Positions 1 to 49,017 of a stretch of 49,017 nt of DNA are shown one piece after another. The notes below the pieces were generated by a model that saw only the letters and a list, made by a program, of their open reading frames with translations, was not told where the DNA came from and did no database searches. The stretch's first letter is position 1. Every line of letters begins with the position of its first letter. The translations under genes and the position numbers were made by a program. Source of the DNA: Curvivirga aplysinae (GTDB lineage: Bacteria; Pseudomonadota; Alphaproteobacteria; UBA8366; Aestuariispiraceae); assembly GCF_009711445.1 (NCBI RefSeq), contig NZ_SMMC01000204.1, positions 1 through 49,017 on the forward strand. The letters are read 5' to 3'.

Positions 1-24
1 TTAATTTTCTCCACAAAAATCCTA

Positions 25-54
25 TATAATAGATCGTAAAATTAAAAAGGATTT
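25..54 (+). promoter_or_regulatory. Probable promoter -10 and RBS of the pirin gene
   Basis: A perfect TATAAT lies at 25-30 and an AAGGAT Shine-Dalgarno sequence at 49-54, six bases before the ATG at 60. No clear -35 is visible because the window starts too close. Confidence 0.5.
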
Positions 55-59
55 AAGAT

Positions 60-893
60 ATGAGAGAAGTCAAAGAAATCATTCAAGGTCTTCCTGCGTC
101 AGATGGCGATGGTGTAAAATTAACGCGCGTAATCGGCACACCTAAACTTGATATGTTAGATCCATTTTTGATGCTGGATGCTTTTGGATCAGATAGTCCC
201 CAAGATTACTTGGGAGGTTTTCCTGCACATCCACATCGTGGGTTTGAGACCGTCACCTATATTTTAAATGGGCGTATGCGTCACAAGGACAATGCCGGTC
301 ATGAAGGTGTTATCGAAGAAGGTGATGTACAATGGATGTCAGCAGGTCGCGGCATTATACATTCCGAGATGCCTGAACAAGAACAAGGTTTGTTAAAAGG
401 ATTTCAATTATGGATCAACCTTCCTGCTACTCAAAAGATGTCTGAACCACGTTATCAAGAATATGTTTCAAAGGATCTACCTATTGAAGCCAATAAAGCT
501 GGAAGTCGTATCAAAGTAATTGCCGGTAAAACTGATAAAAACACAAAAGGACCGATTGAGGCAGAAGCGACTGCGCCGATATATTTCGACATCAATCTCA
601 AAGCAGGTGATAACTTCACACAATCGATTCCAAAAGGTCATAACTCAGCCCTTTATAATATTGAAGGCGATTTATATGTAGGTGCTAGAGAAACCTTGGT
701 GGGCCAAGATCAACTCGCCATTTTAGAAGACGGTGACACAGTCTCCATTAAAACAATGGGACAAGATGCTCGGTTCCTGTTATTGGCAGGAAAGCCTTTA
801 AATGAACCCGTGGCTCGGGGTGGTCCATTTGTTATGAATACAAAGGCAGAAATCCTTCAAGCCTTTCAGGATTACAACGATGGAAAGTTTTAA
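60..893 (+). CDS. Pirin family protein
   Basis: A 277-residue bicupin of the pirin family. The N-terminal cupin carries all four expected metal ligands: His57 and His59 in HPHRGFETVTY, then His101 and Glu103 in the IIHSEMP segment. These match the Fe-binding triad plus Glu of human pirin and of bacterial quercetinase-active homologues (YhhW). Length fits the family, and the C-terminal cupin looks complete. The role in bacteria is unsettled: some homologues have quercetin 2,3-dioxygenase activity, others bind metabolic enzymes. The ATG has a good AAGGAT site upstream. It stands alone, followed by rnpB on the same strand with no clear terminator between. Family assignment is firm; substrate is unknown. 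Confidence 0.93.
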   Translation: MREVKEIIQGLPASDGDGVKLTRVIGTPKLDMLDPFLMLDAFGSDSPQDYLGGFPAHPHRGFETVTYILNGRMRHKDNAGHEGVIEEGDVQWMSAGRGIIHSEMPEQEQGLLKGFQLWINLPATQKMSEPRYQEYVSKDLPIEANKAGSRIKVIAGKTDKNTKGPIEAEATAPIYFDINLKAGDNFTQSIPKGHNSALYNIEGDLYVGARETLVGQDQLAILEDGDTVSIKTMGQDARFLLLAGKPLNEPVARGGPFVMNTKAEILQAFQDYNDGKF

Positions 894-952
894 ACCTCCC
901 ATTTTTCTTTCCTATTTGCCTTTTTCAACAAAACCCACTAGATAAAGCCCAC

Positions 953-1342
<390 letters not shown>

Positions 1343-1442
1343 GTATTTCTTATCAAATATATATAGTCACATAAATGTTAACAGGCTTTATTCGTATTCT
1401 TATGCCCCCTCCTCCATATTAAACGTCGAGAGGAGCAGGCCA

Positions 1443-2435
1443 ATGCGAAGTATCATTACCTTATTCTTAATATGTTTAGGTGTTATCGCTTCATTTGATG
1501 TGGTTGGTGCCGAGAAAGATTGGCGCAATAGCTGGCCAAAAACAGATTTCAGCAAAACAAATATTGACCTTTCCGAAATCTTATCGGGCGGCCCTTCCAA
1601 AGACGGTATCCCACCTATCGACAATCCAATCTTTATTCAAGCATCACAAAATCAAATGATCGAACCGAATGAGCCTGTCATCAGCGTCATTCATAATGGT
1701 ATTGCCAAGGCATATCCTTTGCGCATTATGATGTGGCATGAAATTGTGAATGACGAAATCGATAACCTTCCAATTGCAGTTACTTTCTGCCCTTTATGCA
1801 ATGCCTCTATCGTTTATGACCGTCGTTTAAAGAATGAGATATATACTTTTGGAACAACCGGGAAACTACGTCATTCAGATCTCATTATGTGGGATCGTCA
1901 GACTGAAAGTTGGTGGCAACAATTTTCCGGTGAAGCAATTGTCGGAGAACTCACAGGTAACGACCTAACCGTTATCCCTTCCAGATTAGAAAGCTTTGAA
2001 AAGTTCTTGGCAAGAACTGATGAAAACGCCTTGCTTCTTATTCCGAATGATCAAAATATGCGCCCTTATGGTAGCAACCCCTATAGCAGATATGATGGTG
2101 GATACCCCTTCTTATATAAAGGCGACTTACCCAAGAATATTAAGCCGTTGGAGCGAGTTGTTTCTTTATCTGATCGCAAACAGGCTTGGAGTTTTAGTTT
2201 TCTTAAAAAACATGGTCAGATTATAACTGATGAAAACATTGAAATTACTTGGGAAGCTGGTCAAGTGTCCGCCTTAGACACGGAATGGATTCCAAATGGG
2301 AAAGATGTAGGAAATATTATTGTGCGTCAGGATGGGAAAGATATTCCCTATTTTGTAGAATTTGCTTTTGCCTTCTATGCATTTCATCCAGAAGCCCCAA
2401 TCCATAACATAGAAAAATCTATTATTAATCAATGA
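1443..2435 (+). CDS. DUF3179 domain-containing secreted protein
   Basis: About 330 residues. The start at 1443 is chosen because GAGGAG sits at 1430-1435 and the protein then begins with a signal peptide (hydrophobic core LFLICLGVIASF, Ala-type cleavage near residue 23); a longer frame opening at 1281 would lie inside rnpB. The body is a DUF3179 domain with its hallmark TFCPLCNASIVYDR and then LRHSDLIMWDRQTESWWQQF. The family's biochemical role is unknown. The paired Cys in CPLC suggests metal or redox chemistry in the periplasm, which is inference. The gene starts only 100 nt after rnpB, so read-through from the rnpB promoter is possible. Confidence 0.88.
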   Translation: MRSIITLFLICLGVIASFDVVGAEKDWRNSWPKTDFSKTNIDLSEILSGGPSKDGIPPIDNPIFIQASQNQMIEPNEPVISVIHNGIAKAYPLRIMMWHEIVNDEIDNLPIAVTFCPLCNASIVYDRRLKNEIYTFGTTGKLRHSDLIMWDRQTESWWQQFSGEAIVGELTGNDLTVIPSRLESFEKFLARTDENALLLIPNDQNMRPYGSNPYSRYDGGYPFLYKGDLPKNIKPLERVVSLSDRKQAWSFSFLKKHGQIITDENIEITWEAGQVSALDTEWIPNGKDVGNIIVRQDGKDIPYFVEFAFAFYAFHPEAPIHNIEKSIINQ

Positions 2436-2447
2436 GTAAATTCTAAG

Positions 2448-2488
2448 GAACCCGTCGGCTTTCTTTAAATAGAACTCTGACGGGCTCA
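2448..2488. terminator. Weak inverted repeat between convergent genes
   Basis: CCCGTC at 2451-2456 can pair with GACGGG at 2479-2484 across a long loop, with short flanking matches. There is no clean T-tract on either strand, so a terminator role is only suggested by its position between convergent genes. Confidence 0.3.
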
Positions 2489-2507
2489 GATACACTCATA
2501 GATCATT

Positions 2508-2825
2508 TTACATCAGCTCTTCGGCTGCCTTCTCAATAGCGGGCAAGTTTGCCCAGTTACCGCCAGTTGCCATCAGACAAGTCCAGCCATCAGGACGAGT
2601 TAGCATCACTGTCCAACTGCCTGTGCTTTTGGAAACAAACAACTCTACCAAGGACCCATTACCAGCCAAACCATAGCCAGACCGGATCTCTTCATAGCCA
2701 TCTTCAAGTTGTTGTACGATTTTTTCATGTGGACCACACACGCCTGCTGCGGAAGCAGAAAAACTGCCAAGCCCTATGGCCAGAGCAACCAAAGTGGGTG
2801 CGATCATATTGATTAGATATCTCAT
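2508..2825 (-). CDS. Small secreted hypothetical protein
   Basis: About 105 residues. The start at 2825 is chosen because a near-perfect AAAGGAGGATG site precedes it; a longer frame to 2858 lacks one. The product has a signal peptide (MRYLINMIAPTLVALAIGLG, cleavage near SASAAG) and a mature part of about 80 residues with two Cys (VCGPHEKIVQQLE and TCLMATGGNW), which could form one disulfide in the periplasm. The LEDGYEEIRSGYGL...SWTVMLTRPDGWTCLMATG pattern resembles small periplasmic proteins common in alphaproteobacteria. I cannot assign a function. It is a single gene convergent with the DUF3179 gene. Confidence 0.75.
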   Translation of the reverse strand: MRYLINMIAPTLVALAIGLGSFSASAAGVCGPHEKIVQQLEDGYEEIRSGYGLAGNGSLVELFVSKSTGSWTVMLTRPDGWTCLMATGGNWANLPAIEKAAEELM

Positions 2826-3306
2826 ATCATCCTCCTTTGTTAGAGTGCCCCAATTCAATGTGACGACATGAATGCCTAATCTTGGAAGTAGCTCTTCCTT
2901 ATGGTCTAAATTTTAGATCGTTTTGACAAAACGTCTTCTAACCAATCTTCTATCAAAACACCGAGTCTTTGCGACCAATATCTCCTTTTACGATATAATT
3001 CGCGGTTCAGTTCTAAAATAAGCTTAGACTTTCTTCGCCACTATTTAGATTACTAATATAAGAATAAATAGATAAAATTTCAACTAAATCTTGCTCAAAT
3101 CTCAGTAACAACGCCGTTATCCTAATTTTAATTCAACAATACCAACTTATTACACCTATTACTTACTAAAATTCACCAATCAATAACTGCCATAAAACCA
3201 TCATATCTTTTTGATTGATCTCTCAATTGGGGCAGATTACTTCTATAAAAAGAAATCGAATTCATCGAGAATCCCTAAAACCAAGACGGAAATTTTACGC
3301 TTTCTA
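2826..3306. other. 480-bp AT-rich intergenic region
   Basis: No supported gene. It separates divergent genes: the secreted protein on the minus strand and the NadQ-like regulator on the plus strand. The only clear element is a 13-bp perfect palindrome TCTAAATTTTAGA at 2905-2917, about 80 nt upstream of the minus-strand start. The remainder is AT-rich and low in structure. A TTG-started extension of the regulator from 3211 is possible but has no good RBS. Confidence 0.5.
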
Positions 3307-4272
3307 ATGCCTGATAAACCTCAAAACCATAGTGTCGTTATTGGTCTAAATGCCGTAATCATTGCTTGGGATGACCCGGTTCCGCGCTTTTTAGTGCGCA
3401 ACAAACATAAAAATATTAACGAACTTCCTTTTGATGTCTTTCAGCCACTTTCCTATCGCACACTAGAGGAGAATGTCCATGCGCTAGTAGATGATCAAGC
3501 AAAACTTGAACTTGGCTATATTGAACAGCTTTATACATTCGGAAACCGGGGCCGTGATCCACAAGAAGAAAAAGGCGGCCCTCGTTTCGTAAGTATTGGT
3601 TATCTTGCTCTCCTACTCGGTAAAGCTATCGAAGAATCCAATGCTTTTTCCGAAACCAACCTCTGGAAAGATATTTATGCCTTCTTCCCTTGGGAGGATT
3701 GGCGCGAAGGACAACCAGCAATCCTTACTCAGATTAATGAATCATTAGAGGATTGGGCAGCTCATGCAACGAATGACCACGATAAACAAGAAAAACGTGC
3801 ACGTATTCAAAAGTTATTTGGCAAAACGACCAAAGAGTGGAATGAAGAACTTGTTCTAGAACGCTATGAACTTCTCTATGAAGCAGATCTGATTGTCGAA
3901 TCTTTGCGTGACAAAAACCAAGAACTTCCCTTCCCAACTGGCATCCCAATGGAATATGACCATCGCCGAATTTTAGCTACTGGCATAGGGCGCCTAAGGT
4001 CAAAGATCAAGTATCGTCCAGTTGTATTTGAATTGATGCCATCAAGCTTTACTCTATTGCAGTTACAGCATTTAGTTGAAGCCCTATCTGGTATAAAGCT
4101 TCATAAACAAAACTTCCGACGCCTTTTGGAACGTACAGGCATGGTGGAGCCCACAGGCGAGGTTTCCGAACAAACAGGTGGCCGTCCTGCTCAATTATAC
4201 CGTTTCCGTGCCGAAGTTATGGCTGAACGCCAAGATCCAAATATCACTCTGCCATCCTTATCTAACAGCTAG
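3307..4272 (+). CDS. nadQ: NadQ/NrtR-like transcriptional regulator of NAD synthesis (degenerate Nudix plus winged helix)
   Basis: About 321 residues from the ATG at 3307. The N-terminal part (VVIGLNAVIIAWDDPVPRFLV) is a Nudix-like fold start, but no intact Nudix box GX5EX7REUXEEXGU is seen, so it is probably a ligand sensor and not an enzyme. The C-terminal 75 residues (FTLLQLQHLVEALSGIKLHK, then NFRRLLERTGMVEPTGE, then GGRPAQLYRF) are the winged helix typical of NrtR and related regulators. It lies directly upstream of nadA-nadC, as expected for NadQ-type repressors of alphaproteobacterial NAD synthesis. The likely operator is in the nadA promoter (4329-4421). The exact start is uncertain because no strong RBS precedes 3307. 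The symbol is inferred from domain pattern and context. Confidence 0.75.
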   Translation: MPDKPQNHSVVIGLNAVIIAWDDPVPRFLVRNKHKNINELPFDVFQPLSYRTLEENVHALVDDQAKLELGYIEQLYTFGNRGRDPQEEKGGPRFVSIGYLALLLGKAIEESNAFSETNLWKDIYAFFPWEDWREGQPAILTQINESLEDWAAHATNDHDKQEKRARIQKLFGKTTKEWNEELVLERYELLYEADLIVESLRDKNQELPFPTGIPMEYDHRRILATGIGRLRSKIKYRPVVFELMPSSFTLLQLQHLVEALSGIKLHKQNFRRLLERTGMVEPTGEVSEQTGGRPAQLYRFRAEVMAERQDPNITLPSLSNS

Positions 4273-4328
4273 TCTCTCCCTAATGGAAACAATCATTATT
4301 TTAATGTATTCCTAAGAACGCTAGACTT

Positions 4329-4421
4329 ATACTCAAAAGTAGTTTAAGTAAGCTTTCAACAGCGTCATATTTTTTTGACAAACTAATACTCTTACTGAGT
4401 ATAAAATATACTCAAATTGAG
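4329..4421 (+). promoter_or_regulatory. nadA promoter with ATACTC operator-like repeats
   Basis: A perfect -35 TTGACA at 4375-4380 is followed by TATAAA at 4400-4405 (19-nt spacer). Between and over these lies the inverted repeat ATACTC-TTACT-GAGTAT (4386-4402). Another copy, ATACTCA, starts at 4408 and merges into the perfect palindrome CTCAAATTGAG (4411-4421). A third ATACTCA is at 4329-4335. The layout, with operators across the promoter core, suggests repression by the NadQ-like regulator encoded just upstream. Motifs are seen directly; the regulator assignment is inference. Confidence 0.65.
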
Positions 4422-4440
4422 CAAATAAAGGAATAAAACC

Positions 4441-5445
4441 ATGCTTGATCAGGTAGGCACCCCAGAACTGGATCTGGAACTCAGCAATATTCGTGAACGT
4501 GTTAAATCTGTTATCAATGATGATGAATGGGATTTTTATAAATCAGATATCGAAGATGTTCTTCGTCTCAAAAAAGAGAAGAATGCGATTATCCTTGGTC
4601 ATAACTATATGACGCCAGATATCTTTCATTGTGTGTCCGATATTACTGGTGACTCCCTCGCATTAGCAAAACGTGCCATGGATGTGGATGCGGATATCAT
4701 TGTTGTTGCGGGTGTACATTTTATGGCAGAGACAGCCAAATTGATGAATCCTGAAAAAACGGTTCTTATTTCTGATCCCACAGCAGGATGTAGCTTGGCA
4801 GAATCCATCACTGCAGACGATATCCGTAAAATGCGTGCGCTTCATCCCGGCGTTCCTGTGGTCACCTATGTAAACACAACCGTCGAAGTCAAAGCAGAAT
4901 CTGATATTTGCTGCACCTCTGCCAATGCCAAGCAAATCGTTGAATCTCTTGGTGTCGAGAAAGTTATGCTCTTCCCCGATGAGTTCTTAGCGCAAAATGT
5001 TGCGGAACAAACAGATGTGGAAATCATCACTTTCCCGGGCCGTTGTGAAGTACATGAACGTTTTACCGGACAACAAATAAAGTTATTAAAAAAGGCACAT
5101 CCTGACGCAACCGTTCTTGCCCATCCTGAATGCCCACCAGAAGTTCTACATGAATCTGATTATGCGGGTTCCACAGCAGATATGAGCCGTTTTGTAGAAG
5201 AACAAAAACCAAAAGAAGTTGCCCTTATCACCGAATGTTCTATGAGTGCGAATTTGGTAGCGGAACATCCTGAAACCAATTTCATCCGCAGCTGCAATCT
5301 ATGCCCACATATGCAAAAAATCACCATGGAAAATATCGCAACGGCATTACGCGATATGACTACAGAAATCACCATCGATCCTGCATTGGCTGCGAAAGCA
5401 CGCCAAGCAGTTGAACGTATGATTGCAGTTCCACTGAATAAGTAA
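4441..5445 (+). CDS. nadA: Quinolinate synthase NadA
   Basis: 334 residues, normal length for the enzyme that condenses iminoaspartate with dihydroxyacetone phosphate to quinolinate. The three cysteines expected to bind the 4Fe-4S cluster are present: Cys117 (DPTAGCSLAES), Cys202 (FPGRCEVHERF) and Cys288 (SCNLCPHMQ). Other signatures include ILGHNYM and HPECPPEV. AAAGGA precedes the ATG. It forms an operon with nadC (10-nt gap) behind a promoter with NadQ-like operators. nadB, which would make iminoaspartate and often sits between nadA and nadC, is missing here, so an L-aspartate oxidase or dehydrogenase must be encoded elsewhere. Confidence 0.97.
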   Translation: MLDQVGTPELDLELSNIRERVKSVINDDEWDFYKSDIEDVLRLKKEKNAIILGHNYMTPDIFHCVSDITGDSLALAKRAMDVDADIIVVAGVHFMAETAKLMNPEKTVLISDPTAGCSLAESITADDIRKMRALHPGVPVVTYVNTTVEVKAESDICCTSANAKQIVESLGVEKVMLFPDEFLAQNVAEQTDVEIITFPGRCEVHERFTGQQIKLLKKAHPDATVLAHPECPPEVLHESDYAGSTADMSRFVEEQKPKEVALITECSMSANLVAEHPETNFIRSCNLCPHMQKITMENIATALRDMTTEITIDPALAAKARQAVERMIAVPLNK

Positions 5446-5455
5446 GATATAATCG

Positions 5456-6307
5456 ATGACAGATTTAATTCCCCTTCCCCAACATATTATTAATGATGCG
5501 GTCAAGGCATCTATTGCCGAAGATTTCGGGCGGGCTGGTGATATTACAAGCGATAGTATTATCCCTGCAGATATGAGAACCAAGGTGGCGCTGAGAGCAC
5601 GTATAGATGGTTGCATTGCAGGAACCGATTTTGCCAAGGCTGCTTTCACCTTCTTGGACCGTGATGCCAAAATCACTGTTCATCTACCGGATGGTAGCGA
5701 GGTCAAAGCAGGAGATACGATCCTGACAATAGAAGGAAATGCACGTGCAGTTTTAGGGGCTGAGCGGGTTGCTCTCAATTTCATGGGGCGGATGTCCGGG
5801 ATCGCCTCCGTCACCAGAGAGATCGTCAATAGTGTCAAAGACACCAAGGCACGGATCACCTGCACCCGTAAGACTACTCCGGGATTGCGTGCGATTGAAA
5901 AATACGCCGTTCGCGCAGGTGGCGGCTTTAATCATCGTTTCGGGTTAGATGATGCTATCCTGATTAAAGACAATCATATCGCCGTTATAGGTGGTGTTAA
6001 ACAAGCGATACATCGTGCAAAATCACATACAGGTCATATGGTTAAAATCGAAGTCGAAGTGGATACCCTTGAACAATTGAACGAAGCACTTGAAGCAGGT
6101 GCAGATGTCATCTTGCTAGATAACATGACGCCGGAAATGCTGACCAAGGCTGTAAAGATGATTGATGGCAAAGCGGTTGCCGAAGCTTCCGGCGGCGTTA
6201 CAGCCAAAACCGCCCCATCAATTGCCGCAACAGGCGTTGATGTGATCTCCATAGGCTGGTTGACCCACTCTGCACCCAATATGGATTTAGGATTAGATAC
6301 CCTCTAA
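5456..6307 (+). CDS. nadC: Nicotinate-nucleotide pyrophosphorylase (carboxylating) NadC
   Basis: 283 residues. It converts quinolinate and PRPP to nicotinate mononucleotide, CO2 and PPi, the step after NadA. Family signatures are intact: FGRAGDITSDSI near the N-terminus, TRKTTPGLRAIEKYAV with the substrate-binding Arg/Lys, GGGFNHRFGLDDAILIKDNH, and the barrel-end EASGGV followed by GVDVISIGWLTHS. It starts 10 nt after nadA and ends at a strong hairpin terminator (6311-6346). The RBS is weak, so translation may be coupled to nadA. Confidence 0.97.
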   Translation: MTDLIPLPQHIINDAVKASIAEDFGRAGDITSDSIIPADMRTKVALRARIDGCIAGTDFAKAAFTFLDRDAKITVHLPDGSEVKAGDTILTIEGNARAVLGAERVALNFMGRMSGIASVTREIVNSVKDTKARITCTRKTTPGLRAIEKYAVRAGGGFNHRFGLDDAILIKDNHIAVIGGVKQAIHRAKSHTGHMVKIEVEVDTLEQLNEALEAGADVILLDNMTPEMLTKAVKMIDGKAVAEASGGVTAKTAPSIAATGVDVISIGWLTHSAPNMDLGLDTL

Positions 6308-6310
6308 ACT

Positions 6311-6346
6311 AAAAAGGCAGCAAGTTGGTTTGCTGCCTTTTCTTTT
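6311..6346. terminator. Bidirectional intrinsic terminator (nadC / pntB)
   Basis: AAAGGCAGCAA (6313-6323) pairs perfectly with TTGCTGCCTTT (6330-6340) over a 6-nt loop and is followed by TCTTTTCT on the plus strand. The minus-strand copy ends in CTGCCTTTTTAG, so it also serves the convergent pnt operon. Confidence 0.88.
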
Positions 6347-6362
6347 CTAGCTTTTGTAAACA

Positions 6363-7760
6363 CTATTCCATAGATTTTACGATATCCTCCACCACATGCT
6401 TGGCATCACCAAAAAGCATCATGGTATTATCACGGAAAAATAGTTCATTCTGTACCCCCGCATAACCGGACGCCATGGATCGTTTAATAAACAATACCTG
6501 TCCCGCTTTTTCCACATCAAGAATAGGCATCCCGAAGATCGGGCTAGCTGGATCTGTTTTCGCAGCTGGATTGGTGACATCATTGGCCCCAATCACAAAG
6601 GCAATATCCGTTTGGGCGAAATCACGATTGATTTCTTCCAATTCCAAGACATCGTCATAAGGGACATTGGCTTCCGCCAATAATACATTCATATGACCCG
6701 GCATACGACCTGCAACAGGATGAATGGCGTAACGAACCTTGACGCCCGCTTCTTTCAATAAATCACCCATTTCACGTAAGGCATGTTGAGCTTGGGCCAC
6801 CGCCATACCATAGCCCGGCACGATAATCACAGAAGATGCATTTTCCATCAAGAAAGCTGCATCATCTGCACTACCTGCCTTCACAGGGCGGTCATCTTCA
6901 CCACCAGCACCTGCCGCGGGACCAGCGCCTGCATCCGCACCAAAGCCACCTAGAATAACATTGATAATAGAACGGTTCATCCCCTTACACATAATGTAAC
7001 TTAGGATCGCACCGGATGCGCCAACCAGCGCCCCTGTGATGATCAAAGCCGTATTGGCTAATGTGAAACCGATACCGCAAGCCGCCCAACCTGAATAGGA
7101 ATTCAACATGGACACGACTACAGGCATATCAGCCCCACCGATTGGAATGATCAACAAGAAACCAATGGCCAAAGATAAAAGAACAATCGCCCAGAACAAG
7201 GTCGCAGACTGATCCACACACATCCAGATCACCAGCAGAACCAGAAGCCCACCAAGAGCCGCATTTAACATATGTTGTCCGGCAAATGTTACAGGTGCGG
7301 ATCGGAAAATGCCTTGTAACTTACCAAAGGCCACAATCGACCCCGTAAATGTAATCGCACCGATTGCAGTGCCTAAACTCATCTCAATCAAGCTGGCCGC
7401 ACCAATATTGCCCGCCTCACCGATACCATAAGCTTCAGGTGCATAGAATGCAGCCCCCGCTACAAAGACAGCAGCTAAACCAACCAAACTATGGAAAGCA
7501 GCAACCAATTGCGGCAAAGCTGTCATTTGAATTTTTAAAGCAATCCCTGTACCGATGGCACCACCGATAAGGATACCTGCAATGATGAGTTCATAAGATA
7601 ATACATTCGGCATTGCCAAGGTGGTCACAATCGCAATCACCATACCTGCGATGCCAAACATATTTCCCCGACGCGCTGTGTCAGGCGAAGAAAGCCCACG
7701 TAAGGACATAATGAAACAAACTGCCGCAATCAAATAGGCAAAAGCTGATAAATTTTCCAT
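6363..7760 (-). CDS. pntB: NAD(P) transhydrogenase subunit beta PntB
   Basis: 465 residues. It holds the second set of transmembrane helices and the C-terminal NADP(H)-binding domain (dIII) of the proton-translocating transhydrogenase, which drives NADH + NADP to NAD + NADPH with the proton gradient. The nucleotide fold is visible from VIIVPGYGMAVAQAQ through GRMPGHMNVLLAEA to VIGANDVTNP and IKRSMASGYAGVQN. GGGAGATAAG precedes the start. It is the last gene of pntAA-pntAB-pntB and ends at the shared hairpin. Size matches the Rhodospirillum rubrum-type three-subunit enzyme. Confidence 0.97.
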   Translation of the reverse strand: MENLSAFAYLIAAVCFIMSLRGLSSPDTARRGNMFGIAGMVIAIVTTLAMPNVLSYELIIAGILIGGAIGTGIALKIQMTALPQLVAAFHSLVGLAAVFVAGAAFYAPEAYGIGEAGNIGAASLIEMSLGTAIGAITFTGSIVAFGKLQGIFRSAPVTFAGQHMLNAALGGLLVLLVIWMCVDQSATLFWAIVLLSLAIGFLLIIPIGGADMPVVVSMLNSYSGWAACGIGFTLANTALIITGALVGASGAILSYIMCKGMNRSIINVILGGFGADAGAGPAAGAGGEDDRPVKAGSADDAAFLMENASSVIIVPGYGMAVAQAQHALREMGDLLKEAGVKVRYAIHPVAGRMPGHMNVLLAEANVPYDDVLELEEINRDFAQTDIAFVIGANDVTNPAAKTDPASPIFGMPILDVEKAGQVLFIKRSMASGYAGVQNELFFRDNTMMLFGDAKHVVEDIVKSME

Positions 7761-7781
7761 GATCTTATCTCCCTTCCCTAT

Positions 7782-8201
7782 TTATGCTTTTTTCTGTTTC
7801 TTTTTGAACATGGACAACATCCTGTTCGTCACGACAAAGCCGCCAAAGATATTGATACTGGCAAGCACCACCGCAATAAAGCCAAATATCTTGGACAGGT
7901 TCATATCACTAGGTCCCGCCGCGATAAGCGCCCCGACAATGATCACAGAAGAAATCGCATTCGTGACCCCCATCAACGGCGAATGCAAAGCTGGTGTCAC
8001 AGACCACACCACGTAATAGCCTACGAAGCAGGCCAATACGAATGCAGTGAATAAGAAGACAAATGGTGTTGTACCTGTGGCCTCTGCAACTGATGCCACA
8101 GCAGGTGCAGCTTCAACCGCATTTGACCCAATAGTGTCAGCAAGTTGTTGAGCTTGCGATGCTAACTCATTTGCCTGATCGATAATTTGTTGCTTATCCA
8201 T
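7782..8201 (-). CDS. pntAB: NAD(P) transhydrogenase subunit alpha part 2 PntAB
   Basis: 139 residues with a soluble acidic start ([20 protein letters not shown]) and then membrane helices ([40 protein letters not shown], and [20 protein letters not shown]). This is the small membrane subunit of the split enzyme. It begins four nt after the pntAA stop; its Shine-Dalgarno AAGGAGGG is formed by the last codons of pntAA, implying translational coupling. It ends in a KKKQKK tail before pntB. Confidence 0.95.
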
Positions 8202-8205
8202 CGTC

Positions 8206-9531
8206 TTAACCCTCCTTGCTTTCTACTTTTTTCACCGATGCCTTTTTCGCAGACGCTTTCTTCACGGCAGATTTCTTAGCGCTACTCTTTTTCGCGCTCG
8301 CCTTTTTAGACGCTGCTTTCTTGGTCGCAGTTTTCTTTGCAGCCTTTTTCGCCGTCGCCTTTTTCGCCGATACCTTCTTAGGCAATGCTGCAGCTATAAG
8401 GCCTTCCAGAACTTCACCACCGCTGCAAACTAACGTACCTTTGATAATCTCATCTTCACGATCCACCGTGAATTTCCCTTCTCCGGCACTCAACATCGGT
8501 GTTAAGAAATTCAATAGATTTTTGGCATAAAGCAGACTGGTACTTTCTGCGACGCGCGATGGCATATTGGCATGTCCGATAATAGAAACGCCATGCGCCT
8601 CAACAACCTTTCCAAACTCACTCAGCGGGCAGTTACCACCTGCCTCCACAGCAAGGTCGACGATGACCGATCCAGCTTTCATAGATTTGACCATATCTTC
8701 ATTGACCAGAACTGGTGCCGGACGGCCCGGGATAAGTGCAGTCGCAATCACGATATCCTGTTTGGCAATTGTTTCTGCCACAAGTGCAGCTTGCTTTGCC
8801 TTATATTCATCAGACATCTCTTTGGCATATCCGCCATCTGTTTGGGCCTGTAGGAATTCATCATCTTTCACTGCGACAAATTCAGCGCCAAGGCTATGAA
8901 CTTGTTCTTCGGTCGCCGGACGCACATCAGTGGCACTGACCACCGCGCCTAATCGACGTGCTGTCGCGATAGCTTGAAGCCCAGCTACGCCTACGCCCAT
9001 GACAAAAACTTTTGCCGGCGGCACTGTGCCCGCCGCGGTCATCATCATCGGCATTGCGCGACCATAATGTTCCTGTGCATCAAGGACAGCTTTATATCCT
9101 GCAATATTGGCTTGGGAAGACAAAACATCCATACTTTGGGCACGGCTAATCCGAGGAACCAATTCCATGGCAAATGCCTGAACGCCTTGTTTACTTAGAG
9201 CCTGAATTAAGTCTGACCGTGTTAACGCGTTTAGAATACAGATAAGGCTTTGCCCTTGGTTTAGTAACTTTAACTCATCTGTGCCTTCGTCCGCCATCAT
9301 TGGGGCTTGGACTTTTAAAACAATATCTGCCCCTTTGGTTGTGCTTGATGCATCTTTGGCGATGCTTGCACCTGCATCTTTAAACACTTGATCAGATATT
9401 TTTGCGCCTTCACCAGCGCCTGTTTCTATGATTACATTTGCCCCCATCTGCACAAGTTTTTTGACAGATTCAGGCGAAGCCGCGACACGCTTTTCATGAG
9501 CGCGCCGTTCTTTCAACACGGCGATTTTCAT
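8206..9531 (-). CDS. pntAA: NAD(P) transhydrogenase subunit alpha part 1 PntAA with lysine-rich C-terminal tail
   Basis: 441 residues from the ATG at 9531, chosen because AAGGGAAG precedes it; the frame is open to a TTG at 9549. It is the peripheral NAD(H)-binding domain d[11 protein letters not shown] at the start, alanine-dehydrogenase-like fold, [20 protein letters not shown] dinucleotide-binding loop, and [16 protein letters not shown]. The conserved domain ends near residue 384, the full length I recall for R. rubrum PntAA. The last 57 residues are an added tail of KK pairs spaced mostly by three residues ([16 protein letters not shown] and so on), like histone H1 or PhaF-type tails. First gene of the pnt operon. 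Confidence 0.95.
8209..8379 (-). repeat. 15-bp-periodic repeat coding the KKxxx tail of PntAA
   Basis: Codes eleven Lys-Lys pairs, mostly at five-residue spacing, with Ala, Ser, Thr and Val between. On the plus strand it reads as repeated TTCTTxxxxGC units. Such tracts change length easily by slippage. Confidence 0.8.
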
Positions 9532-9710
9532 CTTACTTCCCTTACTCAACTATTATTTCTTAAGTTATTCTTATCATTCAAAACACATCGTAGCCTAACA
9601 ATGTATATCGTGTCTTTCTAATTTTGCATTTAAACGAATTTTTTTGAGCCTTCACATATTATGAAAAAGAAAATTCACCCCAAATATAATCAAAGAATCA
9701 TGACATATAC

Positions 9711-9721
9711 ATGACTGTCAT
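9711..9721. promoter_or_regulatory. Palindrome upstream of the flavodoxin-fold gene
   Basis: ATGACTGTCAT is a perfect 11-bp palindrome about 45 nt before the start at 9764; a further ATGAC lies at 9700-9704. It could be an operator for a redox-type regulator. Sequence is seen directly; function is a guess. Confidence 0.3.
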
Positions 9722-9763
9722 ACATCTGCTCACATGATTGCATAACAAATAGAAAGAACAACG

Positions 9764-10387
9764 ATGAAATGCCTGTTGGTTACGACCCATCCTTTAACGA
9801 ATAGTCTATGCAAACATTTATCATCCCATGTTGCAGATAAACTTCAAAGCCAAGGACATGAAGTCACCATCGAAGATTTGTATGAACAAAATTTCCAACC
9901 CGCCCTTACTGCAGATGAAAGACGATCTTTCTATGACGATCCATATAACTCTTCGACGGTATCAGATGAAGTCGAAAGATTACTTGAAGCCGAACTTCTA
10001 GTGCTCGTTTTTCCAACATGGTGGTTTTCATTTCCCGCCATGTTAAAAGGTTGGTTTGATCGCGTTTGGGGGCCAGGTATTGCCTATGATCATGCAAGTG
10101 ACTTAGGCCCCATCAGCCCAAGACTTAAAAAATTAAAAGAAGTCGTCGTTGTTACGACTTTAGGTTCCCCATGGTGGGTAGACCGTCTGGTTATGCGCCA
10201 ACCCGTCAAAAAGATACTTAAGCATGGCTTGCTTGGTGCCTGCACAGAAAACTGTCGATTACAATTTCTGTCACTATATGAAAGCGAAAATCTCAATGAA
10301 GGAAAATTAGATGCCTTCAAAACCAAAATTAATAAAGCTTTTCAGAACTTAAAAGAAAAGAGCGACTATGATAGTCGCTCCTTATAA
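9764..10387 (+). CDS. Flavodoxin-fold NAD(P)H oxidoreductase (Flavodoxin_2 / NQO1-KefF family)
   Basis: 207 residues. It begins with the strand-loop MKCLLVTTHPLTNSLCKHL that binds FMN/FAD phosphate, followed by DLYEQNFQPALTADE and the hallmark VLVFPTWWFSFPAMLKGWFD and RVWGPGIAYD of NAD(P)H:quinone reductase-like proteins. These enzymes reduce quinones or other electrophiles by two electrons and often serve in detoxification; the substrate here is unknown. It is divergent from pntAA. Its last codons form the terminator hairpin of the convergent pepF gene. Confidence 0.88.
   Translation: MKCLLVTTHPLTNSLCKHLSSHVADKLQSQGHEVTIEDLYEQNFQPALTADERRSFYDDPYNSSTVSDEVERLLEAELLVLVFPTWWFSFPAMLKGWFDRVWGPGIAYDHASDLGPISPRLKKLKEVVVVTTLGSPWWVDRLVMRQPVKKILKHGLLGACTENCRLQFLSLYESENLNEGKLDAFKTKINKAFQNLKEKSDYDSRSL
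10351..10380 (-). terminator. pepF terminator embedded in the 3' end of the convergent gene
   Basis: GAGCGACT (10360-10367) pairs with AGTCGCTC (10373-10380) around a 5-nt loop. Read on the minus strand it is followed by TTTTCTTTT, a proper U-tract, so it ends pepF transcripts while also coding the final residues of the plus-strand oxidoreductase. Confidence 0.75.
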
Positions 10388-10395
10388 AGTCCTAG

Positions 10396-12177
10396 CTACT
10401 CCATAGCTTCCAGTTGATCAATAAAGTTACTCAGCATGGAAAGACCTTTTTTCCAGAATTCTGGATCAGAGGCATCCAGACCAAATGGTGCTAGAAGCTC
10501 TTTGTGACGCAAACTTCCACCTGCACGCAACATGTCTAGATATTTTTCTGCAAAACCGCTCTCTGCTTGCTCATAAAGTGCATATAGGCTGTTCACTAAG
10601 CAATCCCCAAATGCATAGGCATAAACATAAAATGGCGAATGGATGAAATGCGGAATATAAGCCCAATAATTTCTATAAGCTTCACCAAAGATAAAGGCGT
10701 CTCCTAAGCTTTCTTCCGATACTGCCATCCAGATGTCACAGATTTCTTCGGCGGAGAGTTCGCCATTCTTCCGAGCATCATGTACGCGTTGTTCAAAATC
10801 AAAGAAAGCAATTTGGCGCACCACTGTGTTCAGCATGTCTTCTACTTTAGACGCCAACATGGCTTTTTTCAGCTTTGGATCATCTTCATTGGCAAGCATG
10901 GATTGGAAAGTTAACATTTCCCCAAACACAGATGCGGTTTCCGCCAATGTTAAAGGCGTGTCCGCCATTAAATGCCCCTGTCCACCCGCTAAAACCTGAT
11001 GCACACCATGACCAAGTTCATGGGCCAAGGTCATAACATCGCGTGTTTTACCTTGATAATTCACTAAAAGATATGGATGCGCAGATGGCACCGTTGGATG
11101 GGCAAATGCACCGGGCGCTTTGCCAGCGCGCACCTCTGCATCAATCCAGTTTTTATCAAAGAAAACCTGACCAATATCCGCAAGGTCATCTGAAAAACGG
11201 CCATAGGCTTGAAGGACCGTATCACGCGCCTCTGTCCATGGGATTTCACGATCATCTTCTTCGGGCAATGGTGCCATGCGATCCCAGAAGTTTAGTTTAT
11301 CAACGCCTAACCATTTGGCTTTTAATTTGTAATAACGATGAGAAAGAGACGGATAGGATTCTTTAACAGCCGCCACTAATGCATCGACAACTTCGTCTTC
11401 TACATAGTTGGACAAATTGCGACTGGATACAGGGCGTTCAAATCCGCGCCATTCATCTTCCATTGCTTTGTCTTTTGCCAAAGTATTCGTGATATGGCTA
11501 AACAGACTGATATTATTGCCAAATACAGTACCTAAAGACTCCGCGGCTTCTTTGCGTATCTCTTCGCGCGGGTCACTCATCTTATGTAGGATTTCCGCAT
11601 TGGTGACTTCTTCACCTTGAAAGGGAAATTTCAAACTCGCCAATGTTTCATCAAAAAGGCGTACCCAAGCGGAACGGCCCGTTAAGGATTTTTCATGCAA
11701 AATACGTTCTTGATCTTCTGGTAATTGATGTTCGCGAAAAGCACGCACATCACGAAGCCATGGCTGATAATGAGAAAGTTTTTCACTATCCGAAATAGAT
11801 TTTCCCAAGGCCTCTTCTTCAATCAAGTTCAATTCCAGCGAAAAGAATAAAACAATCGTGGAAATAGCTGTAATACGTTCCTGTGCGTCCTGGAAAAAAC
11901 GGGTCACATCCGCATCCCCCATATCACCCGCATAAACCAAATATGCATAGCTCATAAGGCGTGACAGTTTTTCATCCAGCTCTTCATAGGCCACGATAGC
12001 CGTTGCCAAAGCATCACCATCTAAATCCGCAATTTTGCCACGATATTCTTGCGCAAAAGATTCCGCTAAAATCTGGGATTTTTCCATATCATCTTTAAAA
12101 ACATTTGAATCCGGTGCCGGATATAAATCTGTTAAATCCCAGTTCGGCAAATCCATTGCAACGTCAGCCATTGACAT
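10396..12177 (-). CDS. pepF: M3 family oligoendopeptidase PepF
   Basis: 593 residues from the ATG at 12177, chosen because GAAAGGAAAA precedes it; the frame extends to 12219 without a site. A zinc metallopeptidase of the thimet/oligoendopeptidase F group that cuts short cytoplasmic peptides. The zinc motif is HELGH at residues 386-390 within MTLAHELGHGVHQVL, with the third-ligand helix in TPLTLAETASVFGE. The C-terminal YVYAYAFGDCLVNSLYALYE is typical of PepF. Length matches the family. Single-gene unit with its own terminator, convergent with the flavodoxin-fold gene and divergent from the acyl-CoA ligase. Confidence 0.95.
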   Translation of the reverse strand: MSMADVAMDLPNWDLTDLYPAPDSNVFKDDMEKSQILAESFAQEYRGKIADLDGDALATAIVAYEELDEKLSRLMSYAYLVYAGDMGDADVTRFFQDAQERITAISTIVLFFSLELNLIEEEALGKSISDSEKLSHYQPWLRDVRAFREHQLPEDQERILHEKSLTGRSAWVRLFDETLASLKFPFQGEEVTNAEILHKMSDPREEIRKEAAESLGTVFGNNISLFSHITNTLAKDKAMEDEWRGFERPVSSRNLSNYVEDEVVDALVAAVKESYPSLSHRYYKLKAKWLGVDKLNFWDRMAPLPEEDDREIPWTEARDTVLQAYGRFSDDLADIGQVFFDKNWIDAEVRAGKAPGAFAHPTVPSAHPYLLVNYQGKTRDVMTLAHELGHGVHQVLAGGQGHLMADTPLTLAETASVFGEMLTFQSMLANEDDPKLKKAMLASKVEDMLNTVVRQIAFFDFEQRVHDARKNGELSAEEICDIWMAVSEESLGDAFIFGEAYRNYWAYIPHFIHSPFYVYAYAFGDCLVNSLYALYEQAESGFAEKYLDMLRAGGSLRHKELLAPFGLDASDPEFWKKGLSMLSNFIDQLEAME

Positions 12178-12383
12178 TTTTCCTTTCAGACAGGCTTTAA
12201 ATTTATTTCTACCTTCCATATGTAGTGATTCAACAAATCAACGTCCAGTGACTTTTTCCAACTTCTTTTCCAAATTAAGGGCTGAAAATAGGGAATTATT
12301 GGGATTGATAGGCAGCTTGCGAAAAAGCTATACTGCTGCAAAAGCATGATAATAAATCAAGAACCACAATAGGGATTACAAAC

Positions 12384-14177
12384 GTGAAAGACCTCACCGC
12401 CGCCAAGCAATATGACGACGCCTTAAACCTGCCTTCCTTATTTTTCGATAAAGCCGACGAAATGGCAGATACACCGTTCCTTTGGTCAAAGAATAACGCA
12501 AAACGTATCTGGGAAAGTATGAGTTGGCCGCAAGTTGCGCGTGATGTGCAAAACCTCGCTAAAGGTCTGGAAGCACAGGGAGTTAAAGCGGGTGATCGCG
12601 TTCTACTTTTGTCAGAAAATCGTCCGGAATGGTTAATTGCCGATATCGCTATTATGTGCCTTGGGGCAATTACAGTTCCCTCTTATACAACGAATACAAC
12701 AGAAAATCATTTACATGTGATTAATGATAGTGGTGCCAAGGTTGCTATCGTTTCTACTGATGCTTTATTGCAAAAATTTGTACCTGCGGCAGCTGCGTCT
12801 GAATGCAACATGATTATAAGCATTGAAAAACCAAGCAAAAAGCCAGCCCAAGGATTGCAGGTTAAAAACTGGCAGGCTGTCCTCAGTGAAGGGCGGAAAA
12901 TTGACTCTGATATCCGTGAACGCGCAAAAAACCTAAAACGTTCTGACACATGCTGTATCATTTATACTTCCGGCACAGGCGGTGTACCAGCTGGTGTAAT
13001 GCTGTCTCACGGCGCGATTATTTGTAACTGTAAAGGGGCACATGATGCCTTAGCAGAACTACCAAATTTTGGGAAAGAACAAGAAGTTTTCTTAAGCTTC
13101 CTGCCTCTTAGTCATTCCTATGAACATACGGCTGGTCAATTTTTCCCAGTTGGGGCTGGTGCGCAAATTTACTATGCCGAAGGTATCGATAAACTATTGA
13201 ATAACCTAGCGGAAGTACAACCAACAATCATGACTGCTGTACCACGTTTATATGAGAATATCCGTGGTAAAGTTCTACGTAATGCAGAGAAAACAGGCGG
13301 CTTAAAAGAAAAGCTATTGATGAACGCTTTGGAACTTGGCGCGCGTCACTATGAAGCCCCAAAATCAATGAGCCTTGGCCAGAAACTATTTAATATCTTG
13401 CTGGACAAACTGGTTCGCAAAAAAGTGCAAGCACGCTTTGGAGGACGTTTAAAAGCCTTTGTATCCGGTGGTGCGCCTTTGAATTATGATGTAGGCCTCT
13501 TCTTTATTGCACTTGGCTTACGTGTGTTACAAGGGTATGGACAAACTGAAACCGCACCTGTGGTTAGCGTGAACCGCCCTGTTAAAAACAAACTTCGTAC
13601 AGTCGGTCCTGCCCTGGTCGATGTAGATATTAAAATCGCTGAAGATGGTGAAATCTTGATTGGTGGTGAACTTTGCATGAATGGTTACTGGAACAACCCA
13701 GAAAAAACCGCCAGCGCAATGAAAAATGGCTGGGTTCATACAGGGGATATAGGAAGGCTAGATGAAGATGGCTATCTGATGATTACAGATCGTAAGAAGG
13801 ATATCATTGTCAATTCAGGTGGTGACAACCTTTCCCCTCAACGTGTTGAAGGCATTATCTGTTTAGAAAATGAAATCGCACAATGTATGGTATATGGCGA
13901 TCGCCGCCCGCATCTGGTAGCAACAATAGTTCCAGATTTTGAAGCTTTATCCGAAAAAGGTATTGATACAAATGATGATGAAGCGGTTAACAATGCCATC
14001 AAAGCCGCAATCACGAGAGCCAATAATGAGCTTTCTGTGATCGAAAAGGTGCGTAAATTTATATTGATCAAAGAAGCATTCAGCGTTGAAAACGCAATGA
14101 TGACACCTTCCATGAAAATACGTAGACATGTCATTGTTGAAAATTACGGTGAAGAATTGGAAGCACTCTATTCTTAA
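12384..14177 (+). CDS. Long-chain fatty acid-CoA ligase (AMP-dependent synthetase)
   Basis: 597 residues from a GTG start with TAGGGA just upstream. An ANL-superfamily enzyme of the FadD15/long-chain type that adenylates a fatty acid and transfers it to CoA. Visible motifs: the P-loop YTSGTGGVPAGVMLSH, LPLSHSYEHTAGQ, VLQGYGQTETAPV (A5-type), GWVHTGDIGRLDEDGY and DRKKDIIVNSGGDNLSPQRVE, and the C-terminal catalytic Lys region MTPSMKIRR. The P-loop residue usually Lys or Arg (PKG) is Ala here. The residue is not the catalytic lysine, so activity is still expected. Followed 37 nt later by the OsmC gene, probably co-transcribed. Confidence 0.92.
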   Translation: MKDLTAAKQYDDALNLPSLFFDKADEMADTPFLWSKNNAKRIWESMSWPQVARDVQNLAKGLEAQGVKAGDRVLLLSENRPEWLIADIAIMCLGAITVPSYTTNTTENHLHVINDSGAKVAIVSTDALLQKFVPAAAASECNMIISIEKPSKKPAQGLQVKNWQAVLSEGRKIDSDIRERAKNLKRSDTCCIIYTSGTGGVPAGVMLSHGAIICNCKGAHDALAELPNFGKEQEVFLSFLPLSHSYEHTAGQFFPVGAGAQIYYAEGIDKLLNNLAEVQPTIMTAVPRLYENIRGKVLRNAEKTGGLKEKLLMNALELGARHYEAPKSMSLGQKLFNILLDKLVRKKVQARFGGRLKAFVSGGAPLNYDVGLFFIALGLRVLQGYGQTETAPVVSVNRPVKNKLRTVGPALVDVDIKIAEDGEILIGGELCMNGYWNNPEKTASAMKNGWVHTGDIGRLDEDGYLMITDRKKDIIVNSGGDNLSPQRVEGIICLENEIAQCMVYGDRRPHLVATIVPDFEALSEKGIDTNDDEAVNNAIKAAITRANNELSVIEKVRKFILIKEAFSVENAMMTPSMKIRRHVIVENYGEELEALYS

Positions 14178-14214
14178 CGCGCAAATCTCTTTTGCGTAAC
14201 TAAACGAGGAAAAA

Positions 14215-14637
14215 ATGAATACACGAGTTAAATGGGTTGAAGGACAACGTTTCGTCGGCAGTGCCGATAGTGGTCATTCTATTGTAATTGATGCATCTGA
14301 TGACACTACAGCACATGGCAAAACAGCCCTAAGCCCTATGCAATTAATCTTGATGGGTGTGGGGGGCTGTTCCGGTATTGATGTATTACATATCTTACAA
14401 CGCGGTCGTGAGAATGTTACAGATTGTGTGGTCGAAGTAGATGGCACACGTGCTGATACAGACCCAAAAGTGTTTACCGATATACATATGACTTACATTG
14501 TCACTGGTAAAAATCTGGACCCAGCAAAAGTGGATCGTGCCGTGAAGCTTTCTGGTGAAAAATATTGTTCAGCTAGTGTGATGCTTGGACAAGTTGCTAA
14601 CATCACCAAAGAAATTAAGATCATCGAAGCAGAATAA
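14215..14637 (+). CDS. OsmC family protein
   Basis: 140 residues. It has both cysteines of the OsmC/Ohr peroxidase fold: Cys52 in MGVGGCSGIDVLHIL and Cys118 in GEKYCSASVML. Sequence is closest in style to the YhfA-like OsmC group and not to Ohr proper. Likely a thiol-dependent reduction of organic hydroperoxides, which is inferred from family. GAGGAAAAA precedes the ATG. It ends at a strong hairpin and probably shares a transcript with the acyl-CoA ligase upstream. Confidence 0.92.
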   Translation: MNTRVKWVEGQRFVGSADSGHSIVIDASDDTTAHGKTALSPMQLILMGVGGCSGIDVLHILQRGRENVTDCVVEVDGTRADTDPKVFTDIHMTYIVTGKNLDPAKVDRAVKLSGEKYCSASVMLGQVANITKEIKIIEAE

Positions 14638-14641
14638 ATAT

Positions 14642-14676
14642 AAAAAGGCCGGAAATTTCTTCCGGCCTTTTCTTTA
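14642..14676. terminator. Intrinsic terminator after osmC-like gene
   Basis: AAAAGGCCGGAA pairs with TTCCGGCCTTTT across a short AT loop, followed by CTTT. Symmetric A/T flanks let it work for the convergent epimerase gene too. Confidence 0.88.
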
Positions 14677-14699
14677 GATCATATGGTATCAAGCTTTGT

Positions 14700-15686
14700 T
14701 TATTCGATACCGTAAAATTCTTTATACCAATTCACAAAATTAGGTATACCGACAGAAATCGGCGTCGTTGGTTCATATCCAAAATCATTACGCATTGGAT
14801 CAATATCTGCAAATGATTCAGTCACATCACCAGGCTGCATCGGTTGGAAATCACAATTTGCTTTTCGACCTGTAGCTTCTTCTAAAATACCAATCATGTC
14901 CATTAGCTGTTCAGGTTTGTTGTTACCGATGTTGTAAACCCGTGCCGGTGCCTGCTCACTATTATCTTCAGGTGGATTATCCAAACAATTAATAACACCG
15001 GTGACGATATCATCCACATAGGTAAAATCACGTTTCATTTCACCATTATTAAATACAGGGATAGACTCCCCGTTAAACATTTTTTTAGTGAAAATCCAAG
15101 CTGCCATATCTGGACGCCCCCATGGACCGTATACGGTAAAGAAGCGCAAGCCCGTCATCGGAATTCTGAAGAGATGCGCATATGTATGGCTCATCAATTC
15201 GTCAGATTTCTTTGTCGCTGCATACAGAGAGATTGGTGTCTCAGTTAAATCATCTGTAGAAGATGGTTTTTTCTTGTTGCCGCCATATACACTTGAGGAA
15301 GATGCATAAACCATATGTTTTATGCCACCTTCTTTGTGACGAGCTAATTCCATGACATTCAAATGCCCAAGCACATTGGTTTGAATATAAGCATGTGGGT
15401 TTTCTAGAGAATAACGTACACCTGCTTGTGCAGCTAAGTGAATAATTCGATCGATATCCGGACGTGCCTCAACAACCTTTTTTAAACCTTCCTGATCGGC
15501 AAGGTCTACTTTGAAAAACTCAAAATTCTCATTTTCCTGAAGACGGTCACGGCGTGCATATTTCAGATTTACATCATAGTAATCATTCAGATTATCAATA
15601 CCTACAACCTTTTCACCGCGTGACATAAGTCGCATACTTGTGTGCATACCAATAAAGCCTGCAGCGCCTGTTACCAATACAGTCAT
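14700..15686 (-). CDS. NAD-dependent sugar-nucleotide epimerase (UDP-glucuronate 4-epimerase-like)
   Basis: 328 residues, an extended short-chain dehydrogenase. It shows the NAD-binding GAAGFIG at residues 7-13, VGIDNLNDYYDVNLK (typical of the UDP-glucuronate 4-epimerase group), HLAAQAGVRYSL, the catalytic pair Tyr155/Lys159 in SLYAATKKSDE, and GLRFFTVYGPWGRPDMA. It likely interconverts UDP-glucuronate and UDP-galacturonate for surface polysaccharide; exact substrate is inferred. CAGGAATTT lies before the ATG. No other polysaccharide gene adjoins it, so it is a stand-alone unit. Confidence 0.9.
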   Translation of the reverse strand: MTVLVTGAAGFIGMHTSMRLMSRGEKVVGIDNLNDYYDVNLKYARRDRLQENENFEFFKVDLADQEGLKKVVEARPDIDRIIHLAAQAGVRYSLENPHAYIQTNVLGHLNVMELARHKEGGIKHMVYASSSSVYGGNKKKPSSTDDLTETPISLYAATKKSDELMSHTYAHLFRIPMTGLRFFTVYGPWGRPDMAAWIFTKKMFNGESIPVFNNGEMKRDFTYVDDIVTGVINCLDNPPEDNSEQAPARVYNIGNNKPEQLMDMIGILEEATGRKANCDFQPMQPGDVTESFADIDPMRNDFGYEPTTPISVGIPNFVNWYKEFYGIE

Positions 15687-15998
15687 GTTTAAATTCCTGA
15701 TTTAAAATCGTGGATTTGAAGGGTCACGAAAAAGATATTTCCAATTACGCAACGGTATAGCGTATAATTTCCTAGAAGATCAAGAAGTCCCTTTTAATTA
15801 GATTCTTCGTAAGTAATAAAACAATCAAAATGAGTAATAAAATTACTTGCAATTTAGGTCAGTAATGCTAACCTATATAGAAGCTAAAGAAGTTTAAGGA
15901 TCGCCTTTTCCGGCAGAAGATATAAGAAAATCAATAAAATCATATCTTCCTAAAAGATGCTGCGAATAGGCAATAGACCTATGGTCGGGAGAGAAATT
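15687..15998. other. Intergenic region with repeated AGTAAT motif
   Basis: About 310 bp between divergent genes, no gene seen. AGTAAT occurs at 15812-15817, 15833-15838 and 15861-15866, and inverted as ATTACT at 15842-15847. AAGTAAT (15811-15817) and ATTACTT (15842-15848) form an inverted repeat. Such clustering suggests binding sites controlling the oxidoreductase gene. Confidence 0.4.
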
Positions 15999-18900
15999 AT
16001 GAAGTTAGAATCCGTATCCCTTGCTGATAAATATGAGCTACAAGAAGGCCGCGTCTACATGACCGGGACCCAGGCTTTGATTCGTTTACCTCTCATGCAA
16101 CGTCAACGTGACTTGGCTGCGGGGCTAAACACAGCTGGATTTATTTCAGGATATCGTGGTTCGCCACTTGGCGCAGTTGACCAACAATTATGGTCTGCAC
16201 GAAAATATCTTGAAGAAAACCAAATCCAGTTCCAACCGGGTGTCAATGAAGAGCTCGCAGCAACAACCGTCTGGGGATCACAACAGTCTCAATTGTTTAA
16301 TGATAGCGAAGTCGATGGTATTTTTGGCATGTGGTACGGTAAAGGTCCGGGTGTTGATCGTACAGGCGATGTTTTCAAACACGCCAATGCAGCGGGCACA
16401 TCCAAACATGGTGGTGTGTTAGTTCTCGCTGGTGATGATCATAACTGTAAGTCGTCCACTTTACCTCATCAAACCGAATATGCCTTTATGGATGCCTGTA
16501 TCCCTGTCCTTTATCCTGCTGGTGTACAGGAATTTTTGGATCTTGGTGTACACGGTATCGAAATGTCTCGCTTCTCCGGTTGTTGGACAGCTTTCAAAGT
16601 TTTGGCTGATAATATCGAAACTTCTGCCAGTGTTTATGTATCCCCAGATCGTATTAAACCGATTATTCCAACAGATTTTGAAATGCCTGAAGGTGGCTTG
16701 AATATTCGTATTCCACATACACCACTAGAACAGGAACATTTACTTCATAAATATAAACTATATGCGGCATTAGCTTATTGTAAGGCGAATAAACTCAACA
16801 AAACTATGGTTGAAAGTCCGAAACGTCGTCTTGGCATCATCACCGCAGGTAAAACATATTTAGATGTTCGTCAGGCTTTAGAAGACCTACAAATTACAGA
16901 AGAATATGCAAAAGAAATCGGTATCTCTATCTATAAAGTTGGTATGGTTTGGCCGTTAGAGCGCGATGGTATTCGTGAATTTGCCGAAGGGCATGAAGAA
17001 ATCATTGTGATTGAAGAAAAACGCGCCCTTCTTGAAAATCAGATCAAAGAACAGTTATATAATTGGAACGAAGCTGTGCGTCCCCGTGTGGTTGGTAAGT
17101 TTGATGAAAATCAGGAATGGATTTTACCATCAACCAGTGACCTGACCCCTGCCCGCATCGCACGCGTGATTGTAGACCGCCTACGTAAAATGAAAGGTGG
17201 AACAACATCCGAAATGGAATCTCACTTCGGTAATCGTCTTGCTTTTCTTGATGATAAAGAAAAAGAACTCAATAAACGCACGGCGTCTGTCACACGCATT
17301 CCTTATTTCTGTTCTGGTTGCCCACATAATACATCGACAAAAGTACCTGAAGGCTCTCGTGCGCTAGCGGGTATTGGATGCCACTATATGGCCAGCTGGA
17401 TGGATCGTGAAACACATACATTCACTCAAATGGGCGGTGAAGGCACACCATGGATTGGGCAGGCGAAATTCTCAAAAACCAAACATGTCTTTGCTAATCT
17501 TGGAGACGGCACCTATTTCCACTCCGGCATTTTAGCTGTACGTCAATCCATCGCGGCTGGAGTGAATATAACCTACAAAATCCTTTATAATGATGCTGTT
17601 GCTATGACAGGTGGACAACCAATTGATGGTGTCATTACATCAGGCGATATTGCCCATCAGGTAAAGGCTGAGGGTGCAAAAAAAGTCGTTGTTGTCACGG
17701 ATGAGCCTGAAAAATATACAGTCCCGGGCTTCTTCCCGGCTGGCACCGAGATTTTCCACCGTCACGATCTGGATCATGTGCAAAAAATGTTACGTGATAT
17801 CGAAGGCGTCACCGTCATGGTCTATGATCAGACCTGTGCATCGGAAAAACGTCGTCGTCGTAAACGTGGCACCTATCCAGATCCTGCTAAACGCGCTTTT
17901 ATCAATGAGGCCGTTTGTGAAGGTTGTGGTGATTGTGGTGAAGTTTCCAACTGCGTCTCTGTGACACCAAAAGAAACAGCTTTTGGTCGTAAACGTGTGA
18001 TTGATCAATCTGGATGCAATAAAGACTTTTCTTGCGTAGATGGTTTCTGCCCAAGCTTTGTAACAGTACATGGCGGAAAACCACGTAAAGGTAAAGGCGC
18101 AAGCGATGGTGCCGTTGCCAAAGCAGGTGTGAGTGATATCTTCGAAACGCTACCTGCCCCAAAAATACCGGTTATCGAAGATCCATATGGTATCTTAATC
18201 ACAGGTGTTGGTGGTACAGGAGTTGTTACAATTGGCGCCCTTCTTGGTATGGCGGCACATCTTGAAGGCAAAGGTTGTTCCGTACTTGATATGGCGGGAT
18301 TGGCACAAAAAGGTGGTTCTGTGACCAGCCATATTCAAATCGCCAATACACCAGAAGATATCAATGCAGTGCGTATTGCAGCTGGTGGTGCCAAACTGGT
18401 TCTTGGCTGTGATATGATTACCGCGTCCAATTTTGACGCCATGTCAAAAACAGAACGCGATCACACAAAAGCCATTATCAATACACATGAATCTGTGACG
18501 GGTGAATTCACCAAAAATGCTGACTTCACGATTCCAACTTCTGAGATCAAGAATATCATCAGTGATGGTGTTGGTAAGAAGAATGCTCATTTTGTAGAAG
18601 CAACCGCCATTGCAACGGCATTGATGGGGGATTCCATTGCCAGCAACATGTTTATGTTGGGCTATGCCTTCCAAAATGGCTTCATTCCTGTGTCGGAAGA
18701 AGCAATTATACGAGCAATCGAACTAAACGGTGTTGCAATCAAAGCCAATCAGAAAGCCTTCTTATGGGGACGCCGCGCGGCGCATAACCTTGATGCTATC
18801 AAGAAGATCATTGGTGAACGCAAAGCCGATCCAAGAGCTACACAAAAGGCCTTCCCTCAAACAGCTGAAGAAATCATCGCACATCGTATGGCAGATCTAA

Positions 18901-19520
18901 CTGCATATCAAAATAGTAAATATGCAAATATGTATGAAGGATTTGTTCGCAAAGTCCAGAAAGCAGAAAAATCTGTCATAGGTAATATTACGGAAGAGCT
19001 AACTGTAGCGGTTGCAAAGTATTTATATAAGCTGATGGCTTATAAAGATGAATATGAAGTTGCACGTTTATATACAGATGGACGTTTCATGAAGCAGCTC
19101 AACGAAGCATTCGAAGGTGATTTCAAAGTTAAAATTCATTTGGCGCCACCGTCAACGGCAGAAGTTGACCCAAATACAGGTAAGCCGAAAAAACGTGAAT
19201 ATGGCCCATGGATGTTAAATGTAATGAAAGTATTACCTTTATTCAAAGGATTACGCGGCACCAAACTTGATCCATTTGGTCGAAATGAAGAACGTAAAAT
19301 CGAACGTCGCTTGATCAAAGAATATCAAGATATGCTTGATATGATTGTAAGCAATCTAAACAAAGACAATCACGCAACCGCAGTTGCTTTGGCCACATTA
19401 CCTGAACATATTCGTGGATATGGTCACGTCAAAGACAAACATTTGGCAGATGTGGAAGCAAATAAACAAGTGCTATTAGCACAGTTTAAAAACCCGTCTC
19501 CCGCAATAGCAGCAGAATAA
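15999..19520 (+). CDS. Indolepyruvate:ferredoxin oxidoreductase, fused single-chain type
   Basis: 1173 residues from the ATG at 15999, chosen because GGGAGAG lies just upstream; an ATG at 15957 has no such site. It oxidatively decarboxylates aryl or branched 2-oxo acids to acyl-CoA with ferredoxin and thiamine diphosphate. Order of parts: N-terminal pyrimidine-binding IorA-like region (GFISGYRGSPLGAVDQQLW), TPP-phosphate region (FANLGDGTYFHSGILAVRQS and NDAVAMTGGQ), a cysteine-rich ferredoxin-like segment near residues 638-690 (CEGCGDCGEVSNC, SGCNKDFSCVDGFCPS), and the IorB-like gamma domain from about residue 735 (GVGGTGVVTIGALLGMAA). This one-chain form is common in alphaproteobacteria and burkholderias. 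Single gene. Confidence 0.95.
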   Translation: MKLESVSLADKYELQEGRVYMTGTQALIRLPLMQRQRDLAAGLNTAGFISGYRGSPLGAVDQQLWSARKYLEENQIQFQPGVNEELAATTVWGSQQSQLFNDSEVDGIFGMWYGKGPGVDRTGDVFKHANAAGTSKHGGVLVLAGDDHNCKSSTLPHQTEYAFMDACIPVLYPAGVQEFLDLGVHGIEMSRFSGCWTAFKVLADNIETSASVYVSPDRIKPIIPTDFEMPEGGLNIRIPHTPLEQEHLLHKYKLYAALAYCKANKLNKTMVESPKRRLGIITAGKTYLDVRQALEDLQITEEYAKEIGISIYKVGMVWPLERDGIREFAEGHEEIIVIEEKRALLENQIKEQLYNWNEAVRPRVVGKFDENQEWILPSTSDLTPARIARVIVDRLRKMKGGTTSEMESHFGNRLAFLDDKEKELNKRTASVTRIPYFCSGCPHNTSTKVPEGSRALAGIGCHYMASWMDRETHTFTQMGGEGTPWIGQAKFSKTKHVFANLGDGTYFHSGILAVRQSIAAGVNITYKILYNDAVAMTGGQPIDGVITSGDIAHQVKAEGAKKVVVVTDEPEKYTVPGFFPAGTEIFHRHDLDHVQKMLRDIEGVTVMVYDQTCASEKRRRRKRGTYPDPAKRAFINEAVCEGCGDCGEVSNCVSVTPKETAFGRKRVIDQSGCNKDFSCVDGFCPSFVTVHGGKPRKGKGASDGAVAKAGVSDIFETLPAPKIPVIEDPYGILITGVGGTGVVTIGALLGMAAHLEGKGCSVLDMAGLAQKGGSVTSHIQIANTPEDINAVRIAAGGAKLVLGCDMITASNFDAMSKTERDHTKAIINTHESVTGEFTKNADFTIPTSEIKNIISDGVGKKNAHFVEATAIATALMGDSIASNMFMLGYAFQNGFIPVSEEAIIRAIELNGVAIKANQKAFLWGRRAAHNLDAIKKIIGERKADPRATQKAFPQTAEEIIAHRMADLTAYQNSKYANMYEGFVRKVQKAEKSVIGNITEELTVAVAKYLYKLMAYKDEYEVARLYTDGRFMKQLNEAFEGDFKVKIHLAPPSTAEVDPNTGKPKKREYGPWMLNVMKVLPLFKGLRGTKLDPFGRNEERKIERRLIKEYQDMLDMIVSNLNKDNHATAVALATLPEHIRGYGHVKDKHLADVEANKQVLLAQFKNPSPAIAAE

Positions 19521-19523
19521 AAA

Positions 19524-19553
19524 CAAAAGCCCGCCGAAATGGCGGGCTATTTA
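19524..19553. terminator. Bidirectional terminator
   Basis: AGCCCGCC (19528-19535) pairs with GGCGGGCT (19541-19548) around GAAAT. On the minus strand it is followed by TTTGTTTTT, a good U-tract for the convergent GapR-like gene; the plus-strand tract is weaker. Confidence 0.85.
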
Positions 19554-19579
19554 CTGGTCGTATTTGATTATAAATCAGC

Positions 19580-19969
19580 TTACATGCCAATCGCAGACAT
19601 ATAAGTTTCAAGTAATGCTTCTTGTTCAGCACGATCGGCGTCATCCATTTTGCGGATTTTTAAAATCTGACGCATGATCTTTACATCAAAACCATCTGAT
19701 TTTGCTTCAGCAAAAACTTCCTTCATATCATCCATAATGCCCTTTTTCTCTTCTTCAAGGCGCTCGATACGCTCAATAAAGCTGCGCAAGCGTGCCCCTG
19801 TCGCACCACCTGGACCACGGTCATGATGTGTTTGTTCAGACGAAATTGCCGCAGCATAATCTACAGAACCTGTATCAGCCGGAATACCTTGCATTGGTGC
19901 CGTTACTGGTTCAGATACTTCTGCTTCCATTTCGGCATCCATTTCCATTTCATCATCCATATCAGACAT
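19580..19969 (-). CDS. GapR-family DNA-binding protein (DUF2312)
   Basis: 129 residues from the ATG at 19969, preceded by GAGAAGGGA. The C-terminal part (about residues 57-127: [20 protein letters not shown], then [20 protein letters not shown], then QILKIRKMD) is the DUF2312/GapR domain. In Caulobacter, GapR binds overtwisted AT-rich DNA ahead of replication forks. Here the domain follows an extra N-terminal stretch of about 55 residues that is very acidic and Met-rich ([18 protein letters not shown]), longer than the compact GapR. That tail may tune DNA binding, which is inference. Divergent from hemN. Confidence 0.88.
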
Positions 19970-20098
19970 GAAAATCCCTTCTCTCAATTTAATGAAATCT
20001 TATTTACCACTCTTAGAAAAATTCTGCCGCACAAGATAGTGGGATGCAGCGGAGCTTTCAACGCTTTTAAGAAGAAAGTTGAAAAACTGTGTTTTTGA

Positions 20099-20112
20099 TT
20101 GATCAATATCAA
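20099..20112 (+). promoter_or_regulatory. Perfect FNR/FixK-type box upstream of hemN
   Basis: TTGATCAATATCAA matches the FNR consensus TTGAT-N4-ATCAA exactly. Its centre is at 20105.5, so a class II start site (-41.5) would fall near 20147, one base before the preferred hemN ATG. A -10-like TATGCT lies at 20138-20143. It could also act on the divergent GapR-like gene 130 nt away. Confidence 0.75.
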
Positions 20113-20147
20113 TGAAATTTATGAAAAAGATCATCAATATGCTTCTC

Positions 20148-21518
20148 ATGCTAACAAAAGATGAATTACTCAAAAAATATTCTGCACCGGTACCGCGCTA
20201 TACAAGTTACCCAACCTCACCTCATTTCAAAAGTGACGTGACGAGCGAGGTATATGAAGAGTGGATCGCGACTATTCCTTCCGATGAAGGGTTATCCCTC
20301 TATTTCCACATTCCATTTTGTGACACATTATGCTGGTTTTGTGGCTGTCATACCAAAATCACCCGACGTTATGAGCCGGTACAAAAATATCTAAAATATC
20401 TATTCCGTGAAATTGAACTGGTTGCACAAAAGTTTAAAGAAAGTCATGGCAATAAAAAGCATCCGGTCAAACATATCCACTGGGGTGGCGGCAGCCCGAC
20501 GATCCTTGAGCCTTCCGACATCATAAAATTGGCAAATCATATCTTTGAAAATTTCGCGGTTTTACCAGATGCCGAATTTGCTGTTGAGATTGATCCACGT
20601 GGTATGACGATAGAAGCTGTTCGTGCACTGGCTGATGCAGGCGTTACCCGTGCAAGCCTTGGCATTCAAGATATGACAGAGAAAGTCCAAAAAGCCATTA
20701 ACCGTATCCAGCCCTATGACGAAACCAAAGCGGTTGTCGAATTACTTAGATCCGAAGGTATCACTGACATTAACTTTGACCTGATTTATGGTTTGCCGCA
20801 TCAGGACTTAGATTGTATCCGCGCAAATGTGGACGCTGTGAAAGCCTTGAAACCAACACGTTTAGCTTTATTTGGCTATGCCCATGTGCCTTGGATGAAA
20901 ACCCATATGAAGATGATCCCGGAAGAGGCACTTCCTTCTTCAGAAGAACGTATGAAACAACAGCAACTTGCCACAGAACTGTTATGTGAAGCTGGCTATC
21001 GTGCAATCGGTCTTGATCATTTTGCCTTACCAGATGATCCGCTTTCTTTGGCTGTGGAAGAAAATCGTCTTACGCGTAATTTTCAGGGCTATACAGATGA
21101 CGAGGCAGAAACATTGATTGGTATGGGCGTTTCGTCAATTGGGGTAAGTGATGCAGGTTATATCCAGAACTTCCCCGACATGCGCAGTTATGTGCGTGCA
21201 ATCGACGCCAATAAATTGCCCGTGGCTAAAGGGGTCGCAACAACGAGCAATGATCGAATGCGACGCACCGCTATCCAGCATGTTATGTGTCGATATGAAG
21301 TAAAATTAGATGACATTGCCCATCAATATGGTGCGGCCGATAATCTTGCGCAAACAATTGGTCCAAGATTGGCAGAATTCGAAGCAGACGGTTTAATCTC
21401 TCGCGAAGGAAAAACAATCAAAGTAACTGAGGAAGGCAAACCTTTTGTCAGAGCTGTTGCCGCTCTTTTTGACGAATATCTGGAGACAGGTAAAGGAAAA
21501 CATTCTCAGGCCGTTTAA
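20148..21518 (+). CDS. hemN: Oxygen-independent coproporphyrinogen III oxidase HemN
   Basis: 456 residues from the ATG at 20148. This start gives the usual HemN length and aligns with the family beginning (LLKKYSAPVPRYTSYPTSPHF); the longest frame starts at 20112 inside the FNR box. A radical-SAM enzyme converting coproporphyrinogen III to protoporphyrinogen IX without oxygen. Cys58, Cys62 and Cys65 form the CxxxCxxC cluster site, with the extra HemN Cys67 (PFCDTLCWFCGC). HIHWGGGSPT and the FDLIYGLPHQ segment are also typical. The perfect FNR box predicts induction at low oxygen. The RBS is poor, so a leaderless or very short leader is possible. Confidence 0.95.
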   Translation: MLTKDELLKKYSAPVPRYTSYPTSPHFKSDVTSEVYEEWIATIPSDEGLSLYFHIPFCDTLCWFCGCHTKITRRYEPVQKYLKYLFREIELVAQKFKESHGNKKHPVKHIHWGGGSPTILEPSDIIKLANHIFENFAVLPDAEFAVEIDPRGMTIEAVRALADAGVTRASLGIQDMTEKVQKAINRIQPYDETKAVVELLRSEGITDINFDLIYGLPHQDLDCIRANVDAVKALKPTRLALFGYAHVPWMKTHMKMIPEEALPSSEERMKQQQLATELLCEAGYRAIGLDHFALPDDPLSLAVEENRLTRNFQGYTDDEAETLIGMGVSSIGVSDAGYIQNFPDMRSYVRAIDANKLPVAKGVATTSNDRMRRTAIQHVMCRYEVKLDDIAHQYGAADNLAQTIGPRLAEFEADGLISREGKTIKVTEEGKPFVRAVAALFDEYLETGKGKHSQAV

Positions 21519-21530
21519 TCAGCCTGAGAA
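21503..21530. terminator. Perfect 9-bp hairpin across the hemN stop codon
   Basis: TTCTCAGGC (21503-21511) pairs with GCCTGAGAA (21522-21530); the hemN TAA lies in the loop. There is no strong T-tract, but position between convergent genes suggests a terminator or 3'-end stabiliser. Confidence 0.5.
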
Positions 21531-21542
21531 CACCCTAGCATC

Positions 21543-21839
21543 CTAGTGATTTGAATGTCTCTCCGCAAATTTTGCTTTTTGCTCTGCGGTGGCTTCCGTT
21601 TGATACTTAGCCTTCCATTCACCATATGGCATACCATAGACAACTTCACGGGCTTGATCATAATCTAAATCAACACCCTTTTCTTCTGCTGCGGCCAAAT
21701 ACCATTTGGATAAACAGTTACGGCAAAAGCCAGCCAAATTCATCACATCGATATTTTGCACATCGGTACGTTCCTGGAAATGTGCAACCATTCGTCTGAA
21801 AGCTGCGGCTTCTAGTTCTAATTTTGTTTGTTCATCCAT
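21543..21839 (-). CDS. DUF1244 domain-containing protein
   Basis: 98 residues covering the whole DUF1244 domain: VAHFQERTDVQNIDVMNLAG, then FCRNCLSKWYLAAAEEKGVD, DYDQAREVVYGMPYGEWKAK and a tail ending in HSNH. The CRNC pair and the C-terminal His may bind a metal; function of the family is not known. GGAGCAAGATT precedes the ATG. It follows the YbdK-type ligase gene by 24 nt on the same strand and is probably the last gene of a three-gene operon. Confidence 0.9.
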   Translation of the reverse strand: MDEQTKLELEAAAFRRMVAHFQERTDVQNIDVMNLAGFCRNCLSKWYLAAAEEKGVDLDYDQAREVVYGMPYGEWKAKYQTEATAEQKAKFAERHSNH

Positions 21840-21863
21840 AATCTTGCTCCATAAACTAAGACA

Positions 21864-23015
21864 TTATAGTCCCGTCGTTGTTTCCTTAATCAACCAATCT
21901 ACAACAGCATGTAACGCATGTTCTTCTGAAGCGCCAGATGCGATTGCTTCATCATACACACGCACTTGGTTTTGCGCACTTGTGCCGCGTTCAAGGATAG
22001 TTCTCGCATGTGCAACTTCCGCGACGCAGCCAAGACGCTCCTGATCTTCTTTTGTCAGATCAATCATTTCTTCTAAAAGTTCTGAGTAAGAGATAATCTC
22101 TCCGCGGCCAAAATCAATAAGCCCTTTAGCATGACCATATCTTTGCGCACGCCATCTGTTTTCATTCACCAACATTTTATTATAGATACGCCAGCGCTGA
22201 TTATTCTTGCGAAGGCGCTGTAACATGGAAATAAGGGAGGCATAAAGTGCTGCAATTGCCACACCATCGTCAAGGCGGGTGCAAATATCAGCCAATCGCA
22301 TTTCTAAGGTTGGAAAACGACAATGAGGGCGTATATCCCACCAAAGTTTAGAACCATCTTCAATAACGCCCGCATCAACCAACACATTTAAATGGTTTTG
22401 ATATTCTGCCCAACTCTCAAATTTTTCAGGCAATCCCGTCCGTGGCAACTCATCAAAAACCGCAATACGATAGCTAGAAAGTCCAGTATTGCGTCCACGC
22501 CAAAACGGCGATGACCCACTTAGCGCCAATAAGTGAGGTAAGAAATAACTGATCTGATTCATCAAATCGATGCGATGTTCATCTTTTTCGATACCGACAT
22601 GGACATGCATACCACATATGACCAAACGTTGGCCTACAGACTGTAAATCCGCCGCCAGCGCCTTATATCTTTCCTTATCCGTATGTTGCACAGATTGCCA
22701 ATTTGCCATCGGATGTGTAGATGCAGCGATTGGTGCAAGTCCATGATTAGAGGCCGCTTGCGCCACAGCCTTTCGCATAATCACCAGTTTTTCTCGCGCT
22801 TCAGAAGCAGAATGACAAACCGAAGTCCCTATTTCCACTTGAGCCTTTAAAAACTCAGGTGTTGCAAAACCAACATCATCAGAAACACTAGCCTGAACTT
22901 CCTCAATGACTGCCTCCTGAACCTTGGCATCTTCAGTCAAATTTCGGGTTTCTGGATCAACTAAAAGATATTCTTCTTCAATACCTAATGTAATCGGCGA
23001 CCTATCTTCAATCAT
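21864..23015 (-). CDS. Carboxylate-amine ligase, GCS2/YbdK family
   Basis: 383 residues. Member of the glutamate-cysteine ligase 2 family, which joins the gamma-carboxyl of glutamate or another acid to an amine using ATP. Seen: TLGIEEEYLLVDPETRNL near the start (catalytic Glu cluster), ICGMHVHVGIEKDE, SSPFWRGRNTGLSSYR, and WWDIRPHCRFPTLEMRLAD. YbdK-type proteins have weak ligase activity in vitro and their true substrates are unknown. AAGGGGA lies before the start. It sits 15 nt after an N-formylglutamate amidohydrolase gene, a pairing that suggests a joint role in amide or gamma-glutamyl metabolism (inference). Confidence 0.92.
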   Translation of the reverse strand: MIEDRSPITLGIEEEYLLVDPETRNLTEDAKVQEAVIEEVQASVSDDVGFATPEFLKAQVEIGTSVCHSASEAREKLVIMRKAVAQAASNHGLAPIAASTHPMANWQSVQHTDKERYKALAADLQSVGQRLVICGMHVHVGIEKDEHRIDLMNQISYFLPHLLALSGSSPFWRGRNTGLSSYRIAVFDELPRTGLPEKFESWAEYQNHLNVLVDAGVIEDGSKLWWDIRPHCRFPTLEMRLADICTRLDDGVAIAALYASLISMLQRLRKNNQRWRIYNKMLVNENRWRAQRYGHAKGLIDFGRGEIISYSELLEEMIDLTKEDQERLGCVAEVAHARTILERGTSAQNQVRVYDEAIASGASEEHALHAVVDWLIKETTTGL

Positions 23016-23030
23016 AGCACATCCCCTTCC

Positions 23031-23840
23031 CTAGAAAGCGGTATATAGATCTTTATCTGCTAAAACGACGGCGAATGCTTTACGCAGAATTTCTGCGTAT
23101 TTCTTCTGTCCAGCCTCATCAGCAATTAAATCTTGTCGCACTTCTAGTAATACATTTGGCATGCCACGAGGCACCGCATGATTTTCAACTGTATATCCAT
23201 AAGGATCCCAACCAGAATATGGCTTATTATCACCAATCATTAAATCTGGATTTTGTTCTTCAAGTACGGCGATTAAAGCTTCACCAACACGACGATCATG
23301 ATTGGTTAATACACCTATATGCCAAGGGCGTTTTTGCCCATGCATTTCATCTGTACAACTATGTACTGAAATCATAATTGGCATTTGATCATTTGTGGTT
23401 TTCGCATCGACAATTGCGGCTAATCGATTGTGATATGGCCAATATAATTCTTCCTGGCGCGCCGTTTTATCTTCACAAGTAACGCGTCTATTTTTAGGAA
23501 TAATAACGCCATCACTAATGGCCCTAATGCTTGTAAAATCATCTACGGGTCGATTGATATCTATAACCAATCGGGAATACCCAGAAAAAATCGCTGGTGC
23601 ATCAAAAGCTTCCGACAAGATTTCAGCAATCGGTGCGGCACCAATATCATATCCCATATGTTGATTTAAAATTGACTGATCCAGCCCTAGACTCTCAAGT
23701 GATTTAGGTACATCGTTACTGGCATGATCACAGGTAATAATCAAAGATGCAGAGCCTTTCTCATTAACTAAATGAACCGCGGCACCATCCTGATCTGTAA
23801 GTAAATTTTTCGTATTCTGCATAGGGGAAACTATATCCAT
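23031..23840 (-). CDS. N-formylglutamate amidohydrolase family protein
   Basis: About 269 residues from the ATG at 23840, chosen because GAGGA is just upstream; the frame extends to 23882. A zinc-dependent hydrolase of the HutG/N-formylglutamate amidohydrolase fold: LIITCDHASNDVPKSL near the start, GYSRLVIDINRPVDD, ISVHSCTDEMHGQKRPWHIG, and VLLEVRQDLIADEAGQ. No histidine utilisation genes are near, so cleavage of N-formylglutamate in that pathway is not supported by context. First gene of a unit with the YbdK-like ligase and DUF1244. Confidence 0.88.
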   Translation of the reverse strand: MDIVSPMQNTKNLLTDQDGAAVHLVNEKGSASLIITCDHASNDVPKSLESLGLDQSILNQHMGYDIGAAPIAEILSEAFDAPAIFSGYSRLVIDINRPVDDFTSIRAISDGVIIPKNRRVTCEDKTARQEELYWPYHNRLAAIVDAKTTNDQMPIMISVHSCTDEMHGQKRPWHIGVLTNHDRRVGEALIAVLEEQNPDLMIGDNKPYSGWDPYGYTVENHAVPRGMPNVLLEVRQDLIADEAGQKKYAEILRKAFAVVLADKDLYTAF

Positions 23841-23915
23841 TTTCCTCGATAGGAAAAGCGTAAAAGACGTAGTTATTTTCACGAGGATATTTGCAGATCA
23901 ACTTTCGTTTATTAC

Positions 23916-25523
23916 CTATCCGATCGCACGTAATTCTCGACGCATAATTTTACCCGTTGTCGTCATAGGTAATTCTTTGACAAAGGCAATTTCACGCGGT
24001 GATTCATGCGCAGCTAATCTTTGGCGTACAAATTGATTTATCTCGTCTTTGAGGTCATCACTACCAGCAACTTGATCTTGTAGAATGATGAAAGCCTTTA
24101 TGCGTTCGGTTCGGATAGGGTCAGGAATGCCAACAACACCGACCATTTTCACGGATGGATGCTTCAAAAGACAATCTTCAATTTCTCCGGGACCGACGCG
24201 ATAACCAGATGTGGTAATCACATCATCATCCCGTCCGATAAATTTCACATATCCCTGCTTATCTTTAAATCCTGTATCACCTGTAATCAGCCATTCACCT
24301 ATGAACTTGCCTTTGGTTGCCTCTGGGTTATTCCAATAGCCAAGAAACATGACCGGATCAGGGCTCTTTACTGCAATATTCCCTTCCGTTTCTGGCGGCA
24401 CAACATTGCCATTATCATCAATGATTTCAACTTGATGCCCCGGTACAGGCTTGCCAATAAATCCCGGATTTACAGGTAATGCGTGACTATTGCCACTGAC
24501 CACAAGATTGCATTCCGTTTGCCCATAAATTTCGGCAATAGTCAGACCAAATGTATCACGCCCCCATTGTAGTAATTCAGCCCCCATAGATTCCCCGCCA
24601 CTGATGATGGAACGCACAGAATAATCATGACGGGATTGAGGCTTTTCCACATTACGCATTAGTTTTAGTGCTGTTGGTGGAAAGAAAACATTGCGGATTT
24701 TGTGACGCGCTAATAGGGCGAAAGTATCTTCAGGATCAAACTTTTTGGCCCGATAAGCCACTACAGGTACGCCATGATGCAAGCTTGGCAGTAATACATC
24801 TAACAAACCGCCAATCCATGCCCAATCCGCAGGAGTCCAAGACACATCCCCTTCTTGGGGAAAGAAGCTATGCGCGGATTCAACACAAGGTAAATGGCCT
24901 AATAATGTGCGATGCGCATGTAAAGCCCCTTTGGGCTGACCTGTTGTACCAGAAGTAAAGATAATCAAGGCTGGATCATCAGCTTTCGTATTCACAGATG
25001 TGAAAGCTTCACTTTCTTTCTTGATAAAGCATTGCCAGTCAATAGCACCTTCTGCTGGACCATCTACAGAGATCACCAGTTTAAGATCCGGTAAGCTTTC
25101 ACGAATTTCGTTGAGCTTTTCCAACCCAACTTGATCAGTAACGATAACCTTCAACCCGCCAGCCTTAGCACGATATTCAATTGCCTCCGGTCCAAACAAA
25201 ACAAATAAGGGCACGGCAATGCAGCCACTTTTATATGTGGCAATATGTGAGACAACAGTTTCTGGGCGCTGTGGCAAAAGAATGCCTATTCGATCCCCTT
25301 TTTCAATTCCCTGTGCAGCCAAGGCATTAGCCAGTTTATTTGAAAGCTTTTTGAAATCACCAAAGCTATAATAATCAATACCTGCCTCGCCCTGATCAAA
25401 AATTAGGGCGGTGTCTTCTAGGTTTTGACGATCACAAATATCCACGCCGATATTATAAAACTCCGGAATATCCCAGGTAAACTTTTCATAAAGCAGATCA
25501 TAATTATCTTCTTTGGAAAGCAT
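23916..25523 (-). CDS. Acyl-CoA synthetase (AMP-forming)
   Basis: 535 residues. ANL enzyme of the acetyl/propionyl/medium-chain acyl-CoA synthetase type. The P-loop is canonical (FTSGTTGQPKGALHAHR), followed by DVSWTPADWAWIGGLLDVLL, EIYGQTECNLVV, WLITGDTGFKDKQGY, FIGRDDDVITTSGYRVGPGE and the catalytic-lysine end MTTTGKIMRREL. The DWAWIGG segment is like short- and medium-chain acid ligases and unlike long-chain FadD. GAGGAG precedes the ATG. HspQ is encoded 75 nt upstream on the same strand. Exact acid is not predictable by eye. Confidence 0.93.
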   Translation of the reverse strand: MLSKEDNYDLLYEKFTWDIPEFYNIGVDICDRQNLEDTALIFDQGEAGIDYYSFGDFKKLSNKLANALAAQGIEKGDRIGILLPQRPETVVSHIATYKSGCIAVPLFVLFGPEAIEYRAKAGGLKVIVTDQVGLEKLNEIRESLPDLKLVISVDGPAEGAIDWQCFIKKESEAFTSVNTKADDPALIIFTSGTTGQPKGALHAHRTLLGHLPCVESAHSFFPQEGDVSWTPADWAWIGGLLDVLLPSLHHGVPVVAYRAKKFDPEDTFALLARHKIRNVFFPPTALKLMRNVEKPQSRHDYSVRSIISGGESMGAELLQWGRDTFGLTIAEIYGQTECNLVVSGNSHALPVNPGFIGKPVPGHQVEIIDDNGNVVPPETEGNIAVKSPDPVMFLGYWNNPEATKGKFIGEWLITGDTGFKDKQGYVKFIGRDDDVITTSGYRVGPGEIEDCLLKHPSVKMVGVVGIPDPIRTERIKAFIILQDQVAGSDDLKDEINQFVRQRLAAHESPREIAFVKELPMTTTGKIMRRELRAIG

Positions 25524-25598
25524 AGGAACTGCTCCTCTGTCTGTATTCTTAATATCTATGGATTTTTATAACCAACTTAACGGCTAAGGATAAATGAT

Positions 25599-25937
25599 TT
25601 AATTCACAACGGAATTGTTAGGTATATATTGTCCATTCCCTTGTTGACCTGCGAAATATTCACCGATTCCCGGATGATCAATTGGGTCTTCGGGATTAGC
25701 TGCAGTTAAATTCTGTTCAGAAACATAGGCAATATAAGGATTGCTATTATCAGATTGTACCGCAAACAGGTGATAGAATGGCTGGTCTTTACTTGGTCGC
25801 ACATCTGCCGGGATGGATTGCCACCATTCTTCTGTATTATCGAATTCTGGATCCACATCAAAAACAACTCCGCGAAATCCATAAATTTTATGCTCTACAG
25901 AATCTCCAATGGCGAATTTTGCTTGTCTTTGACGCAT
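25599..25937 (-). CDS. hspQ: Heat shock protein HspQ
   Basis: 112 residues with the YccV/HspQ fold: FAIGDSVEHKIYGFRGVVFD, DPEFDNTEEWWQSIPADVRP and QPFYHLFAVQSDNSNPYIAY. The pattern WW-x(12)-QPFYH followed by YVSEQNL is characteristic. In enterobacteria HspQ is a specificity factor for Lon and also binds hemimethylated oriC DNA. The C-terminal 20 residues are low-complexity (GQQGNGQYIPNNS). Upstream is about 200 bp of AT-rich DNA leading to divergent ettA. Confidence 0.92.
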   Translation of the reverse strand: MRQRQAKFAIGDSVEHKIYGFRGVVFDVDPEFDNTEEWWQSIPADVRPSKDQPFYHLFAVQSDNSNPYIAYVSEQNLTAANPEDPIDHPGIGEYFAGQQGNGQYIPNNSVVN

Positions 25938-26139
25938 GTCTGGCTCTTTTCTTTCTTAAATCCGGCCCCCCGACTATTGAGGATATAAATAATCATAAAA
26001 ACAATACAAGATAGATCAAGCGAAGTTTATAATTTTTATGAGACGAAAAAGCTTACAAAGCATGGACAGTAACGCAGGGATAAGCTAGAAACCGCAATAG
26101 ATATTTCAATAGAAAAAAATTATGAGGAGACTGCCAGCC

Positions 26140-27819
26140 ATGGCTGCCAATCAATATGTTTACCGCATGCACAACCTCTCTAAAGCCTATTCAGGCGGCA
26201 AAGAAGTTTTCAAAGGCATCACCCTGTCTTTCCTACCGGGCGCAAAAATCGGTGTTTTAGGTTACAACGGTGCGGGTAAATCCACCCTCTTGAAAATCAT
26301 GGCCGGCATCGACAAAGACTATAATGGCGATGCTGAACCTGCTGAAGGTTTAAAAATTGGTTACCTAGAACAAGAACCACATCTGGACGAATCTAAAACA
26401 GTTCATGAGAACGTTATGGATGCAATGGGTGAGATTAAAGATGTTCTTGACCGTTTCAACGAAGTATCCATGAAATTGGGCGAAGTGACCGATGATGATG
26501 AGATGATGACATTGATCGGTGAGCAAGCTGAGTTGCAAGAAAAAATCGATGCAGCTGACGCGTGGGACTTGGACCGTGTTGTTGATATTGCGATGGACGC
26601 ACTTCGTTGCCCTCCAGGTGATTGGGCTGTTGATAAGCTTTCTGGCGGTGAAAAACGTCGTGTTGCCTTGTGTCGCTTATTGCTTTCCAAGCCTGACATG
26701 CTTCTTCTTGATGAGCCAACCAACCACTTGGATGCAGAATCTGTAGCGTGGCTACAACGTTTCTTGGCGGATTATACAGGTACCGTAGTTATGGTAACTC
26801 ACGATCGCTACTTCCTTGATAACGTAACAGGCTGGATTCTTGAATTAGACCGCGGCACAGGCATTCCTTACGAAGGCAACTATTCCGCTTGGTTGGAACA
26901 GAAACAAAAACGCATGGAACAAGAAGGCAAAGAAGATGCTGCACGTGCTAAAGTATTGGCACGCGAACGTGAATGGGTGTCTTCCAGTCCGAAAGCCCGT
27001 CAGGCAAAATCCAAAGCGCGTATCCAGGCATATGAAAAACTGTTGGAGCAAGAGAACCACAAAGAAGTTGGTGTGGCTCAAATCCAGATTCCACCAGGTC
27101 CACGTTTAGGCGATATCGTGATCAAAGCGGATGCAGTAAAGAAAGCCTTTGGCGACAAACTTCTTTTTGAAGGCATGGAATTTAATCTGCCACGTGGTGG
27201 TATTGTTGGTATCATTGGTCCAAACGGTGCGGGTAAATCAACCCTATTCCGTATGATCACAGGCAATGAAACACCTGATGAAGGTGAGTTCACAGTTGGT
27301 GACACAGTAAAACTTGGCTACGTGGATCAATCCCGTGACAGTCTTGATGACAATAAAACCGTTTGGGAAGAAATTTCAGACGGTTTGGACGTGATTGAAC
27401 TCGGCAAACGCAAAATGCAAAGCCGCGCCTATGTAGGTAGCTTCAACTTCAAAGGTGGCGACCAACAAAAGAAAGTTGGCATGTTATCAGGTGGTGAGCG
27501 CAACCGTGTACATTTGGCAAAAATGCTTAAATCTGAATCCAACGTATTGCTACTCGATGAGCCAACCAACGATTTGGACGTTGATACACTTCGCGCACTA
27601 GAGGAAGCGTTGGAAAACTTCGCAGGTTGTGCAGTGGTGATCTCGCATGATCGCTGGTTCCTTGACCGTATCGCGACACATATCTTGGCTTATGAAGGCG
27701 ATAGTCAGGTTGTGTGGTTCGAAGGGAACTATGAAGATTACGAAGCTGACCGCAAACGCCGTCTAGGTGCAGATGCGGATCAACCACATCGTATTAAATA
27801 CCGTAAGATTTCCCATTAA
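26140..27819 (+). CDS. ettA: Energy-dependent translational throttle protein EttA
   Basis: 559 residues from the ATG at 26140, chosen because GAGGAG is at about 26123; the frame opens at 26122. An ABC-F protein with two nucleotide-binding domains and no membrane part. It binds the ribosomal E site and gates elongation according to ATP/ADP. Walker A motifs are [10 protein letters not shown] and [10 protein letters not shown], signatures are [11 protein letters not shown] and [11 protein letters not shown], and Walker B are [11 protein letters not shown] and [11 protein letters not shown]. The linker between domains ([20 protein letters not shown]) is the EttA form. Length is that of E. coli EttA (555). 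A FAD monooxygenase follows 15 nt later. Confidence 0.96.
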
Positions 27820-27834
27820 TCCTGATAGGAAATC

Positions 27835-29079
27835 ATGGGGGATAAACGATATAAGATTGGGATAATAGGCGCAGGGACAACAGGATTGGCCTCTGCGCTT
27901 TATCTTGACCGTTCGGGTCATGATGTCACTGTCTTTGAAAAATTTGACAGGCCGAAACCTCTTGGTTCCGGCCTGTTATTGCAACCAACCGGGCTTGCTT
28001 GCCTTGCTAATCTGGGCCTTGATAAAAAGGCCCTGCGACTTGGTGCCCCAATTTCGCATTTAAAAGGTCATACCATCAACGGCTGGAAAGTGATGGATGT
28101 CGCCTACGAAAATTTAAGTCCCCGCTTATTTGGATTAGGTATCCACAGATCAGCATTGTTCCATTTACTGTATGATGAAGTGGTTAAACGCAAAATCAAG
28201 CTTGTTAAAGATTTTGAAGCTATCTCTATTAAGCACAAAACCAAAAGCCCAATCATTCAAAATTCTCTCGGTGATATAACCAATTCCTTCGATTTGGTTA
28301 TAGATGCATCTGGAATGAAATCTAAAGTTCGAGATCAATTTGCCGAGATAAAGCTCAATAAAAAATACCCTTATGGTGCGGTTTGGGGTATTTCAACAGC
28401 TAATCAAGATTTCAATTATCAACATCTCCATCAACGATATGATCTTGCACACACAATGATTGGCGTTATGCCTATGGGTAAGGCCTCAGAAACCGATCAG
28501 AAAAACTCCTATGCTTTTTTCTATAGTTTGAAACATGAAAATTTTGACCAGTGGCATAACGAGCCCTTCGATAAATGGCAAAGACATGTTGCGAATTTAT
28601 GGCCAGAAGCAGGAAAACTCGCTACAGAATTTGATGATCATTCAGACTTAAACAGAGCAATTTATCACGACATTATTCTGAAACGTTTTTATAATGATCG
28701 TCTTATTTTTATGGGGGATGCGGCCCATAATACGAGCCCACAACTTGGGCAAGGTGCCAATCTAGGGTTGGCTGATGCACTTGTATTTTCGAAACATCTG
28801 GATACAGCTCCAAATCTTGAAGACGCGATCATCAATTATGATAAAGATCGAAGAAACCATGTCCATTTCTACCAATGGGCTAGCCGATGGCTCACTCCCT
28901 TCTTCCAATCAGACTCACTAATTGCAGCTCGGCTAAGAGATTTGTTTTTTAATCCCTTCCAAAAAACACCCTATATCAACACACTTTCCATAGAAGTTTT
29001 ATCAGGTGTAAAGACAGGTTTGTTTTCAAATATCGATCCTGGTAATTGGCATCCTGAATACAGTTTAAAAAACAAATAG
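27835..29079 (+). CDS. FAD-dependent monooxygenase (PHBH-like, aromatic hydroxylase superfamily)
   Basis: 414 residues. The N-terminal FAD-binding Rossmann motif is KIGIIGAGTTGLASALYLDR, followed by GSGLLLQPTGLACLANLGL; the second FAD signature is IFMGDAAHNTSPQLGQGANL. This is the family of salicylate, 3-hydroxybenzoate and UbiH-like hydroxylases. I cannot name the substrate. AGGAAATC precedes the ATG. It is 15 nt behind ettA, so co-transcribed at least in part, and is followed after 96 nt by a DOPA-dioxygenase-like gene that might share an aromatic substrate. Confidence 0.88.
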   Translation: MGDKRYKIGIIGAGTTGLASALYLDRSGHDVTVFEKFDRPKPLGSGLLLQPTGLACLANLGLDKKALRLGAPISHLKGHTINGWKVMDVAYENLSPRLFGLGIHRSALFHLLYDEVVKRKIKLVKDFEAISIKHKTKSPIIQNSLGDITNSFDLVIDASGMKSKVRDQFAEIKLNKKYPYGAVWGISTANQDFNYQHLHQRYDLAHTMIGVMPMGKASETDQKNSYAFFYSLKHENFDQWHNEPFDKWQRHVANLWPEAGKLATEFDDHSDLNRAIYHDIILKRFYNDRLIFMGDAAHNTSPQLGQGANLGLADALVFSKHLDTAPNLEDAIINYDKDRRNHVHFYQWASRWLTPFFQSDSLIAARLRDLFFNPFQKTPYINTLSIEVLSGVKTGLFSNIDPGNWHPEYSLKNK

Positions 29080-29175
29080 AAGCAACGGAAACAATTAGTT
29101 TCTGATGATTGACTTGTAAATAAAGCATTTCCTAGCAAAATTAGAAACACGGATACAGCAATAGGAAATTCAGTC

Positions 29176-29559
29176 ATGAATGAAGATAACGCCAATACTG
29201 TAAAAATTTTACGCGATACATCCATGTATCATTATCATGCTCATATCTATTTTGATGAGGCGACCAAAGATATTGCTTGGTCCATTCGTGAGCAGATCGA
29301 AAAAAAATGGCCTGATATCGATATGGGTCGCTTTTGGGAGCGAAATGTTGGGCCACATCCAAGATGGAGCTTTCAAGTCGCATTTCATCATAAAGATTTT
29401 GCGGATATCACCAAATGGTTGATGTTTAATCGAAAAGATTTAGTTGTCTTTTTACATCCGCAATCTGGCGATGAATTAGCAGATCACCGTGATCATCCAA
29501 TTTGGATGGGAGAAAAATTGCAGCTGGATTTATCAATGATGGAAAAAAAGTCACGCTAG
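29176..29559 (+). CDS. DOPA 4,5-dioxygenase family protein
   Basis: 127 residues. The compact family shows its histidine pattern: His21 and His23 in YHYHAHIYFD, His61 in VGPHPRWSFQVAF, and His94, His104 and His107 in LHPQSGDELADHRDHPIWMG. Fungal and plant members open the ring of DOPA in betalain synthesis; bacterial members act on unknown catechols or have unknown roles. AGGAAATTCAGTC gives a good RBS. It follows the FAD monooxygenase; hydroxylase then ring-opening dioxygenase would be a sensible order for an aromatic compound (inference). Confidence 0.88.
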   Translation: MNEDNANTVKILRDTSMYHYHAHIYFDEATKDIAWSIREQIEKKWPDIDMGRFWERNVGPHPRWSFQVAFHHKDFADITKWLMFNRKDLVVFLHPQSGDELADHRDHPIWMGEKLQLDLSMMEKKSR

Positions 29560-29572
29560 ACGATCAAATTAC

Positions 29573-30181
29573 CTAGCGGCGACCACCACGACGATTAGCT
29601 GCTCGTTTTTGCTTCATTGCATTTTGCTTACGTGCAGCTGTAATTTCATCACGCATTTTAAGATAAACTGACGCGACTTGCTGGCTAGTCGCGTCTGCCA
29701 AAATAGCAGTTTTACGAAGGTTATGACCTTCCTTTAACAACGCCCCGATTAAACGTTCATGATCCGCTTTGGTAGGCTTATAGCTGCTATGAAAGGTTCG
29801 TGTGATCTTTATGTTACCGGACTTAGGCTGGTTCACAGGCATTTCTTCTTTCATGCCACGTTCACGTGCAGCTTGTGCAGCCATCTGAAACTCGTATTTC
29901 TCACGTGCTTCATTACCACGCATCATACGCAAAGTACCAGATGCCCATGCATCAACAGCAGATTGACGACGCGCTGCCTGTTCAGACTCATTAACCTTAC
30001 CATCATCTAGTTCAGGATGGGTTTCGGCAATCGCCTCTTCCAAGGTCATATCCCATTGTTTAGCAAGGCGTAACGCTGCTTGTTCTGCAGCCGCCTTTTC
30101 CCCTTCTACCGTTGCCGTCTTCATTACCAAGACAACTTTACGGAAGCGTTCTCTATCTCTTTCAGGTATTACAATGGTCAT
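29573..30181 (-). CDS. DUF2786-like hypothetical protein
   Basis: About 202 residues from the ATG at 30181; the frame is open to 30250, and no start has a convincing RBS. Residues about 10-50 (RFRKVVLVMKTATVEGEKAA, then AEQAALRLAKQWDMTLEEAI) resemble the DUF2786 helical motif found in many bacterial and phage proteins. The centre is charged and Ala/Glu-rich, the region ISVYLK-like helix TSQQVASVYLKMRDEITAAR follows, and the end is very basic (KQKRAANRRGGRR), suggesting nucleic-acid contact. It follows the MttB-family gene with a short gap and may be its operon partner. Function unknown. Confidence 0.6.
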   Translation of the reverse strand: MTIVIPERDRERFRKVVLVMKTATVEGEKAAAEQAALRLAKQWDMTLEEAIAETHPELDDGKVNESEQAARRQSAVDAWASGTLRMMRGNEAREKYEFQMAAQAARERGMKEEMPVNQPKSGNIKITRTFHSSYKPTKADHERLIGALLKEGHNLRKTAILADATSQQVASVYLKMRDEITAARKQNAMKQKRAANRRGGRR

Positions 30182-30288
30182 AGCGGCAGCATTATCCGCT
30201 TTTACACGTTCAGAAACAAGACCCATTCCCAAAAGAAAAAGAGCCAACATAAAATCTGCTCATCAAAGTTTAGTGAGGTGTTTTCATT

Positions 30289-31866
30289 TTATACCTTTGG
30301 CTTCATGTCTGACCTATCCAATTTAATAGGAAATTTAGCGCGAATTGCATCATCAAGCTCTTCGCTTATATGTGTTGGGAAATGTGTCGCCAGCACTTCT
30401 TCAGCTCTAACAATTGCAACATCCAGAATAGATTTTGATCCTTCTTCCACCCATTGCCCAAAAGGTTGGCGGTCAGCGATTTTTGGGTAGAGATATTCTG
30501 TTTCCATACATTCCAAAGTTTTGGGATGACCAAGAAAATGACCAGCCCCTAAACAAGCTTCTTTGATCGTTTCTACGCTCAAAGTCTGCTCATTAACTTC
30601 GATCCCACGAATGGCGCGCTGCGCTTGACCCAACATATCGTTATCAATCAAAAGAGCCTCAAAACTACACGCCATCAAACTACCCAGCATGCCTGCGGAT
30701 TCCAATACACGATTGGCACCTGCCATGCCTGCTAATACCGATGCAATTCCTTTTTCATACCCCGCTTGTGCATCAGGCATCTTCGCATCGGTCATGGAAG
30801 CAGCAACGGTTACGGGTAAATTATAATATCCCCCGATCTGTGCCGCAGCCGCCATTAATACAGCTTCTTCGCCGCTACCCCCTGAAAATGATCCTGACCG
30901 CAAATCAGAAACAAACGGCCAGATCGCGAAGGACATCGGCGTGCCCGGTGCAATCATATTAACCATGCAAAGACAGGACAATCCTTCTGCGGTTACTTGT
31001 GCCAAGGTCCCTGCAAGATGCGCAGGTGCTGTCGCCCCTGCTTGGGGTGCAATCGCAATATCACTGATGAGGTCACGTTTGGAACTGGCGATCAGCACTT
31101 CCAGATTATCTTCTCCAAAACGTAAAGGGGAAACAATCGGACAGCCGCCAAAAGTCGCAAATGGTTTTTCTTTAAACTTACCGACACCACCTGCAACCAT
31201 ATCAAACATCTCAACCACCGCGTCGATATTCTTTACATCAACGAAAGTCATTTCCGCAGGTTTTTGCGTCCCTGATACAATAGCATAAGCCACATTGATA
31301 TCATGTTCATACGGATCATCCAGTTCCGTCGGGACAACTGTTTGCCCAAAGCCATGAATATTTTCCAGCGTATCCGTCACGCGGCAAAAATCATATAGGT
31401 CCTTTAATGCGGAGGGGCGAAAGTTCTTTTCTTTCGCATTATAAACGGTGACAGCCTCGCCGCTCGTAACATAATTCACATGGTTATGTCCCACGATCAG
31501 ATTGTCATGTTGTGGATCACGACTATGTACAGTGTATGAGCTTGCAGATTTTTTTAGAGCCTCCTCAACGATGCTTCTTGGAAAGCAAATTCTATTATGT
31601 TCATTCAAATGTGCACCATTTGCCAAAGCAATTTCGATTGCTTCGGCTGTTGGTTCACCAATACCCAAGGTTTCGAGAATATCCAAAGCCGCTTCATTAA
31701 TCATATCAAGATCTCGATCTGTTAACGGTTTGTAACGCCCTCCCGGTAAACCAGCACGTACAGGTCTTTGTGCAGGACCAGCTTCGCGCATCGCTAAACG
31801 GCCAGAACGACCACCGCCGCCACGACGATTTCGACGCGCTTCATTTTCCTTATCTACACGAACCAT
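30289..31866 (-). CDS. MttB (trimethylamine methyltransferase) family protein, non-pyrrolysine type
   Basis: 525 residues from the ATG at 31866 with AGAGGA upstream. The MttB barrel is recognisable from GRYKPLTDRDLDMINEAALD, ILETLGIGEPTAEAIEIA through YVTSGEAVTVYN and GTQKPAEMTFVDVKN to YEKGIASVLAGMAGANRVLE. There is no in-frame TAG, so it lacks pyrrolysine and belongs with the homologues that demethylate glycine betaine, proline betaine or similar quaternary amines, transferring the methyl group to a corrinoid protein. No corrinoid protein is encoded nearby. The N-terminus carries an unusual basic Gly/Arg stretch (RRNRRGGGGRSGR). It is divergent from a broken BetI-like regulator, which fits a betaine-type substrate. 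Confidence 0.88.
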   Translation of the reverse strand: MVRVDKENEARRNRRGGGGRSGRLAMREAGPAQRPVRAGLPGGRYKPLTDRDLDMINEAALDILETLGIGEPTAEAIEIALANGAHLNEHNRICFPRSIVEEALKKSASSYTVHSRDPQHDNLIVGHNHVNYVTSGEAVTVYNAKEKNFRPSALKDLYDFCRVTDTLENIHGFGQTVVPTELDDPYEHDINVAYAIVSGTQKPAEMTFVDVKNIDAVVEMFDMVAGGVGKFKEKPFATFGGCPIVSPLRFGEDNLEVLIASSKRDLISDIAIAPQAGATAPAHLAGTLAQVTAEGLSCLCMVNMIAPGTPMSFAIWPFVSDLRSGSFSGGSGEEAVLMAAAAQIGGYYNLPVTVAASMTDAKMPDAQAGYEKGIASVLAGMAGANRVLESAGMLGSLMACSFEALLIDNDMLGQAQRAIRGIEVNEQTLSVETIKEACLGAGHFLGHPKTLECMETEYLYPKIADRQPFGQWVEEGSKSILDVAIVRAEEVLATHFPTHISEELDDAIRAKFPIKLDRSDMKPKV

Positions 31867-31967
31867 AATCAATATCCTCTAATTTTTTACTTACTTTTTC
31901 TCTGTGGAATAGCTCTTTTCTACCCCCTGCTGCCCTAGGCCTACATGAACATAATTAAAAACACAAT

Positions 31968-31991
31968 AAAAATGTATGTACGTTCATTTTT
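31968..31991. promoter_or_regulatory. Operator-like palindrome between mttB-like gene and betI-like pseudogene
   Basis: AAAAATG-TAT-GTAC-GTT-CATTTTT is symmetric in its arms and its GTAC core. Core GTAC palindromes with ATG/CAT arms are common for TetR-family operators. ATGAAC at 31945-31950 and GTTCAT at 31982-31987 are a second, wider inverted repeat. Confidence 0.5.
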
Positions 31992-32062
31992 TAAATGTTG
32001 AAAATTAAGCAAATAAAGGTAATTTATCAATCTGCAAATCGCAGAAAACGGAAAATCTTAGA

Positions 32063-32735
32063 ATGACGGCAGCAGACGCAAAAAACACAAAAACAAAAAA
32101 AACACGTGCAAAACCTGTAAAACAAACGAGTGTCCGCGATAAAAAGAAAGCACATCATCGTGATCTTTTGAATTGATGCGACGATCAAATCAATTGCAGA
32201 ACATGGATATGCAGGTACGACTGTGAGCACGATTCAAGCAATATCAGGTCTCTCTCGTGGAATGATAAATTTGCATTTCAGCTCAAAAGAAGTTCTTTTT
32301 CAGGCTGCGCTTACTCGTCTGGCCAATAATTACGAGACTTTTTGGCGCGCCGCATTGATCAAAGGTGGATCAAAACCTGCCTCGCAATTGATGTCTGTTC
32401 TTAAAAATGATCTGAGCAATCAGGTTTTAAAATCGGATATGCTTTCGGTTTGGTATGCTTTTCGCGCCGAAGCAAATAGTCATCCAGAATATCTGGAACT
32501 CTGTGGGACAAGAGACAAACAATATACAGCAATGTTGAATAATCTTTGCCTTAATTTGGCAGAGGCACAGGGAGAAAATCTGGAATATGCCAGAGACAGT
32601 GCATCAGGTATTTACGCGATGGTAGAAGGCTTCTGGGTTGAAGCCTTCCTGCACCCAAAGACATTTAATAAAAGCAGAGCGACACGTGTGCTTCACGCTT
32701 TTATAAAAAGCCGTTTCCCTAAAAGCTTTAAATAG
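32063..32735 (+). pseudogene. BetI-like TetR-family regulator disrupted by a frameshift
   Basis: An ATG at 32063 opens a frame (MTAADAKNTK..., SVRDKKKAHHRDLL) that stops at a TGA at 32174-32176. The rest continues one frame over as DATIKSIAEHGYAGTTVSTI, then QAISGLSRGMINLHFSSKEV and a C-terminal BetI-type ligand domain to 32735. Removing one A at 32171-32172 restores a smooth join, HRDLL-IDATIKSIAEHGYA, and a protein of about 223 residues. The downstream piece alone, from GTG 32223, lacks helix 1 of the DNA-binding domain. BetI senses choline or betaine-type ligands, consistent with the divergent MttB-family gene. It may be a real mutation or a sequencing error. Confidence 0.78.
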
Positions 32736-32737
32736 GA

Positions 32738-33208
32738 TCATTTATCCAGAAGAATATCTTTGGCTTGATTGATCAAAGAAGCTTTTTCGGGATCCCCACC
32801 TTGATCTGGGTGATGCTTTTGCATCAATTGACGATGAGCTTTTTTTATCTCTTCGTCACTAGCCCCTTCTTCAAGATCAAGAATTTTTAAAGCATCAGTA
32901 CGTGTCATCATACTTGAATCATCATTTGAATCAGTGCCGTTTTTACGTTTGTTTCGATAATGGCGATACAAACGACCAAAGGCGATCACCATCTTAACAC
33001 GATTAATCCATGGGATGACGGCAAGCGCTGCTAACCAAAGAAATTGCAAACCACCGCGCATGACGAAAAAGCCGGCTAATGCTAAGATAATCACGACAAA
33101 TAAAATGCGTCCCGCACGTAAAATATTGGCAGGCTGACTATGAGCAAATGTGTTCAGCAATATTAATATTGCTGCTAATATTACGGTACCCAAAATCAGA
33201 TAAAACAT
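32738..33208 (-). CDS. Membrane-anchored J-domain protein (DnaJ/Tim14-like)
   Basis: 156 residues: two or three N-terminal membrane helices (LILGTVILAAILILLNTF, ILFVVIILALAGFFVM, LQFLWLAALAVIPWI), a basic linker, then a short J-domain near residues 102-156 with HPD at 133-135 (KAHRQLMQKHHPDQGGDPEK). The arrangement resembles Tim14/Pam18-like alphaproteobacterial proteins that recruit DnaK to the membrane. The J-domain ends right at the C-terminus, with no Zn-finger or CTD. It starts 16 nt after mipZ and is likely in the same operon. Confidence 0.9.
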   Translation of the reverse strand: MFYLILGTVILAAILILLNTFAHSQPANILRAGRILFVVIILALAGFFVMRGGLQFLWLAALAVIPWINRVKMVIAFGRLYRHYRNKRKNGTDSNDDSSMMTRTDALKILDLEEGASDEEIKKAHRQLMQKHHPDQGGDPEKASLINQAKDILLDK

Positions 33209-33224
33209 TGGTAGGCCCTAGTTA

Positions 33225-34091
33225 TCAGTCTTTGCTATCGTCTTTCCAGACGGGTAAGCCAATTGCTTGTATCATATTACGAACTTCCTGACGGGCTGCA
33301 ATATGTGTCATACTCATTCGACGTTGTAACCCACTTCCTCGAAGGTCAAGCAATGTTAACCCTTCTAAGAATAATTCACGAAAAATTACACGTTCTGAAA
33401 ACCCTGGTACAAGATCAAATCCTACACGTTTTGCCAAGCCTGTAATCGCCTTATCCATCGCTTTCTGGTTACGAGAATCCAGTTGTCCCAAACGGTTACG
33501 TAAAACAACCCATTTAAAGGTTTTATTTGATCCCGTCCGTTTGGCACGCGTCATTTTTTGCTCAAACACCATTTGGGCATATTGGCTTAACTCTGACACC
33601 TGCAAAGTTTCCGGGTCAACATGGGCAAGCACGTCCAAATCCACAAAACTGTCATTCAAAGGAGTAATAAGTACATCCGCATAAGAATGCCCTGCCCGGC
33701 TTAAAAAACTATCACTCCCGGGTGTATCAATGATCAAGACGTCATTTTCAGAACTTAAACGTTCAACCGCAGCATTTACAGCAGCCTCATCTTCAGCTTT
33801 GGCCATCTCTACGGAGGGATTCTTACTCGGTAAAATCGCATCAACTTCCGGCATCGGAAGTAATACGCCTTTACGTGCCATCGTCGCTTTGCGGTTTTCC
33901 AGATAACGATGTAACGTCCCTTGTCGTGCATCCAAATCAAGCGCAGCAACTGTATAACCACCGCGCATCATCGCGGCAATGAGATGCATTACTGTGGTCG
34001 ATTTTCCTGAGCCACCTTTCTCATTCCCGACGACAATAATAAGGGCTTTTTCTTCTTCAGATGTTGCGTCTGTTTGCACCATGTCACTCAT
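33225..34091 (-). CDS. mipZ: Division-plane positioning ATPase MipZ
   Basis: 288 residues. A ParA/Mrp-type ATPase with the deviant Walker A GNEKGGSGKST (signature Lys25, Lys30), then ALDLDARQGTLHRYLENRKA and the Walker B-like DVLIIDTPGSDSFLSRAGHS. In Caulobacter, MipZ forms a bipolar gradient with ParB and inhibits FtsZ away from midcell; its presence replaces the Min system in many alphaproteobacteria. It is followed by the J-domain gene and preceded by phaR plus a hairpin terminator. Confidence 0.93.
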   Translation of the reverse strand: MSDMVQTDATSEEEKALIIVVGNEKGGSGKSTTVMHLIAAMMRGGYTVAALDLDARQGTLHRYLENRKATMARKGVLLPMPEVDAILPSKNPSVEMAKAEDEAAVNAAVERLSSENDVLIIDTPGSDSFLSRAGHSYADVLITPLNDSFVDLDVLAHVDPETLQVSELSQYAQMVFEQKMTRAKRTGSNKTFKWVVLRNRLGQLDSRNQKAMDKAITGLAKRVGFDLVPGFSERVIFRELFLEGLTLLDLRGSGLQRRMSMTHIAARQEVRNMIQAIGLPVWKDDSKD

Positions 34092-34124
34092 TTAATATGC
34101 CTGTGTAAAAATCTTTAAAAATAG

Positions 34125-34182
34125 CATTTAAAAAAGAATATCTTCTTAATCAATGCTAAAAAGAGCAGATCAAGAAGATATT
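34125..34182 (-). terminator. phaR terminator hairpin
   Basis: AATATCTTCTT (34137-34147) and AAGAAGATATT (34172-34182) are perfect 11-bp arms with a further GCT/AGC pair inside. On the minus strand the stem is followed by CTTTTTTAAA. It separates phaR from mipZ. Confidence 0.65.
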
Positions 34183-34208
34183 CATTAATTCAGAATCTAA
34201 AGAGATTT

Positions 34209-34838
34209 TTACTTCTTTTCAATATTTGCGAGCTTTTCCTGCATTTCTAAAAGCTGCTTCTGTAGATCATTCAACATATCCACCGGATTTTCTGTTTCCT
34301 CAGCATCAGCCTTTGAAGCTTCAGGTTCTTTCATAGGCTCTGCTTTCGAAGCTACAACATTTTGTTCATTTCCGGCAAATGACGTGAACATATTCATGGC
34401 TTGCTCAAACATCGCCATATTTTGACGTCCGATTTCTTCAAAATTACCAAATGGGAAAACGCTATTCATATTTTCCGCTAGATAATTCTGCATCTTCTCT
34501 TGATTTTGAGCGTAATTTTCCATCGCCATTTCAAGATAATTCGGCAACACAGATTGCGGAATTCCTTCCCCATAATAGGAAATAAGCTGACGCAAGAAGC
34601 GGATCGGCAATAAATTCTGCCCTCCCTTTGATTCTTCTTCTACAATAATCTGCGTCAAAACAGATCGTGTAATATCGTCACCTGATTTCGCATCATGGAC
34701 AGTAAATTCAACACCTTGCTTCACCATTTCGCAAAGATGCTCTAATGTCACATAGCTACTCGTAGCAGTATTATACAAACGGCGGTTTGCATATTTCTTA
34801 ATGATGATTGGGCTATCACCTTTTTGCTGTGCACCCAT
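34209..34838 (-). CDS. phaR: Polyhydroxyalkanoate synthesis repressor PhaR
   Basis: 209 residues from the ATG at 34838 with AAAGGGAATGTT upstream; the frame extends to 34925 without an RBS. The N-terminal PHB/PHA-accumulation DNA-binding domain is clear (IIIKKYANRRLYNTATSSYV, TLEHLCEMVKQGVEFTVHDA), followed by the PHB-accumulation repeat ILPIRFLRQLISYYGEGIPQ-like segment, and a C-terminal coiled coil (DLQKQLLEMQEKLANIEKK). PhaR represses phasin and PHA genes until it is titrated onto PHA granules. It is divergent from the PhaE-like/PHA-synthase-like pair. Confidence 0.95.
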   Translation of the reverse strand: MGAQQKGDSPIIIKKYANRRLYNTATSSYVTLEHLCEMVKQGVEFTVHDAKSGDDITRSVLTQIIVEEESKGGQNLLPIRFLRQLISYYGEGIPQSVLPNYLEMAMENYAQNQEKMQNYLAENMNSVFPFGNFEEIGRQNMAMFEQAMNMFTSFAGNEQNVVASKAEPMKEPEASKADAEETENPVDMLNDLQKQLLEMQEKLANIEKK

Positions 34839-34950
34839 AACATTCCCTTTTTTCTTTTTATTAGAACTCTTTGATAAACATAGTATTAAAGAGCTATTCT
34901 TTGTTATCTTCCCGCGACGCAACATATTTTATGGTGCGCGTGCTTAATAT

Positions 34951-34960
34951 TTTGCTGCAT
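34951..34960. promoter_or_regulatory. TGC-rich PhaR-box candidate (phaR side)
   Basis: TTTGCTGCAT lies in the phaR / phaE-like divergent promoter region. Its TTGCTGCA core recurs, inverted, upstream of phaA. PhaR proteins in related bacteria bind TGC-rich sites, so auto-regulation is plausible. Confidence 0.35.
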
Positions 34961-35086
34961 AGCCTAACAACTGTCCAACGTTTATTTTAGATTATAGATG
35001 TTTTTTACCCCATAAAGCTTCATGCATAAAATTTTATCGTGACAAATTAAGTAGAAAATCAGCAAAATATACATATACTCACCTAA

Positions 35087-35449
35087 ATGAAAACAGAAGA
35101 TGACATGCAATCTATCACCCGTCGATTATTAGCTCTTTGGCAAGAACAAATGAGCCTGATGTCTCAAGATCCCGAAACTCTGGGATATGGGGAAGCCATG
35201 TTTAAAGCTATGGGGATGCCTGTACCAGATGCCGCAAAACAAGATACAACCCCCCCCTCAGAAGCCAAAAGCGATCCAACATTTCCATCCCGGACCGGCG
35301 AAGCGTCTGGGGCCTCGTCCAATCAGCTTTCACCTGAGCAGCACGCTGCAATGGTTGATGAGCTCACCCGTCGCATTAACGAGCTTGCTAGCCAAATCGC
35401 CGAATATGAGGCAGACCCTATTCCATCCAACACTAGCAGAAAAAGCTGA
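35087..35449 (+). CDS. PhaE-like small protein overlapping the PHA-synthase-like gene
   Basis: 120 residues (or 114 from the ATG at 35105; neither has a strong RBS). The first half (SITRRLLALWQEQMSLMSQD, PETLGYGEAMFKAMGMPVPD) is helical and resembles the start of PhaE-type or granule-associated partner proteins; a Pro/Ser-rich linker follows; the end (SPEQHAAMVDELTRRINELA, SQIAEYEADP) is an evident coiled coil. The last 220 nt also code, in the +1 frame, the N-terminus of the PHA-synthase-like protein. Both readings look like genuine protein. A C8 run at 35250-35257 lies inside the linker. Likely a partner subunit of the downstream enzyme (inference). Confidence 0.65.
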   Translation: MKTEDDMQSITRRLLALWQEQMSLMSQDPETLGYGEAMFKAMGMPVPDAAKQDTTPPSEAKSDPTFPSRTGEASGASSNQLSPEQHAAMVDELTRRINELASQIAEYEADPIPSNTSRKS

Positions 35450-36542
35450 AAACCTAGCGACAACCTTCCAAACAAATTATTCGCAACAGGACATACCTGA
35501 TTTATTTTCCGAGCTAGACTCAGAAACCAATAGACAATTCAACGATTATCTAACGGGTATCGAAACTTATCGTGCACATCCTTATACTAGAAAGATCAAT
35601 GATTTACCTGCCATATGGCGTGAAGGAAACACTTGTTTGCATGACTATACATCACTGAAGGATAGTTTAGAGAATGACCGCCCAATCCTTCTCATCCCTT
35701 CTTTGATCAATCGCGGATACATTTTTGATCTAGAAGCAAAACGAAGTTTTGCCAGATATTTAACGGAAAACGGCTATCCAACTTATTTAGTGAATTGGAA
35801 TCACCCAGATGCAGCGGAAAAACAATTTAATTTAGAGGACTATATTCTACGCTTAACTAGGATTTGCCAGCATTTAATTGAGAAAACTGGAAAAGAGCCA
35901 ATTATACTTGGTTATTGTATGGGAGGTACATTGGCAACAGGCCTCGCCTCTATATTTCCTGAATTAGTCCATTCACTTATAGCACTTGCTACACCTTGGG
36001 ATTTCAACGCAGATGGCGGCAAACAAAAAGCTATGTTATCTCCTGCATTCCCTTTAATGGAACAGCAAATTAACGCATTTGGGCAACTGCCAACCGACAC
36101 ATTACAATTATGTTTTGGCCTGCTTGATCCGATGTTATCCCTTAAAAAATTTACTAAATTTTCGCAATTAGAGGAACAGAGTGAGCAAGCTTTAAGCTTT
36201 GTTGCCTTGGAAGATTGGCTAAATGATGGCGTCCCCCTTGCGGGTCCAACAGCAAAAGAATGTTTGTTTGATTGGTATCAAGAAAATACGCCAGCAAAAG
36301 AAAACTGGTTACTCAACGGCAAAATTGTGCAACCGCAACATTTTGATCGACCAAGCCTATGTATTATCCCAATAACCGACCGTATTGTCCCCCCTGAATC
36401 CGCCCTAGCATTAGCTAACACTCTTCCCCTTAACATTACATTAAAACCATCCTTAGGTCATATAGGTATGATGAGTGCTAGTCGTGCAGAAAAGCTAGTT
36501 TGGGAACCCATTATAGAATTCATAAAAGCCTTACCACGATAA
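35229..36542 (+). CDS. PHA synthase-like alpha/beta hydrolase (PhaC-type)
   Basis: About 437 residues if started at the ATG at 35229; an ATG at 35187 and one at 35406 are alternatives. The polypeptide RLGPRPISFHLSSTLQWLMS before 35406 resembles the N-terminus I recall for this family, so the start must lie upstream of it. The lipase-like box is GYCMGG with nucleophile Cys230, as in PHA synthases that use Cys and not Ser. The acid is probably in ITDRIVPPESA and the His in LGHIGMM. It polymerises 3-hydroxyacyl-CoA, or a related acyl transfer. phaR diverges upstream and phaA follows. It overlaps the PhaE-like gene by about 221 nt. Confidence 0.8.
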   Translation: MPQNKIQPPPQKPKAIQHFHPGPAKRLGPRPISFHLSSTLQWLMSSPVALTSLLAKSPNMRQTLFHPTLAEKAENLATTFQTNYSQQDIPDLFSELDSETNRQFNDYLTGIETYRAHPYTRKINDLPAIWREGNTCLHDYTSLKDSLENDRPILLIPSLINRGYIFDLEAKRSFARYLTENGYPTYLVNWNHPDAAEKQFNLEDYILRLTRICQHLIEKTGKEPIILGYCMGGTLATGLASIFPELVHSLIALATPWDFNADGGKQKAMLSPAFPLMEQQINAFGQLPTDTLQLCFGLLDPMLSLKKFTKFSQLEEQSEQALSFVALEDWLNDGVPLAGPTAKECLFDWYQENTPAKENWLLNGKIVQPQHFDRPSLCIIPITDRIVPPESALALANTLPLNITLKPSLGHIGMMSASRAEKLVWEPIIEFIKALPR

Positions 36543-36606
36543 TCTCACACTCGAATTTTTCGAAATCCTATTGTTCTGTAACAAATAGATAACTATATTA
36601 TGCGCA

Positions 36607-36624
36607 TATTGCATTGCAGCAATA
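36607..36624. promoter_or_regulatory. TGC-rich palindrome upstream of phaA
   Basis: TATTGC-ATTGCA-GCAATA has perfect 6-bp arms and lies about 55 nt before the phaA ATG. It contains the TTGCTGCA core (minus strand) also present between phaR and the PhaE-like gene, so it is the best PhaR-site candidate here. Confidence 0.5.
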
Positions 36625-36678
36625 ACATATTTTTTAACATAATAACAAGACGATTAAGTCACTATCTTGGAGTTAAGA

Positions 36679-37854
36679 ATGACTGAAGTAGTTATCGTAT
36701 CCGCAACACGTACACCAGTAGGTTCTTTCGGTGGAACTTTAGCAAATGTTCCTGCATCCACGCTTGGAGCAACTGTTATCAAAGAAGCATTAAACCGTGC
36801 TAAAGTTGATCCTGCTGATGTTGATGAAGTCATCATGGGGCAAATCTTAACCGCTGCACAAGGACAAAATCCGGCACGTATTGCAGCGATGGAAGCTGGT
36901 ATTCCCGAAGAAAGCACAGCCTATGTGATTAACCAGGTATGTGGTTCCGGCTTACGAACGCTTGCATTAGGCTATCAAGCCATAAAAGCAGGTGATAGCA
37001 ATATCGTCGTTGCAGGCGGTCAGGAAAATATGAGTATGTCTGCCCATGCAGCAAATTTGCGTAATGGACAGAAAATGGGCGATATGAAATTTATCGACAC
37101 CATGATCAAGGATGGATTGTGGTGTGCATTCAACGGTTATCACATGGGCAATACAGCCGAGAATATTGCTGAAAAGTTCCAAATCAGTCGTGAAGATCAA
37201 GATGCTTTTGCAGCTGCTTCCCAAAACAAAGCGGAAGCGGCACAAAAGGAAGGTAAATTTAAAGATGAAATCACCCCGGTGACCATTAAATCCCGCAAAG
37301 GCGATATTGTCTTTGATGCGGATGAATATCCAAAAGCTGGTGTAACTTCAGAAAAATTATCCGGCCTTCGCCCTGCATTTGATAAAGAAGGTAGTGTTAC
37401 TGCGGGCAATGCATCTGGTATCAATGATGGCGCTGCGGTAACTGTCCTCATGTCCAAGGAAGAGGCCAAAAAACGCGGTTTAAAACCTTTGGCAACTATC
37501 AAAAGTTGGGCAACGGCAGGTGTGGATCCGGCCATTATGGGAACAGGCCCAATTCCAGCTTCTACAAAAGCCTTGGAAAAAGCAGGTTGGTCTGTAGACG
37601 ATCTTGAACTCATTGAATCCAACGAAGCTTTTGCCGCTCAATCCTTATCTGTGAATAAAGGTATGGGTTGGAATACAGATATTGTAAACGTAAACGGTGG
37701 TGCAATTGCAATAGGTCATCCAATTGGCGCATCTGGCTGCCGTATTTTGGTAACACTACTTCATGAAATGGAAAAACGTGATGCCAAGAAAGGCCTTGCG
37801 ACACTTTGTATTGGAGGTGGTCAAGGTGTTGCTATGTGCCTAGAGCGTGCATAA
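36679..37854 (+). CDS. phaA: Acetyl-CoA C-acetyltransferase (beta-ketothiolase)
   Basis: 391 residues from the ATG at 36679 with TTGGAG upstream. Condenses two acetyl-CoA to acetoacetyl-CoA (or the reverse). Catalytic residues are in place: acyl-enzyme Cys in [14 protein letters not shown] (near residue 89), His in [16 protein letters not shown] and the second Cys in [10 protein letters not shown]. Length is that of PhaA/AtoB. The context (phaR, PhaE-like, PHA-synthase-like) favours the PHA role; phaB, the acetoacetyl-CoA reductase, is not in the window. It ends at a strong terminator. Confidence 0.94.
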
Positions 37855-37872
37855 CAAAATCACCTAGTGAAC

Positions 37873-37910
37873 AAAAAAGCCCAGAAGTTTATCTTCTGGG
37901 CTTTTTTTTG
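37873..37910. terminator. Bidirectional intrinsic terminator (phaA / lipoprotein)
   Basis: AAAAAAGCCCAGAAG pairs with CTTCTGGGCTTTTTT over a 5-nt loop and continues as TT. Symmetric A and T tracts serve both converging genes. Confidence 0.93.
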
Positions 37911-37923
37911 AACGTTCAACAGA

Positions 37924-38439
37924 CTATGTCGCGACCCAATGTCCAGCGCCATTCTTGCACATTGTTTGTGTTCCGTATCTTTTTTCACCATCGACAACTG
38001 TTTCTGCCATTAGGTCTCTACAAATTTGTCCTGTACCATTCATAAAGGTACGCACAGGTGTGAAATGCCCCATCATTTCCTGATCTGCTGCTTGCCAGGT
38101 CATTGTTTGACCAGTTTCACCTTCTGTTAAGGCACGATATATTGTACCTTCCATTTCCTGACGATCATGCGCCGTTACTTCATCCATAATGAGATAACCT
38201 GCACCACCACCGGCTGCACCGCCAAGCAAAGTCATTAGCCAAACATAATTGCCACCACTACCAACAATGTTATACATAGCGAAACCGCCGACCAAAGCAC
38301 CTAAAGCAGCTCCATTGGCCATTTTATCTTCTCGAGATGCAGTACCTGTCACGCAGCCCGATAACACTATGCCTAATAGAGCCGTCGCAACAATTTTGGA
38401 TGACATCAGCTTTTTAATATTCAATCTGCTTTTACGCAT
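37924..38439 (-). CDS. Glycine-zipper outer-membrane lipoprotein (17 kDa surface antigen-like)
   Basis: 171 residues from the ATG at 38439, preceded by GGAGGAAATT; the frame extends to 38505. It has a lipoprotein signal peptide with lipobox LSGC (after ALLGIVLSGCVTGTASRED). Next comes a Gly/Ala-rich zipper (NGAALGALVGGFAMYNIVGS and LLGGAAGGGAGYLIMDE) that may insert in a membrane. The C-terminal part (CRDLMAETVVDGEKRYGTQT, MCKNGAGHWVA) is the Rickettsia-type surface antigen repeat with two Cys. Probably an envelope structural or assembly protein. Confidence 0.85.
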   Translation of the reverse strand: MRKSRLNIKKLMSSKIVATALLGIVLSGCVTGTASREDKMANGAALGALVGGFAMYNIVGSGGNYVWLMTLLGGAAGGGAGYLIMDEVTAHDRQEMEGTIYRALTEGETGQTMTWQAADQEMMGHFTPVRTFMNGTGQICRDLMAETVVDGEKRYGTQTMCKNGAGHWVAT

Positions 38440-38719
38440 AATTTCCTCCGGCCCGACATCGTTCATGTGCCCAATATCGGTATAGGGAATTTTCTTCCCA
38501 GACATATAAAATTCTTTTATCTAGCACATTAAAAGCAATAATCGGGCCGTTTTCAGGAAAATTGAAAATATTTTCTCGTCACCTTTTGTTTTCCCATCTC
38601 GAAACTATATAAATTCCTTTGAAAGCCTCTATGAAACAAGCAGTAAAGAATTGCTTATTTTCCTGTGACAGGGTAAGAGTTTAAACCTTGATTTTATACA
38701 GACAAATTAGAAGATTATT

Positions 38720-40513
38720 GTGACAAAAGCGTCTATTAAAAAGCCTAATTTCTACAAACGTATTTGGCGTGATTACTTGAGTCATCACAAGGGTAAGTTA
38801 GTTTTTGCCCTAATTTGTAGCGTCTTTACTGCGGCAAGCACATCTGGCAGCGCTCTTCTAATGGAACCTATTTTTGATGAGTTATTTGGCAACAAACGTC
38901 AGGAACTTATCCCAATTATTATGGCAACCTTTGCAGGTGTATTTGTGATCCGTGGTATCGCATCATACGGGCAAAGCCATTTTTTGACGTCAGCATCTCT
39001 CTCATGCATCCATCAGATGCAAAAGCATATGCTTTCCTCGATTTTGAAATCAGATTTACAGTTTCTTCATGATCAAGGAACAGCACGACAACTAAGCAAG
39101 TTTACTTCTGACGTGGTGACATTACGTCAAGGTATCGAACAAGTAATGATAGGTGGTAAAGACATCTTCACTGTCATTGGTTTGATTGGTGCTATGTTTT
39201 ATTCGAATTGGTTTCTAGCAATTTTTGCCTTCATCTTTTTTCCTGCCGTCCTAATTCCAGTTCAGAAAGTAGGAAAAAGATTACGTAAAATATCACGTCA
39301 AAACCAACAAGAAGTCGCTGAAATCACATCAATTCTTGATGATAGTTTTAAGAATTTAAGACAAGTCAAAGCGTATACACGGGAAGAATTTGAAAACAAT
39401 CGTGGTGAGACTGTTTTCTTGCGCAGTAAAAAGCTATTCTACAAGGCAATATTAACACGTGTTTTGGCCACTTCTATTGTCGATTCAATGGCTGGCATCT
39501 TGATTGCTGTTGTAATTGGTATCGGCGCCTACATGGTTTTTATCCAGGAACTTACACAAGGCGAATTTATGGCCTTTATTTCTGCAGCCCTTCTGGCTTA
39601 TCAACCCGTTCGAAGTTTGACTAACCTTTGGTCATCTATCCAAGTGGGTATGGGTGCTGCTGAGCGCATCTTTGAAGTTATAGATCATAATCCAACAATT
39701 ATTGATGCACCAAATGCAAAAGATCTTATTTTAAATGAGGGTGATATTGAACTTCGAAATGTGGACTTCACTTATACCTTGGATAATGAAAAGATTCTAT
39801 CAAAACTATCGTTAACAGCCAAATCAGGTCAAACCGTTGCTCTCGTTGGACCAAGTGGCGCAGGGAAATCCACTATTTTAAATCTCATTCCAAGATTTTA
39901 TGATACTCAATCAGGTGAAGTTCTAATTTTCGGGAACAATGTAAAAGATCTGACGTTAAGAAGCTTACGCGATAAACTTGGCTTAGTGTCACAGGAAACA
40001 GGTTTATTTAACGACACGATCAAGAACAACATCCTACATGGCAAACCAGATGCATCGGATGAAGAGCTTTATACAGCAGCAACAGCAGCTTCGGCACATG
40101 ATTTCATCCTAAACTTACCAAATGGTTATGACACGATGGTTGGGGAGATGGGGATAAAGCTATCTGGTGGCCAACGCCAACGCATTTCTATTGCACGGGC
40201 TATGTTGAAAAACGCCCCTATTCTGTTGCTTGATGAGGCGACGTCCGCATTGGACACAGAATCCGAACGAAATGTGCAATCAGCCCTTGAACATTTGATG
40301 GAAGGTAGAACAACTATTGTCATTGCCCATCGTCTTTCAACGATCGTTAATGCTGATAAGATTTATGTCTTGGAAAAAGGAAGCGTTGTTGAAGAAGGTA
40401 GTCACAACGAATTACTTAAACTAAACGGCCTTTACAGCAAACTACATGAAATGCAAAAAACATCTGAAAATGTCATTTCTTTAGAACGTGAATTAGAAAA
40501 CGCAACGGCTTAA
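38720..40513 (+). CDS. MsbA-like lipid ABC exporter (fused permease/ATPase)
   Basis: 597 residues from a GTG start. The N-terminal half is a six-helix ABC transmembrane domain (LVFALICSVFTAASTSGSAL; KDIFTVIGLIGAMFYSNWFL; LAIFAFIFFPAVLIPVQKVG; SMAGILIAVVIGIGAYMVFI). The C-terminal NBD has Walker A GPSGAGKSTI, signature LSGGQRQRISIARA and Walker B ILLLDEATSALD. It heads a same-strand cluster with a DUF374 acyltransferase, waaA, lpxK and an LpxL-like gene, so lipid A or LPS-core flipping is the likely job. The gap to the next start is only about 15 nt. Confidence 0.9.
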   Translation: MTKASIKKPNFYKRIWRDYLSHHKGKLVFALICSVFTAASTSGSALLMEPIFDELFGNKRQELIPIIMATFAGVFVIRGIASYGQSHFLTSASLSCIHQMQKHMLSSILKSDLQFLHDQGTARQLSKFTSDVVTLRQGIEQVMIGGKDIFTVIGLIGAMFYSNWFLAIFAFIFFPAVLIPVQKVGKRLRKISRQNQQEVAEITSILDDSFKNLRQVKAYTREEFENNRGETVFLRSKKLFYKAILTRVLATSIVDSMAGILIAVVIGIGAYMVFIQELTQGEFMAFISAALLAYQPVRSLTNLWSSIQVGMGAAERIFEVIDHNPTIIDAPNAKDLILNEGDIELRNVDFTYTLDNEKILSKLSLTAKSGQTVALVGPSGAGKSTILNLIPRFYDTQSGEVLIFGNNVKDLTLRSLRDKLGLVSQETGLFNDTIKNNILHGKPDASDEELYTAATAASAHDFILNLPNGYDTMVGEMGIKLSGGQRQRISIARAMLKNAPILLLDEATSALDTESERNVQSALEHLMEGRTTIVIAHRLSTIVNADKIYVLEKGSVVEEGSHNELLKLNGLYSKLHEMQKTSENVISLERELENATA

Positions 40514-40528
40514 TATTTGGAAAAATTT

Positions 40529-41272
40529 ATGCGCCTTTCGACAGTCACCAAACCAATAGTCCGTTCAAAAGCTGGCCACGCTATTATTGCTTGGTTATTA
40601 AGTGTTTATATTCGGTTTGTTTATCTGACAACGAGATGGACCTTTATTGGCTTTGAAGAAAGAGACCGTTTCGCAAAAAAACATGATACCGGAATTGTCT
40701 TGCAATGGCATAACCGTATTGCTCTGGTAGGTTTTGGTTGGGATGCGCGGAAACATCCGATTTCACTTTTAGTATCTGGACATCCTGATGGGCGTTTTGT
40801 TTCTGCGACACTCGCACATCTAGGAATGGGCGGTATTTTCGGTTCCTCTAGTAAAGGCGGCGCTGCAGCCTTATTGCAATGCATAAAAACTGCAAAGAGA
40901 GGCATCTTTATTGGTTTGACACCTGATGGTCCACGTGGCCCACGTATGCGTATGAAAGATGGGCCGGTCGTTATTGCAAAGAAAACAGGCGCGCCTGTAT
41001 CTCTCTTAGCTTACTCAGTAAAAAAACGTAAAATATTAAAAACATGGGATCGTTTCATTCTACCTAAACCATTCAATGAAGGTGTGTTGATGTGGCGTGA
41101 ACTCGATGGTATCTCCAAAGATGCAACTGATGAAGAAACAATTGCATATAAGCAATATTTAGAAGATGAATTAACAAAAGCGACAAATGAACTAGATATC
41201 ATGATGGGACATGAACCTATTGAGGCCGCAGATCCCAATGAAATACCAAAGAACAAGAAACGCGCTTCCTAA
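40529..41272 (+). CDS. DUF374 lysophospholipid acyltransferase-like protein
   Basis: 247 residues from the ATG at 40529 with TTGGAAAA upstream; a TTG at 40517 gives four more residues. DUF374 family: VLQWHNRIALVGFGWDARKH, then VSGHPDGRFVSATLAHLGMG, GSSSKGGAAALLQCIKTAKR and IGLTPDGPRGPRMRMKDGPV. The HN and TPDGPRGPR pattern is akin to the HX4D acyltransferases. Its place between an MsbA-like exporter and waaA suggests a role in lipid A or core acylation (inference). One membrane segment near residues 17-37. Confidence 0.88.
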   Translation: MRLSTVTKPIVRSKAGHAIIAWLLSVYIRFVYLTTRWTFIGFEERDRFAKKHDTGIVLQWHNRIALVGFGWDARKHPISLLVSGHPDGRFVSATLAHLGMGGIFGSSSKGGAAALLQCIKTAKRGIFIGLTPDGPRGPRMRMKDGPVVIAKKTGAPVSLLAYSVKKRKILKTWDRFILPKPFNEGVLMWRELDGISKDATDEETIAYKQYLEDELTKATNELDIMMGHEPIEAADPNEIPKNKKRAS

Positions 41273-41291
41273 TACCGCAGGAAATTCTTCT

Positions 41292-42599
41292 ATGATTGAT
41301 ATTCCACAAATCACATTCCCTTCATATAAATTAGCGAGTTACCTTTTAACTCCCTTAATCCCGTTTTATCTCAAAAAACGCATAAAAAAAGATAAAGAAG
41401 ATAAAACACGCCTGTCAGAAAGATATGGACATGCAAGTCAAGAACGCCCAACAGGGAAACTCATATGGCTTCACGCAGCAAGCGTGGGGGAGCTTATTTC
41501 TACCTTAAGCCTTTTGGATAAAATAAATACTGAAAACCCTGATATCACATTATTGGTCACCAGTGGAACAGTAACCTCCGCAGAAATTGCCAAAAATAAG
41601 TTACCTAAAAACGTTATTCATCAATTTGCCCCTCTAGACAGTCCAGTTTTTGTAAATCGTTTCCTAAACTACTGGAAACCGGATTTAGTATTGTGGCTAG
41701 AATCTGAGTTTTGGCCCAATCATCTAAGAGAGATCAAGTCTCGTCAAATTCCTGCAATCCTGTTAAATGCACGTATGTCTGAGAAAAGCTTCAAACGTTG
41801 GTCGGAACATCCAAAATCCATCCAAACTTTACTTTCTTGCTTCACTACTCTCTCAGCACAAAGTAGTAAAGACAGAGATAAACTGGTGAAGTTAGCGAAA
41901 GATCGTGAAGTTTTATTACCAGGCAATATGAAGCTAGCTGCACAACCGCTGAGTTATGATCAAATTGAATATAAATCTCTAAAAAAAATAATTGGTAAGC
42001 GTAAGATTATTGTAGCTGCGAGTACACATCCTACAGAAGAACAACGCCTTTTAGATTGCTATAAAAGTTACGCATCAACCATAGAGCAAAAGCCCCTGCT
42101 GATTATCGTCCCACGCCATCCTCAACGCGGCGCAGAAGTTTTCGATATCATCACCAATAGTAAATTGAAGGCTGCATGCCGTAGCAAAAATGAAGACATT
42201 GAGGTATCTACTGACATTTACCTTGCCGATACATTGGGTGAGCTAGGTTTATTTTATGCACTCTCTGATATCGTAATTATGGGCGGTAGTTTCTCTGGGA
42301 AAATTGGTGGACATAACCCAATTGAACCTGCCCTTTTGGATACTGCGATTATTGTCGGCCCTGATATGAGCAACTTCGCGTCAATTACCAAGGCAATGTT
42401 AGAAGATAAAGCAATTAAACAAGTTAAGAATGATGAAGATCTAACAAAGACAATTTCGAAACTCTTGGTGAAATCTAATCGCGCATCTTCTCTGAAAGAA
42501 AATGCAAAAAAATGGGCGGGCAGTCGGAGCAAGTCTATTTTAAAGCGTGTAAAGAATATGGTGTTAACGCACCTATCTGACCACAAAGAGGCAGTTTAA
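41292..42599 (+). CDS. waaA: 3-deoxy-D-manno-octulosonic acid transferase WaaA (KdtA)
   Basis: 435 residues from the ATG at 41292 with AGGAAATTC upstream; the frame extends to 41211 inside the preceding gene. A GT30 glycosyltransferase that adds Kdo to lipid IVA. It has an N-terminal membrane anchor (YKLASYLLTPLIPFYLKKRI), the family motif WLHAASVGELISTLSLLDKI, VLWLESEFWPNHL, and the donor-binding MGGSFSGKIGGHNPIEPALL. The stop is directly followed by the lpxK ATG (no gap), so translation is coupled. Confidence 0.93.
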   Translation: MIDIPQITFPSYKLASYLLTPLIPFYLKKRIKKDKEDKTRLSERYGHASQERPTGKLIWLHAASVGELISTLSLLDKINTENPDITLLVTSGTVTSAEIAKNKLPKNVIHQFAPLDSPVFVNRFLNYWKPDLVLWLESEFWPNHLREIKSRQIPAILLNARMSEKSFKRWSEHPKSIQTLLSCFTTLSAQSSKDRDKLVKLAKDREVLLPGNMKLAAQPLSYDQIEYKSLKKIIGKRKIIVAASTHPTEEQRLLDCYKSYASTIEQKPLLIIVPRHPQRGAEVFDIITNSKLKAACRSKNEDIEVSTDIYLADTLGELGLFYALSDIVIMGGSFSGKIGGHNPIEPALLDTAIIVGPDMSNFASITKAMLEDKAIKQVKNDEDLTKTISKLLVKSNRASSLKENAKKWAGSRSKSILKRVKNMVLTHLSDHKEAV

Positions 42600-43568
42600 A
42601 TGAAAGCACCTGCCTTCTGGAACAATCCTAAACCCAGTATGATTGCGAAGATCTTGACGCCAATTGCCAAGCTCTACAGTGCAATCACAGGATATCGGAT
42701 GATATCGACCATGCCGTTTAATGCGCCTTTAACAGTTATCTGTATTGGGAACTATACGATGGGTGGCGCAGGTAAAACACCGCTGACACAAAACCTTTAT
42801 CACTTATTGACCGATATGGGTTTCAAACCATGTGTATTAACGCGTGGCTATGGTGGAACGATAGATGGCCCGAAATTGGTTGATGTACAAAACGACACAC
42901 CTCAGCAAGCTGGTGATGAACCATTTATGATGGCTCATCATATGCCTGTAGTTGTTTGTCATGATCGAAAAACAGGGGCGAGTTACATAGCCAAAGAAGG
43001 TTATAATCTTATCCTTATGGATGATGGGTTTCAAAATCCAACATTGAAAAAAGATATTTCGTTTATTGTCATAGATGGTGGCGTTATGTTGGGAAATCAA
43101 AAAGTCTTTCCAGCAGGTCCTTTACGCGAACCTCTAGATCGTGCCCTACTTCGGACAAATGCGTTAGTCATGATCGGAGAACCCAAATATGATCTTCCAG
43201 CCCTTAAACAAATAAAACATCAATTTCAGGCAAATATCCAACCACAACTTGATCATAAACCTGAAAAAGTGATTGCTTTTTGTGGCATTGGACGCCCAGA
43301 GAAATTTAAAGATACCCTTACCCAATTGGATATTGAAGTAATCGAGCTTATCGAATATCCCGATCACCATCCCTATACCGAAGGTGAGTTAACTATGTTG
43401 GGAGAGAAAGCAAATGAACTGAATATTCCTTTAATTACAACCGAAAAAGATTGGGTAAAACTACCAAAAATATGGCAGGAACGTATTCAATGCTTGCCCA
43501 TTATGCTTCAGTGGGATAGGCCTGAAGACGTCAAAACCTATCTAAAAGAAAAACTAACAAAGATTTAA
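42600..43568 (+). CDS. lpxK: Tetraacyldisaccharide 4'-kinase LpxK
   Basis: 322 residues. Membrane-associated kinase that phosphorylates the 4' position of the lipid A precursor. The P-loop is GGAGKT at 55-60 (CIGNYTMGGAGKTPLTQNLY), followed by VLTRGYGG, GDEPFMMAHHMPVVVCHDR, LMDDGFQNPTLKKDISFIVI and GPLREPLDRALLRTNALVMI. GAGGCAG lies within the end of waaA. Intact length. Fourth gene of the lipid A/LPS operon. Confidence 0.95.
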   Translation: MKAPAFWNNPKPSMIAKILTPIAKLYSAITGYRMISTMPFNAPLTVICIGNYTMGGAGKTPLTQNLYHLLTDMGFKPCVLTRGYGGTIDGPKLVDVQNDTPQQAGDEPFMMAHHMPVVVCHDRKTGASYIAKEGYNLILMDDGFQNPTLKKDISFIVIDGGVMLGNQKVFPAGPLREPLDRALLRTNALVMIGEPKYDLPALKQIKHQFQANIQPQLDHKPEKVIAFCGIGRPEKFKDTLTQLDIEVIELIEYPDHHPYTEGELTMLGEKANELNIPLITTEKDWVKLPKIWQERIQCLPIMLQWDRPEDVKTYLKEKLTKI

Positions 43569-43575
43569 AAGCCTT

Positions 43576-44484
43576 ATGGCCCATACAAGCGAAAGACATA
43601 GACAGATTAAGAGATGGCTGATCTATCACCGTCAAGCCGTGTTCGTCTATGCCTTTTATTATCTGTTGCGTTTTGTACCTGTCACAATTGCAGCTGCCTT
43701 TGGCGCCTTTATCTTTCGCATCATTGGACCGTATATGAGCGCACATAAAACAGCGCTTAGAAATCTGGAAATGGCTTTTCCTGAAAAGAGCCCGAAAGAG
43801 CGTGAAAAAATAGCGCGTGAAGTTTGGGATAATCTAGGTCGTGGTGCAGGTGAATATATGCAAGTGGATACCTTTACAGATAAAGGTGAAAACCCACGTA
43901 TCCTTATTGAAGGTGCAGAACATTTAATCGCCGCGCGTGATAGCGGTGAGCGCTTCATTATCTTTTCTGCTCATATGGCAAATTGGGAAGTCGCAACAAT
44001 TGTAGCAGCACTTCACAATGTATATCTAACCAATGTCTATCGCCATGCATCAAATCCCTATGTAGATAAGTTAATTCGCAAAATCCGTGGTAAATTTACA
44101 GGCACCTTGATCCCGAAAGGTCGTAAAGGCGCCAAGCAATTGTTTATCCATTTCAAAAAAGGCGCACCACTAGGAATGCTGGTAGATCAAAAGCTAAACG
44201 AAGGTATCCCAGTGCCTTTCTTTGGTGAGGACTGTATGACGGCAACGGCCCCTGCGGAACTCGCATTACGATTTGATTGCCCGATCATTCCTACTCAATT
44301 GATCCGTCTTCCGGGATCGCGTTTTAAAGTTATTATCAATCCCCCGATGGAAAAACCCAATACAGGTGATATGAAAGCCGACACTCTGACCTTACTGACA
44401 GAAATCAATAAAACAATGGAAGGTTGGATCAGAGAAAATCCCGGGCAATGGTTCTGGGTTCATAAAAGATGGCCAAGGCAATAA
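43576..44484 (+). CDS. Lipid A acyltransferase (LpxL/HtrB family)
   Basis: 302 residues. Secondary acyltransferase of lipid A. An N-terminal membrane helix (FYYLLRFVPVTIAAAFGAFI) is followed by the HX4E catalytic motif FSAHMANWEVATIVAA. Further motifs are VYRHASNPYVDKLIRKIRGK, GRKGAKQLFIHFKKGAPLGM, the KLNEGIPVPFFGEDC segment, and the end WIRENPGQWFWVHKRWPRQ. Seven nt after lpxK; weak RBS. Last gene of the cluster, ending in a strong hairpin. Confidence 0.92.
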   Translation: MAHTSERHRQIKRWLIYHRQAVFVYAFYYLLRFVPVTIAAAFGAFIFRIIGPYMSAHKTALRNLEMAFPEKSPKEREKIAREVWDNLGRGAGEYMQVDTFTDKGENPRILIEGAEHLIAARDSGERFIIFSAHMANWEVATIVAALHNVYLTNVYRHASNPYVDKLIRKIRGKFTGTLIPKGRKGAKQLFIHFKKGAPLGMLVDQKLNEGIPVPFFGEDCMTATAPAELALRFDCPIIPTQLIRLPGSRFKVIINPPMEKPNTGDMKADTLTLLTEINKTMEGWIRENPGQWFWVHKRWPRQ

Positions 44485-44514
44485 AAGAGCTCCCAGATGG
44501 AAGCTCTTTTTTAA
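44483..44514. terminator. Bidirectional intrinsic terminator (lpxL-like / peroxiredoxin)
   Basis: AAAAGAGCT (44483-44491) pairs with AGCTCTTTT (44502-44510), followed by TT. The minus-strand version also ends in a U-tract for the convergent peroxiredoxin gene. Confidence 0.85.
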
Positions 44515-44517
44515 TTC

Positions 44518-45042
44518 CTAGCGGCTCTTCAAGTAATTCAACATTGTATCTGCATCAGACACGTCAAACGGATCGATTGGGCAGTTGTCACCATATTCCG
44601 GTTCACTGAACAATTGCTTGATTTCACCATTTTCCACATACATGGAATAACGCCAGCTACGCATGCCAAAACCAAGATTTGATTTATCGACCAACATGCC
44701 CATTTTACGAGAAAATTCACCGTTACCATCTGGTAACATAAATACGTTTTTGCGACCTAATTTTAATCCCCATTGGTACATCACAAAGGCATCATTGACA
44801 GATAAGCAAATAACCTCATCAACACCTTGTGCTTTCAACTCTTCATAAAGTGCTTCGTAACGCGGTAAGTGAGTGGAAGAACATGTAGGTGTGAAAGCAC
44901 CCGGCAAGGCAAACAAAACAACGTTTTTATTTGTGAAGATTTCGCTTGAAGTTAGATCGCGCCATTCAAACGGATTCTCACCACCTAAAGCTTCATTACG
45001 AACACGTGTTTTGAAAGTAACTTCTGGAACTGTATTTCTCAT
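44518..45042 (-). CDS. Peroxiredoxin, Prx5 type
   Basis: 174 residues. Thiol peroxidase with the peroxidatic Cys54 in FALPGAFTPTCSSTHLPRYE and a second Cys in EVICLSVNDAFVMYQWG. This is the atypical 2-Cys Prx5/AhpE-like group without the glutaredoxin domain of hybrid forms. Substrates are H2O2 and organic peroxides, with thioredoxin or glutaredoxin as reductant (by family). CAGGAGATTAAAG precedes the ATG. A 25-codon ORF on the same strand ends 42 nt upstream. Confidence 0.93.
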   Translation of the reverse strand: MRNTVPEVTFKTRVRNEALGGENPFEWRDLTSSEIFTNKNVVLFALPGAFTPTCSSTHLPRYEALYEELKAQGVDEVICLSVNDAFVMYQWGLKLGRKNVFMLPDGNGEFSRKMGMLVDKSNLGFGMRSWRYSMYVENGEIKQLFSEPEYGDNCPIDPFDVSDADTMLNYLKSR

Positions 45043-45084
45043 CTTTAATCTCCTGTTAGATCGTTAATTTATAAATTTGGCTTC

Positions 45085-45162
45085 TTAACGAGAAGCACGC
45101 GCAAAATAGAAGGTTTCATTGCGATTTGCGATTTTAGAAGCTACGGATACTTGGTTTCTCAT
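45085..45162 (-). CDS. 25-codon small ORF (possible leader peptide) upstream of the peroxiredoxin
   Basis: Start ATG at 45162, stop TAA at 45085-45087. The start has a strong AAGGAGATAGACC site, better than most genes here. The peptide begins MRNQVSVASKIANRNE and ends TFYFARASR. It is basic and has no membrane segment. Its first 16 residues parallel the peroxiredoxin start (MRNTVPEVTFKTRVRNEA): MRN, V, K and RNE line up with one gap. It could be a leader peptide or a degenerate copy of the gene's 5' end. No family recognised. Expression not established. Confidence 0.5.
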   Translation of the reverse strand: MRNQVSVASKIANRNETFYFARASR

Positions 45163-45371
45163 TGGTCTATCTCCTTGACTGAATTTTCATTTTGGTGATT
45201 GTTACCTCGTTGTCTTGAGAAAAACATAGCTTCAAAATTTAATTTGGTGAAACGAGTTATCTTTATTTCAGTAATCGACAAAATCTATTAACTTAAGTTA
45301 ATAATGAGATTTTATCGATATAAAACTTTACAATTTTAGTATATATGTTTGTCTATATATCCCCTTCAGCC
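45163..45371. other. AT-rich intergenic stretch upstream of the small ORF
   Basis: No coding signal. It must hold the promoter for the small ORF and peroxiredoxin (minus strand). I see no clear operator. Confidence 0.4.
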
Positions 45372-45403
45372 ATAAAAAAGGAGCTCAATCGAACTCCTTT
45401 TCA
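45372..45403 (-). terminator. Terminator of the copper operon (after rhodanese gene)
   Basis: AAAAAGGAG (45375-45383) pairs with CTCCTTTT (45394-45401); on the minus strand the hairpin is followed by TTTTTTATG. It lies just after the rhodanese stop. Confidence 0.8.
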
Positions 45404-45407
45404 AACA

Positions 45408-45800
45408 TCACTTTTGCTCAACTTCCTCAATTGGATATCCTGCTTGTTTCCAGCCTCCAAAACCGCCGCCTAAATGGGCTATGGGTTCGAGCCCCATATT
45501 ATGCAAAGTATATGTGCTTAATGCGGATCTAGCCCCGGCTGCGCAATAAAAAATGAGCTTTTTGCCACTACCAAATATTTCTTTAAAATAGGGACTGTCT
45601 GGATCAACCCAAAATTCTAACATACCGCGTGGCGCGTGATAGGCCCCAGGTATTTTACCTTCTCGCCACAATTCACGGATATCACGGATATCAATCAATT
45701 GAACATCCTCATCTGTCATAACCGCCTTTACGTCTTCCGCCGACAGAGTTTCAATTACTTCATTTGCCTCTTTTAACAGAAGTTCCACACCGCGTTTCAT
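45408..45800 (-). CDS. Rhodanese-like sulfurtransferase domain protein
   Basis: 130 residues, a single rhodanese domain: LIDIRDIRELWREGKIPGAY near the start, and active-site Cys86 in IFYCAAGARSALSTYTL, a loop like thiosulfate sulfurtransferase GlpE or persulfide carriers. Cytoplasmic, no signal peptide. AGGGAAC precedes the ATG. Fourth gene of the minus-strand operon copA-cueR-cytochrome c-rhodanese, 21 nt behind the cytochrome gene. A persulfide or copper-thiolate role is conceivable from context only. Confidence 0.9.
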   Translation of the reverse strand: MKRGVELLLKEANEVIETLSAEDVKAVMTDEDVQLIDIRDIRELWREGKIPGAYHAPRGMLEFWVDPDSPYFKEIFGSGKKLIFYCAAGARSALSTYTLHNMGLEPIAHLGGGFGGWKQAGYPIEEVEQK

Positions 45801-45821
45801 AGTTCAAGTTCCCTGTACATT

Positions 45822-46292
45822 TTATTGCTCCATAATGCGTTTGTTCATCGCATCATGTCCCGCTTGAATATTGGCAGGCCAATTGCTTTTAATAAAGGCC
45901 AAGATATCATGAATTTCTTTATCCGTTAACAGCTCATCATAAGCGGGCATATTGCTTATAAAGCCAATAGAAGAATCTGATTGTCCGCCATATTTTACTG
46001 TTTGAAATAGAGCAAAATCCGGATGATGCCATGTATGTCCCTCTTCCGTATGAGGGGGGGCTGGCAGTGTTCCATCCGCATTACGACTGCGCCAATTTGG
46101 CTCACCTTCTAAACGTTTACCGTGACAGCTAGCACAATTATCTGCATATAATATACGGCCCGCACGCACTGCTTCACGGTCCTTATAACTAATCGTAAAT
46201 TGTTCTTCCTGCTCAGACAGAGAATTGAAATAAACAGATAGTAATCCAATAACGGCGACAATGGCGATCAAGACAGGCAGGTTACGGCTCAT
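45822..46292 (-). CDS. Membrane-anchored cytochrome c
   Basis: 156 residues: an uncleaved N-terminal helix (LPVLIAIVAVIGLLSVYF), then one heme domain with CASCH at residues 53-57 and a probable axial Met115 in ISNMPAYDELLTDKE. The arrangement is that of a small class I cytochrome c anchored in the inner membrane facing the periplasm. It starts two nt after the cueR stop, with AAGGATAGC formed by the last cueR codons. Presence in a copper operon suggests copper-linked electron transfer or copper/heme-oxidase support (inference). Confidence 0.9.
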   Translation of the reverse strand: MSRNLPVLIAIVAVIGLLSVYFNSLSEQEEQFTISYKDREAVRAGRILYADNCASCHGKRLEGEPNWRSRNADGTLPAPPHTEEGHTWHHPDFALFQTVKYGGQSDSSIGFISNMPAYDELLTDKEIHDILAFIKSNWPANIQAGHDAMNKRIMEQ

Positions 46293-46294
46293 TC

Positions 46295-46693
46295 TTAGCT
46301 ATCCTTACCTGCAAGACCAGATAAAATGGGGCAATCAGGCCGATCATCCCCTTGGCAACAACTCACTAAATGTTTCAAGGTATTTTCCATTTCTTGTAAT
46401 TCTTCAATTTTACGCCCGATATCTTCCAGATGGGATTTCGCTATCGCCTTTACATCTGAACTGGCACGATCCCTATCTTCATATAAAGATAATAATTCTC
46501 GACATTGCTTTACTGAAAAACCTAAATCACGTGCCCGATGTAAAAACTTCAATACATGCACATCATTATCAGAATAATCCCGATAACCAGATTGTGGATC
46601 ACGTGTCGGTGTAACAAGGCCGATATCTTCATAATAACGGATTGTTTTTGCTGACATACCGGATAATTTTGCAGCTTCACCTATAATCATCAT
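46295..46693 (-). CDS. cueR: Copper-responsive MerR-family regulator CueR
   Basis: 132 residues. N-terminal MerR helix-turn-helix (MIIGEAAKLSGMSAKTIRYY), dimerisation coil, and the metal-binding loop SCCQGDDRPDCPIL with Cys112 and Cys121 (CueR of E. coli uses Cys112 and Cys120 in an almost identical loop). It activates copA by untwisting a 19-bp-spacer promoter on binding Cu(I). Seven nt after copA, so it is transcribed from the promoter it activates. Confidence 0.95.
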   Translation of the reverse strand: MMIIGEAAKLSGMSAKTIRYYEDIGLVTPTRDPQSGYRDYSDNDVHVLKFLHRARDLGFSVKQCRELLSLYEDRDRASSDVKAIAKSHLEDIGRKIEELQEMENTLKHLVSCCQGDDRPDCPILSGLAGKDS

Positions 46694-46700
46694 CCGTCCC

Positions 46701-48878
46701 CTATCTCTTTACCCGCCAACGGCTCAATAACCAGGCATTGCTGACAACGAAAACGCTGGATAAAGCCATTGCCCCACCTGCAATCATAGGACTAAGATAT
46801 CCCACCGCTGCCAGCGGAATACCTAAACCATTAAAGAAAAAGGCCCAAAATAAATTCTGTTTAATATTACGCATCGTAGCTTCAGAAAGTTTCTTTGCCC
46901 AATAAATCAAACGTAGATCGGGACGTAATAATGTCACTGCAGCAGCTTCCTTGGCAATATCAGTTCCTTGCCCCATGGCTATACCCACATCCGCTTTAGC
47001 CAAAGCAGGCGCATCATTGATACCGTCACCAACCATAGCGACAAAACGGCCCTGACTTTTAACATCGTCAATATAGCTTAACTTCCCTTCCGGTGTCATT
47101 TCGGCTTTCAAATGATCCAACTCTAGAACTTGCCCAACATGTTTTACCACATCACGGTGATCACCTGATACCAAATCAGTTTGAATGCCTAAATCTTTAA
47201 GCATAACAATTGCTTCCGGTGTTTCATCACGAAGCTTATCTTCCAGAATAAACAAAGCTTCACACTGCCCATCAATCACAAGAAAAGAATAACTACCAAT
47301 CACTTCTGATGTACCGTCTGAGGGAATATCAACGCCTGCTTCATTTAGGAATTTTGTATTTCCAAGCAAAACTTTCTTGTTCTCAACAATTCCTTCTACA
47401 CCTCGCCCAGGAACTGCTTTCACCTCTTTTACCTGGTGCAATTCCATATCATCTGCAGCGCTTAAAAAAGCTTGTGCAATGGGATGCTCGCTCCCCTTTT
47501 GAAGGGAAGCAGCATAATTCAGTAGTAAACTTTCTGACTGTTCGCCAAAGATAGTTACTGATGAAATTTTCGGCATAGCAATGGTTAACGTTCCAGTTTT
47601 ATCAAAAACCAAATGGTTAACTTTTGTCATTTTCTGCAGTGCATCCACATCTCGAAATAAGATACCCGCGCGTGCGGCGGCACCTGTACCAGCTAAAATC
47701 GCTGTTGGGGTTGCCAAACCAAGCGCACAAGGACAAGCTATTACTAATACAGAAACAGTACTTAACATCGCCTGTTCAATATTCTCACTTAGTCCCCACC
47801 AAGTGAAAAAGGTCAATCCTGCGATAACTAAAACAACTGGTACAAACACAGACGCAACTTTGTCTACCAATTTTTGGACAGGTGCTTGACCCGCTTGAGC
47901 ATTTCTAACTAGCTCAATAATTTGAGCCAAACGACCAGAAGATGATTTTTGACTAACTTCAACAACAAGACGAGTTGTATTGTTAATCGTGCCCCCTGTT
48001 ACAGCATCCCCTACTCGCTTTAATACAGGCATTGGTTCCCCGGTGAGCATTGCTTCAGAAACTTCTCCAACACCTTCACGTACAAAGCCGTCTACAGGGA
48101 TAGCTTGCCCAGGTTTAACAACAAGCTCATCACCAGCTTTTAGACTATCAATTGCAACAAGAATTTCTTTCCCGTCTTTTAAAAGAAGGGCTTCTTCAGG
48201 AACCAAAGACATAAGTGATTCTAGAGCTTTAGCGGTACCACGGCGTGCTTTTTCTTCCAACATGCGCCCAAATAGAATCAAAGTAATCACAACAGCCGAA
48301 GTCTCAAAATATAAATCGCTTGTTCCAATAACTTCAGGCCAGAATGTCACAACGACACTAAAAGCAAATGCGGCCGATGTCCCCAATGCAACAAGTAAGT
48401 CCATTGTCCCACGTGCATGCTTTAATGCAATCCACGCACCCTTATAAAAACGCGCGCCAATATAAAACTGTACCGGGATCGTTAATAAAAATTGGTTAAA
48501 CGCATCCAAATGCCAATGTATATTAAGCGGATGGAATAACATCGGTAATACTAAAGGGAAAGTTAAGATCACTGAAACAACGAGGTCGATATATAATTTA
48601 CTCAGTGACTTACCATCATCAAGCATAGTATTCTTAGAGGGCTCACTCGCCTCAAAACCTGCTTCTTTTACCGCGGCAAAAATACGCGATTGATCAATTT
48701 TTCCCATTAATGCAGAAACAACCCCGGAACCTAACGCAAAATTCACCTGTGCTGTTATAATATCTGGTCTTTCATCTAATACACGTTGCAGCCTTCCCGC
48801 GCATCCTGCACAGGTCATGCCCGACACTTGAAAACGGAATGTTTCTGTTTGTTCATTATGTGATATTTGCTTGTTCAT
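46701..48878 (-). CDS. copA: Copper-exporting P1B-type ATPase CopA
   Basis: 725 residues from the ATG at 48878 with GGAAG upstream; the frame runs to the window edge through the promoter, so the longer form is not real. One N-terminal heavy-metal domain ([12 protein letters not shown], Cys23 and Cys26), eight predicted membrane segments, the ion path CPC in [18 protein letters not shown] near residue 380, phosphorylated Asp in DKTGTLT, the SEHPIAQAF His motif, and [20 protein letters not shown]. It pumps Cu(I) out of the cytoplasm. First gene of the operon. Confidence 0.96.
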
Positions 48879-48907
48879 TTGACTACTTCCAGTTTTGTAC
48901 TGCTCCC

Positions 48908-48938
48908 TAGATAAGGGTTCCAGTAACTGGAAGGTCAA
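48908..48938 (-). promoter_or_regulatory. CueR-type copA promoter
   Basis: On the minus strand: -35 TTGACC (48938-48933), then the perfect 15-bp palindrome TTCCAGTTACTGGAA (48932-48918), then -10 TATCTA (48913-48908). The 19-bp spacer is the over-long MerR-type spacing. The element matches the known copA promoter of enterobacteria closely. Confidence 0.92.
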
Positions 48939-49017
48939 GTAGAAATTTGTAAATGATATGTATGTGCTCTTTATTCTTTTATAATTATCACTTACAATTC
49001 TCACGTATTTGATCAAT

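Follow-up and report, generated by a model that had tools for sequence, protein, structure and literature searches.

The 49,017-nt stretch of Curvivirga aplysinae DNA analyzed here (contig NZ_SMMC01000204.1; the window) contains a small gene, E, that runs into the gene of a PHA-synthase-like enzyme, C, and this arrangement is best explained, with high probability in our view, by one mRNA that encodes both proteins, 221 nt being shared out of frame and C being started within E. That the shared stretch codes for protein in both frames is very likely, indeed close to certain for a conclusion drawn from comparing genes. Sequence comparison shows protein-level conservation and a codon constraint reaching to the E stop in both frames, and it shows the arrangement to be widespread in Alphaproteobacteria. 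In many members of this class, the same approximately 200 letters would spell the tail of a small unrecognized protein and the start of a PHB-making enzyme, both apparently under selection. The features of the window are as follows.

34209 to 34838, minus strand: phaR, PHA synthesis repressor, divergent (TIGR01848, 148.5 bits, cut-off 109.45; likely start ATG 34838, open reading frame extending to 34925).
35087 to 35449, plus strand: E, small protein of 120 aa (start ATG 35087, alternative ATG 35105; from the ORF list, homologues, and the AF2 model).
35229 to 36542, plus strand: C, PHA-synthase-like enzyme of 437 aa (best start ATG 35229; box GYCMGG, motifs DRIVPP and GHIGM).
35229 to 35449, plus strand: very likely dual-coding overlap of 221 nt, C being read in frame +1 relative to E (constraint seen in relatives).
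35310 to 35321, plus strand: GPRP motif of C, unchanged in every row (29 of 29) of alignment A1; its codons fall within the loose linker of E.
35333 to 35390, plus strand: stretch encoding a predicted alpha helix in both frames, because the models of E coil 83-109 and C helix 17-39 (C modeled from 35274) coincide there.
36679 to 37854, plus strand: phaA, acetyl-CoA acetyltransferase, downstream and co-directional (likely start ATG 36679; open reading frame beginning at TTG 36667).

By its sequence, C is a member of the PHA synthase superfamily, so that the PHA-synthase-like enzyme of the original prediction was borne out. The C frame from ATG 35187 comprises 451 aa, ends at 36542, and contains RLGPRPISFHLSSTLQWLMS and LFHPTLAEKAENLATTF; ATG 35406, which had been counted as residue 178, is actually residue 74 of this frame. 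C of the window matches TIGR01836 (class III PhaC) at 4.7e-54 with 184 bits, not reaching the curated cut-off of 365.3, and also PhaC_N, and TIGR01836 is matched by all 29 C sequences of alignment A1 (29 rows; L029 excluded). The residues C215, D369, and H396, i.e., the Cys of a lipase-like box and a Cys-Asp-His triad, are invariant in 29 of 29 rows, and this triad is the definition given for PHA synthases in the accessible part of PMC6403647. PHA synthases are also the top PDB matches, both by sequence and by fold. The AF2 model of C, which starts 12 codons 5' of GPRP (35274), has a mean pLDDT of 90.8, with values of 89 to 91 for residues 11 to 40 (GPRP and helix 17-39), 76 for residues 41 to 50, and <50 for residues 1 to 8. 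A second PHA synthase match of the same genome (G000:C134:15176-16159) lies in a frame of 637 codons, i.e., of class I size.

The predicted polymerization of 3-hydroxyacyl-CoA by C fits the genomic setting in the window and in Azospirillum (phaR/C/phaA/phbB), and less so in Thalassospira, two loci of which have a Gate-domain gene downstream. Five further named loci were inspected, with a thiolase gene downstream in three and phaR upstream in two; a pha-gene setting is not universal among E/C loci.

The protein encoded by E in the window, a divergent member of its family, is predicted by AF2 to consist of N-terminal helices (residues 4-27 and 29-42), a loose linker, a coil helix (83-109), and a short tail, and its translation ends with SPEQHAAMVDELTRRINELASQIAEYEADPIPSNTSRKS before the stop codon. 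The mean pLDDT of this model is 77.7 and its pTM 0.35, with ten-residue pLDDT means of 84 to 96 for residues 81 to 110 and of 56 to 59 for residues 51 to 80. Residues L11, W12, and D22 are identical in all 29 aligned rows, and ELxRRxAxLExRxxxLE is the consensus of the C-terminal coil. Searches with these 29 rows assigned E to no Pfam family (PF09712/PhaE was matched by one row of 29, with an E-value of 0.0021) and matched ten NCBIfam families at an E-value of ≤0.1, with no PhaR-subunit model among them, in a library that presumably contains the Bacillus-type model. An hhalign comparison with ten PhaE proteins revealed no homology (probability 4.2%), and the matches from all of these comparisons and from a profile search against PDB were weak and mostly of the coiled-coil type. 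The scan of the same genome for PF09712 gave no match above the cut-off. Of the PhaE-like partner proposed at the outset, the small predicted helical protein just 5' of a short PhaC thus stands; homology to PhaE was not found, and "PhaE-like" is therefore to be read as an analogy. By this analogy, E resembles the second subunits of class III and class IV synthases in position, size, and helical make-up, and we regard it as likely that E is a functional partner of C.

The net charge of the E tail is +4.2 versus +2.3 expected from C alone and exceeds the mean of the codon redraws described below in 60 of 75 loci, which is suggestive of a basic tail as an E feature in many relatives; the E tail of the window is hardly basic. 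Lysine/alanine-rich tails, a feature weak in the window, are present in loci L005, L009, L010, and L011; they presumably resemble histone H1 or the tail by which PhaM binds DNA, hinting at nucleoid attachment.

Among related genomes, 47 of 59 have a C match at an E-value of ≤0.001, and the best match is strong (≤1.3e-47) in 40; the other seven are weak (about 1e-14 to 1e-19) and lie mostly in longer open frames, as expected because other PHA synthases would look so. A small open reading frame running into the C frame is located upstream in 28 of 29 relatives' loci, and in the 29th (L030) the contig starts within E. The best 80 of at least 348 confirmed named loci include Azospirillum, Magnetospirillum, Thalassospira, Reyranella, Nitrospirillum, Inquilinus, and Nisaea, as well as many MAGs titled Alphaproteobacteria or Proteobacteria. 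An alphaproteobacterial E/C pair is also present in a MAG titled Candidatus Marinimicrobia (L099, CANJRA010000007.1), whose title or binning may be wrong, because the locus clusters with Novispirillum in the tree.

Of 385 genomes drawn evenly from the class, at least 167 match C at an E-value of ≤1e-40. Within the class sample, i.e., the 146 scored of 148 loci from these matching genomes (L142, without box, and L147, at a contig edge, excluded), E was found in 132 of 146, with an identical relative frame in 130, and of the 116 loci whose GPRP-type motif could be placed by pattern, 112 showed a positive overlap and 4 (L276, L285, L292, L299) showed none. Three of these loci (L285, L292, and L299; family code f45) have a short coil-less E and an overlap of nearly nil, and the coordinates of L299 give a 4-nt junction with a different frame relation. 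In a set of 254 loci, nearly all alphaproteobacterial and with some genomes counted twice, E with coil is present in 222, and C lies in the +1 frame in 222 of 222; 11 loci have E without coil, 2 of those in the other frame, and the 21 without E by the strict profile are an overcount, since the class-sample scoring finds E in L151, L155, L235, L250, L266, and L305. Counted as distinct proteins (n = 238), there are 206 with coil, 11 without, and 21 without E. The coil form, which was called with an 8-bit threshold set for this analysis that L103 passes despite showing no coil by eye, is present in 57 of 73 family codes.

In the window, both plus-strand frames are open from about 35229 to 35449, as had been described, with E ending at 35449. 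Two candidate starts of C lie 5' of GPRP, and the Shine-Dalgarno energy is -5.5 at ATG 35229 versus -0.9 at ATG 35187; the better site at 35229 leads to the 437-aa version of C and the 221-nt overlap. Among relatives, an ATG located 4 to 30 codons 5' of GPRP is present in the C frame of 86 of 100 loci, in the E frame of 33, and in the third frame of 5, and the median Shine-Dalgarno energy is -5.5 for C-frame ATGs (n = 130) versus -3.1 for those of the other frames (n = 104), reaching -7.2 where a locus offers just one candidate start (n = 31). GPRP is separated from the E stop by 107 to 260 nt (median 161; 100 loci), and the start nearest to GPRP by 131 to 320 nt (the 99 of 100 loci with a start); the start and length counts are made without L054, L103, L105, L080, L085, L108, L049, L064, L075, and L030. 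The promoter scan yielded 13 sites versus 5.4 expected, with no site standing out. Judged from this anatomy, with starts and Shine-Dalgarno sites within E, a translational link between E and C is plausible.

The same anatomy bears on the possibility that programmed +1 frameshifting joins the two frames, an E-C fusion being made besides or instead of a separate C. The constant +1 position of C relative to the coil form of E would suit such a mechanism, as would L056, in which no ATG, GTG, or TTG occurs among the 45 codons before GPRP. The locus L158 (1340-2755), from a genome of 28% GC, has a helix resembling the E N-domain in frame at the N-terminus of C and is a possible natural fusion; it scores 3.8 bits versus 2.8 for the best of 200 shuffles and is kept as a lead because of this low score in one genome. 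The enriched start codons and Shine-Dalgarno sites of C itself nevertheless make frameshifting very improbable.

Dual coding should leave traces in both sets of codons, and these were assessed in 22 hand-picked species pairs, with sign tests run on rounded rates. In the C frame, codons of unchanged residues differed at 147 of 890 positions in the overlap (0.165) versus 598 of 1,771 in the next 100 codons (0.338), and the rate was lower in the overlap for 21 of 22 pairs, the exception being L038/L076. In the E frame, the respective numbers were 82 of 884 (0.093) versus 382 of 1,392 upstream (0.274), the latter counted from the E start (405 of 1,558 for the whole open frame of the named loci, including upstream codons), and the rate was lower in the overlap for 22 of 22 pairs, barely so in three. 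The step, from 0.12 through 0.28 to 0.36, falls at the E stop codon: the C rate amounts to 0.12 to 0.18 over the 50 codons before it and to 0.31 in the ten codons preceding those, rising beyond the stop to 0.28 in the first ten codons and to 0.27 to 0.39 thereafter. Codon positions 1 to 3 of the overlap change at rates of 0.086, 0.104, and 0.174, with C as the more conserved reading, and E residues are less conserved than C residues within the overlap in most of the 22 pairs.

Lineages lacking one reading serve as a control, in which most pairs are near saturation and two are informative. No drop at the C N-terminus was observed in L298/L304, which lack the coil (19/39 versus 38/77), or in L247/L248, in which no E was found (24/46 versus 54/83, and 98/205 further on), and these unlowered rates speak against the idea that the 5' end of a gene alone causes the drop. 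By eye, L298 and L304, both of family code f84, show a stretch like the N-terminus of E, and the tail frame is still open but looks degenerate.

A constraint on codons might also stem from an RNA element, i.e., a ribosome-binding or regulatory structure, rather than from E coding, and a Shine-Dalgarno site and a start are indeed located in the overlap. The constraint pooled over the 22 pairs nevertheless covers the overlap and stops at the E stop, and the amino acid pattern of E is conserved beyond what C imposes, which renders an RNA element as the source very improbable.

How much each protein imposes on the other was determined by redrawing codons with the residues of one frame kept. When the C residues of the window (41% GC) were kept, the E frame stayed open in 16% of the redraws, and with the E residues kept, the C frame stayed open in 4%; in neither direction did any of 200 redraws score as high against the profile of the other protein as the actual sequence does. 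Across loci, the E-tail score lies beyond all 200 C-preserving redraws in 74 of 75, with 2 of 200 at or above the observed score in L037, and the score of the C N-terminus lies beyond all 200 E-preserving redraws in 75 of 75. Omitted from these counts are L054, L103, and L105 (lacking the coil or E) and L080, L085, and L108 (box or GPRP unfound by the script), and 3 of the 75 loci (L049, L064, L075) represent genomes also used for training.

These numbers weigh on the idea that C alone functions in the overlap and that E is a protein of its N-terminal domain with a tail read through the C frame by chance. GC-rich genomes often have the E frame open given C, with P up to 1.00, and L037, the degenerate-looking tail in L298/L304, and the missing coil in 11 of 254 loci point the same way; against this stand the low P of 0.16 in the window, the E-tail scores of the other 74 loci, and the halving of synonymous changes in C up to the E stop, which is not found in L298/L304 and L247/L248. 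We consider a chance tail highly improbable. The least credible alternative, that C begins past the overlap, around ATG 35406, and that what looks like its N-terminus merely reflects the coding of E, can point to that in-frame ATG and to the alpha/beta core (Pfam spans) downstream of it, but is rejected, given the invariant GPRP encoded upstream of this ATG in 29 of 29 rows, so that the later-starting homologues that would speak against the original prediction were not found, the C scores unattained by E-preserving redraws in 75 of 75 loci, the retention of GPRP in two pairs for which no E was detected (L247/L248 and L307/L152), the confidently modeled residues 11 to 40, and an annotated Azospirillum C start upstream of GPRP.

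Dual coding of the overlap accordingly agrees with the protein-level conservation of both frames in more than 200 loci and with a synonymous constraint in each that is confined to the overlap. The claim that a long out-of-frame overlap links two functional proteins is therefore supported by aligned homologues and by synonymous sites. In the tree of C calculated without the N-terminal columns, rows without the coil or without E are interspersed with coil rows, with at least 18 changes among the three states (coil, coil-less, and E-less), weakly supported deep forks, and one deep row (L305) that the strict profile scores as E-less though the class-sample scoring finds E there. This scatter favors an old overlap that was lost repeatedly, several losses being the simplest reading at low deep support. 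The coil is dispensable in some lineages, because the C N-terminus is kept there without a coil or detectable E.

In the record of plasmid p3 of A. brasilense Sp7 (NZ_CP012917.1), E (L161:5676-6203, 175 aa) has no feature in the table, although the PhaC that overlaps it is listed there as "alpha/beta fold hydrolase." The annotated start of this PhaC is a GTG that follows GAGGGAGA, lies upstream of GPRP, and precedes the end of E by 230 nt; the predicted C start is the GTG at record position 417276. The E counterpart of A. argentinense Az39 is likewise without a feature, and E may be dropped by annotation because of the overlap with C; this check covers two records of one genus, from PLSDB, which declares its tables incomplete.

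Under the preferred reading of two proteins from one mRNA, E would be translated first, and a second ribosome-binding site within E would start C in the +1 frame, so that both would be made from one mRNA at a coupled ratio and at one place. E would be a dedicated partner of C with N-terminal helices, a flexible linker, an oligomerizing coil, and often a basic tail, acting like PhaE or PhaR of class III and class IV synthases and perhaps also in granule formation. The overlap would persist because the N-terminal helix of C and the coil of E resist uncoupling by single mutations. We give these mechanistic details an even chance. Rather more probable is that E founds an unrecognized family of PHA synthase partners and that E/C is a dual-coding pair as old as the class, the coil and the enzyme helix arising from the same DNA. 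If true, Alphaproteobacteria would have a further kind of two-subunit PHA synthase, whose second subunit is missing from annotation and experiments, which suggests that work on a synthase relevant for bioplastics (that of Azospirillum and probably R. rubrum PhaC1) has left out a conserved partner.

With class III synthases (PhaC-PhaE, e.g., of Allochromatium vinosum), the E/C pair shares the short alpha/beta-hydrolase PhaC, the Cys box, and a second-subunit gene upstream. It differs in that C of the window is below the TIGR01836 cut-off, E is not PF09712/PhaE, and C has an extra N-terminal GPRP helix and overlaps E, whereas in class III (20 loci) the match to the PhaE profile stops (match end, not stop codon) about 150 to 280 nt before the PhaC open frame. 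Class IV synthases (PhaC-PhaR, Bacillus) consist of a PhaC of about 40 kDa and a small second subunit according to the accessible part of PMC6403647, and a short PhaC with a small second subunit is likewise found in the E/C pair, but the 29 E rows scanned against NCBIfam did not match a PhaR subunit.

R. rubrum PhaC1 (Rru_A0275) and the Azospirillum phbCAB operon have the order phaC-phaA-phaB in common, and the accessible parts of the literature examined on both mention no E gene. The reverse complement of a phaC1 primer (PMC9999600, in part accessible) spells VEDWLN, and the motif of the C family described here is EDWLND; R. rubrum PhaC1 thus probably belongs to this family, judging from the motif of one primer. 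In the accessible part of PMC4026134, a phaC1 copy amplified from start to stop codon was overexpressed with the native locus present, and PhaC1 increased at least 50-fold and PHA 1.4-fold. Because it was amplified from its own start codon, this copy would carry phaC1 without the first part of E if the locus is built like the others, and because the native locus was still present, the experiment leaves a need for E neither demonstrated nor refuted; a limiting partner could account for the gain, as could several other causes.

Long overlapping genes that are fully established in prokaryotes are few according to the abstract of PMC9927249. In the open-licence literature searched, no report of an overlap at phaC was found. 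The E/C pair, with apparent selection in both frames over wide divergence and lineages that lost one reading as natural controls, is amenable to testing in culturable strains. A known case of long, same-strand, out-of-frame overlapping genes in bacteria is rpmH/rnpA of Thermus. The dual coding on one strand and out of frame is common to both, but the pair described here consists of a PHA synthase and its putative partner, and its overlap is conserved across much of a class.
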